In this document: positions 1-38,646 of the stretch, one piece after another
How the letters are laid out: every line of letters starts with the position of its first letter
Numbering within the stretch: position 1 is the first letter of the stretch
Assembly: GCA_017503105.1 (NCBI GenBank)
Contig: JAFVTS010000023.1
Location: 1 to 38,646, forward strand
DNA: 38,646 nucleotides
Source of the DNA: Clostridia bacterium
Lineage (GTDB): Bacteria > Bacillota > Clostridia > Oscillospirales > CAG-272
Reading direction: 5' to 3'
The notes under the pieces: generated by a model
The model's database searches: none
Seen by the model: the letters and a program-made list of their open reading frames with translations, nothing else
Told to the model about the DNA's origin: nothing
Made by a program: the position numbers and the translations under genes

Positions 1-372
1 GCCCCAAGCATCATATGTGTAGCTTACAAGCTTTGTTCCGTCAGAGTCATATACAGCTATTACATCTCCGAAAAGATTCTTTTCATACCAGTAAACATCA
101 AATTCCCCTTGGGCATAGGAAGCATCACGGTAGAGCATTCCTATCGGAGAGGCTTCGGCATCATAAATGTAAACTATAGTTGTTCCGTTAGACCACTTTT
201 CACCTATGATTTGACTTCCGTTCAGAATGTATTCTATCGTTATACCCCAAACGTTTTTGCTCGTTCTAATGCCGTCAGCGTTGTACGTATAAGTGTATGT
301 CTGACCACTCTTCGTTGCTGTTTCAAGCCGTCTGCCCCGTACCCATGTGAAATTATACGAGGTTGTCCACGT
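1..372 (-). pseudogene. Rhs/YD-repeat core fragment, runs off the left edge
   Basis: The minus strand is open for 124 codons from a TAA at 373-375 down to base 1 and encodes tyrosine/aspartate-rich YD repeats. Phrases such as GDVIAVYDSDGTKL and YTYDAWG are the hallmark of the shell-forming core of Rhs and wall-associated polymorphic toxins. No start codon or ribosome site is visible at its 5' end, which lies just downstream of the hairpin at 388-410, so the fragment looks like a transplanted piece rather than a gene start. It may continue in frame into a longer core and toxin outside the window. The Rhs identity is firm; calling it a pseudogene is inference. Confidence 0.75.
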
Positions 373-387
373 TTAGTTCTTCTTCAT

Positions 388-410
388 CCCCGAGAGCCGA
401 AGTTCTCGGG
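388..410 (-). repeat. Boundary hairpin, copy 1
   Basis: The minus-strand RNA would fold with a CCCGAGA/TCTCGGG stem and a UUCG tetraloop closed by C-G. One A-C mismatch separates this copy from those at 758-779 and 2952-2973. It sits between the stop of the 423-701 gene and the Rhs fragment at the left edge. No strong T-run follows on either strand, so a Rho-independent terminator is possible but not classical. Confidence 0.8.
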
Positions 411-422
411 AAATATTTTAAG

Positions 423-701
423 TTACAAAATACACTGCACCTCAAATTTATCAAGATTCTCCCACATTGAATCTTTTCCATCGAATTTATATTGCAATAT
501 AGAAAGAGGCGTTTCTCTAATTAGTTCTACATCGTGTGGTCCAGAGCAATCGGTTAAAATTATTCTTGCTTTTTCAAATCCCGTTTGTTTATGATATTCA
601 TAATCAAATTTCAAAAAATAAAGTTTCTCATTATAAAGCAATTCAATTTCTCTACCTTGAAACATATAATAAATTATATCATCTAGCGAAAAATTCTCCA
701 T
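423..701 (-). CDS. Small orphan gene in immunity position (unit E)
   Basis: This encodes about 92 residues, soluble and acidic, with no signal peptide or membrane segment. It begins MENFSLDDIIYYMFQGREIE and is rich in aromatic residues. I do not recognise a named family. It starts 2 nt after the TGA of a toxin-tail stub and ends shortly before a boundary hairpin, the position immunity genes take behind Rhs toxins. A GAGGGAG ribosome site lies 10 nt before ATG 701; a TTG at 707 is an alternative start. Its AT-rich composition matches the neighbouring cassettes and differs from the GC-richer genes after 4416. The immunity role is inferred from position only. Confidence 0.6.
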   Translation of the reverse strand: MENFSLDDIIYYMFQGREIELLYNEKLYFLKFDYEYHKQTGFEKARIILTDCSGPHDVELIRETPLSILQYKFDGKDSMWENLDKFEVQCIL

Positions 702-703
702 AA

Positions 704-757
704 TCAAAGAACTCCCTCAAAAATATTTATAGCGTTTCCTCGTGGATTTTTCCGTCG
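704..757 (-). pseudogene. Toxin C-terminal tail stub (unit E)
   Basis: Directly after the hairpin at 758-779 the minus strand is open for 17 codons, ending NPRGNAINIFEGVL before a TGA at 704-706, two nucleotides upstream of the next gene's ATG. Its short length, lack of a start and position match the tail stubs of units A-D, but no Rhs core remains here. Another frame also gives a short peptide, so the reading frame is uncertain. Confidence 0.4.
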
Positions 758-779
758 CCCGAGAGCCGAAGCTCTCGGG
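758..779 (-). repeat. Boundary hairpin, copy 2
   Basis: A perfect 9-bp stem CCCGAGAGC/GCTCTCGGG encloses TTCG on the minus strand, giving an extra-stable C(UUCG)G tetraloop in RNA. It lies 105 nt past the stop of the 885-1460 gene and abuts the toxin stub of unit E. The 105-nt spacer 780-884 is AT-rich and shows no gene. Confidence 0.85.
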
Positions 780-884
780 TGACTTTTGACTAAAAATTAT
801 AGTTGCATTATTTTTCACATATTATCAAATACTGAAAATACGTATGTGCTAAAAATAATATTTCGCTCGCTTGCAAAGCAAATA

Positions 885-1460
885 TCACATTTCTATTATC
901 TTTTTTACCTTATTTAAAATAATTTGTGCGTCGTAATTATTGGAATCAAAAGAAACAACAAAATCGCCACTATCTATGTAAGATAGTAAGAAATCTGTAT
1001 ACCCGTTTAAAACATAACTTCTTGTCACGCCTTTATTATAATTCTTATATGATTCAACAAATTCGTTCCACACAATGTTTTTGGGGGAAAATACTATTGT
1101 TTCAAGATGATATTTAAACACTTTATGGAGCATTTTATATGTAATAATATCGTTAGGTGCTTTACAAACAACAAATTCATTTTTATGTTTATGAGAAGTG
1201 TCATACTCTAATAAAGGACAAAACAATCCCCGAGACTTAAAATATGACTCAATATCATTAGCATAAATTTCTTTTTCTTTATTTTTTAAATAAAAACCAT
1301 CGATTTTATAAAGACCTAAAAACAGCTCTTCACCATCAAAGAAACAACCAAATGCTTCACAGATTTTGTTCAGCACGTCTTCACATCTGCCAACATTATT
1401 TACAATAATATCACACGATCTGTTCGTATGCTTTATAGTGTCTATCGAAATTTTTTTCAT
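885..1460 (-). CDS. Orphan gene in immunity position (unit D)
   Basis: This encodes 191 residues, soluble, lysine- and tyrosine-rich, with no recognisable catalytic motif or membrane segment. I do not recognise the family. An AAAGGA ribosome site sits 8-9 nt before the ATG. It starts 13 nt after the TAA of a toxin-tail stub (1474-1476) and is followed by hairpin copy 2, so it occupies the immunity slot of an Rhs cassette. The frame is intact although the toxin ahead of it is not, which suggests selection on this gene alone. Function as an antitoxin is inference from arrangement. Confidence 0.65.
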   Translation of the reverse strand: MKKISIDTIKHTNRSCDIIVNNVGRCEDVLNKICEAFGCFFDGEELFLGLYKIDGFYLKNKEKEIYANDIESYFKSRGLFCPLLEYDTSHKHKNEFVVCKAPNDIITYKMLHKVFKYHLETIVFSPKNIVWNEFVESYKNYNKGVTRSYVLNGYTDFLLSYIDSGDFVVSFDSNNYDAQIILNKVKKIIEM

Positions 1461-1473
1461 AAATTGTTTCCTT

Positions 1474-1741
1474 TTAATGTCCCGGAGGATGGGTATGAAA
1501 ACCGTGTCTTGGATCCCAATCTATTCTGAATTTTCCAAACCAACCTTTATAGTTCAATATGGTTCCGCCCGGTCCGCCCTCAGCGTTTGGGTTTTGATAA
1601 ATTAAGATAGTAGAAGCCTGTTTCAGAGTCGTAATAATAACCTCTGTAGCGGAACGGATTTATTGCTACCGATAAAGGAACTGTATCCGCACTGTATTCA
1701 GAGCAATTGCCCCAAGCGTCGTTAGTGTAGCCCGTCCAATG
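1474..1741 (-). pseudogene. Rhs core remnant plus frameshifted toxin tail (unit D)
   Basis: From a TAA at 1742-1744 the minus strand encodes an Rhs core piece (GYTNDAWGN, then RYRGYYYDSETGFYYLN), which runs into LSKPKR and a stop near 1580. One frame over, the downstream sequence is open and encodes a toxin tail, AEGGPGGTILNYKGW then FRIDWDPRHGFHTHPPGH, ending at 1474. Core and tail are out of register exactly at the conserved YYLN junction where Rhs C-terminal domains are swapped. No toxin can be made from this unit. The DWDPxHGxHxH-like ending resembles tips of secreted nuclease-type CT domains, but I cannot name the toxin. Confidence 0.65.
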
Positions 1742-1748
1742 TTAAAAT
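1601..1748 (-). repeat. 148-nt Rhs core repeat, copy 1
   Basis: This matches 3471-3618. The left 80 nt (1601-1680) are identical, about 22 nt differ, and the last 46-47 nt are identical again. It encodes the conserved Rhs core end. Its right edge includes the stop codon of the membrane-protein gene 1742-2311, so the recombination joint lies at that gene's end. A third, shorter copy of the first 30 nt is at 2888-2917. Confidence 0.9.
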
Positions 1749-2311
1749 AGCAAATAATAAAAAGCAACCATTGCACTAAACACAAATAGGATAAAAGAAA
1801 TTCGTATTATAGCAGATTGTTTGTTAGAAAAAGATTCCTTTAATGGCATATTTGAAAGAAAGCGTATTAGCATAAAAGAAAGTATAGCCGGTGTTGGAAT
1901 AGTAAAAGCATAAGTAATACTATCATATCTTGCAGCGACTATACAGCCCCAAACTACGGTAGCTAAAAAAATCACTAACGAAATAACAATTGAAATCCAT
2001 CCGTAAATTGGCATTGGCGGAATTGAAGAACTATATTTGTCATTTGACTTTAATATAAGACCATCTATTACCAAAGTTGGATTTTCTGTTCCGGCAAGTG
2101 GCAACACTATGTAATGTATTCTGCAAGATTTTCCAAACGCTTCAAAGCGATATTCGTAATTAAAGAACTTCGAATACTGCAAAGTGTTTGGTATAGTATA
2201 TTTCAACTCATTGTCAATATATATATTACGATTACTGCTACTCGCATCAAAAGTTATAATATGCTCAAATCCTTCGTAATCTTCAATTTTCCAACTAGTC
2301 TTATCTCTCAT
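1742..2311 (-). CDS. Membrane protein in immunity position (unit C, second gene)
   Basis: This encodes about 189 residues if started at ATG 2311, 2 nt after the stop of the preceding gene; an upstream start at 2359 would overlap that gene by 46 nt and is less likely. The first ~100 residues are soluble (start MRDKTSWKIEDYEGFEHI). Three to four hydrophobic segments follow, including a helix near GWISIVISLVIFLATVVWG and one at the C-terminus (FILFVFSAMVAFYYLLF). No family is recognised. With the upstream membrane gene it may protect against a pore-forming or membrane-acting toxin, but that is inference. The stop codon is supplied by the downstream Rhs repeat, so the original C-terminus may have been altered. 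Confidence 0.6.
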   Translation of the reverse strand: MRDKTSWKIEDYEGFEHIITFDASSSNRNIYIDNELKYTIPNTLQYSKFFNYEYRFEAFGKSCRIHYIVLPLAGTENPTLVIDGLILKSNDKYSSSIPPMPIYGWISIVISLVIFLATVVWGCIVAARYDSITYAFTIPTPAILSFMLIRFLSNMPLKESFSNKQSAIIRISFILFVFSAMVAFYYLLF

Positions 2312-2313
2312 AA

Positions 2314-2724
2314 TTAAATTTGCTCGATTATCAAGAGCACAACCTCCGCAATTACCCAAATTAAAAAAGATATGATAGCTATTGGGTAAAATATTGCGAC
2401 AGCCTTTAGTGAGTGAGCCTTGTATTTTTCGTCAGCTTCTTCTTCTGAATACTTTGATCTATACAAGCTCCACAACGTATCTCGTCCTAAAAAGGGAATG
2501 TGTCCAATCCTGTACATTAACATCCCAATTACACAAAGCAAAGAGCTTACAGCCATAATCAAAACTAATTCACTGACGGAAGAATAAGATACTGCTATCG
2601 CAGATATTATAACAATAATCAGCGAAGTAACCGAGACTGTTTTCTTTCTTCGTTTTATAAATTCTTCGATTTTAGATATAATGGGGTTTGCTTTTTGTAA
2701 AATTTCTTCAATCAACTTTTTCAT
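2314..2724 (-). CDS. Membrane protein in immunity position (unit C, first gene)
   Basis: This encodes 136 residues: a basic amphipathic N-terminus (MKKLIEEILQKANPIISKIE), two adjacent hydrophobic helices (about residues 32-72), a soluble loop with SKYSEEEADEKYKAHSLKA, and a C-terminal hydrophobic helix. No named family is recognised. It starts 19 nt after the stop of an Rhs fragment with a glycine/hydrophobic tail, the immunity slot. An AGGT ribosome site lies about 9 nt upstream. The hydrophobic stub of the partner toxin (GLGISFHLGFSFSISGF) fits a membrane-active toxin with membrane-embedded immunity; this is a context-based guess. Confidence 0.6.
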   Translation of the reverse strand: MKKLIEEILQKANPIISKIEEFIKRRKKTVSVTSLIIVIISAIAVSYSSVSELVLIMAVSSLLCVIGMLMYRIGHIPFLGRDTLWSLYRSKYSEEEADEKYKAHSLKAVAIFYPIAIISFLIWVIAEVVLLIIEQI

Positions 2725-2743
2725 TTTTCGTGCTACCTATCTT

Positions 2744-2938
2744 CTAATCGTACAAACTGATTAAAAAACCACTAATAGAAAAGGAAAAGCCTAAGTGGAA
2801 AGATATACCCAAGCCTACGTCGACGCCTAATCCTATTGAATGATTATTGAAATTAAACCTGCCAATCGCAGGATCATAATACCTTGAATTAAGATAGTAG
2901 AAGCCTGTTTCAGAGTCACGGTAATATCCGCGATACAA
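2744..2938 (-). pseudogene. Rhs core end fused to hydrophobic toxin tail (unit C)
   Basis: An open frame reads YRGYYRDSETGFYYLN, then SRYYDPAIGRF, the canonical end of the Rhs core, and then a 28-residue glycine- and phenylalanine-rich tail to a TAG. A TTG at 2938 has a GAGGGG sequence just upstream, so a 64-residue peptide could be translated, but it lacks the shell repeats and secretion region of a working Rhs toxin. It begins 13 nt after a boundary hairpin. It is best read as a recombination remnant that brings its immunity genes with it. Confidence 0.6.
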
Positions 2939-2951
2939 TTCTTTCCCCTCA

Positions 2952-2973
2952 CCCGAGAGCCGAAGCTCTCGGG
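2952..2973 (-). repeat. Boundary hairpin, copy 3
   Basis: This is a perfect stem with a C(UUCG)G tetraloop, identical in stem and loop to copy 2. It lies between the stop of the 3006-3365 gene and the Rhs fragment of unit C. Confidence 0.85.
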
Positions 2974-3005
2974 AAATGTTGCACTTCTATTGACAATTCA
3001 CTTAT

Positions 3006-3365
3006 TTAAACATCGAATCTTTGAGCGGAACACCAAACATATTCACCATCAAAAATGTCATTAGGTATATATGAATCAATTTCTATAATTAATTCGCCAA
3101 CCCTAACTCTTTTTAGTGATTTTGAAATCACTTGTGCGACAAAAAAATATGCATAATACTGCTCGTTTTTAATAATATCGAAACTTTGAAGTGAAGATTT
3201 GTAAACATCCTCGCATCCAAAAGCGTATATACAATCTATTTGCTTTGATTTTAACATTTCGCTAAAAGAACACGAATAACATAAAACTTCATATGTTCCA
3301 TCCGAAACACAAACATCTGCTTCGCCTGATTCTTTATCAAAACTGATTATTTTTTTTATGAACAT
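3006..3365 (-). CDS. Small orphan gene in immunity position (unit B)
   Basis: This encodes 119 residues, soluble, with alternating beta-type segments (MFIKKIISFDKESGEADVCV at the start) and no membrane segment or signal peptide. It resembles small proteins I recall from Rhs and toxin neighbourhoods of Firmicutes, but I cannot name a family. Its ATG is 6 nt past the TGA of an in-frame toxin tail, with a GGGTGA site upstream overlapping that stop. Hairpin copy 3 follows its stop by 32 nt. An immunity function is inferred from placement. Confidence 0.6.
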   Translation of the reverse strand: MFIKKIISFDKESGEADVCVSDGTYEVLCYSCSFSEMLKSKQIDCIYAFGCEDVYKSSLQSFDIIKNEQYYAYFFVAQVISKSLKRVRVGELIIEIDSYIPNDIFDGEYVWCSAQRFDV

Positions 3366-3371
3366 AAAAAT

Positions 3372-3611
3372 TCACCCGAACAAAGTAATTCCGTCTTTTA
3401 TCATTTTGCCAACACTCCTAACATGATATGTGGAAATTTGCCCACCCGATTTCATTCCCACGAAAGCATAATTAAGATAGTAGAAGCCTGTTTCAGAGTC
3501 GTAATAATAACCTCTGTAGCGGAACGGATTTATTGCTACCGATAAAGGAACGATGGACGTGCTGTCCTCAAAGCAATTGCCCCAAGCGTCGTTAGTGTAG
3601 CCCGTCCAATG
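3372..3611 (-). pseudogene. Rhs core remnant with in-frame toxin tail (unit B)
   Basis: There are 79 open codons between a TAA at 3612-3614 and a TGA at 3372-3374. The first 47 are Rhs core (GYTNDAWGN, RYRGYYYDSETGFYYLN). The last 32 (starting YAFVGMKSGGQIS, ending IKDGITLFG) are the tip of a toxin domain joined at the YYLN position in frame. No ATG, ribosome site or upstream shell is present, so it is unlikely to be made as a toxin. Confidence 0.6.
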
Positions 3612-3618
3612 TTAAAAT
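3471..3618 (-). repeat. 148-nt Rhs core repeat, copy 2
   Basis: This is the partner of 1601-1748, with identical flanks of 80 and about 46 nt around a ~22-nt divergent middle. The right end lies 12 nt from boundary hairpin copy 4. Confidence 0.9.
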
Positions 3619-3630
3619 TCTTTCCTGTCG

Positions 3631-3653
3631 CCCGAGAGCACAAGGCTCTCGGG
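3631..3653 (-). repeat. Boundary hairpin, copy 4 (variant loop)
   Basis: It has the same CCCGAGAGC/GCTCTCGGG stem as copies 2 and 3, but the loop is CTTGT on the minus strand instead of TTCG. The stem is conserved while the loop varies, which argues for a folded structure rather than plain sequence homology. Confidence 0.8.
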
Positions 3654-3699
3654 TGAGAAAACACTATGCGTAACAGTATAATATACTACAACAAAGTCT

Positions 3700-4035
3700 T
3701 TATAAATCACTATTAATAATTAATTTCGCGGAAAAACTTAATGTTGAATCCAAAGAATTTATATATATATCGTTTAATGTTGCTTTAGCCAAAGGCAAAC
3801 AAACCTGTACCTCTAAAGCGAATTTTGCGGCATTTAATCTAACTCGATCGTCTTCATGCAATAATAACAACTCAATAATATCTAAAGATTCATTTTGACA
3901 CATAGTTTTTTTTAATTTTTGTAGTTGTGCTAATGCATAATTATGCTTTTTAACTTTACTTTTATCTGCATAATCATTTTTTAAACATTGTTGCATAGAA
4001 TAATCCACAAACAATTCATAATATTCATTGCTCAT
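3700..4035 (-). CDS. DUF2019-like helical protein in immunity position (unit A)
   Basis: This encodes 111 residues, predicted all-helical. The segment DDRVRLNAAKFALEVQ, followed by PLAKATLNDI, looks like a HEAT-type helical pair as in the small DUF2019 proteins, which often sit next to toxin genes. That assignment is from motif memory. It begins 10 nt after the TAG of a glycine-rich toxin stub (AIGGAITGGISGGVSKMFM) and ends 46 nt before hairpin copy 4. A modest AGGTG ribosome site precedes the ATG. A protective role is inferred from context. Confidence 0.6.
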   Translation of the reverse strand: MSNEYYELFVDYSMQQCLKNDYADKSKVKKHNYALAQLQKLKKTMCQNESLDIIELLLLHEDDRVRLNAAKFALEVQVCLPLAKATLNDIYINSLDSTLSFSAKLIINSDL

Positions 4036-4045
4036 AATACATCAC

Positions 4046-4248
4046 CTACATAAACATTTTGGAAACACCGCCAGAAATCCCGCCGGTTATAGCGCCACCA
4101 ATAGCTGACCTTTTGCCGTGTAGGTGTAAGAGTATGCAAGCGTCGGAGTTCCTTCGTTTTCAGTATACCATATTTCCTTAATATTGTCAAGGTCATCATT
4201 CCTTCTACCGCCGCCGACTGCTGTGAGAACACCCCTGCGGTCGAGGCA
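4046..4248 (-). pseudogene. Rhs YD fragment plus out-of-frame toxin stub (unit A)
   Basis: The frame from 4248 to 4087 encodes an Rhs repeat piece (NDDLDNIKEIWYTENEG, then YSYTYTAKGQLL) and then stops. In another frame, 4105-4046 encodes AIGGAITGGISGGVSKMFM, a typical glycine-rich start or stub of a CT domain, ending just before the DUF2019-like gene. Core and tail are out of register, as in unit D. Confidence 0.6.
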
Positions 4249-4260
4249 TTAGACTCGACC
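4239..4260. repeat. Hairpin at the 5' edge of unit A
   Basis: A 7-bp inverted repeat GGTCGAG/CTCGACC has an 8-nt loop. Its sequence differs from the four UUCG hairpins, but it sits in the equivalent place, at the upstream edge of a cassette. Confidence 0.5.
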
Positions 4261-4351
4261 TTCCCCGTCAAGGAGAAAAAGTGGATACCAAGGCAAGAAG
4301 AGTTCTATATCTATAGCCATTCTTCGGTAGTTCTCTGAACGTAATACTAAG

Positions 4352-4402
4352 GGGGCTGTCTCAAACGCTCTGAAATTTGCATTTGAGACAGCCCCTTTTT
4401 TT
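4352..4402 (+). terminator. Strong hairpin with T-run, between the Rhs region and the VOR genes
   Basis: The 14-bp perfect arms 4352-4365 and 4382-4395 (GGGGCTGTCTCAAA) are followed by seven T on the plus strand. The T-run faces rightward transcription, while the flanking genes run leftward; read leftward the hairpin remains but its T-run is poor. It may end the gamma-subunit transcript as a hairpin or insulate against antisense reading. Confidence 0.7.
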
Positions 4403-4415
4403 ATTTTCGGTCAAA

Positions 4416-4955
4416 TTACTTTTTATAGTTCTTTCCGAGGGAAAGCGCTTTCATATTAAGTTCTTTGAGCGCCGCCTTCTTAGCGGGAACGAGGCTTTCC
4501 ACGACTGCCTCTGCTCCGTCAAAGGAGAGCTCGGGATGGTTTTCGAGAAGATGACCTACTATGATCATATTTGCAAGGGTTGCGATGCCCTCTTCCTTCG
4601 CCATCTGCGTTGCGGGAATATAGAAGACCTCAACGTCGGTGCGTTCGATCTTAAGGTCGATAAGAGAGGAATCTATATAGATCTGACCGCCGGGGGCGAC
4701 CGAGTCTACGTACTTCTGAAGAGAAGGAAGGTTCATAGCGATAAGAACGTCGGGCGTCGTGATGATGGGAGAGCCGACGGGATCATCCGAGAGGATGACG
4801 TTACAGTTTGCGGTACCTCCGCGCATTTCGGGGCCGTAAGACGGAAGCCAGGATACCTGAAGCTCCTCAACGAGTCCCTTGTACGCCAAGAATTTACCTG
4901 AGAACAGAATTCCCTGTCCACCGAAGCCCGCGATAAGGATCTGAGTAGTTTTCAT
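4416..4955 (-). CDS. 2-oxoacid:ferredoxin oxidoreductase, gamma subunit
   Basis: This encodes 179 residues. The N-terminus [20 protein letters not shown] carries the GFGGQG motif of the gamma (PorC/KorC/VorC) domain that holds the CoA-side part of the catalytic core. [16 protein letters not shown] is also family-typical. The start at 4955 is chosen because its ATG directly follows the beta-subunit stop (TAAGATG) with GAGGAGGG upstream. It is the last gene of the operon delta-alpha-beta-gamma. The full complex converts a 2-oxoacid plus CoA and oxidised ferredoxin to acyl-CoA and CO2, or the reverse. Substrate cannot be read from this subunit; the alpha subunit points to branched 2-oxoacids. 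Confidence 0.9.
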
Positions 4956-4956
4956 C

Positions 4957-5709
4957 TTATTTGCCCTCCTCTGCGCTTCTGTCCTTGTAAACGCCGATGG
5001 GATAGAAGGGGAGCATATCGCTCTCGACCCATTCAAGAGCAGCCTTAGGCGTCATACCCCAGTTGGTGGGGCAAGCGGAAACGACCTCAACGAGAGAGAA
5101 GCCCTTGCCGTTTATCTGATTTTCAAAAGCCTTCTTAATAGCCTTCTTCGCGTTCTTCACGTTCTTTACGTTGTTTACGGCAACGCGGGCTACGTACTCG
5201 GGGCCTTCAAGAGTTGCGAGCATCTCGCTGACTCTGATGGGCCAACCGCAATGATTTACGTCACGCCCGTAGGGAGACGTCTGAGTGACCTGACCGGGAA
5301 GGCTGGTGGGTGCCATCTGTCCGCCCGTCATACCGTAGATAGCGTTGTTTACGAAAATAACGGTAATATTCTCGTTTCTCGCCGCGGAATGAACGGTCTC
5401 CGCCATACCGATAGACGCAAGGTCGCCGTCACCCTGATAGGTGAAAACGACGTTATCGGGGCGGCAACGCTTAATGCCCGTGGCAACAGCGGGAGCTCTT
5501 CCGTGAGCCGCCTCTATCATATCACAAGCGAAATAATCGTATGCCATAACGGCGCATCCGACGGGAGCAACTCCGATAGCCTTTCCCTCAATACCGAGCT
5601 CATCAATGACCTCGGCTACAAGACGGTGAATGATACCGTGAGGGCAACCGGGACAGTAATGGAACGGAGCGTCTGTCAGGGATTTCGGTTTTTCAAATAC
5701 AACAGCCAT
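4957..5709 (-). CDS. 2-oxoacid:ferredoxin oxidoreductase, beta (TPP-binding) subunit
   Basis: This encodes 250 residues. It carries the N-terminal Cys motif CPGCPHG near residue 20, which starts the cluster-binding and TPP region, and the thiamine-diphosphate motif [10 protein letters not shown], followed by [15 protein letters not shown]. This subunit binds TPP-Mg and, with alpha, forms the site where the 2-oxoacid is decarboxylated or formed. An AAAGGAG site overlaps the end of the alpha gene, so translation is coupled. Length and motifs fit KorB/VorA-type beta subunits, which lack the long C-terminal extension of pyruvate enzymes. Confidence 0.93.
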
Positions 5710-5711
5710 TA

Positions 5712-6773
5712 TTAAAGCACTCCTTTCTTCGCGTTGCGAATGGACTCGAGGATTTCATCGGGAGAGGGGATCATACCGCCCGCGCGGTTGCAAAGAGAAA
5801 CGGGCTTCTTGCACTTCGTGGCAAGCTTTACGTCATCTATCATCTGACCCATACTGAGCTCAACCGATATAAACGAATTTACCTTCTCAGCCGCAGCTTC
5901 AAAAGCGGCGGTCGGGAACGGCCAGAGGGTGATGGGACGGATAAGACCGACCTTTATTCCCTCGTTTCTTGCGGCTACTACCGCGTTCTTTGCAACGCGT
6001 GAAGCAATACCGAAGGCAACGACGCATATCTCGGCGTCGTCCATCATATATTCCTCCCACATTGCCTCGTTCTTCTCTATCTCGGCGTATTTTTCAAAGC
6101 GCTCGAAATTCTTCTTCTCAAGCTCTTCGGGCTTAAGATAAAGAGAGTTTACGACGTTGTGCTTACGCTTGCACTCCGTGCCCGTAAGAGCCCAGGGCTT
6201 TTCGTAAGAATTTATCTCAACGTCCTCGAAGGATATAGGCTCCATCATCTGACCGATGGTTCCGTCAGCGAGGATCATAGAGGTCATACGGTATTTATCG
6301 GCAAGATCAAAGCCCTTGATAGTAAGGCTTGCCATCTCCTGCACGGATGCGGGAGCAAGAACGATCATACGGTAGTCACCGTGTCCGCCGCCCTTCGTTG
6401 CCTGGAAATAATCCGACTGAGAGGGCTGAATTCCGCCAAGACCGGGGCCGCCTCTTTGCACGTTTACGACGAGTGCGGGAATATCCGAGCCCGCTATGTA
6501 GCTGAGTCCCTCGGTTTTAAGGGAGATTCCGGGGCTTGACGAGGACGTCATAACGCGCATTCCCGCCGCTGACGCGCCGTAAACCATATTTATAGACGCT
6601 ATCTCGCTTTCCGCCTGAAGGAATACGCCGCCGATCTTGGGCATTTTCTTCGCCATATAAGCGGCGATCTCCGTCTGGGGAGTGATGGGATAACCGAAGT
6701 AGTGTCGGCAACCTGCTCTGATCGCAGCCTCCGCGATAGCCTCGTTGCCCTTCATTAAAATTCTTTCTGCCAT
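5712..6773 (-). CDS. vorB: 2-oxoacid:ferredoxin oxidoreductase, alpha subunit (VOR type)
   Basis: This encodes 353 residues starting [20 protein letters not shown]. The start at 6773 is fixed by an AAGGAGG 6 nt upstream, which overlaps the ferredoxin gene's TAA. The phrases [31 protein letters not shown] and [17 protein letters not shown] are those of alpha subunits annotated as 3-methyl-2-oxobutanoate dehydrogenase VorB, including the conserved Glu and Ser/Gly stretch of the pyrimidine-binding domain. It should act on 2-oxoisovalerate and related branched 2-oxoacids, though 2-oxoglutarate use cannot be excluded from sequence alone. The nearby acyl-CoA synthetases and branched-chain T-boxes strengthen the branched-chain reading. 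Confidence 0.88.
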
Positions 6774-6783
6774 AATAGCCTCC

Positions 6784-6990
6784 TTACTTTTCAACCGTGA
6801 TTATGCAATCCGGACACATAGTCGCGCAAAACGCGCATCCGATGCACTTTTCCTGATCCTGCATATATGCGGGAGAATATCCCTTACCGTTAAGCTTATC
6901 CTCCGCGATAGCAAGACATTTCTTCGGGCAAGCGTCAACGCACAAGCCACAGCCCTTACACATATCCGTGTTAAAAGTTACCTTTGCCAT
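6784..6990 (-). CDS. 2-oxoacid:ferredoxin oxidoreductase, delta (2x[4Fe-4S]) subunit
   Basis: This encodes 68 residues with two CxxCxxCxxxC sets: Cys 11, 14, 17, 21 and Cys 49, 52, 55, 59 (each set's fourth Cys followed by Pro). It carries electrons between the TPP site and soluble ferredoxin. Placing a small delta ferredoxin first in the four-gene set is common for KOR/VOR enzymes. The stop codon is part of the alpha gene's ribosome site. An AGGAGG-type site precedes its own start. Confidence 0.93.
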   Translation of the reverse strand: MAKVTFNTDMCKGCGLCVDACPKKCLAIAEDKLNGKGYSPAYMQDQEKCIGCAFCATMCPDCIITVEK

Positions 6991-7022
6991 TTATATTCCT
7001 CCTTGATTATCAGAGCTTGCCG

Positions 7023-7700
7023 TCACGATATATCATCGGGCAAGTCAAAAATTTTCTTTTGCAGTACCATAGGCATCACACGAAGCCCCGTAAGTTCCTT
7101 AGCCACCGACTCTTCAGCCGTGTGCATAAAGATCTCAAGCCCCGTCCTCTCGCTGAGCCGCTCGACGAAATCAAGCGAATCAAGAACCGTCGCGGGCGTC
7201 GTTTCTTTGCCGAGATTTGAGTTATTGACTATGCAATTGAACTTCAATCCGCACGCCGCCTCTATCTCCTTCATAACCTCGACGGCATCGTCGACGGTTG
7301 ACGTCAGGGGGCGGTAGCAATTCACGACGAACGCCATACGGTAATCGTTCTCAGCCTTTATTGCCTCGGCATATCTGCCTAAAGCGTATGCGCCTCTGTC
7401 ATCTCCGCCAATATCCATAATTCCGAGCGTGGACTTATCCTGAACCAAGCTGTAGCTCTCCGCGGGAAGCGCGGGAAGATCTACGTTGCTGTTGGCGTAC
7501 TGAGGAGAAACGAGGCGGATACCCGCCGAGAGAAGCTCCTTTTCGCTGTCCTTCGTTCTGAAATACGGATTGACGATATCGAGGTCGGCGATACAGACCT
7601 TGTTTCCTTCTTTCGCGAGCAAGAGGGCGTAATTGACGGCAATATTCGTCTTGCCGCTGCCGTAATGACCCGCGAAAAGCGTCAATCTTTTGTGTTCCAT
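7023..7700 (-). CDS. P-loop ATPase of the CobQ/MinD/ParA group
   Basis: This encodes 225 residues. A Walker A motif GHYGSGKT lies at about residues 11-18, a Walker B-like strand CIADLDIVNPYFRTKD follows, and GIMDIGGDD looks like switch II. It belongs to the SIMIBI-type nucleotide-binding proteins near MinD, CobQ and Mrp, but lacks the second Lys of a deviant Walker A, so ParA-type partitioning is unlikely. It lies between an acyl-CoA synthetase and the VOR delta subunit with short gaps and should be co-transcribed. A role in cofactor or Fe-S loading of the oxidoreductase is possible but unproven. The ribosome site (AAGAGA) is weak. Confidence 0.75.
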   Translation of the reverse strand: MEHKRLTLFAGHYGSGKTNIAVNYALLLAKEGNKVCIADLDIVNPYFRTKDSEKELLSAGIRLVSPQYANSNVDLPALPAESYSLVQDKSTLGIMDIGGDDRGAYALGRYAEAIKAENDYRMAFVVNCYRPLTSTVDDAVEVMKEIEAACGLKFNCIVNNSNLGKETTPATVLDSLDFVERLSERTGLEIFMHTAEESVAKELTGLRVMPMVLQKKIFDLPDDIS

Positions 7701-7716
7701 AATATTCTCTTACCGC

Positions 7717-7736
7717 CCGTGCCCATCACGGCACGG
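7717..7736 (-). other. Small intergenic hairpin between synthetase and ATPase genes
   Basis: The inverted repeat CCGTGCC/GGCACGG (7717-7723 with 7730-7736) lies in the 44-nt gap. On the leftward transcript no T-run follows, so it may adjust mRNA stability or partial read-through rather than terminate. Confidence 0.4.
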
Positions 7737-7744
7737 ATGTTTTT

Positions 7745-10027
7745 TTAAAGTTGCTTTCTTATTATCTTTCCGCTCGTCGTCTTGGGAAGGCTCTCGCGGA
7801 ATTCTACTATTCTCGGATACTTATAAGGCGCGGTCTTGGACTTGACGTAATTCTGAATTTCTTTTTTAAGCTCGTCCGTGCCCTCGGTGCCTTTTACGAG
7901 AACTATGCTCGCCTTTACGACCTGACCTCTTATCTCGTCGGGAGCCGCGGAAACGCCGCATTCAAGGACGTACGGAAGCTCCATAATGACGTTTTCTATC
8001 TCAAACGGACCTATTCTGTAACCCGAGGACTTAATGACGTCGTCAGCACGTCCTACGTACCAAAGGAATCCGTCCTCGTCCATCCAGGCAACGTCACCCG
8101 TGTGGTAATATCCGTCGCGCCAGGTCTCCTTCGTGACCTCCTCGTTCGCCTCGTAAGCGTAAGCAAGTCCCGGAGGAAGCCCCTTGGATATATCAATGCA
8201 TATCTCGCCGTTTTCGCCGCGAGCGACTTCCTCGCCCTCGGTGTTAAGCAAATGCACGTTGTAAAGCGGAACGGGCTTGCCCATAGAGCCCATCTTGTGG
8301 CTGCCGCCCGAGAGGTTGCCGATAATAAGCGTGCTCTCCGACTGACCGAAGCCCTCCATAATCTTAAGGCCCGTAGACTTCTCAAACTGACGGAAGACCT
8401 CGGGGTTGAGCGCCTCGCCCGCGGTGGACGCGTGCTCTATGCTCGAAAGATCGTATTTTGAAATATCCTGCTTTATAAGCATTCTGTACATCGTAGGGGG
8501 CGCGCAGAACGTCGTTATGCCGTACTTGGCAAAGAGAGGTAGTATATTCTCTGCATTGAATCTGTCGAAATCGTATACAAAGTTTGCCGCCTCGCAAAGC
8601 CACTGACCGTAAAGCTTGCCCCACATTGCCTTCGCCCAGCCCGTGTCCGAGATGGTGAAGTGAAGCCCCTCGGGATTGACCTGATGCCAATACTTTGCGG
8701 TGATAAAGTGACCGAGAGGGTATTTATAGTTGTGCGCCGCGATCTTGGGATAACCCGACGTGCCCGACGTGAAGAACATAAGCATAGGATCGCTTCCGCA
8801 AGGAGCGTCGTCCGCTCTTTCGTAACGGCTGCTGTACATAGCGTATTCGTCGTTGAAGGAATGCCAGCCTTCTCTCTTCTTGCCAACGATTATCTTATAG
8901 GCAAGACCGGGGCACGCCGCCGCTGCCTTATCAACGGCATCCGCGACATCGCCGTCGGACGTACAGAGAATAGCTTTTATATTTCCTATTTCAAATCGGT
9001 ATTTGAAGTCCTTCTCAAGAAGCTGATTCGGAGCGGGAATAGCTACCGCGCCGAGCTTGTGAAGACCGAGTATGGCAAACCAGAACTGATAGTGGCGCTT
9101 AAGCACCAGCATAACTCTGTCGCCCCTCTTGATGCCGAGGGATTTGAAGTAGTTTGCCGCCCTCGCGGACTCCTTTTTCATATCGCTGAACGTAAAGCGC
9201 CTTTCCGTTCCGTCCTCGCTGACGTGGAGCATAGCAAGCTTATCGGGCTTACGTCTGCCGAGTGCGTCAACGACGTCAAAGGCAAAGTTGAACTTCTCCT
9301 CGTTCTTGAACGCTATCTTCGTAAGAACGCCGTTCTCCTCCGTAGGGATGATGAAATCGTTATAAATTCTGCGCTCGGAATCGTCTCCGTGGCGCTTGGT
9401 GGCAACGGAGAGCGTCGCCGCCTCCTCGCCAAGTCTTGCCGCCTGGTTGCGCAAAACTATGGCGTAGAACGTACAGTCCGCACCGTTTACGGCTATCATA
9501 CCGTGAGGTGTGCCCGAATCGTAGTAAATACAGTCACCGGGGCCGAGTATCTCGCTGTGATCGCCGATCTGGATCTTCATATGACCCTTGATCACGATAT
9601 CGCACTCCTGCCCTTCGTGAGTCACAAGCTCGATAGTCTGATCGTCGTTGCCCTTATAATTAAGCTCCATATAGAGAGGCAAGGCGATACGGTTACGGAA
9701 GCCCGACGCAAGGTTGAAGCCTATCATATTATGGGCTTCCTCTATCCTCTGTCCCTCTCCTCTGCGCGTTAAAGCGTAAGAACGAAGCTTAGGGCTCTTT
9801 CCCTCAAGAATATCGCCCATATCAACGCCGAAGCTCAGGGTGCAATGATAGAGAAACGCGATGCTCAGATTGCGGTTGCCCGCCTCGCACTCCTCGTACT
9901 CTTCAACGGTAGTACCTGTGCGCTCCGCCATTTCCTCGACGGAGAGTCCCGTTACAAGACGCAACTCCTTGATACGTGCCGCTATTTGTCTAATTTTAGT
10001 TTCCATTCCGTTTAAAACAGGTTCCAC
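7745..10027 (-). CDS. XRE-cupin-acyl-CoA synthetase fusion, paralog 2
   Basis: This encodes 760 residues in three parts. Residues ~10-75 form an XRE-type helix-turn-helix (IKELRLVTGLSVEEMAERTG). Residues ~110-190 form a cupin (PGDCIYYDSGTPHGM). Residues ~255-760 form an AMP-forming acyl-CoA synthetase with the P-loop FFTSGTSGYPK near residue 415-425, the GEALNPEVF region, YHTGDVAW, the hinge GRADDVIKSSGYRIG and the C-terminal catalytic Lys in TTSGKI. XRE-cupin is a common small-molecule-sensing repressor layout; here it is joined to the enzyme. The ligase resembles medium/short-chain (ACSM-like) enzymes. The GTG start at 10027 has AGAGGT upstream. The promoter at 10098-10127 drives it. It probably co-transcribes with the ATPase and VOR genes. 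Confidence 0.88.
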   Translation of the reverse strand: MEPVLNGMETKIRQIAARIKELRLVTGLSVEEMAERTGTTVEEYEECEAGNRNLSIAFLYHCTLSFGVDMGDILEGKSPKLRSYALTRRGEGQRIEEAHNMIGFNLASGFRNRIALPLYMELNYKGNDDQTIELVTHEGQECDIVIKGHMKIQIGDHSEILGPGDCIYYDSGTPHGMIAVNGADCTFYAIVLRNQAARLGEEAATLSVATKRHGDDSERRIYNDFIIPTEENGVLTKIAFKNEEKFNFAFDVVDALGRRKPDKLAMLHVSEDGTERRFTFSDMKKESARAANYFKSLGIKRGDRVMLVLKRHYQFWFAILGLHKLGAVAIPAPNQLLEKDFKYRFEIGNIKAILCTSDGDVADAVDKAAAACPGLAYKIIVGKKREGWHSFNDEYAMYSSRYERADDAPCGSDPMLMFFTSGTSGYPKIAAHNYKYPLGHFITAKYWHQVNPEGLHFTISDTGWAKAMWGKLYGQWLCEAANFVYDFDRFNAENILPLFAKYGITTFCAPPTMYRMLIKQDISKYDLSSIEHASTAGEALNPEVFRQFEKSTGLKIMEGFGQSESTLIIGNLSGGSHKMGSMGKPVPLYNVHLLNTEGEEVARGENGEICIDISKGLPPGLAYAYEANEEVTKETWRDGYYHTGDVAWMDEDGFLWYVGRADDVIKSSGYRIGPFEIENVIMELPYVLECGVSAAPDEIRGQVVKASIVLVKGTEGTDELKKEIQNYVKSKTAPYKYPRIVEFRESLPKTTSGKIIRKQL

Positions 10028-10097
10028 GTCGTACCTCTTTTGTTGTTTTCGGCTTAAAAACGTATTTTACTCGGAAAAGCCGTATTTGATAAAGTAT

Positions 10098-10127
10098 ATT
10101 ATATCAAATTTCAACCCCGATTGTCAA
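10098..10127 (-). promoter_or_regulatory. Promoter for paralog 2 and the VOR genes
   Basis: On the minus strand TTGACA (10122-10127) and TATAAT (10098-10103) are separated by 18 nt. The leader to the GTG start is about 60 nt and shows no T-box, so these genes can be expressed apart from the T-box upstream. Confidence 0.75.
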
Positions 10128-10172
10128 TATATTTAAAGGATTTTATTATATTTTAATTTTTTACGTCGAATT

Positions 10173-12440
10173 TTAAAGCTTATTTCTCATTATCTTGCCG
10201 CTGATGGTCTTGGGCAAATCCTTGCGGAACTCGACGATTCTCGGATACTTGTAGGGTGCCGTATGCTGCTTGACGTAATTCTGGATCTCCTTTTTAAGCT
10301 CCTCCGAGGGCTCCGTGCCGTTTACGAGCACGATGCAAGCCTTGACGACCTGACCTCTGACCTCGTCGGGGGCGGCGCAAACACCGCACTCAAGAACGTA
10401 CGGAAGCTCCATAATCGTCGACTCTATTTCGAACGGACCTATGCGATAGCCCGAGGACTTGATGACGTCATCGGCACGTCCGACGTACCAATAATATCCG
10501 TCCTCATCGCGCCAAGCAAGGTCGCCCGTGTGATATAAGCCGTCGTGCCAAACGTTATCCGTCGCCTCTTTATTAAGGTAATAACCGAGGAAAACGCCGC
10601 AAGCGCATCTCGGCTCGGTGCGAATAACGATCTCGCCGTTTACGCCGTCCGCAACGGGGTTGCCGTCAACGTCGACAAGGTCGATGCCGTAACCGGGGAC
10701 GGGCTTGCCCATTGCACCGGGCTTAAGCTGTGTGCCGACGAGGTTTGCGATTCCGAGGGTCATCTCGGTCTGTCCAAAGCCCTCTGCTATACGAAGACCC
10801 GTTGCCTTTTCAAACTGATAAAAGACCTCGGGGTTGAGCGCCTCACCCGCGGTTGTTGCGTGGCGGATGGAGGAAAGATCGTACTGACTTATATCCTGCT
10901 TGATGAGCATTCTGTACATAGTGGGAGGCGCGCAGAAGGTAGTGATCTTGTATTTCGCGAACATAGGAAGTATCTTCTGCGAGTCGAATCTGTCAAAGTC
11001 GTAGGTGAAGACCGCACCCTCGCAGAGCCATTGACCGTAAAGCTTGCCCCAAAGAGCCTTGCCCCAACCCGTTTCGGAAATGGTGAAGTGAAGTCCGTCC
11101 TGCTCGCAGCGATGCCAATATTTAGCGGTAACGTAATGACCGAGGGCGTACTTGTAGGAATGCATTGCCATTTTGGGATAGCCCGTGGTGCCGGAGGTAA
11201 AGAGCATAAGCATAGGATCGTTTCCGCAAGGAGCGTCCGCCTCGCGCACGTATCTGCGGCTGAAGAGAACGTACTCTTTATCGTAGTTATGCCAGCCTTC
11301 CTTATCCGCTCCGACGATGATCTTCGTCAAGGAAAGTCCGCAGCTCTTCTCAGCAAGCTCCGCCTGATTTGCAGTATCTCCGTCCGCCGTGCAGATTATG
11401 GCACTAACGCCCGCGGCGGTAAAGCGATAGCTGAAATCGTGCTCAACGAGCTGATTCGTAGCGGGGATGGCGATAGCGCCGAGCTTGTGAAGACCGAGTA
11501 TTGCGAACCAGAACTGATAATGACGCTTGAGAACAACCATAACTCTGTCACCGCGCTTTATACCGAGGGACTTGAAGTAGTTCGCGCTCTGAGAGGACGC
11601 GTCCTTCATATCCTTGAAGGTAAACCTGCGCTCGGTCATATCGTTTGAGATATGCAGCATAGCAAGCTTCTCGGGGTCCTTGCGCGCTATTTCATCAACC
11701 GTGTCAAAGGCGAAGTTGTACTTGTCTTCATTATTATAATTAACGTCAAGAAGGATACCGTTTTCATCCTCGACGGGCTTGATAAACTTCTCGCAAAGAA
11801 GAGGCTTATGAGCCGCCGCGTGCTCAGCGGCGCTGATGTACATAGGCTGGTCGGTGCTGTCGCTTGCCATAATCATAGCCAAGAACACGCAGTCCTCACC
11901 GTCGACGGCGATCATACCGTGGGGAGTTGACGACTTGAAGAAAACGCTGTCCCCCTCGTGAAGGACCTCCTCGCGGTCGCCGATGCGAATGCGTAAAGAG
12001 CCCTTTATAACAAGGTCAAATTCCTGACCCGCGTGCGTTACCGTATTGATAGGAAGGCTTTGAAGCTCTTTGGAATATTCATATGTTACCCAATAAGGAG
12101 TCGCAAGCTTCTGACGGAACAGCGGCGCCATATCCTGAATAGTGATGCCGTCCTCGCTTGCCGTGGTAAGACCCTCGCCGCGTCTGGTGACGGTATACCC
12201 CGTCAGCTTTGCGCTGTGACCTTCAAGAATATCCGTGATCTCTATGCCGTAAACCTTAGCGCATTTATGCATAAAAGTAAATGGCAGATCGACCGTTCCC
12301 GATTCGTATGAAACGTAAGTAGCTTCCTCAAGATCGGTGAGCTCAGCCATTTTAGCCGTGCTGTAACCGAGGATCTGACGCATTTCGCGAATTCGGAGCG
12401 CTATCCTTTTCAGCTGATTGGTGTCAGATGGGGTTGTCAT
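10173..12440 (-). CDS. XRE-cupin-acyl-CoA synthetase fusion, paralog 1, T-box controlled
   Basis: This encodes 755 residues from ATG 12440 (AGGAGG 8 nt upstream; a TTG further up is not needed). It has the same three-part layout as paralog 2: HTH (IREMRQILGYSTAKMAELTD), cupin (EGDSVFFKSSTPHGMIAV) and AMP-forming ligase (LFTSGTTGYPKMAMHSYKY, then YHTGDLAWRDEDG, GRADDVIKSSGYRIG and KTISGKIMRNKL). The ligase halves of the two paralogs are very similar and the sensor halves clearly less so, which suggests different ligands or operators. It is the first gene behind a T-box. The likely reaction is carboxylate + ATP + CoA to acyl-CoA + AMP + PPi; a short branched acid is the inferred substrate. Confidence 0.88.
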   Translation of the reverse strand: MTTPSDTNQLKRIALRIREMRQILGYSTAKMAELTDLEEATYVSYESGTVDLPFTFMHKCAKVYGIEITDILEGHSAKLTGYTVTRRGEGLTTASEDGITIQDMAPLFRQKLATPYWVTYEYSKELQSLPINTVTHAGQEFDLVIKGSLRIRIGDREEVLHEGDSVFFKSSTPHGMIAVDGEDCVFLAMIMASDSTDQPMYISAAEHAAAHKPLLCEKFIKPVEDENGILLDVNYNNEDKYNFAFDTVDEIARKDPEKLAMLHISNDMTERRFTFKDMKDASSQSANYFKSLGIKRGDRVMVVLKRHYQFWFAILGLHKLGAIAIPATNQLVEHDFSYRFTAAGVSAIICTADGDTANQAELAEKSCGLSLTKIIVGADKEGWHNYDKEYVLFSRRYVREADAPCGNDPMLMLFTSGTTGYPKMAMHSYKYALGHYVTAKYWHRCEQDGLHFTISETGWGKALWGKLYGQWLCEGAVFTYDFDRFDSQKILPMFAKYKITTFCAPPTMYRMLIKQDISQYDLSSIRHATTAGEALNPEVFYQFEKATGLRIAEGFGQTEMTLGIANLVGTQLKPGAMGKPVPGYGIDLVDVDGNPVADGVNGEIVIRTEPRCACGVFLGYYLNKEATDNVWHDGLYHTGDLAWRDEDGYYWYVGRADDVIKSSGYRIGPFEIESTIMELPYVLECGVCAAPDEVRGQVVKACIVLVNGTEPSEELKKEIQNYVKQHTAPYKYPRIVEFRKDLPKTISGKIMRNKL

Positions 12441-12517
12441 AACTTTTTCCTCCTGTAACAATAAAGTTTGTTTGTATGTGAAATTTATTTAAGCTTAATA
12501 AAAAAGCCTATAAAAAA

Positions 12518-12765
12518 CAAAAAAATCTCAAGAAATAATTCTTGAGACGAGCAAATATACCCGCGGTACCACTCAAATTGCGATAAGCGCCACTTTAGAC
12601 TCCAACAAGTCCTATCCCTTAACGCGGGCAACGTAAGACCCTAACAAATTTGCTCGGATCTTCAACTCGGAAGTGATGGGTACTTGGCTATTAGCTATCG
12701 GCTCGCACCTACCGCCGACTCTCTGTGGGCTTTTTCACCGTACCGTCTTCGTCACAGTTTTTATG
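12518..12765 (-). promoter_or_regulatory. T-box leader, probable isoleucine specifier
   Basis: The minus-strand leader has the T-box sequence TGGTACCGCGG (12571-12561), a terminator stem TCTCAAG/CTTGAGA (12526-12547) with a U-run, and a stem I with the CAGAGAG bulge and GGTAGGTG apical motif (12697-12725). I fold the specifier loop between stems GAAG/CTTC and GGTAC/GTACC, leaving C-ATC-A on its 3' strand, so the codon read is ATC (Ile) at 12677-12675. The T-box itself is certain; the codon is a hand fold. Uncharged tRNA would stabilise the antiterminator and turn on the gene at 10173-12440. Confidence 0.88.
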
Positions 12766-12770
12766 AAATG

Positions 12771-12799
12771 ATTATAACACATTTTTTTTCAAATGTCAA
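12771..12799 (-). promoter_or_regulatory. Consensus promoter of the Ile T-box transcript
   Basis: On the minus strand a perfect TTGACA (12794-12799) and a perfect TATAAT (12771-12776) lie 17 nt apart, just upstream of stem I. Confidence 0.9.
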
Positions 12800-12894
12800 A
12801 TGTTTTTTCGCCGCAAAAATATACAAAATATAAAAAATACCTTTCCGAATTTTAGGCAAAACCGACAAAAATGGCGTTTTTTGCAAAATTCCTC

Positions 12895-12923
12895 TTGACA
12901 AAAGAAGCTTTTTGTGCTTAAAT
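12895..12923 (+). promoter_or_regulatory. Promoter of the Leu T-box transcript
   Basis: TTGACA (12895-12900), a 17-nt spacer and TTAAAT (12918-12923), a weaker -10, lie ahead of the second T-box. It is divergent from the other T-box promoter, about 100 bp away. Confidence 0.65.
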
Positions 12924-12949
12924 ATATTCAACTGAAAATTTCATTTCAA

Positions 12950-13212
12950 AGACAATGACGGAAATCAAGCCCTTTTCGGATGCTTCAGAGAGTCGGCGGT
13001 AGGTGTGAGCCGATGCGGATGGGTTGGGCGCTCTTCTTCCCGAGTCGGTCTTGTCAAAGCGAAAGCGAGTAATGGGACACGGTTGCCACCGTTATATGGC
13101 AGAGCCTTGTTTGAGGCTTTTAAGAGATTCCCTACTCTTTGGGAATAATCAGGGTGGTACCGCGATTTAATTTCGTCCCTGGAGCTGTGTTGTCAGCTTC
13201 AGGGCTTTTTTA
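12950..13212 (+). promoter_or_regulatory. T-box leader, probable leucine specifier
   Basis: The plus-strand T-box has CAGAGAG and GGTAGGTG apical motifs (12986-13014), the T-box sequence TGGTACCGCG (13155-13164) and a terminator CCCTGGAGCTG/CAGCTTCAGGG with six T (13177-13211). Stem pairs GGAA/TTCC (12960-12963 with 13037-13040) and GCCC/GGGC (12969-12972 with 13026-13029) leave a 7-nt strand GCTCTTC, whose codon is CTC (Leu, 13031-13033). CTC is a usual specifier of leucine-biosynthesis T-boxes in Clostridia, and the downstream gene is isopropylmalate-synthase-like. The specifier is a hand fold. Confidence 0.88.
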
Positions 13213-13249
13213 TTTGTAAACACACTTTCTTATTTAAAGGAGAAAAAAT

Positions 13250-14656
13250 ATGAAACAGATCAGAATCAGCGACGCAACGATGAAGCAGATCTCCGAGGGC
13301 TTCAGCCTTTCGTTCAAGGAGAAGATAGAGTTTGCCAAGCTTCTTGACAAGCTCGGAGTTGACGTAATAGAGCTCGAAGGCATAGAAAACGTCCGCATAG
13401 ATTCGCTCCGAATCAAATCCATAGCGGCAGCGGTCAGCGACAGCACGGTCGCCGTTCCCGTAGAATTGAACGCCGAGAGCGTCGATGCCGCTTGGTGCTC
13501 AGTTAAGCAGGCGAAGCGCCCGAGACTCCAGGTCCCCGCACCCACGAGCGCCGTTCAGATAGAATACCTTTATCATAAAAAACCCGACGCTATGATAGCG
13601 GCAATAGAGGAAACTATCAAGAAGTGTGCCGCCCTTTGCCCCGACGTTGAATTTATAGCGGGCGACGCTACGAGAAGCGAGCAGACCTTCCTTACGTCGG
13701 CTTTAAAGACCGCTATTGACGCGGGAGCTACGACCGTTACGCTCTGCGATACCGCGGGAACTATGCTTCCCAACGAATTTGCGGACTTCATCAAGCTCCA
13801 GTATAAGGAGCTTCCCGAGCTTAAGAACGTTACCCTCGGCATTTGCTGCTCCGATACCATCTCTATGGCGGACGCGTGCGCTATCGCCGCCGTCACGGAG
13901 GGCGCAGGGCAGATATGCGCGGCAGCATACCCTCTGGGGCTTGCGTCCTTGGCAAGCGTTGCCCGCGTTTTCGCGGCAAAGTCAGACTCGTTGAAAGCTG
14001 CCTGCAACGTACGCACGACACAGCTTACCAGAATTATAGATCAAGTGAATTGGATGTGCCAGCCCGGAAAGAAAAATTCTTACAGCGGTACGGCAGACCA
14101 CGACGGAAACGACGTTTTTCTTACCGCTCACGACACCCCCGAGGCGGTTACCGTTGCGGTAACGAAGCTCGGTTACGACCTTTCGGAGGAGGACTGTGCC
14201 AAGGTTTACAGCGCGTTTATTCAGATCGCCGCGAAGAAGGAAAAAGTCGGACTCAAGGAGCTCGACGCAATAGTCGCCTCCTCCGCTATGCAAGTTCCCG
14301 CCACCTACAAGCTTGACACTTACGTAATTACCTCGGGCAACACCATTTCCGCTACCGCGCACATCAAGCTCGTCAAAAACGATCAGCCCGTAGAGGGCGT
14401 TTATATCGGTGACGGCTCAATAGACGCCGCATTCCAAGCTATCGAAAAGATCACGGGCTGTCATTACGAGCTTGACGACTTCCAGCTTCAAGCCGTTACG
14501 GAAGGGCGCGAGGCTATGGGACAGACCGTGGTCAAGCTCCGCTCAGGCGGCAAGGTATACTCGGGCAGAGGTATCTCCACCGACATCGTCGGCGCGGGTA
14601 TCCAGGCTTATCTCAGCGCACTTAACAAGATAATCTACGAGGAGGAAGTAGAATGA
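13250..14656 (+). CDS. Isopropylmalate-synthase-like protein with divergent active site
   Basis: This encodes 468 residues: a DRE-TIM metallolyase barrel (~1-270), a linker, and a C-terminal LeuA-type regulatory domain (~350-465; GDGSIDAAFQAIEKI, GRGISTDIVGAGIQAY). AAAGGAG precedes the ATG. The family's catalytic residues are replaced. The Arg-Asp of the usual DTTLRDG is Lys12-Gln13, the catalytic Glu before DATRS is Gly138, and the HxH metal pair is Ile198-Cys-Cys200. The frame and fold motifs are intact, so this is a diverged family member, not decay. It may have lost aldol condensation and act as a leucine sensor or a different enzyme. It overlaps the next gene by 4 nt and is under the Leu T-box. 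Confidence 0.82.
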   Translation: MKQIRISDATMKQISEGFSLSFKEKIEFAKLLDKLGVDVIELEGIENVRIDSLRIKSIAAAVSDSTVAVPVELNAESVDAAWCSVKQAKRPRLQVPAPTSAVQIEYLYHKKPDAMIAAIEETIKKCAALCPDVEFIAGDATRSEQTFLTSALKTAIDAGATTVTLCDTAGTMLPNEFADFIKLQYKELPELKNVTLGICCSDTISMADACAIAAVTEGAGQICAAAYPLGLASLASVARVFAAKSDSLKAACNVRTTQLTRIIDQVNWMCQPGKKNSYSGTADHDGNDVFLTAHDTPEAVTVAVTKLGYDLSEEDCAKVYSAFIQIAAKKEKVGLKELDAIVASSAMQVPATYKLDTYVITSGNTISATAHIKLVKNDQPVEGVYIGDGSIDAAFQAIEKITGCHYELDDFQLQAVTEGREAMGQTVVKLRSGGKVYSGRGISTDIVGAGIQAYLSALNKIIYEEEVE

Positions 14657-17166
14657 AGCTCTCATTTTCAACACGCGGCTGGCCGACCCTCTCTTGGGAC
14701 GAAATGCTCGAAACGGCGATAGATATGGGCTTTTCGGGCGTAGAGGTCTACAATCTTCAAAGCTTTAACGCCCTCACGGACCGCGGCGGTCCCTTCCATA
14801 AATATAATACTGCCGCAACGGCGCGCGATCTGCGCGAAAAGCAGCTCTCCGTTCCCTGCTTCGACACCTCTTGCGATATATCCGCAGACGAAACGGTCAT
14901 TGACACCGTAAAATCCCTTATGGAAACGGCTCACGGCGCACGCGTTCCTTACGTCGTGGTTTGCGCTCTTAACGACAAAGAGGATGCCGTTTATTCCGCT
15001 CTTACATCTCTTTTGCCGACAGCCGAAGAGCTTGACGTCACTATACTCGTCAAAACGAGCGGCATCTATTCAGATACCGCAAGGCTCCGCAATATGCTCG
15101 ACAGATTTGCGAGCGACAATCTCGCGGTCCTTTGGGATATATCCCATCCTTACAGAGATAACGGCGAGTCGGGTGACGAGACGATAAAGAATCTCGGCTG
15201 CTACGTCAAGCACGTTCATATGCGCGATTCTGACGACGCGGGAGCTTATCAGCTCATCGGCGAAGGAACTATGCCCATCGACGACGTTATGCGCGCGCTT
15301 TCATCCGTAAATTACGATAATTTCATTTCACTCGAATGGAAGCCCGAGTGGCTCGACGACCTCAAGGATCCCGAGGTCATATTCCCCTACTTCGTAAACT
15401 ATATGTCAAGGTTCTCCTCGACGAGAGATATGAAGAAAAAGCTCTACTTCAACCACGACGGAACGGGTCAGTATATCTGGAAGAAGGACGAGCTTATCGA
15501 TCTGACCTTCTCCGAGGTTCTTGACCGCGTTGCCGACGAGTTTCCCGATCAGTATTGCTTCAAGTACACGACCCTCGACTACACCCGTACCTACGCTGAG
15601 TTCCGCGAGGACGTGGACCGCTTTGCAAGAGCGCTCGTTTCCCTCGGTGTAAAGGCGGGCTCAAAGGTTGCGATATGGGCGACGAACCTGCCCGCTTGGT
15701 ATATAACGTTCTGGGCAACGACGAAGCTCGGAGCCATCCTCGTCACCGTGAATACCGCGTACAAGATCCACGAGGCTGAGTACCTTCTCAGACAGTCGGA
15801 CACTCACACTCTCGTTATGATAGACAGCTGTCTTGACTCTAACTATCAGCAGATCATAAACGAGCTTTGCCCCGAAATAAAGGACACGAAGCCGGGAGAG
15901 CCTTTACATTCCAAAAGGCTTCCCTTCCTTCGCAACGTCATCACGGTAGGATTTAAGCAGAAGGGCTGCCTTACCTTTGACGAGGCAATGGCGAGATACA
16001 AGCTCGTAAGCTCGGAGCACGTGGCGAGAATGGCGGCAGAGGTCCGTCCCTCCGACGTTTGCAATATGCAGTACACCTCGGGCACCACGGGCTTCCCGAA
16101 GGGCGTTATGCTGACGCACTACAACGTCGTTAACAACGGTAAATGTATCGGCGACCGTATGGGTCTTTCCACGGCTGACCGTATGATGATCCAGGTTCCT
16201 ATGTTCCACTGCTTCGGAATGACCCTTTCTATGACGTCGTCTATGACGCACGGAGCAACGATGTGCCCTATGCCCTACTTCTCCGCTAAATCGTCGCTTG
16301 CCTGCATCAATCAGGAAAAGATCACCTGCTTCAACGGCGTTCCCACTATGTTTATCGCGATGTTCAACCACCCGAATTACAGAAGCACCGATTTTTCACA
16401 TATGAGAACGGGCATTATGGCGGGTGCGGGATGCCCCCCCGAGCTTATGCGCCGCGCCGCGCGTCCCGACGAGATGAATATGACGGGCATCGTCAGCGTT
16501 TACGGTCAGACGGAGTGCGCCCCGGGAAACACTATGAGCTCTTGGACGGACTCTCTTGAAGTGCGTACGGAGACCGTAGGATACGCGTTCCCCCACGTGC
16601 GCTGCAAGATAGTAGACCCCGAAACGGGCGAGGAGGTCGGTCCCGGTGTCAACGGCGAGTTCTGCGCTAAGGGCTACAACACGATGAAGGGCTATTATAA
16701 AATGCCTATGGCGACTAAGGATACGATAGACGAGGACGGATGGCTCCATTCGGGCGACCTTGCCTCCCGCGACGAGGACGGTAATTACAGGATCACGGGC
16801 CGCCTTAAGGATATGATCATCCGCGGCGGCGAGAATATCTATCCTAAGGAAATAGAGGAATTCATCTACACGCATCCTATGACCAAGGACGTTCAGGTCA
16901 TCGGCGTTCCCGACAAGAAATACGGCGAGGAAATTATGGCTTGCATAATTTTGAAGGAACCGGGAAGCGTCAGCGCCGAGGAGATGATGGAATACATCAA
17001 AGCAAGTATGGCTCGTCACAAGGTTCCGAAGTACATCGAATTCGTCGACAGCTTCCCGATGAACGCAGCGGGAAAGATACTCAAATACAAGATGAGAGAA
17101 GACGCGGCGGCTCGCCTCGGTCTTGTCGGTGACGGCTCAAACACCGCAGGCAACGGCAAAGCCTGA
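14653..17166 (+). CDS. TIM-barrel isomerase-like / acyl-CoA synthetase fusion
   Basis: This encodes 837 residues. Residues 1-~255 are a xylose-isomerase-like TIM barrel of the sugar phosphate isomerase/epimerase (AP endonuclease 2) group: MKLSFSTRGWPTLSWDEM, GFSGVEVYN, VKHVHMRDSD and a late ISLEWKPEW. Residues ~270-820 are an AMP-forming acyl-CoA synthetase of the FadD/CaiC type: YTSGTTGFPKG at 474-484, VYGQTECAPGN, GWLHSGDLASRDEDG, GRLKDMIIRGGENIYPKEIE from 716, and the catalytic Lys808 in AAGKILKYK. Joining these two is unusual and no link peptide start lies between them. It is co-transcribed with the IPMS-like gene through an ATGA overlap. The acid activated is unknown; regulation suggests a leucine-related branched acid. 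Confidence 0.85.
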   Translation: MKLSFSTRGWPTLSWDEMLETAIDMGFSGVEVYNLQSFNALTDRGGPFHKYNTAATARDLREKQLSVPCFDTSCDISADETVIDTVKSLMETAHGARVPYVVVCALNDKEDAVYSALTSLLPTAEELDVTILVKTSGIYSDTARLRNMLDRFASDNLAVLWDISHPYRDNGESGDETIKNLGCYVKHVHMRDSDDAGAYQLIGEGTMPIDDVMRALSSVNYDNFISLEWKPEWLDDLKDPEVIFPYFVNYMSRFSSTRDMKKKLYFNHDGTGQYIWKKDELIDLTFSEVLDRVADEFPDQYCFKYTTLDYTRTYAEFREDVDRFARALVSLGVKAGSKVAIWATNLPAWYITFWATTKLGAILVTVNTAYKIHEAEYLLRQSDTHTLVMIDSCLDSNYQQIINELCPEIKDTKPGEPLHSKRLPFLRNVITVGFKQKGCLTFDEAMARYKLVSSEHVARMAAEVRPSDVCNMQYTSGTTGFPKGVMLTHYNVVNNGKCIGDRMGLSTADRMMIQVPMFHCFGMTLSMTSSMTHGATMCPMPYFSAKSSLACINQEKITCFNGVPTMFIAMFNHPNYRSTDFSHMRTGIMAGAGCPPELMRRAARPDEMNMTGIVSVYGQTECAPGNTMSSWTDSLEVRTETVGYAFPHVRCKIVDPETGEEVGPGVNGEFCAKGYNTMKGYYKMPMATKDTIDEDGWLHSGDLASRDEDGNYRITGRLKDMIIRGGENIYPKEIEEFIYTHPMTKDVQVIGVPDKKYGEEIMACIILKEPGSVSAEEMMEYIKASMARHKVPKYIEFVDSFPMNAAGKILKYKMREDAAARLGLVGDGSNTAGNGKA

Positions 17167-17191
17167 CATTAAACCGTATACTCTCTTATTT

Positions 17192-17232
17192 AAAACAGCC
17201 ATCGGCAAAAGTCGATGGCTGTTTTCCTTTTT
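17192..17232 (+). terminator. Rho-independent terminator of the Leu T-box operon
   Basis: Perfect 13-bp arms (17192-17204 and 17213-17225, AAAACAGCCATCG and its complement) with an 8-nt loop are followed by CCTTTTTTCT. Confidence 0.88.
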
Positions 17233-17355
17233 TCTGATTTAAATTTGCCCGCGATTTTACCGTTTTTCGCAAAACTCAACACGGTACCCGCAATTTTTTC
17301 ATTTTTGTAAACTTTAGTATACATAAAACCTGCCGCGCTGTCGTTTGGAGCAGTC

Positions 17356-17913
17356 TTACTTTATCTTCTTACCGTCAAAGAATGCTCTCCCCACCCGCTC
17401 ACCGAAGCTCCAATAAGCGTGAGTCACACCGTCGTAAATTATTGGATCGAGGCGCTTTGCGTCTATTTTTCCGTCCTCGTCAAGTATGCTCTCGTCGGCA
17501 GAAACGTTGACTATTTCTCCGATACAAATACCGTCCTCGTTGAACTTTAACAGCTTGCACTCTACGGTCATAGGCAATTCGTCTATTATAGGCGCGTTTA
17601 CGTGCTCACTCTTTCGTGCGTGGAATCCCGCCTTTTCGAATTTATCGGGCACGTCATTTGCCGACGTTATGCCGACGTAGTCGCAGGGTGCGATCGTCTT
17701 CACTGTGGCAAAGCTGAGCGTAAACGCGCCGTTTTTCTTTATATTCTCCGTGGTTTTATGATCGTCGGCAAGGCAGACCATAACCTGATCCGTGTCGTAA
17801 ACTCCGCCCCAAGCGGCATTCATCGCGTTTGGCACGCCTTTTTCGTCATAAGTGCCGACGATGAGCACGGGCATAGGGTAGAGCCAGGTTTTCGCTCCGA
17901 AATCTTTGCGCAT
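17356..17913 (-). CDS. Flavin reductase-like FMN-binding protein
   Basis: This encodes 185 residues from ATG 17913, chosen for the GAGGT 7 nt upstream and the conserved N-terminus MRKDFGAKTWLYPMPVLIVG. PMPVLIVGTYDEKGVPNAM, AAWGGVYDTDQVMVCL, ENIKKNGAFTLSF and DYVGITSANDVPDKF are typical of the flavin-reductase split-barrel family that binds FMN. Members act as small flavin-dependent reductases or as FMN donors; the substrate is not readable here. It is a single gene with its own promoter, between two convergent/divergent operons. The organism's redox-rich setting fits but does not define its partner. Confidence 0.85.
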   Translation of the reverse strand: MRKDFGAKTWLYPMPVLIVGTYDEKGVPNAMNAAWGGVYDTDQVMVCLADDHKTTENIKKNGAFTLSFATVKTIAPCDYVGITSANDVPDKFEKAGFHARKSEHVNAPIIDELPMTVECKLLKFNEDGICIGEIVNVSADESILDEDGKIDAKRLDPIIYDGVTHAYWSFGERVGRAFFDGKKIK

Positions 17914-17977
17914 TTTATTACCTCTTTTCCGATTTACGGGGGCTTTTCTCGCGCCCCGAATCATTATCATCACTTTA

Positions 17978-18006
17978 ATATTATCATTTTCTTTTAAAAA
18001 ATGCAA
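17978..18006 (-). promoter_or_regulatory. Promoter of the flavin reductase-like gene
   Basis: On the minus strand TTGCAT (18001-18006) and TAATAT (17978-17983) lie 17 nt apart, about 65 nt upstream of the ATG. Confidence 0.5.
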
Positions 18007-18079
18007 TAGCTTTTTAAAATTAACTCTTCCGCTCCTCGGGTGATGGCGAAATTTTATATGAAGTCGGTATCAAATTGTA

Positions 18080-18108
18080 TTTACACCTTTTTGCCCCTAT
18101 GATATAAT
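18080..18108 (+). promoter_or_regulatory. Promoter of the sugar-acid operon
   Basis: TTTACA (18080-18085), a 17-nt spacer and a perfect TATAAT (18103-18108) lie 21 nt before the SDR gene's ATG. Confidence 0.8.
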
Positions 18109-18129
18109 TGATAAAAAGGAGGCGCTCAG

Positions 18130-18894
18130 ATGAAAAACATACTTATCACGGGAGCTACGGAAAATACGGGACTTGCGATAGCTAAAAAATTTGCCGAAAA
18201 CGGCTGGGGAGTTGGAATCACGAGTCGCGAAAAAGAAAAATCAGAAGAAGCGGCAAGAAAAATAGCCGAGGAATTTTCCGTCCCCGCAAGAGGCTATGCG
18301 CTCGAACTATTGAACACGGAGGGGATAAAGGCGGTATTTTCGGCGTTTGAAAAGGATTTCGGATCCCTTGATGCATTCGTTGCAAACGCTGCGAATCTCG
18401 GCGTTGACTTCGGTCTTCTTAACACGGACGAGGCGAATTTCTCCGCCATCGTAGACGCTAACGTAAAGGGCACGTTCTTCTGCTGTCAGGCAGCGGCAGA
18501 AATTATGAAGCGCGGCGCAGGCGGCGCGATAGTAACTATAGGCTCCGTACAGGCAAACGGCGCCGTTCGCGGAAGAACGGTGTATTCAATGACGAAGGCG
18601 GCTATCTCCGCACTCGTAAAAAATATGGCTTACGAGCTCGGCGAATACGGAATAAGAGCGAATAACCTCGTTGCGGGCGCAATACATTCCGCAAGGTGGG
18701 ATGTTCTCTCGGAAGAAGTAAAGGCGCAAAGGCGCTCACGCTACCCCGTAGGACGCGAATCCACGGAGGAGGAGATAGCGAACGGCGTATTCTTCCTCGG
18801 CACAGACCTTTCCTCGAGCACAACGGGAACGGATCTCGTGATTGACTCGGGCATTTCGATATGTATGCTCCCCTATTCAAAATCAAATCAATAA
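18130..18894 (+). CDS. SDR-family NAD(P)-dependent oxidoreductase
   Basis: This encodes 254 residues of classical SDR fold. It has a TGATENTG nucleotide-binding turn (residues 7-14), ANAAN near 85-89 in place of NNAG, catalytic Ser139, and Tyr152-xxx-Lys156 (YSMTK). AGGAGG lies 5-7 nt before the ATG. It heads a three-gene set with an acid dehydratase and a keto-deoxy-acid aldolase, so it likely oxidises a sugar or sugar-acid hydroxyl at the pathway entry. Substrate cannot be told from the sequence. Confidence 0.9.
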   Translation: MKNILITGATENTGLAIAKKFAENGWGVGITSREKEKSEEAARKIAEEFSVPARGYALELLNTEGIKAVFSAFEKDFGSLDAFVANAANLGVDFGLLNTDEANFSAIVDANVKGTFFCCQAAAEIMKRGAGGAIVTIGSVQANGAVRGRTVYSMTKAAISALVKNMAYELGEYGIRANNLVAGAIHSARWDVLSEEVKAQRRSRYPVGRESTEEEIANGVFFLGTDLSSSTTGTDLVIDSGISICMLPYSKSNQ

Positions 18895-18905
18895 GGAGAT
18901 AAAAA

Positions 18906-20090
18906 ATGAAGATAACAGACGTAAAAACTTACATAATGGACGCCTTCAGAACGAATTGGACGTTCGTCAAGGTCGAAACCGACGAGGGCTTATACGGGTG
19001 GGGCGAGGCGTCGCTCGGCACGCAGGAGCTGGCGCTTACAGGCTGCATCGAGGATCTCAAGCGCCTCATCGTCGGCAGAAATCCGCTTGAGATAGAAAAG
19101 ATGCGCTTCGAGGTATACCGCGATATTTATTGGAAGGGCGGCCCCGTCCTTATGTCCGCAATAAGCGGTGTCGAGATGGCGCTTTGGGATATTATGGGCA
19201 AGTATTTCGGCGTTCCCACCTACACCTTCTTCGGCGGCAAGATACGCGACAAGGTTAAGATGTACGCAAACGGCTGGTTCTCGGGCTCGAAGACTCCCGA
19301 AAACTTTGCCGAGAAGGCAAAGGCGACCGTCGCCCTCGGCGTTAAGGCGCTCAAATGGGATCCCTTCGGCAAGGCGCATATGACGCTTACGAAAGAAGAG
19401 ATGATAAGCGCGGTGGAAACCGTCGGCGCTGTCAGAGAGGCGGTCGGTGACAAGATCGATCTTCTTATAGAATGCCACGGGCGCTTTAACCCTTACACCG
19501 CCATCGAGATCTCAAAGGAGCTTGCTCCCTTCAAGCCTATGCTCCTTGAAGAACCCTGCCCGCCCGATAACATCGAGGCTATAGCTCAGGTAAAGCGCAA
19601 GAGTCTTGTTCCCATCTCTGCGGGTGAAAGAGTTTATTCGATCTACGGATTCGACGATCTGTTCACAAAGAACGCCGTCGATATAGCTCAGCCCGATATG
19701 TTCCACACGGGCGGTATGATGGAGTGCAAAAAGATTGCCGCAATGGCAGAGGCGAAGCACATTCCCGTTTCATTCCATAACCCCTCAGGACCCATATCCA
19801 ACGCAGCAATACTTCAGCTCGCCGCCGCGACACCGAACTTCCTCATCCACGAGATAATGATAAACGACGGCTCGTTCAGGAAAAAGATAACCGACGAAGA
19901 GGTCTTCTTTGAGGACGGCTACATCAAGATAAACGATAAGCCGGGGCTTGGCATCGACGTAAACGTCAACGAGGTCGAAAAGCGCCCCTATCATCCAATA
20001 AATCTCCGTCATTATACGGGTGCTTTGACCGATATACGTCCGAAGGACGACACGGTATTTTACTTCAAAGGGATAGGTGATAACGAATGA
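18906..20090 (+). CDS. Enolase-superfamily sugar-acid dehydratase (galactonate dehydratase-like)
   Basis: This encodes 394 residues. The N-terminal capping domain ends near residue 120 and a (beta/alpha)7 barrel follows. Candidate metal ligands are Glu189 (in IECHGRF), Glu215 or 216 (LLEEPCPPDN) and Glu241 (ISAGERVY). His191 two residues after the first ligand and the His of SFHNPSGP near 292 match the acid/base pair of the galactonate-dehydratase subgroup. It removes water from an aldonic acid to give a 2-keto-3-deoxy acid. It follows the SDR by 11 nt with an AAGGAG site and overlaps the aldolase by 4 nt. The exact sugar acid is open. Confidence 0.87.
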   Translation: MKITDVKTYIMDAFRTNWTFVKVETDEGLYGWGEASLGTQELALTGCIEDLKRLIVGRNPLEIEKMRFEVYRDIYWKGGPVLMSAISGVEMALWDIMGKYFGVPTYTFFGGKIRDKVKMYANGWFSGSKTPENFAEKAKATVALGVKALKWDPFGKAHMTLTKEEMISAVETVGAVREAVGDKIDLLIECHGRFNPYTAIEISKELAPFKPMLLEEPCPPDNIEAIAQVKRKSLVPISAGERVYSIYGFDDLFTKNAVDIAQPDMFHTGGMMECKKIAAMAEAKHIPVSFHNPSGPISNAAILQLAAATPNFLIHEIMINDGSFRKKITDEEVFFEDGYIKINDKPGLGIDVNVNEVEKRPYHPINLRHYTGALTDIRPKDDTVFYFKGIGDNE

Positions 20091-20734
20091 GCGCCTTTGA
20101 ATTCATAAAAAAACACAGGTTCATCGTCATTTTCAGACATATTCCAAAGGAATACGCCAAGGCTGCGGCACGCGCCTGCTTTGACGGCGGCGTGCGTATC
20201 TTTGAGATAACCTTCAATCCGAGCAGCGAAACGACGAAGGAGGACACCGTCGGGATCATCCGTGCCGTCAAGGACGAGCTCGGCGATGAGATCTCTGTCG
20301 GTGCGGGCACGGTAATAAACCTCGACTACGCGAAGGCGGCATACGAGGCGGGAGCCGAGTTCATCGTTTCTCCCTGCACGAAGGAGGACGTCATTGGATA
20401 TTCCAAGGAAAAAGGAATGCTCTCCATCCCCGGGGCGTATACTCCGACGGAAATAGTAAACGCTTACGATATGGGAGCCGACATAGTAAAGGTCTTCCCC
20501 GTTTTACCGAGCGAGGTGCCGTATCTTAAAAACGTAATGTCGCCGCTTTCTCATATTCCATTCATCCCGACGGGCGGTATCAACCCCGATACTGTTGAAG
20601 AATTTATGGATACGGGCGCTATCGCCGTTGCGGCGGGAGCGAGCGTTGTTACGAAGGCTCTGGTCGAGGCAGGCGATTTTAAAACTGTTACGGAAAACGC
20701 AAAGCGTCACACCGCCCTTCTGCTCAAAGCTTAA
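20087..20734 (+). CDS. eda: KDPG/KDPGal-type aldolase
   Basis: This encodes 215 residues, the usual length for Eda/DgoA. Glu40 lies in the EITFN motif (general base), with GAGTV near 73 and the Schiff-base Lys135 in DIVKVFP. TGGINPDTVEEFMDTGAIAVA closes the phosphate-binding side. It splits a 2-keto-3-deoxy (6-phospho) sugar acid into pyruvate and an aldehyde. Because no sugar-acid kinase is in this operon, the substrate may be unphosphorylated or the kinase may be elsewhere. Confidence 0.9.
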   Translation: MSAFEFIKKHRFIVIFRHIPKEYAKAAARACFDGGVRIFEITFNPSSETTKEDTVGIIRAVKDELGDEISVGAGTVINLDYAKAAYEAGAEFIVSPCTKEDVIGYSKEKGMLSIPGAYTPTEIVNAYDMGADIVKVFPVLPSEVPYLKNVMSPLSHIPFIPTGGINPDTVEEFMDTGAIAVAAGASVVTKALVEAGDFKTVTENAKRHTALLLKA

Positions 20735-20802
20735 TATTTCCGACGCTCGACTTTTCTCATTTGTAGTTAATATTTCCGACGCTCGACTTTCCTCATTTGT
20801 AG
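20731..20802 (+). repeat. Two tandem copies of a 36-nt repeat
   Basis: Units 20731-20766 and 20767-20802 each start TTAATATTTCCGACGCTCGA and end CATTTGTAG, differing at one base (TTTTC versus TTTCC). The first unit contains the aldolase stop codon. The function is unknown; two copies are too few to call a CRISPR or regulatory array. Confidence 0.9.
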
Positions 20803-20814
20803 GAAAGCGAAAAG

Positions 20815-20855
20815 AAGTGCCGATCCGCGTAAATTTAACACGGGTCGGCACTTTT
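20815..20855. terminator. Hairpin between convergent operons
   Basis: AAGTGCCGA (20815-20823) pairs with TCGGCACTT, extended by CCGCGT/ACACGGG partial pairing, and is followed by TTTTAAT on the plus strand. It serves the rightward sugar-acid operon and may also stop the leftward operon ending at 20870. Confidence 0.75.
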
Positions 20856-20869
20856 AATATTATTCGGCT

Positions 20870-22243
20870 TTAAAATTCTTCAAGTATTCCGTAATCTGCG
20901 TAGTCAAAGATGGGTGCGTTCTTATCGGGATTTATCGCTATGACAGTGCCCGAGCGCTCCATTCCCACGACGTGATGAACGGCGCCCGATACGCCTATGG
21001 CTATATAAATCGGAGGAGCGACGCATCTGCCCGTAAGACCTACCTGAAGCTCGTAGGGAGAGAGCGCGTTGTCCGTCATTTTTCTCGTCGTGGCAAGAGA
21101 TGCTCCGAGCCCGTGTGCAAAAGCCTTGACGCGCTCTATGGAATCCTTAACGCCGTAGCCCATAGCTACCGTGATATCCGACGTGCTCTCGCTCTTCGTC
21201 CTGACGGTGGCGAGCATTGGGACGGTCGTGCTTTTTATCTTCGCTATAACCGTACCCGAAAGCGCGGGGCGGTACATATATATATCCTCCCCGTCATATT
21301 CAAGCGCTGTGCAATCGGCGCAAAGTCCGAGTGAGAGCTTTGCCGCGACCTCGGCGCTCAGACGCTTCGAAGCTGCGTCGCTGCCGAAAATAACAGCCCT
21401 CGGCTTTGATTCTTTTATTTCTGCGATGAGCGCATCTGCCCCCGAAAGAGGAACGACTCTTGCCCCGTCGCATATCGAGTCAGCAAAGGAAAGAGGCGTT
21501 TCCGTTACGGAAATGACCGCACCCGTGTCAAGTTTTCTAAGCGTTTTTGCGCTTTCGTCATCGGACTTTTTCTTATTTCTCGCCGCCTCTATAACGGCGC
21601 CGAGCTCATCTCTTCCGATAAATTTACAGCGTCTTCTGCCGCTTTCGTTCTCGAACGTCTTGACGACCCTCGTGGGTGAGCCGAGCAGCCCCGTGCGACT
21701 CTCGTCAGCTCCGATATCGGAAAGCCTCCAAACTTCAAGCTCTCCGAGCTTTGAGCGAAGCCTTGGAAGCCTTAACTGCGCGGTTCTCTCAAACGTAAGA
21801 AGCGCAGGCGTGCCCGAGCTTACCGTTCCGTCCTCCCTCGTTTCGGCGATAACGCGCCCTTTCTCTACCCTGAGATTCATTACATTGGTGATAAGGGAAA
21901 ACCCGAGCATAGCAGCCGTCATAGGACCTGTTTGCGCGGTGTCACCTATGAGAGTCTGTCTGCCCGTGAAAACAAGGTCGGGGCGTATACGCTTTATTGC
22001 CCCTGAGAGCGTGTACGCCGTTGCAAGCGTGTCAGCTCCGGCAAAAGCCTTATCGGAAAGCAAGATCACGCGCGATGCTCCGAGGCGCGTGAGCTTCAGC
22101 AGCGACTGAGCGTCCCCCTCGGGTCCCATAGACAGAAGTATGACCTCCGCGCCTTCTATACGAAGCGCCTCCTCGTAAGCGGCGGCGTCAAACGCCCCCG
22201 GCTCACCGTCACGTCCAAGACGTATGCACACTACTATCTTCAT
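20870..22243 (-). CDS. Fused electron-transfer flavoprotein, beta-alpha in one chain
   Basis: This encodes 457 residues. Residues 1-~215 are EtfB-like (MKIVVCIRLGRDGEPGAFDA, then GRQTLIGDTAQTGPMTAAML and LPRLRSK). Residues ~235-457 are EtfA-like with its FAD domain (GLTGRCVAPPIYIAIGVSG, HHVVGMERS, INPDKNAPIFDYADYGI). ETF subunits are normally separate genes of about 260 and 320 residues, so this is a shortened single-chain ETF. It is last in the operon that begins with the FAD/FeS dehydrogenase pair and probably takes their electrons. It overlaps the NagA stop by 4 nt. Confidence 0.87.
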   Translation of the reverse strand: MKIVVCIRLGRDGEPGAFDAAAYEEALRIEGAEVILLSMGPEGDAQSLLKLTRLGASRVILLSDKAFAGADTLATAYTLSGAIKRIRPDLVFTGRQTLIGDTAQTGPMTAAMLGFSLITNVMNLRVEKGRVIAETREDGTVSSGTPALLTFERTAQLRLPRLRSKLGELEVWRLSDIGADESRTGLLGSPTRVVKTFENESGRRRCKFIGRDELGAVIEAARNKKKSDDESAKTLRKLDTGAVISVTETPLSFADSICDGARVVPLSGADALIAEIKESKPRAVIFGSDAASKRLSAEVAAKLSLGLCADCTALEYDGEDIYMYRPALSGTVIAKIKSTTVPMLATVRTKSESTSDITVAMGYGVKDSIERVKAFAHGLGASLATTRKMTDNALSPYELQVGLTGRCVAPPIYIAIGVSGAVHHVVGMERSGTVIAINPDKNAPIFDYADYGILEEF

Positions 22244-23415
22244 ACCGCAACCGTACCGCCTACGATAACACGCTTAACCTCAAGCTCCTCCGAAACTATA
22301 ACGAGATCCGCGTCCTTACCGAGTTCTATCGAACCCTTGGTTTTATCAACGCCCATTCTTTTCGCGGGTGAGAGCGAGAGAAGTCTTGAAGCCGTTTCTA
22401 TAGGTATGTTATATTTTTTCACGATAGTGCGAAGGCATCTGTCCATCGTGGCAATACTGCCGGCAAACGACACGCGATCGACGAGCTTTGCGACGTCGTC
22501 CTCAACTATTACGTCAGTTCCGTTCAAAATACCGCCGAGCTTGCCCTCTTTCATATCCGTTGCGGCAAGGCGCATAGCGTCCGTTATAACGCTCACACCG
22601 TCGATGCCCTTTATTTTTATGGCAAGGAGCATTTCGTGGCGCGGAATATGGCATCCGTCACCTATCAGCTCCACCGTTACCGAGTCGTCAAGATACGTCG
22701 CCTCGACGACACCGCCATAAACGGTCTGCTCACGCTTTCTGTGTGCGCTCACCGCGTTATAAAAATGCGTGACGTGCGAAAATCCGTTTGCAAAGGCGTA
22801 TTCCGTCTGATCGGCTGTGGCATCCGAGTGAGCCACCGACGCTATTATCCCCTCGTCCTGCATCCGCCTGCCGAACTCGGCAATTCCGTCAAGCTCGGGA
22901 GCTGCGTCCCATCTTACGATACTCCCCTTTGCACGAGCAAGAAGGCGCTCGGTCATCTCGGGGTCGGGGTCGCACATATTCGAGCCCTTTTGCGCACCGC
23001 GAGAGCCCGTGTTGGCATTTGAAAAATAAGGTCCTTCAAGATGAAGTCCGCCCGTAAGCTTCGCAAGGGGGCTTTTTTCTTTAAATTCAAGATAAGCGTC
23101 GATAAACGCCGCTATCTCCTCCTCGGGTGCTGTCATCGCAGTCGGGTAAAGCAGTGTCGTGCCGCGCGAAAGATGCGCCTTGACTGCGCGCTCAAACGCC
23201 TCGGGCACGGCGTCCATAAAATCAGCTCCACCGCCACCGTGAAGATGTATGTCGATAAAGCCGGGGAGAAGAAATCCGCCCTCGGCATCTATCTCGGTAT
23301 CGGCATCGCCTTTATAATCAAGAGCCGCTATCCTTCCGTCTTCGATAAGCACTGACCCGAGCGGAAGAACTCCGCTTGGGGTTACGGCTCTTGTATTTTT
23401 AATAACCGTGCTCAT
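22240..23415 (-). CDS. nagA: N-acetylglucosamine-6-phosphate deacetylase
   Basis: This encodes about 391 residues of amidohydrolase fold. It has the metal site His57-x-His59 in HLHGGGG, HLEGPYFS, SVAHSDAT, THFYNAVSA (usually THLFNAM), and ITDAM with the catalytic Asp. It hydrolyses GlcNAc-6-P to GlcN-6-P and acetate. ATG 23415 overlaps the upstream TGA (TGATG); a GTG three nt earlier is an alternative. It sits next to a NagB-like isomerase, as nagA usually does, but inside a larger operon of other sugar enzymes. Confidence 0.9.
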   Translation of the reverse strand: MSTVIKNTRAVTPSGVLPLGSVLIEDGRIAALDYKGDADTEIDAEGGFLLPGFIDIHLHGGGGADFMDAVPEAFERAVKAHLSRGTTLLYPTAMTAPEEEIAAFIDAYLEFKEKSPLAKLTGGLHLEGPYFSNANTGSRGAQKGSNMCDPDPEMTERLLARAKGSIVRWDAAPELDGIAEFGRRMQDEGIIASVAHSDATADQTEYAFANGFSHVTHFYNAVSAHRKREQTVYGGVVEATYLDDSVTVELIGDGCHIPRHEMLLAIKIKGIDGVSVITDAMRLAATDMKEGKLGGILNGTDVIVEDDVAKLVDRVSFAGSIATMDRCLRTIVKKYNIPIETASRLLSLSPAKRMGVDKTKGSIELGKDADLVIVSEELEVKRVIVGGTVAV

Positions 23416-24269
23416 CACTTATTATAAACTCTTATCTCGGATACGGGACAAGCCGTGGCAACAGCCGCTGCGTAGATCTTTGCATCGGGATGCTCGCGGA
23501 AGAGCGAGCAAGGAACGGATGCCGTTATCTCGCCGTGAAGAACCTTACGAAGAGCGGCTGCGTTCCAATCTCTCGGCATACACATACGCACCTTCTTTGC
23601 CATAAACATCTCCTTCATTCCAACGGTGATGCAGTTTTCGGGAATGGCGTCGATATTGGCTCCGCAGTTCATAAACGCGTTTATGGTTCTCGTTTCGCGA
23701 GTGACCTTGAGTATTCTCGTCGGGCGGTTTCTGAATTCCTCGGGGCTGACGCACTCACCTGCCTCCGGCGGCTCGTTGAAGGCGTAGTGTCCGTTGATGC
23801 CGACACCGCCGAATACCATATCAAGCTTGCCGTACTTTTCGATTATCTCCATAATCCTTCCCTCTTTGCCGGGCTCGGGGAAGATGCGGTTTTCGGGAAG
23901 GACGTTAAGCTCCTCGTCTACCTTGGAATAGAAGGTTCTGTCCATACCGCCGCGGAAAGAGAGTGGGTGATCGTAGTCGATATAGGTAAGGTCGTCCTTA
24001 AGATACTCGTCCATATTGATGAACACACAATTTTTAAGGCTGACGCGGTGCTTATTTACAAGATAAGCAAGTCTTGCGTAAGGGCCTATGGGGCCGTAGG
24101 GCACTACCATAACCGTGGGCTCGCCGCGCTTGTTATTCTCGGAAATGACCTCAAGCACCTCCATTGCGACCTTCCAGTACATATCTACCTCGTGATCGCA
24201 CACCTCAAGTGCTATGGTAGTGTTTTCACCGAGTTTTTCCGGGGGGATAAGATTGATATCCTGTTTCAT
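23415..24269 (-). CDS. Divergent glucosamine-6-phosphate isomerase/deaminase-like protein
   Basis: This encodes 284 residues from ATG 24269 (AAAGGAG upstream). The fold motifs of NagB are present: FINMDEY with the base Asp87, and GGVGINGHYAFNEP with His161 and Glu166. The usual Asp of the DGH triad is Asn159, and the phosphate loop LATGSTP is replaced by VPYGPIGPY. The changes suggest a related ring-opening or isomerising reaction on another substrate, or weak deaminase activity. It lies 16 nt after the FGGY kinase and is coupled to nagA. Confidence 0.8.
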   Translation of the reverse strand: MKQDINLIPPEKLGENTTIALEVCDHEVDMYWKVAMEVLEVISENNKRGEPTVMVVPYGPIGPYARLAYLVNKHRVSLKNCVFINMDEYLKDDLTYIDYDHPLSFRGGMDRTFYSKVDEELNVLPENRIFPEPGKEGRIMEIIEKYGKLDMVFGGVGINGHYAFNEPPEAGECVSPEEFRNRPTRILKVTRETRTINAFMNCGANIDAIPENCITVGMKEMFMAKKVRMCMPRDWNAAALRKVLHGEITASVPCSLFREHPDAKIYAAAVATACPVSEIRVYNK

Positions 24270-24285
24270 TTTTATTCTCCTTTTT

Positions 24286-25755
24286 TTATTTTTTATTATA
24301 TATGGGCGCAAGTGCGTCGTGTATTTCTTTGTAGGTTTTATAAAGCTCTCTGTATTTCGCCGTGTTTTCGGGATCGGGATAAACCGTGTCCTTGGGTTTT
24401 ACGCATTTTCTGACAGCATCCGAGGGACTTTCGAAAATGCCCGTTGCAACTCCCGCAAGCATAGCCGAGCCGAGAGATGAATCAGAGCTTTCGGTCGTGC
24501 GAAGAGTGATCCCGAGCGCGTCGGCAACTATCTTCCGCCAAAGCTTGCCCTTTGCTCCGCCGCCGATGAGCACGGCACTGTCTTTATGGGGTATATTCAA
24601 GGAATCAAGGTATATTTTACAGTCAAGAAGCGAGAACGCAACGCCCTCAAGCACGGCTCTTGTGAAATGCGCCTTCGTATGCTCAGCACCCGCTCCCGTG
24701 AAGCTTGCCTTCAGGGTCGGGTCGGCATAGGGCGTCAACTCACCCAAAAGATAAGGGTGGAAGAAAAGTCCGTCAGCTCCGACGGGTATTTTCTGCGCGT
24801 CGGAATCAAGCTCACGGTAATCGCCGCCGAAGGTATCTCTGTACCATCTGTACGACGCTGCCGCCGCCTTCGTCGCCGTGCCCGGATACCAAAGCCCCTC
24901 GCTCACGTGCGAGTAATTCACAAGATGTCTGTCGGGATATGCTTTTTCGGTGATAACGCAAATGCGCCCGGCCGTGGCGAGCTTCACCGTCATATCTCCC
25001 TGCTCAACGGCTCCCGAAGCGAATATTTCCATTGCCGTGTCGGTCGTTCCCATAATAACGGGCGTCCCCTCGGCAAGTCCCGTCGCCTTTGCTGCCGCCT
25101 CTGTCACGGCGCCTATTATATCCGTAGGCTTGCCGATAGGTGGAAGGACCGCTTTATCTATGCCCGCAAGCGCGCAAAGCTCGGAGTCCCAGCCTCCCTT
25201 TTCACAGTTGTAGAGCATACTTCCCTGCGCCTCTATATAATCGGTAGCAAACACACCCGTTAAGAACTCTCTTATGTAGTCCTTTTCGAAATATATCCGT
25301 CCAATCTTAAAGAAGCACTCGGGCTCGTTGTTTTTGAGCCAGCGCAGCATTGGAAGAGTCCAGATGGTATCGGGCTTGTGATAGGTTTTCTCAAATATCC
25401 CATCACCGCAAGCCTCCCTCAGCTCCTCTGCCTCTCTACGGCTTCTCGCATCCGTCCAGTGTATCGCAGGACGAAGAGGCTTACCCTCTGAGTCTGCCGC
25501 GAGAAAGGTATGAGTCGCGGAATCAACGGCGACGGCGGCTATATCCTTTGAAGGAATACCGCTTTTTTCTAAAATCTTCGCCGTGTTTTCCGAAAGCGCC
25601 GATATCCAATCCTCGGGACTTTGCTCCGCCGCGCCGCCCGTCGGATGATGCGTTGGATATTCGACTGTATTTTCGGCAATTATCGCACCGTCCTCACAGA
25701 GCAACGTCGCCTTTGAAGCGCCTCCGCCGAAATCAATTCCTAATAGATATTTCAT
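24286..25755 (-). CDS. FGGY-family carbohydrate kinase (xylulokinase-like)
   Basis: This encodes 489 residues. The N-terminal phosphate loop is LGIDFGGGASKATLL, where most members have GTTSIK or GTSGVK. Family features include AVDSATHTFLAAD, the substrate-domain AIHWTDARSR, MGTTDTAMEIFASGAV and the C-terminal adenosine motif LIGGGAKGKLWRKIVADAL. It phosphorylates a pentulose, hexulose or polyol. The stop and start overlap by 4 nt with the epimerase gene upstream. The sugar is not identifiable from sequence. Confidence 0.88.
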   Translation of the reverse strand: MKYLLGIDFGGGASKATLLCEDGAIIAENTVEYPTHHPTGGAAEQSPEDWISALSENTAKILEKSGIPSKDIAAVAVDSATHTFLAADSEGKPLRPAIHWTDARSRREAEELREACGDGIFEKTYHKPDTIWTLPMLRWLKNNEPECFFKIGRIYFEKDYIREFLTGVFATDYIEAQGSMLYNCEKGGWDSELCALAGIDKAVLPPIGKPTDIIGAVTEAAAKATGLAEGTPVIMGTTDTAMEIFASGAVEQGDMTVKLATAGRICVITEKAYPDRHLVNYSHVSEGLWYPGTATKAAAASYRWYRDTFGGDYRELDSDAQKIPVGADGLFFHPYLLGELTPYADPTLKASFTGAGAEHTKAHFTRAVLEGVAFSLLDCKIYLDSLNIPHKDSAVLIGGGAKGKLWRKIVADALGITLRTTESSDSSLGSAMLAGVATGIFESPSDAVRKCVKPKDTVYPDPENTAKYRELYKTYKEIHDALAPIYNKK

Positions 25756-26618
25756 TTATTCTCTCCTCGGGGAATGGGAGTTATAAAATGTACGTTCTTG
25801 TAAATCTTTCCTGCTTCGAGCTCAGTCACGTCAAGCTTGTTCTCTATCCTTCCGTCTGCATCCGCCGCGTCGGGAAGTCCGTCCCAGGGCTCAATGCACA
25901 TATAAGGCGATTTCTTTACGTGCCAAAGGAGCATATGACGCATATCGGGGAATTCCACGCGCACGCCTCTGCCGTTTACTCTGTTTTTAAGAGTAGCCGC
26001 GCGGAAGGCGACGTCACGGAATAAGAGCGCGTCGTTTTCAAAACTCTTGTGGTAAAGCGGTAAAACACTGCTGTTTTTTAACACGGGTACGGTCTTTTCG
26101 GTAGTAAGAGCGTCCTCTATCACCGTTTTCGCAAGGCTCACGGGCTCGTCAAAAATGACGTCGTATTCCTCTATGCCCTCGGGAGTTTTGTACGCCTCGT
26201 GCGAGCCAAGGCTGAAATACATCTTCTCAAAGCCCTTATTTTCGACCTCGTATCTTACCGCGAGCCGCTCCCCTTCAAGGGTGTATATTACGCGGAGCTC
26301 AAACTCGAACGGGAATACCGCTCTCGTTTCGTCTGTTGCGGCGAGCGTGAACACCGCCTCTTCCTCGGAGAGCTTGCTTACCGAAAACTCGCTCGTCCTG
26401 GCAAAGCCGTGCTTCTGAAGCGCGTATTCCTTGCCGCGGTGAATAAATTTTCCGTCCTTCAAAGCTCCGCAAATCGGAAAGACCATAGGTGCCGAAAACT
26501 TCCAGATTTCGGGGTCGCCCTCCCAAATAAATTCCTCTCCCGCGCGCGAAAGGCTCTTGACCTCAGCGCCCGTCTCGGATATTAGAGCTGTTAAAGTTTC
26601 ATTTTTTAACGTGATCAT
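25752..26618 (-). CDS. Aldose 1-epimerase family protein (LacX-like)
   Basis: This encodes 288 residues. It has a galactose-mutarotase-type beta-sandwich with FSAPMVFPICGALKDGKFIHRG, QKHGFARTSEF (catalytic His) and LGSHEAYKTPEG, plus CIEPWDGLPDAADADG near the end. It interconverts anomers of the sugar feeding the kinases. It starts 6 nt after the IolB-like gene. Confidence 0.88.
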   Translation of the reverse strand: MITLKNETLTALISETGAEVKSLSRAGEEFIWEGDPEIWKFSAPMVFPICGALKDGKFIHRGKEYALQKHGFARTSEFSVSKLSEEEAVFTLAATDETRAVFPFEFELRVIYTLEGERLAVRYEVENKGFEKMYFSLGSHEAYKTPEGIEEYDVIFDEPVSLAKTVIEDALTTEKTVPVLKNSSVLPLYHKSFENDALLFRDVAFRAATLKNRVNGRGVRVEFPDMRHMLLWHVKKSPYMCIEPWDGLPDAADADGRIENKLDVTELEAGKIYKNVHFITPIPRGENK

Positions 26619-26624
26619 ATCTTA

Positions 26625-27413
26625 TTATTTTATCCAATCGTGTTCGGGATCGTTAGATCTGTTAAAGCCCTGATGATCACCCGCCATAAGCCAAAGGAAA
26701 TAAGTCTTGTAGCCGGGAGTGGAAACGGTGGAATGATAGCCGTAGGGGAACTCAACGAGCTCGTCGTTCTTAACACGGTACGCCTCGTCTATCTCACCGT
26801 CGGAGGTGTAAAGGCACTGAACGGCAAAGCCCTGCTTCGGCTCAAAGAGGAAATAATATATCTCCTCAGCTATGCACTCCGTGGGCATATTGTCCTCGTC
26901 GTGCTTGTGCGGCGGGAAGCCCGCCCAGTTGCCCTCGGTGGTATAAGCCTCGCCGACGGTAAGTATCTTAGCGTTGGAATTTCCGTCGATTATAAAGCTC
27001 GTTTCCCTCTCGAAGGGAACTCTGCCGAGCAGCTTAGTCGCGGTATGCTCCTCGCGAAGCACCTGCGGCTCGGTCGCCTCGGTGATGGGAGTGGCGCAAA
27101 CCGCTATTTTGAGATGGTCGAGCGCCCTTACGCAAAGCTTCATATCGCGCGGCATATAAAAGCTCTCCGCGCGTCTGTTTTCAAAAACGGATTTTCTGTT
27201 TCCTACGTTTTTAAATTCACCGCCCGCGTATTTTACGTCGCAATGACCCTCGAGAATAATAAAAGCCGTTTCCTTATCCTCGGTGTTGAAATCAACACTC
27301 TCTTCGGCGTCAAGCTCAATTATGCCGAACTCAAGTCTTTTGAGCGAGCACTCACCTATTTTGCAAATGGGAGTGTAGCCCTTCGCGGGCTTATATGCTT
27401 TTTTAAAGTTCAT
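26625..27413 (-). CDS. iolB: 5-deoxy-glucuronate isomerase (IolB-like)
   Basis: This encodes 262 residues, a bicupin. The metal-binding motif NWAGFPPHKHDEDNMPTE and AEEIYYFLFEPKQGFAVQ match IolB, as do GYHSTVSTPGY and the ending FLWLMAGDH. IolB converts 5-deoxy-glucuronate to 5-dehydro-2-deoxy-gluconate in myo-inositol breakdown. The next steps, a PfkB kinase and a class II aldolase, are encoded directly upstream. The inositol dehydrogenase, IolE and IolD are absent here, so the upstream source of substrate may differ. AAAGGAG precedes the ATG and lies within the PfkB gene's end. Confidence 0.87.
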   Translation of the reverse strand: MNFKKAYKPAKGYTPICKIGECSLKRLEFGIIELDAEESVDFNTEDKETAFIILEGHCDVKYAGGEFKNVGNRKSVFENRRAESFYMPRDMKLCVRALDHLKIAVCATPITEATEPQVLREEHTATKLLGRVPFERETSFIIDGNSNAKILTVGEAYTTEGNWAGFPPHKHDEDNMPTECIAEEIYYFLFEPKQGFAVQCLYTSDGEIDEAYRVKNDELVEFPYGYHSTVSTPGYKTYFLWLMAGDHQGFNRSNDPEHDWIK

Positions 27414-28317
27414 AACCGTTCTCCTTTAAAAATTTCTTTACCGTTTCAAAATCGGGCACGCTTTCTCTTGCGCCAATGCCCGTGCATTTAAGTGCCGAAA
27501 CGGCGCTTGAAAAATGACAGCACTTCTCGTAGTCGAAGCCATTGGTCAGCGCAAACGCAAACGCTCCGTGAAATACGTCACCCGAGCCGTTTGAATCCTT
27601 TACCTCTACGGGATATATTGGATACGGCGTTATGCTTTTTCCGTCGTAAAGAATACCTCCGCGCTTGCCCTGTGTTATAACGACTACGCTCGGGGAATAA
27701 AGCTCGAAAAGACGTACGGCAGCGCTCTGCGCGTCATCCTCGCCCGTGTGAGCGAGAGCGAACTCCTCCGACGGTATCATAACGTCGGTCAAGGAAAGAA
27801 GCTGCTCGACGCCTTCGTAAAGACCTCCGCAGTCGTAAAGGACGGTCGTGCCGTTTTTCTTTGCCTCCTTTGCGGCTGACACGGCAGCATCCATTTCGTT
27901 ACCGTCGACCATAAGTATATCGGCGTCGGCTATCTCTGCCATTGCCGCCTCGCAGAGCGAAAGCGGCGGAAGGTCGCCCTTGTCAAAAACGCAGGTGCGG
28001 CTTGAGCTCTCTTCGGAGAGCCAGATGACGGACGAAAACGACCTGAAGCCCTCCATCACTCCTACAAGTTCTGTGGAAACGCCGTACTTTTTAAAATCAG
28101 CAAGAAGGAATGCGCCTGCGGAATCGTTCGCAAGATTTCCGATAAACGAGCAATCCGCGCCAAGCTTTGCCGCCGCGACGAGCCCCGTTGCGCAAGGGCC
28201 TCCGCCTGCCATTTTACTGCCGCTCGCGCGAAGCTTGGTATCTTCCTTTGGAAAGTGAGGCACGCTCATCAGCGTGTCGGCAACGCACGCGCCTATTCCG
28301 ATAATTCTTTTTTTCAT
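27403..28317 (-). CDS. PfkB-family sugar kinase (candidate IolC role)
   Basis: This encodes about 304 residues. It has the PfkB N-terminal GIGACVADTLMSV and the Gly pair MAGGGPCATGL. The C-terminal signature VKDSNGSGDVFHGAFAFAL holds the catalytic Asp in GSGD (usually GAGD). With IolB and a class II aldolase it could phosphorylate 5-dehydro-2-deoxy-gluconate. Other ketose substrates remain possible. The ATG at 28317 overlaps the aldolase TGA. Confidence 0.87.
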   Translation of the reverse strand: MKKRIIGIGACVADTLMSVPHFPKEDTKLRASGSKMAGGGPCATGLVAAAKLGADCSFIGNLANDSAGAFLLADFKKYGVSTELVGVMEGFRSFSSVIWLSEESSSRTCVFDKGDLPPLSLCEAAMAEIADADILMVDGNEMDAAVSAAKEAKKNGTTVLYDCGGLYEGVEQLLSLTDVMIPSEEFALAHTGEDDAQSAAVRLFELYSPSVVVITQGKRGGILYDGKSITPYPIYPVEVKDSNGSGDVFHGAFAFALTNGFDYEKCCHFSSAVSALKCTGIGARESVPDFETVKKFLKENGYEL

Positions 28318-29156
28318 CACGCCTTACCGTTCGCGCCGACGAGTCTGATCTTTTCCGTCGCAAGTGCTTTGACACTCTCTATCGCGCTCTTCATAAATAC
28401 GTCGACACCAATACTTCTTTTGGGGTCGTCAAGCGCCCTTTTCGTTCCGTCCGCAAAAGCACAGCAAACGTCAGTGCCGACGTTCATTTTTCTGATACCC
28501 GCCGCGATAGCCGCGCGCACCTCTTCGTCGGGAATGCCCGATCCGCCGTGAAGGACGAGGGGAATTCCGCCCGTGGACTCTCTTATCGCCTTGATTCTTT
28601 CTATATCAAGCTTCGGGGGCTTTTTGTAATGACCGTGAGCATTGCCGACGAGCACCGCAAGGCAGCACACACCCGTGCGCTTTACAAACTCTGCCGCATC
28701 GGCGGGGTCTGTGAACTCATCCATAGTCTCGTCGTTGACGCTGCCTATATGACCTATCTCACCCTCAACACCAACACCGATGGGAGCGCAAAGGTCTACT
28801 ACCTCGCGCGTCAGGCGCACGTTGTTCTCAAAATCCTCGGTAGAAGCGTCACGCATAATGCCCGTCGCGCCCCAATAGAGCATACGGCTGACCTCCGAGA
28901 TTCCCGCGCCGTGGTCAAGATGGAAGCATACGGGCACGCTCGCGCGTCTTGCCGCCGCCAAAGCGGCCGGCGCAATGTAAAATCCGACCTCCTCGTTTAT
29001 AAGACGGGGATATACCTGAATAATGACGGGGGCTCTTTCCTGCTCTGCGGCGTCGATAACGCCCATTACGGTTTCTATATTGTATACGTTGAAGGCGGGG
29101 ATGCAATAGCCGCCCTTTTCCGCCATTCCTATAATAGTTTGAAGATTTACGAGCAT
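28317..29156 (-). CDS. Class II (zinc) ketose-bisphosphate aldolase
   Basis: This encodes 279 residues. Zinc and active-site motifs are FHLDHGAGISE, EGEIGHIGS, VGNAHGHY and VLHGGSGIPDEE, with MNVGTDVCCAF closing the phosphate site. The family includes fructose- and tagatose-bisphosphate aldolases and IolJ. Next to IolB and a PfkB kinase the IolJ role (splitting to DHAP and malonate semialdehyde) is plausible. It starts 10 nt after the Fe-S protein gene. Confidence 0.88.
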   Translation of the reverse strand: MLVNLQTIIGMAEKGGYCIPAFNVYNIETVMGVIDAAEQERAPVIIQVYPRLINEEVGFYIAPAALAAARRASVPVCFHLDHGAGISEVSRMLYWGATGIMRDASTEDFENNVRLTREVVDLCAPIGVGVEGEIGHIGSVNDETMDEFTDPADAAEFVKRTGVCCLAVLVGNAHGHYKKPPKLDIERIKAIRESTGGIPLVLHGGSGIPDEEVRAAIAAGIRKMNVGTDVCCAFADGTKRALDDPKRSIGVDVFMKSAIESVKALATEKIRLVGANGKA

Positions 29157-29166
29157 TTTTCTCTCC

Positions 29167-30252
29167 TTAACCGAGGATAAGATCCTCTATAGAATAAATT
29201 CCAAATCCGTCCTCCGCGACAGCCTTGAGAGAAGCGTATTCGGAAACGCTTGAGGTAACTATCGCTTTAGCTCCTACCGCCTCTGCGTTGAAGATACGTC
29301 TTTTCGCTACGAGCTCCATTACCTTCGGCATATACTGCGCCATAAGGATATTCCCTGCGAATACCGTTTCCTCGCGGTTCAGATGGAACTCGGAAAGCTC
29401 GGCAAGAGCGCTGATGACCGTGCGAGGCTCCTCGGTTTCGCCAAGGTCACGCGAGAGCTGATAAGGATCCTGGTAAACGACAGCCTTGCCCGTGTTTTTA
29501 ACTTTAAGAGCGCCGCTCTTTATGAGCTCGGCAAGATACGTAGTGTAGGTAACGACCTTCGCCTTCGTTTGCACTCCGTACTCGGGATAAAGCTGCTTTA
29601 TAGCCTTTGCGTCGTTAGGGTCGTACACGACGACGGTCTTATATCCGTCGAGTGCCCCTGCGCACTTCTTCATTTGTTCCTTGGTTTCGTCCGCCGCTCC
29701 GATAAGGAAGTCGAGCGCAGCGCCCGAATCGGGCTCGTCGGAGAGGACGGAAAAGTCCACGCCCGCGCGCTCAAGCACCTCGATGGCACCCTTTGCCTGC
29801 TTGCACATCATATAACGGGCGTCGGAGCCGAGGAAGAGGAGCGTGTCCGTCTTCTTTCCGTGACGTGCTATCGCCTCGGTAAGATCCGAGCACATAGCCG
29901 CCTTGCCGTATGCGTTACCCGTCTCAAGGCAGTTGTCTACCAATTTATTTATATAATCGGGGAGCTTATCCTCAAGAGCCGCCTGAAGCCTCGTTTCCTT
30001 AGTGAACATAACGGGATCCCAGCCCGTGATGCAATCGTGTACGCAAGCGCCGCAGGTGCAGCACTCGTAAATATTATCCATAATCTCCGAGAGGTCTATT
30101 GCCTCACGGTTTACGAGCGATATTCCGAGAGCCCTTGCCCTCGCGGTGTTTCTCTCCTGTCCCGTCGCGTTACCGATGGGGCATATATGGTGGCACATCC
30201 AGCAAAAACGGCAGGAGTCCACGTGCTGTTTTGATTTTTCGGACATTATCAT
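29167..30252 (-). CDS. Fe-S (GlcF/HdrD-like) subunit of a flavin dehydrogenase
   Basis: This encodes 361 residues. Two [4Fe-4S] sets lie in the N-terminus: CRFCWMCHHICP near residue 14-25 and CTCGACVHDC near 65-75. The C-terminal part is CCG-like in length but poor in the usual CCGG cysteines. It passes electrons from the flavoprotein encoded upstream to a carrier, most simply the fused ETF of this operon. AAGGAG precedes ATG 30252, 31 nt after the flavoprotein stop. Confidence 0.82.
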   Translation of the reverse strand: MIMSEKSKQHVDSCRFCWMCHHICPIGNATGQERNTARARALGISLVNREAIDLSEIMDNIYECCTCGACVHDCITGWDPVMFTKETRLQAALEDKLPDYINKLVDNCLETGNAYGKAAMCSDLTEAIARHGKKTDTLLFLGSDARYMMCKQAKGAIEVLERAGVDFSVLSDEPDSGAALDFLIGAADETKEQMKKCAGALDGYKTVVVYDPNDAKAIKQLYPEYGVQTKAKVVTYTTYLAELIKSGALKVKNTGKAVVYQDPYQLSRDLGETEEPRTVISALAELSEFHLNREETVFAGNILMAQYMPKVMELVAKRRIFNAEAVGAKAIVTSSVSEYASLKAVAEDGFGIYSIEDLILG

Positions 30253-30283
30253 TTCAAAATTCTCCTTTCCTTGTCAGACCGCA

Positions 30284-31720
30284 TCAAAGACCGAGCTTGA
30301 ACGGATTCATAATTCCGTTGGGGTCAAGCTGCTTCTTGAGTCCTTCGAATACCTGCATAGCAGGACCGTACTGCTCTTTCATAAGTCTGCCGAGCTTGAT
30401 GCCGACACCGTGGTGATCGTTTACGACACCGCCGTGCGCAAGAGCCGCTCTTACACCGCAGGTCCAAATAGCCTGATGGAGTCTGAGTGCCTCGACGGGA
30501 TCCTCGGGAACGTCCTTGCCTTCAACGATGAAGCGGTCGTAGACCATTGCTCCCCACTCATACCAATGAGAGAAGTGCGCGATGAACTTTGCCTGCGGGA
30601 AGTTCGTTTCGATCGCTTCCTTCATAGCCCAGTAGATCTCCTCTATCTTACCGTAAGGAGCTATGGTATCCATAGTACCGAACATCTGGGGTATATCCAT
30701 CATATGACCGGGATAGAAGAAGGTTATCTTTTCCTTCCACCACTTCTCGCCGTACTCGCTTCCAAGATCCTCCGCTCCGTACTTCTTGAAGGTTTCGAGA
30801 AGTATCTTCTCCTCAACCTCGACAAGGTCACGGCATCCCTCGATTGCGACGTTCATAAACGCGCCCTTGCGCTCAACGCCTACTATCTTTTTGATAAGAG
30901 AAGCGGTTTCCGCCTCGTCGTAAAGACGCATAACCGAGGGCTTGAACTTCTGAAGGAGCTCACGGCTTGCCTGGAACGCGCCGTGCATATCCTGGAAGAG
31001 GAAGCCGCGGAATCTGCGATCCTCGGGCTGATCGAATATTCTGATCTGTGCTTTCGTTATAATGCCGAGCGTGCCCTCTGAGCCGATGAATATCTGATTA
31101 AGATCAGGGCCCGCCGCGTGCTTGGGCGCGGGGGACGTGGTGATTATATCGCCGTTTGGAAGGACGACCTCCATCTGAAGGACCATATCGTCGATCTTTC
31201 CGTATTTCGTAGAACAAACACCGATACCTCTGTGAGCAAGGAAGCCGCCGACGGTGGAGCAAGTAAGGGATGAGGGATAGTGCATCGTCGCTTTTCCTAC
31301 CTCGTTTGCCGCCCATTCGATGTGCTTATAGATAGCACCCGTGCCGCACTCTATGTACATTCCTTCGGTATCTACCTTATATATCTTATTCATTCTCTTG
31401 GTGTCAAGAATGATACCGCCGCAAACGGGAATGGCGCCGCCCTGCGTTCCGCCTCCCGCGCCCCACGTGGTCACGGGGAGCTTATAATAATTTGCGATCT
31501 TTACGACCTTCGACACCTCCGTCGCGTCCTTCGGGCAAACGACTATGTCAGCCTCGGGCATACGGCAGCCGCGGTCAGCCCACATACGCGAGAGCCAATA
31601 GTAATCAACGCTGTGCGTGACCTTGTCGATCTGACGGGTAGAGCAGTTCTCGGCGCCGACGGCGTCCTCAAGCTCCGTCAAGATCATAGAAAAGAGAAAT
31701 TCGTTCATTTGAATTTGCAT
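30284..31720 (-). CDS. FAD-binding oxidase, GlcD / alkyl-DHAP-synthase-like
   Basis: This encodes 478 residues of the vanillyl-alcohol-oxidase fold. The FAD domain has VVCPKDATEVSKVVKIANYY, TWGAGGGTQGGAIP, STVGGFLAHRGIG and IFIGSEGTLGIIT. The C-terminal GGVVNDHHGVGIKLGRLM, with its HHGVG, recalls alkyldihydroxyacetonephosphate synthases and D-2-hydroxyacid dehydrogenases. Together with the downstream Fe-S protein and ETF it should oxidise a 2-hydroxyacid or related sugar acid. It is first in the ten-gene operon; AAGGAG lies 8 nt before the ATG. Confidence 0.85.
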   Translation of the reverse strand: MQIQMNEFLFSMILTELEDAVGAENCSTRQIDKVTHSVDYYWLSRMWADRGCRMPEADIVVCPKDATEVSKVVKIANYYKLPVTTWGAGGGTQGGAIPVCGGIILDTKRMNKIYKVDTEGMYIECGTGAIYKHIEWAANEVGKATMHYPSSLTCSTVGGFLAHRGIGVCSTKYGKIDDMVLQMEVVLPNGDIITTSPAPKHAAGPDLNQIFIGSEGTLGIITKAQIRIFDQPEDRRFRGFLFQDMHGAFQASRELLQKFKPSVMRLYDEAETASLIKKIVGVERKGAFMNVAIEGCRDLVEVEEKILLETFKKYGAEDLGSEYGEKWWKEKITFFYPGHMMDIPQMFGTMDTIAPYGKIEEIYWAMKEAIETNFPQAKFIAHFSHWYEWGAMVYDRFIVEGKDVPEDPVEALRLHQAIWTCGVRAALAHGGVVNDHHGVGIKLGRLMKEQYGPAMQVFEGLKKQLDPNGIMNPFKLGL

Positions 31721-31757
31721 TTTTTGTCTCCTTGATTTTATTTTTTAATACGCTTTG

Positions 31758-31786
31758 ATTATATCACAGCACTCAGAGGATTTCAA
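31758..31786 (-). promoter_or_regulatory. Promoter of the ten-gene sugar/redox operon
   Basis: On the minus strand TTGAAA (31781-31786) and a perfect TATAAT (31758-31763) lie 17 nt apart, 37 nt before the ATG. Confidence 0.8.
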
Positions 31787-31813
31787 GAAAACGCGAAAAT
31801 TTTTTCCCATCTA

Positions 31814-31842
31814 TTGACTTTTTTTTGAAAAAATGGTATAAT
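31814..31842 (+). promoter_or_regulatory. Promoter of the RpiR-type regulator gene
   Basis: TTGACT (31814-31819), a 17-nt spacer and TATAAT (31837-31842) are divergent from the operon promoter. The 28-nt gap between the two -35 elements is a natural place for a shared operator. Confidence 0.8.
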
Positions 31843-31874
31843 GTGCGAAAATAATTTCCGTTTCGGAGGCTTTT

Positions 31875-32714
31875 ATGGAAAGCGTTATAAATAAAATACG
31901 CTCCCTTTACCCCACGATGGGTCCGGGAGAAAAAAGAATAGCCGATTGCATCATCGAAAACGCGAGCGAGATCGTCGGCGTATCCATCACGGAGCTTGCC
32001 GAAAGATGCTCCTGCGGCTACGCCACGGTGGTGCGTTTTTCACGCAAGCTCGGGCTTGATGGTTATCAGGAATTAAAGGTACGGATGGCAGCGGAGCTCG
32101 GCTCATCCTCAGGAATCAGCGCGGAAATAAACAAAGACGACAGCTGCTTTGAGATATTCAGAAAAAGGATAGATGACATAAGCTCTTCCTTGCGCGGCAC
32201 GGAAGCGGTGCTTGACCCCGAGCGGCTTGAGCTTGCCGCAAAGACGGTAATGAAGGCGGACAGAATAGTCATCTTCGGACTCGGAAATTCCGCCGCCATA
32301 GCTCAGGACGCAGCGCATAAATTCCTTCGCCTCGGGCTTACGGCTCAGGCGTGCTGCGACAATCATCTGCAAGCGATAATCGCCTCGCATCTCGGACGCG
32401 GAAGCGTTGCTATCGGCATTTCTCACTCGGGCGCCTCGCGAGATATAGTTGAAGCTTTGCGCCTTTGCAAGATAGGTGGCGCCACTACCGTAGCTATCAC
32501 GAATTTCGGCTCTTCCCCGCTCTCGGAGGCGGCAGATATGACCCTGTTCACCCACTCGAATGAAACAAAGCATTCCATACTTGCTATGAGCTCACGCATA
32601 TCCCAGCTTGCGATATTTGACAGTATCTACACCTACATAGTCCTGAACGCGGACAAGGCGTCACGCCAGGCTATCTATAACACGGAGGCTGCACTTCAGA
32701 ACAAAAAGTTCTGA
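31875..32714 (+). CDS. RpiR-family transcription regulator (HTH + SIS)
   Basis: This encodes 279 residues. The N-terminal HTH (~1-77) has GPGEKRIADCIIENASEI and CSCGYATVVRFSRKLGLDGY. A C-terminal sugar-isomerase (SIS) domain follows, with FGLGNSAAIAQDAAHKFLRLG and ISHSGASRDIVEALR. RpiR members bind a sugar phosphate and usually control the neighbouring sugar operon. It is divergent from the ten-gene operon and therefore its likely regulator. GGAGG lies 5 nt before the ATG. Confidence 0.92.
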   Translation: MESVINKIRSLYPTMGPGEKRIADCIIENASEIVGVSITELAERCSCGYATVVRFSRKLGLDGYQELKVRMAAELGSSSGISAEINKDDSCFEIFRKRIDDISSSLRGTEAVLDPERLELAAKTVMKADRIVIFGLGNSAAIAQDAAHKFLRLGLTAQACCDNHLQAIIASHLGRGSVAIGISHSGASRDIVEALRLCKIGGATTVAITNFGSSPLSEAADMTLFTHSNETKHSILAMSSRISQLAIFDSIYTYIVLNADKASRQAIYNTEAALQNKKF

Positions 32715-32729
32715 CCGAACCTATTTTGC

Positions 32730-32758
32730 TTGAAAAAGTCCGAGACTTATGATATAAT
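32730..32758 (+). promoter_or_regulatory. Promoter of the FAD oxidoreductase gene
   Basis: TTGAAA (32730-32735), a 17-nt spacer and TATAAT (32753-32758) follow 16 nt after the regulator's stop. The three promoters in 31758-32758 share this close-to-consensus form. Confidence 0.75.
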
Positions 32759-32786
32759 ATAAAAAACACTTAAATCGGAGGTTGCT

Positions 32787-34073
32787 ATGTACGATCTTAA
32801 GACCACCCCGCTCGGCGAATTTGACGTTGCCGTTTTCGGCGGCGGAATTTCCGGTGTCTTTGCCGCCGTTTCGGCAGCGCGCGCAGGAGCAAAGGTTATT
32901 CTTATCGAGCGATCGGGCTCCCTTGGCGGCGTTCTTACGGAGGGGCTCGTGCCGAGAATGATGGATTCAAAAAACAAGGGCGGTATCGTGCGTGAGCTCT
33001 TCTCGTTCCTTGATTCTCGCGGAATGTCGGGCGCAAGGTCGGGGGCGAAGGATCCCGAAACGGGAAAGCTGCTTCCCGGCGACCTCGTTGACGTGGAGGC
33101 TTGCAAATACTTCTTCGACAGGATAACGGCGGACGTCGGCGTTAAGGTGATGCTTTACAGCCAGGTCGCGGCTCTTGATATGGACGGGAGCAGAATAGCC
33201 TCAGCCCTCATAGTGTCAGAGCTTGGCAATTATTCCTTGACGGCAAAAATATATATCGACGCAACGGGAAGCGGTCACGCAGCGGCAATGGCGGGGTGCT
33301 CTTGGGAGTTTGGCGAGCCCGATAGCGGAGAGCCACAGCCCGTCAGTATGGGCTCGACCGTAGTCGGCGTCAAGGCAGGCTTCAGCGGAACTAACAGTCA
33401 CGACGAAAAGAGCGCTTACGCGGATATGCTCTCGGAATACGGCATAAAGGTTTCTGCGGCGCAGGTGAACGTGGTAACGCTCCCCGGGTGCAAGACCTGG
33501 ACGTTCTCGGCAAACTTCGGTTACGGCGTTACGCCCGAGGACACGGAGCGTCTTAGCGAAACGACGGCTGAAGGTCGGCGCGAGCTTTTTGAGACCGTCG
33601 AGGCACACAAAGCCATTCCGGGATTCGAGGACTTGATGATAGTCACGACGAGCTCTCATATAGGTATACGAGAGGGGCGCAGAATATTCGGGGAGTACAG
33701 ACTCACCGACAGCGATATTCTTGAAGGTCGCCGCTTTGACGACGGAATGTGCCTCGTCACCCTCGGAGTAGACGTTCACAAGACGAACAAGGACGACACG
33801 ACGGAAACCGTTCGCGGAAGAAAAACGAAGCCCTTCCATATTCCGTACCGCACGGCGGTTCCCCTCGGCGTTGATAATCTACTTCTTTCGGGCAGATGTA
33901 TTTCGGGAGATTTCTATCCCCACGCGGCGTACCGCTATATGGGAGATATGGCGTCGGTCGGCGAGGCTGTGGGCTTTGCCGCGGCAGAGTGCGCAAAGAC
34001 GGGAATAAGACCGCGCGAGTTTGACGGAAGAGCCGTCTTTCGGTTTATGAAATCAAGAGGATACGAGATGTAA
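32787..34073 (+). CDS. FAD-dependent oxidoreductase
   Basis: This encodes 428 residues. The N-terminal Rossmann motif VAVFGGGISGVFAAVSAARAG binds FAD; VILIERSGSLGGVLTEG and the later YIDATGSGHAAAMAG are family-typical. The C-terminal NLLLSGRCISGDFYPHAAYR ends the FAD domain, as in the 'FAD-dependent oxidoreductase' group found in sugar and sugar-acid operons. The substrate is unknown. It stands behind its own promoter, with GGAGG before the ATG, and is followed by a MaoC-like gene 30 nt on. Confidence 0.85.
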   Translation: MYDLKTTPLGEFDVAVFGGGISGVFAAVSAARAGAKVILIERSGSLGGVLTEGLVPRMMDSKNKGGIVRELFSFLDSRGMSGARSGAKDPETGKLLPGDLVDVEACKYFFDRITADVGVKVMLYSQVAALDMDGSRIASALIVSELGNYSLTAKIYIDATGSGHAAAMAGCSWEFGEPDSGEPQPVSMGSTVVGVKAGFSGTNSHDEKSAYADMLSEYGIKVSAAQVNVVTLPGCKTWTFSANFGYGVTPEDTERLSETTAEGRRELFETVEAHKAIPGFEDLMIVTTSSHIGIREGRRIFGEYRLTDSDILEGRRFDDGMCLVTLGVDVHKTNKDDTTETVRGRKTKPFHIPYRTAVPLGVDNLLLSGRCISGDFYPHAAYRYMGDMASVGEAVGFAAAECAKTGIRPREFDGRAVFRFMKSRGYEM

Positions 34074-34102
34074 GGCAGGAGAGCCTTTTTGAGAGTGAAA
34101 AA

Positions 34103-34537
34103 ATGTATTTTGAAGATCTGAAAACAGGTATGGCGGTAAATACCGAGCCTGTCACGATAGAAAAGGAAAGGATGCTCGACTTCGCGCGGCTTTACGACGA
34201 TATTCCTCTGCATACCGACGAGGAATACGCGAAGAAAACGCCCTTCGGCAAGCTCATAGCTCCCGGGCTTATGTCGTTTGCGTCCGTTTGGGCAAAATAT
34301 CTGGAGGTCGACTTCTTCGGCGAGGAGCTCCTTGCGGGAAAATCGTCGAAGATAGAATGGCTGAAGCCCGTTTTCGCAGGCGACGTCCTTACGGGTGTTG
34401 CCGAGGTGACGCGCCTCACCGAGAGAAACGAAAGAAACGGTATAGCCGAGATCTGCCTTCGCGCGTATAACCAAAACGGCGAGCTCGTTCTCACGAACGT
34501 CACCGAGGCTATCGTGAAGCGAAAGCCGAAGGAATAA
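34103..34537 (+). CDS. MaoC-like hot-dog hydratase
   Basis: This encodes 144 residues, single hot-dog fold. The segment FARLYDDIPLHTDEEYAKKT, followed by FGKLIAPGLM, holds the Asp/His pair of (R)-specific enoyl-CoA hydratases. It hydrates an enoyl thioester or acts on a related substrate. It is probably co-transcribed with the FAD oxidoreductase. The pairing is unusual and its pathway is not clear. Confidence 0.87.
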   Translation: MYFEDLKTGMAVNTEPVTIEKERMLDFARLYDDIPLHTDEEYAKKTPFGKLIAPGLMSFASVWAKYLEVDFFGEELLAGKSSKIEWLKPVFAGDVLTGVAEVTRLTERNERNGIAEICLRAYNQNGELVLTNVTEAIVKRKPKE

Positions 34538-34596
34538 AAGGCGGGAAATCACCGTGTCGGCTTTATTTTCCATCTCAACCAATACCATTACTACAA

Positions 34597-34640
34597 AAAG
34601 CACGCAGAGCTCGTTTTAAGCTCTGCGTGCTTTGCTTTTA
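34597..34640 (+). terminator. Terminator of the oxidoreductase/MaoC transcript
   Basis: 15-bp arms (34597-34611 and 34619-34633, AAAGCACGCAGAGCT and its complement) surround a 7-nt loop, followed by a modest GCTTTTATT tract. Confidence 0.8.
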
Positions 34641-34666
34641 TTCAGCTTACTCCCACCTTTTAGCGT

Positions 34667-34806
34667 GATAACTTTCTTCGTTAACCTAAAGAAAGTTATC
34701 CTTTTATACTTACTTGAAGAGTAACTCTTCCACTTAGTATATCTATTCAATTCCGTATCTCTTATCTTTCTTGAATAGCTTCATTCTAACATAAGCTTTT
34801 TAGAAT
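34667..34806. other. Four consecutive stem-loops upstream of the pst operon
   Basis: Inverted repeats are: GATAACTTTCTT/AAGAAAGTTATC (34667-34678 with 34689-34700, perfect); GAAGAGT-A-ACTCTTC (34716-34730, palindrome); CTATTCAA/TTGAATAG (34743-34750 with 34771-34778); and ATTCTA/TAGAAT (34783-34788 with 34801-34806). No gene is visible in 34641-34956. They may belong to a structured RNA or to protein-binding palindromes. Confidence 0.5.
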
Positions 34807-34855
34807 ACGTCCAAGCGCTCTAAGGCGCCGTTATTTCTCTTACCGTTTTGGCGAA

Positions 34856-34872
34856 TTTACATAAACCTTACA
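34856..34872 (+). promoter_or_regulatory. Candidate Pho box before pstS
   Basis: Two half-sites, TTTACA (34856-34861) and CTTACA (34867-34872), are 5 nt apart. They match the Firmicute PhoP pattern of TT(A/T/C)ACA-like direct repeats with about 11-nt periodicity, 20 nt upstream of the -35. The second half-site departs at its first base. Confidence 0.5.
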
Positions 34873-34892
34873 CGCACCGAACGAAAGTATGG

Positions 34893-34921
34893 TTGTTGGA
34901 ATTTTTCGGCTTTGATATAAT
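34893..34921 (+). promoter_or_regulatory. pstS promoter
   Basis: TTGTTG (34893-34898) is a weak -35, and TATAAT (34916-34921) a perfect -10, with a 17-nt spacer. A weak -35 with an upstream Pho box is the layout expected of activator-dependent promoters. Confidence 0.65.
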
Positions 34922-34956
34922 GATGGTGCAAAACAAAGAAAAGGAGATTTTGAAAA

Positions 34957-35832
34957 ATGAAAAAGATTTTTGCACTCGTACTCACATTCTCACTCACCCT
35001 CTGCACCCTTGGTGCGCTCACCTCTTGCGGCGGAGCAAAGTTTGATGAAAACAAGAACATCAGCGTAGTTGCCCGCGAAGACGGCAGCGGAACAAAATCC
35101 GCATTTATGGAGATCATCGGTCTCAAGGGCAAAGCTGACGTTTCCGGCGTTATCATCGGCGCAAACACCGCAGCGGTCCTGGGCGAAGTAAAGAGTAACC
35201 CCCTCGCAATCGGCTACGACAGCCTTGGCTACGTTACCGATGAAGTAAAGATGCTCAAGGTTGACGGCGTTGCAGCAACCGTAGAAAACGTTAAGAACGG
35301 CACATACAAGATTTCCCGTCCTCTTAACGTCGTATATCAGGAAAGCAAGGTTACAAGCGAAGTAAATACCGCGTTTCTCACCTTCCTCCAAAGCTCTGAT
35401 GCACAGAAGATCATCTCGGATAACGGATACGTTTCGACCAAGGACGGAGCAGTAGCGTACACGGTTGTTCCCGGACTTTCCGGTGAGATCAACATTTCCG
35501 GTTCCACCTCTCTCAAACCCCTTATGGAGAAGCTTGCTGCTAAGTTTGAAGCAGTACAGAGCGGCGTTAAGGTTACCGTTGGCGGCGGCGGAAGCGGCAC
35601 AGGCTACAACGATGCAAAGAACGGTGTATCCGACTTCGGTATGATTTCCGAGAAGTTCAAGACCGAAAAGGCAGAAAACTGCACCTACTACGAGGTTGCC
35701 AAGGACGGTATCGCAGTCATCGTTAATAAGGAGAACCCTCTTGATAATATCTCAATGAAGGACCTCAAAAACATCTACAACGTAGATGCGGGCGATGCGG
35801 CTATCAAGACCTGGGCAGACGTTTCAAAGTAA
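34957..35832 (+). CDS. pstS: Phosphate-binding lipoprotein of the Pst transporter
   Basis: This encodes 291 residues with a lipoprotein signal ending LTSC (Cys24). The two lobes are in swapped order compared with E. coli PstS. The REDGSGTKSAF phosphate loop comes first (about residues 41-51), and ISGSTSLKPLMEKLA with GGGGSGTG and FGMIS follows from about residue 180. This order is seen in other Firmicutes. It ends after IKTWADVSK, a natural end for the permuted form. It binds phosphate outside the membrane for PstCAB. AAGGAG precedes the ATG; pstC begins 1 nt after the stop. Confidence 0.92.
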   Translation: MKKIFALVLTFSLTLCTLGALTSCGGAKFDENKNISVVAREDGSGTKSAFMEIIGLKGKADVSGVIIGANTAAVLGEVKSNPLAIGYDSLGYVTDEVKMLKVDGVAATVENVKNGTYKISRPLNVVYQESKVTSEVNTAFLTFLQSSDAQKIISDNGYVSTKDGAVAYTVVPGLSGEINISGSTSLKPLMEKLAAKFEAVQSGVKVTVGGGGSGTGYNDAKNGVSDFGMISEKFKTEKAENCTYYEVAKDGIAVIVNKENPLDNISMKDLKNIYNVDAGDAAIKTWADVSK

Positions 35833-35833
35833 T

Positions 35834-36751
35834 ATGAAAAATCTGTACGGATTTATAAACGCGAGAGAAAAGGTCATGCGCGGCGTGTTCCTTTTCTCCG
35901 CGATATTTTCCATTCTCGCGCTTGCGACGATAACGGTTTTCCTCTTTGTCAGCGGTGTGCCGTTTATTGCAAAGACGGGATTTGCAAAGTTTATCTTCGG
36001 AAGTGACTGGGCGCCACTTGCGGATAATCCGACTTATGGTATTTTTCCGATGATCGTAGCTTCGCTTTACGTTACGGCGCTTTCGGTGATCATCGGTATC
36101 GGCATCGGACTTCTCACGGCGATCGCGCTTTACAAGTTCTGCCCGAAGAAGCTCGTTGTTCCCATAAGGCAGATGATAGGACTGCTTGCAGGCATTCCTT
36201 CGGTAATTTTCGGTTTGTTCGGTATGACCATCATCGTGCCTTTTGTAAGAGATTACGTTTCGCCCACAGGCGTGGGATACGGAATCTTTTCAGCATCGAT
36301 CGTTCTCGGTATTATGATTTTACCGACCATTGTCAGCGTGAGCCTTGATTCCTTGAACAGCGTTCCGAATACCTATTACGAGGGCGCTCTGGCTCTCGGC
36401 GCAACCAAGGAGCAGGCAACCTTTAAGATCATGCTGCCAGCAGCCAAGAGCGGTATCCTTGCAGGTGTTGTTCTTGCAATCGGTCGAGCTATCGGTGAGA
36501 CGATGGCGGTTATTATGGTAATTGGCGGTAGCCCCGAAATGCCCGAAAGTCTGTTCCAGAGTGTCAGAACTTTGACTGCCAATATCGCGATGGGTGCTTT
36601 GGAACTGAACGGAGATGCACTTTCGGCACTGATTGCAACGGGTGTTGTGCTGTTCGTGTTCACGCTCATACTCAACGTAAGCTTCGGAATGCTCAAGCGT
36701 GATAATGCAGATAAGAAAGAGAAAAAAGGGAAGCGAGGTGCGGCAAAATGA
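35834..36751 (+). CDS. pstC: Phosphate ABC transporter permease PstC
   Basis: This encodes 305 residues from ATG 35834. That start follows the pstS stop by 1 nt without a clear ribosome site, suggesting coupling; an earlier in-frame start inside pstS is rejected. There are about six membrane helices. The permease motif EGALALGATKEQATFKIMLP is the EAA loop that contacts PstB, and GIPSVIFGLFG is PstC-typical. It ends in a basic cytoplasmic tail and overlaps pstA by 4 nt. Confidence 0.93.
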   Translation: MKNLYGFINAREKVMRGVFLFSAIFSILALATITVFLFVSGVPFIAKTGFAKFIFGSDWAPLADNPTYGIFPMIVASLYVTALSVIIGIGIGLLTAIALYKFCPKKLVVPIRQMIGLLAGIPSVIFGLFGMTIIVPFVRDYVSPTGVGYGIFSASIVLGIMILPTIVSVSLDSLNSVPNTYYEGALALGATKEQATFKIMLPAAKSGILAGVVLAIGRAIGETMAVIMVIGGSPEMPESLFQSVRTLTANIAMGALELNGDALSALIATGVVLFVFTLILNVSFGMLKRDNADKKEKKGKRGAAK

Positions 36752-37581
36752 GAAAAGCTTATTCGGCAATGAAATACGTTTGCATTGCGGCACTCGTCAT
36801 ATCCATGATCGCTCTTGTGGCCGTTGTTGCATACGTTTTGATTAACGGTGTAGATAAGCTTTCCCTAAATCTCGTTTTCGGAGAGTATACCGACAGTGCG
36901 CCAACCGTGTTCCCGGCACTTGTGGGCACGCTCCAGCTCGTCTGCATTGCCGCAATTATTGCAGTTCCTATCGGAGTCGCAAGTGCAATCTTCCTCGTTG
37001 AATATACAAATAACAAGGGCAAGTTCGTAAAGATCGTTCAGGTCGCAACCGAAACGCTGGCAGGTATTCCAAGCATTGTATACGGCCTTTTCGGATATCT
37101 TATCTTCGTCGTTGCGTTCGGATGGGGATATTCAATGCTTGGCGGCGGTATCACACTTGCCATAATGATACTTCCTACCATCGTAAGATCCACGCAGGAG
37201 AGCTTGCTTTCTGTGCAGGGAGGACTCCGCGAAGGCGCGTATGCACTTGGAACAAGCAAAGTAAGAACCATCTTCAAGATCGTTCTTCCGTCAGCGGCAG
37301 GCGGTATCGTGACCGCAATTATCCTTGCGATCGGGCGTGTCGTATCAGAGAGTGCCGTTCTGCTTCTGACTATCAATATGGTGGTCAATAAGGTCCCCGA
37401 AAGTCTTATGTCACCGGGAACGAGCCTTGCCCTTGATATCTATTATTTCGCAAGCCACGGTTATCCCGATGAGGCGGCAGCAACGGCAGTCGTTTTGCTC
37501 ATTTTCGTAATTATTCTTAACCTGTTGGCAGGCTGGATCGGCAATATGATCAGAAAATCCACCTATGGAGATGCCAAGTAA
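36748..37581 (+). CDS. pstA: Phosphate ABC transporter permease PstA
   Basis: This encodes 277 residues with about six membrane helices. The motifs ETLAGIPSIVYGLFGYLIF and EGAYALGTSKVRTIFKIVLP (EAA loop) match PstA. It starts within the pstC stop (ATGA) with GAGGTG upstream. With PstC it forms the phosphate channel. Confidence 0.93.
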   Translation: MRKAYSAMKYVCIAALVISMIALVAVVAYVLINGVDKLSLNLVFGEYTDSAPTVFPALVGTLQLVCIAAIIAVPIGVASAIFLVEYTNNKGKFVKIVQVATETLAGIPSIVYGLFGYLIFVVAFGWGYSMLGGGITLAIMILPTIVRSTQESLLSVQGGLREGAYALGTSKVRTIFKIVLPSAAGGIVTAIILAIGRVVSESAVLLLTINMVVNKVPESLMSPGTSLALDIYYFASHGYPDEAAATAVVLLIFVIILNLLAGWIGNMIRKSTYGDAK

Positions 37582-37629
37582 ATCGAGAATCAGTCTTTTG
37601 ACTGGAAATATAGAAAGGAGAATGAAAAG

Positions 37630-37782
37630 ATGAAAATGCAAACCTTTATTGTCAAAATCGGCACTTTGTTAAGCAACATCAAGGGGGCTTTCCTTGAAGC
37701 CTTTGCCGGCAATCTTTTCGCAGGCTCCGTGAATTGCAGCGGCAGCCGCAGGTGTGTGGTTGATAGACTTTTCTACAACTGA
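37630..37782 (+). CDS. Possible 50-residue peptide between pstA and pstB
   Basis: In the 271-nt pstA-pstB gap, an AAAGGAG 9 nt before ATG 37630 leads an open frame starting [20 protein letters not shown] and ending at TGA 37780-37782. No family is recognised. The ribosome site is good but the length is short and a gap here is unusual. It may be a small membrane-proximal peptide, a decayed gene, or chance. Confidence 0.3.
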
Positions 37783-37852
37783 CACATCCCATCCTTTACA
37801 GTTGAAATTAAATATATATAAGCAAAGTCTTTTGAAACATAAGGAGTATGAG

Positions 37853-38623
37853 ATGAATGAATTTTTAGGAAGCATGGACATCACCGCGAGAAACTGCAAT
37901 CTTTATTACGGTGATTTTCACGCTTTGAAAAATATAAATATAGAGATCCCCGAAAAGCAGGTTACAGCTCTGATCGGTCCTTCGGGATGCGGTAAGTCCA
38001 CCTTTCTCAAGATATTCAACAGAATGAACGACCTTGTTGAGGGTTGCCGCATTGAAGGAGAGTTTCGCATCGGCGGAGTCGATATTTTCGACAAGGAGAC
38101 CGATATCAACGTCCTTCGCAAGAACGTCGGCATGGTGTTCCAAAAGCCCAATCCCTTCCCGATGAGCATTTACGATAATATCGCCTTTGCTCCGAGAACC
38201 TTCGGCATCAAGAAAAAGAGCGAGCTTGACGAGATCGTAGAGCAGTCGCTTCGCCGTGCAAGCATCTGGGATGAGGTCAAGGACAGACTCCGCAAAAATG
38301 CACTCGGAATGAGTGGCGGTCAGCAGCAAAGACTGTGTATTGCACGATCGCTTGCCGCAAGTCCCAAGGTGCTTTTGATGGACGAACCCACATCGGCTCT
38401 TGACCCGATCTCCACAGGCAAGATTGAGGAGCTGATGGAGGAGCTGAAAAAGGACTTGACTATCGTGATCGTTACGCACAATATGCAGCAGGCGACGCGA
38501 ATTGCCGACAAGACAGCTTTCTTCCTCCTCGGTGAGCTTGTAGAGTACGGCAACACCGACGATATTTTCACTTCTCCCAAGGATGAGCGCACCGAACGCT
38601 ATATTACCGGAAGATTCGGTTGA
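37853..38623 (+). CDS. pstB: Phosphate ABC transporter ATPase PstB
   Basis: This encodes 256 residues from ATG 37853 (AAGGAG 6 nt upstream). Walker [10 protein letters not shown] lies at 42-50, the Q-loop in [20 protein letters not shown], the signature [16 protein letters not shown], Walker [14 protein letters not shown] and the switch His in IVTHNM. The length is typical for PstB. Only 23 nt follow in the window, so a phoU gene downstream cannot be checked. Confidence 0.96.
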
Positions 38624-38646
38624 TTTCTTAACAAATTTATGATATA

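Follow-up and report, generated by a model that had tools for sequence, protein, structure and literature searches.

The synthetase and oxidoreductase genes described here most probably serve the biosynthetic salvage of branched-chain amino acids, with 2-methylbutyrate, isobutyrate and, probably, isovalerate as the acids that are reductively carboxylated; we put this reading at about 80%. They were analysed in the window, the whole 38,646-nucleotide stretch of DNA from an uncultured member of the Clostridia. Short branched acids of the gut would be activated by AMP-forming synthetases, Syn1 taking 2-methylbutyrate, Syn2 isobutyrate and, probably, TimAL isovalerate; one common oxidoreductase of the VOR type, with reduced ferredoxin, would carboxylate the acyl-CoAs to 2-oxoacids, from which a branched-chain aminotransferase would form Ile, Val and Leu. 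Each synthetase gene would be under a T-box that senses uncharged tRNA for the amino acid eventually made from the acyl-CoA; of these T-boxes, the window retains those for Ile and Leu. The T-boxes, their specifiers, the gene order, its conservation and the co-occurrences are read from sequence, whereas the substrates, the direction and the parts played by TimAL and the LeuA-like protein are inferred. Rumen bacteria have been known since about 1962 to respond to branched-chain volatile acids as growth factors, and ruminant and other herbivore guts predominate among the labelled records.

The syn1 leader is preceded by a promoter that matches the consensus at 12 of 12 positions (TTGACA-17-TATAAT, 12,771–12,799, minus strand). 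The T-box leader itself (12,540–12,764, minus strand) scored 98 bits with the Rfam model RF00230 (gathering score 93; E = 1.5e-20), and Stem I pairing places an ATC (Ile) specifier at 12,677–12,675; the competing terminator before the gene is an intrinsic hairpin followed by a T-run (12,525–12,548, minus strand). The specifier context, ATC-A-CTTCC, is the same in the T-box of ileS, named by eye, in the same genome. An initial annotation had placed a T-box with a probable ATC codon ahead of an acyl-CoA synthetase gene and had named a specifier for an unrelated amino acid as evidence against its reading; the Rfam match and the pairing bear out the T-box, and the codon reads isoleucine, matching the amino acid presumably served. 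The computed fold of the leader, mildly better than shuffled sequences (z = −2.5; 2 of 200 equally good), was set aside as T-box evidence, its lowest-energy structure being no T-box.

Syn1 (10,173–12,461, minus strand; likely start at the ATG at 12,440) is an HTH–cupin–AMP-forming acyl-CoA synthetase and, from its Pfam, NCBIfam and PDB matches and its Gly467 (numbered on the 762-aa frame), a predicted 2-methylbutyryl-CoA synthetase. The adjoining second synthetase of the initial annotation proved to be a paralogue with the same domains, Syn2 (7,745–10,027, minus strand; 60% identity, Ala465), a predicted isobutyryl-CoA synthetase that clusters with Val-T-box synthetases on the tree. AMP-binding, AMP-binding_C and Cupin_2 scored above the cut-off in both proteins, and the HTH matches fell under the Pfam cut-offs. 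The top NCBIfam match of Syn1 (432.9 bits) and Syn2 (425.5 bits) was the MbcS model NF047394, both below its curated cut-off of 850; the two are predicted to work like MbcS, without being classed as MbcS. MbcS of S. aureus is described as activating 2-methylbutyrate and isobutyrate, and isovalerate poorly (PMC10026030). The top PDB match of Syn1 was 3etc (613 bits), MacsMa of Methanosarcina, for which 2-methylbutyrate is given as the preferred substrate and Trp259 as critical for acyl binding (PMC10455477); this residue of the alternate acyl pocket aligns with Trp471 of Syn1.

Beyond syn2 lie a gene for a MinD-like ATPase and then the VOR subunits D, B, A and C, all on the minus strand. The first of these (7,023–7,700), absent from the initial annotation, encodes a MinD/ParA-like P-loop ATPase with a CbiA Pfam match and a conserved GHYGSGKT P-loop, and adjoins vorD in 93 of 119 loci. 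The others encode a two-cluster ferredoxin subunit (vorD, 6,784–6,990, Fer4), VorB (5,712–6,773, POR_N and PFOR_II), a TPP-binding subunit (vorA, 4,957–5,709, TPP_enzyme_C) and a gamma subunit (vorC, 4,416–4,955, POR domain). VorB reached 556 bits with NF005507 (cut-off 399), which, with TPP, gamma and ferredoxin subunits present, agrees with the VOR-type oxidoreductase recognised earlier beside the synthetases; vorD, vorA and vorC match 2-oxoacid oxidoreductase models under the NCBIfam equivalog cut-offs. The set is predicted to act on branched 2-oxoacids.

A branched-chain aminotransferase gene is present in 58 of the 92 vorB loci, always on the same strand, and lies within 250 bases of vorC or of the MinD-like gene in 51 of those 58 (two duplicate loci were taken out of this and the tandem-locus count below). 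This arrangement bears on an alternative in which the synthetases supply primers for branched-chain fatty acids, their acyl-CoAs priming FabH in the manner of S. aureus MbcS and the T-box sensing shortage of the amino acid from which the primer derives. Although the nearest functional name is that of MbcS, an enzyme with a role in making branched fatty acids, we regard this as very unlikely, since it leaves unexplained both the VOR and aminotransferase genes in the same operons and the separate Ile and Val T-boxes on the paralogues.

The syn2–vor genes have their own promoter (TTGACA-18-TATAAT, 10,098–10,127, minus strand), at exactly the coordinates first reported and again with a 12/12 match. 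Most relatives carry a separate T-box ahead of syn2 (46 of 68 tandem loci), whereas a search of the window, including the region ahead of syn2, gave no third full T-box core. Judged by this comparison, the Val T-box has been lost in the window's clade, leaving a perfect sigma-70-type promoter by itself. The terminator scan listed no candidate in the syn1–syn2 interval, so read-through is possible, and the bare promoter together with such read-through would replace the Val T-box. The initial annotation was therefore right that T-box control of VOR hinges on read-through, only the bare promoter preceding syn2.

Across relatives, specifiers were read by script and, where required, by eye, the latter with the expected codon known. 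The first caller left 20 of 215 syn1, syn2 and leuA leaders uncalled and miscalled four (two syn1, two syn2), and these 24 were read by eye. A second caller, applied to T-boxes of the same genome with a recognisable target, was right for five of eight (ileS, tyrS, trpB, metB/metA and ilvA) and erred on valS, thrS and serS (the last off by one). One further T-box of this genome, the ninth, precedes lrp/aminotransferase genes and has no known answer for such a check.

The syn1 specifier was Ile in 103 of 104 non-identical leaders by script, the lone other call (L132) being TCC by script and ATC by eye. For syn2, Val was called in 45 of 54 leaders by script, two of them at wrong sites (L109 and L112, both GTC by eye), and in 51 of 54 by eye, six leaders (L062, L067, L068, L114, L125 and L136) being non-Val by script and Val by eye. 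The true exceptions are L075 and L076, with CTG (Leu), and L087, with ATC; the Leu specifier of the first two may be explained by leuA-like and timAL genes lying downstream on the same strand without a T-box of their own. All 53 non-identical leuA-like leaders carried a Leu specifier. Val T-boxes on syn2 in relatives favour the initial assignment of the synthetases to the 2-methylbutyrate/isobutyrate type.

Where 500 bases or more were available upstream of the gene, a T-box core was found ahead of 101 of 110 syn1, 52 of 74 syn2 and 52 of 62 leuA-like genes; it was absent from nine of the 110 syn1 genes, including L099, L101, L102 and L162, in which syn2 also lacks one. Rfam at the gathering threshold recovered only two T-boxes in eight relatives; by E-value, seven were found in four relatives, with 70–119 bits and none in L078.

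Macs-type enzymes are described as adenylating many acids, a breadth that would suit use of the same machinery for aromatic or straight-chain acids, with the branched-chain specifiers kept by chance. This is the least probable of the alternatives: the specifiers are near-constant within each paralogue over 119 distinct loci, and Phe-reading T-boxes of relatives precede other ligases, one of them PaaK-like.

On a tree of 170 synthetases, the specifier amino acid switches twice, and the Ile rows form one side of a single branch with support of 100; L087, whose syn2 leader reads ATC, groups with the Ile side. Gly467 is present in 101 of 101 Ile-type rows, and Ala occupies this column in 67 of 67 Val-type or T-box-less Syn2 rows and in 2 of 2 rows with a Leu specifier. 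Gly467/Ala465 is the only column of the ligase domain fixed so as to part the two sides fully, and it aligns four residues ahead of MacsMa Trp259, beside the acyl pocket. A candidate specificity switch is thus narrowed to one residue, and substrates of such ligases may be predictable from their own regulatory RNA.

A second T-box leader, missed initially, lies divergently at 12,946–13,183 on the plus strand (RF00230, 108.5 bits; gathering score 93). Its specifier is CTT at 13,033–13,035 by the pairing used, or CTC at 13,031–13,033 if shifted, Leu both ways, and a terminator-like hairpin (13,177–13,204, plus strand) competes before the gene. The first gene (13,250–14,656, plus strand) encodes a LeuA-like protein with HMGL-like and LeuA_dimer domains, the latter being the allosteric domain of LeuA (PF08502, 104.8 bits). 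In 63 of 64 extracted rows, one with an internal stop being left out, the metal Asp position held D in none and the Arg position R in six, and the first and second His positions held H in one and none, respectively. The protein lacks the residues of 2-isopropylmalate synthase (RD of TLRDG, HxH) which we take to be metal-binding and catalytic; it would represent a new kind of regulator if leucine is indeed sensed. The next gene, timAL (14,653–17,166, plus strand), fuses a xylose-isomerase-like TIM barrel to an AMP-forming ligase by Pfam and NCBIfam matches, and its product is probably an isovaleryl-CoA synthetase.

Co-occurrence was examined in a presence/absence table compiled by hand, with LeuC assigned by frame length among the matches listed (that of G102 deduced from match count; G113 at a contig end). 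The synthetase column followed our own cut (69 of 79 tallied genomes), and eight ligase-only matches were removed from the timAL set (71 to 63), both versions being computed. VOR genomes often lack ilvC: among 88 better genomes, 36 had VOR without KARI, 17 both, 26 KARI without VOR and 9 neither (p = 1.7e-4, kinship ignored). Fusion-ligase genomes mostly lack leuC among the matches listed, 40 having the ligase without LeuC, 4 with it, 33 LeuC alone and 11 neither (p = 2.5e-10, kinship ignored). With one genome per genus and no phylogeny correction, the first association is weak (p = 0.043) and the second, again among the matches listed, holds (p = 6e-7).

VOR is a reversible enzyme and runs oxidatively in peptide fermenters such as Pyrococcus; together with the aminotransferase gene, this could suggest a catabolic operon, in which transamination and VOR oxidation of the oxoacids would yield acyl-CoA and reduced ferredoxin, the acyl-CoA then being split. 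We consider this very unlikely: a T-box induces its genes when charged tRNA runs low, opposite to what a catabolic operon would need; AMP-forming synthetases consume ATP to activate their acids, and KARI tends to be missing from VOR genomes. The supply of amino acids by reductive carboxylation, as first suggested, is supported by the Val T-boxes, the aminotransferase in the VOR operon of relatives and the VOR genomes without ilvC. Two refinements apply. An ilvA-ridA-ilvBNCD operon that looks complete, with an Ile T-box of its own, is retained in the genome, and therefore the route is not needed here for Ile and Val: the initial claim of branched-chain amino acid synthesis stands as to specifier and VOR, and becomes salvage for these two. 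The original emphasis on Ile stands for the T-box, but the VOR set most likely contributes to Val, and probably to Leu, no less than to Ile.

A more specific form of the salvage reading, which taken as a whole falls somewhat short of an even chance, is a codon-addressed system in which Ile, Val and Leu T-boxes direct the matching ligases to one VOR and one aminotransferase, Gly or Ala sets 2-methylbutyrate versus isobutyrate, and a dead LeuA is the leucine-sensing partner of the TIM-barrel/isovaleryl-CoA ligase fusion, which has supplanted leuABCD across a large gut-dwelling family of Clostridia. If salvage is true, a rumen pathway recognised in the 1960s would gain its genes; it would also help to predict which uncultured gut bacteria rely on the branched acids of others, which is relevant to the feeding of isoacids and to culture media.

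The chemistry is long known; the gene set and the codon-to-ligase code were not found in the open-access literature searched. No paper was found there that describes a T-box ahead of VOR genes or of a branched acyl-CoA synthetase gene, supplements, Vitreschak 2008 and Gutierrez-Preciado 2009 lying outside this scope, and the terms acyl-CoA and oxidoreductase had no match in the main text of PMC3766115 and PMC2494555. Rumen anaerobes are reported to make Leu, Val and Ile from isovalerate, isobutyrate and 2-methylbutyrate (Allison, Robinson and Bryant, 1962–1971; PMC7356843), and the proposed chemistry, the habitat and the acids are alike; that evidence is labelling work, whereas here candidate genes with amino-acid-specific T-boxes are known from the sequence of uncultured Clostridia. 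Methanobrevibacter ruminantium likewise converts 2-methylbutyrate to Ile by reductive carboxylation, but the host is an archaeon and no T-box is named with the route (PMC2812497). MbcS (PMC10026030) and MacsMa (PDB 3ETC; PMC10455477) have the ligase domain in common with Syn1, whereas Syn1 and Syn2 carry an added HTH and cupin and lie under the MbcS cut-off, and MbcS serves fatty acids. Finally, T-box-controlled ilv-leu operons occur in Bacillota (PMC2494555, PMC12452182) and likewise place the supply of branched-chain amino acids under T-boxes, but they consist of de novo genes, whereas the genes described here are ligases and a VOR, with one specifier per ligase.

The minus strand carries, in order, a promoter, a T-box, syn1, a second promoter, syn2, a MinD-like ATPase gene and the VOR subunit genes vorD, vorB, vorA and vorC, and on the plus strand a divergent T-box precedes a LeuA-like gene and timAL, whose product joins a TIM barrel to an AMP ligase. 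Both T-boxes exceeded the Rfam gathering score, each has a terminator-like hairpin, and Stem I pairing assigned an ATC specifier to the syn1 leader and a Leu codon to that of the LeuA-like gene. The initial annotation, which had read an isoleucine T-box, two synthetases and VOR genes as synthesis of branched-chain amino acids from short branched acids, was borne out in these observations, and we judge its direction, amino acid supply, to be right. The system is probably wider than first read, comprising three amino acids, three ligases and one VOR; the substrates (2-methylbutyrate for syn1, isobutyrate for syn2, isovalerate for timAL), the flux and the leucine arm are predictions.

The separate syn2 promoter that had been proposed at 10127-10098 matches the consensus at 12 of 12 positions; among 14 promoter-like sites (3.8 expected), only this site and the T-box promoter were full matches. 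By eye, an inverted repeat, ATTTGATA-N10-TATCAAAT, at 10080-10110 overlaps its -10 box and might serve the HTH domains as an operator. A strong inverted repeat with a T-run just past vorC (4350-4400, plus strand, also by eye) may terminate the operon. The MinD-like ATPase (7023-7700, minus strand; P-loop GHYGSGKT) adjoins vorD in 93 of 119 loci.

Those 119 loci remained after removal of two duplicates from 121 sources, namely the window, 40 stretches from 39 family genomes out of the 79 with a synthetase match, and the best 80 contig matches of a named collection. T-box cores, located by pattern search, lay upstream of 101/110 syn1, 52/74 syn2 and 52/62 LeuA-like genes with at least 500 upstream bases; a further 18 non-identical core matches, chance hits among them, had no target gene within 450 bases. 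The specifier script was correct on five of eight T-boxes of the window genome with recognisable targets (several named by eye; valS, trpB and ilvA by search), and it read Ile in 103 of 104 non-identical syn1 leaders, Leu in all 53 non-identical LeuA-like leaders and Val in 45 of 54 syn2 leaders, two of these Val calls at wrong sites. Read by eye, the same 54 comprised 51 Val, two Leu and one Ile. The two Leu (CTG) leaders, in L075 and L076, head a one-strand run of vor, aminotransferase, LeuA-like gene and timAL, in which the LeuA-like gene is missing its own T-box.

An intergenic T-box was present in 46 of 68 distinct tandem-synthetase loci and absent from 22, including the window; six of the latter have a gap of 76 bases or less. 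On a FastTree phylogeny of 170 synthetase rows (seven labels resting on by-eye specifier readings), a single branch with support of 100 separates the Ile rows from all others, and there are two changes of specifier amino acid over the whole tree. The window syn2 falls in a supported 28-row group of 17 rows without a T-box and 11 Val rows, and therefore derives from a Val-controlled gene.

The window genome is a 2.6 Mb draft of 44 contigs, 96.5% complete, and the window is one entire contig; among the matches listed, its nearest labelled relatives are metagenome genomes labelled 'Clostridia' or 'Oscillospiraceae', mainly from goat, sheep, deer, yak or buffalo colon, cecum, rectum or rumen. Across 118 family genomes, VorB was found in 71, KARI in 55, timAL-like genes in 71 (63 as the fusion) and, among the matches listed, LeuC-like frames in 46. 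For the 88 better genomes, VOR and KARI gave 17 with both, 36 VOR only, 26 KARI only and nine neither, and fusion and LeuC gave four, 40, 33 and 11, respectively; with one genome per genus, p was 0.043 and 6e-7. In the two genomes of the same genus as the window genome, G022 and G085, VOR and timAL are present and the search for KARI found no match. KARI is present in the window genome, where contig C21 carries ilvA-ridA-ilvBNCD under an Ile T-box, which may have been either retained or acquired.

No LeuC-sized frame was found in the draft window genome, its one isocitrate/isopropylmalate dehydrogenase-type gene falls below every NCBIfam cut-off, and the LeuA-like gene is degenerate; canonical leucine synthesis therefore looks absent, within draft-genome limits. 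Of its other two HMGL-like genes, one is of the oxaloacetate-decarboxylase type and one, near an aconitase, presumably encodes Re-citrate synthase but had no NCBIfam match at 1e-50. The LeuA-like protein retains the LeuA_dimer domain, and of 63 aligned rows none has Asp at the metal position, one and none have the first and second His of HxH, and six have the catalytic Arg. Its gene adjoins timAL in 66 of 119 loci, and we suggest a putative leucine-sensing partner. Among relatives, 58 of 92 vorB loci include a branched-chain aminotransferase gene in the cluster, always on the same strand, and in 51 it is no more than 250 bases away from vorC or the MinD-like gene; L081 has a T-box reading GTA followed by aminotransferase, MinD-like gene and vor. 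Three aminotransferase members, among them the unlinked copy in the window genome, scored above the NCBIfam cut-off.

Phe T-boxes (TTC) precede ligases at L088:1034 and L089:10727 (by eye) and at L108:16022 and L113:21564 (script), which suggests an aromatic counterpart with the same logic. The L088 ligase is PaaK-like (TIGR02155, 538 bits against a cut-off of 646) and, by eye, next to an ACT-type protein. On contig C30 of the window genome, an indolepyruvate oxidoreductase alpha subunit (TIGR03336, above cut-off) adjoins an AMP-forming ligase, possibly an aromatic analogue.

Comparison of 101 Ile-type with 67 syn2-type rows (48 Val, 19 without a T-box) revealed one column fixed yet different, Gly467 in syn1 and Ala465 in syn2, with Ala also in the two Leu-specifier rows; it is the sharpest difference but not the sole one, because six ligase-domain columns differ at the 80% level. 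Eight of nine columns separating the types at the 85% level lie in the N-terminal HTH/cupin part, before about residue 240, which hints at a fused regulator with different ligands or operators. Aligned to PDB 3etc, the diagnostic column falls four residues before Trp259 of MacsMa (offset derived from motif III), where MacsMa has Gly, like syn1. The preferred acid of MacsMa is reported to be 2-methylbutyrate (PMC10455477), and Ala would narrow the pocket to suit the smaller acid.

In rumen studies, isovalerate, isobutyrate and 2-methylbutyrate are converted to Leu, Val and Ile, respectively (PMC7356843), and M. ruminantium is thought to form Ile from 2-methylbutyrate (PMC2812497). Searches covering the article text of part of the open-access literature turned up no account of T-boxes preceding these genes. 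The MbcS enzyme of S. aureus is reported to act on 2-methylbutyrate and isobutyrate, and poorly on isovalerate (PMC10026030), with which a separate ligase for the predicted leucine arm would fit.
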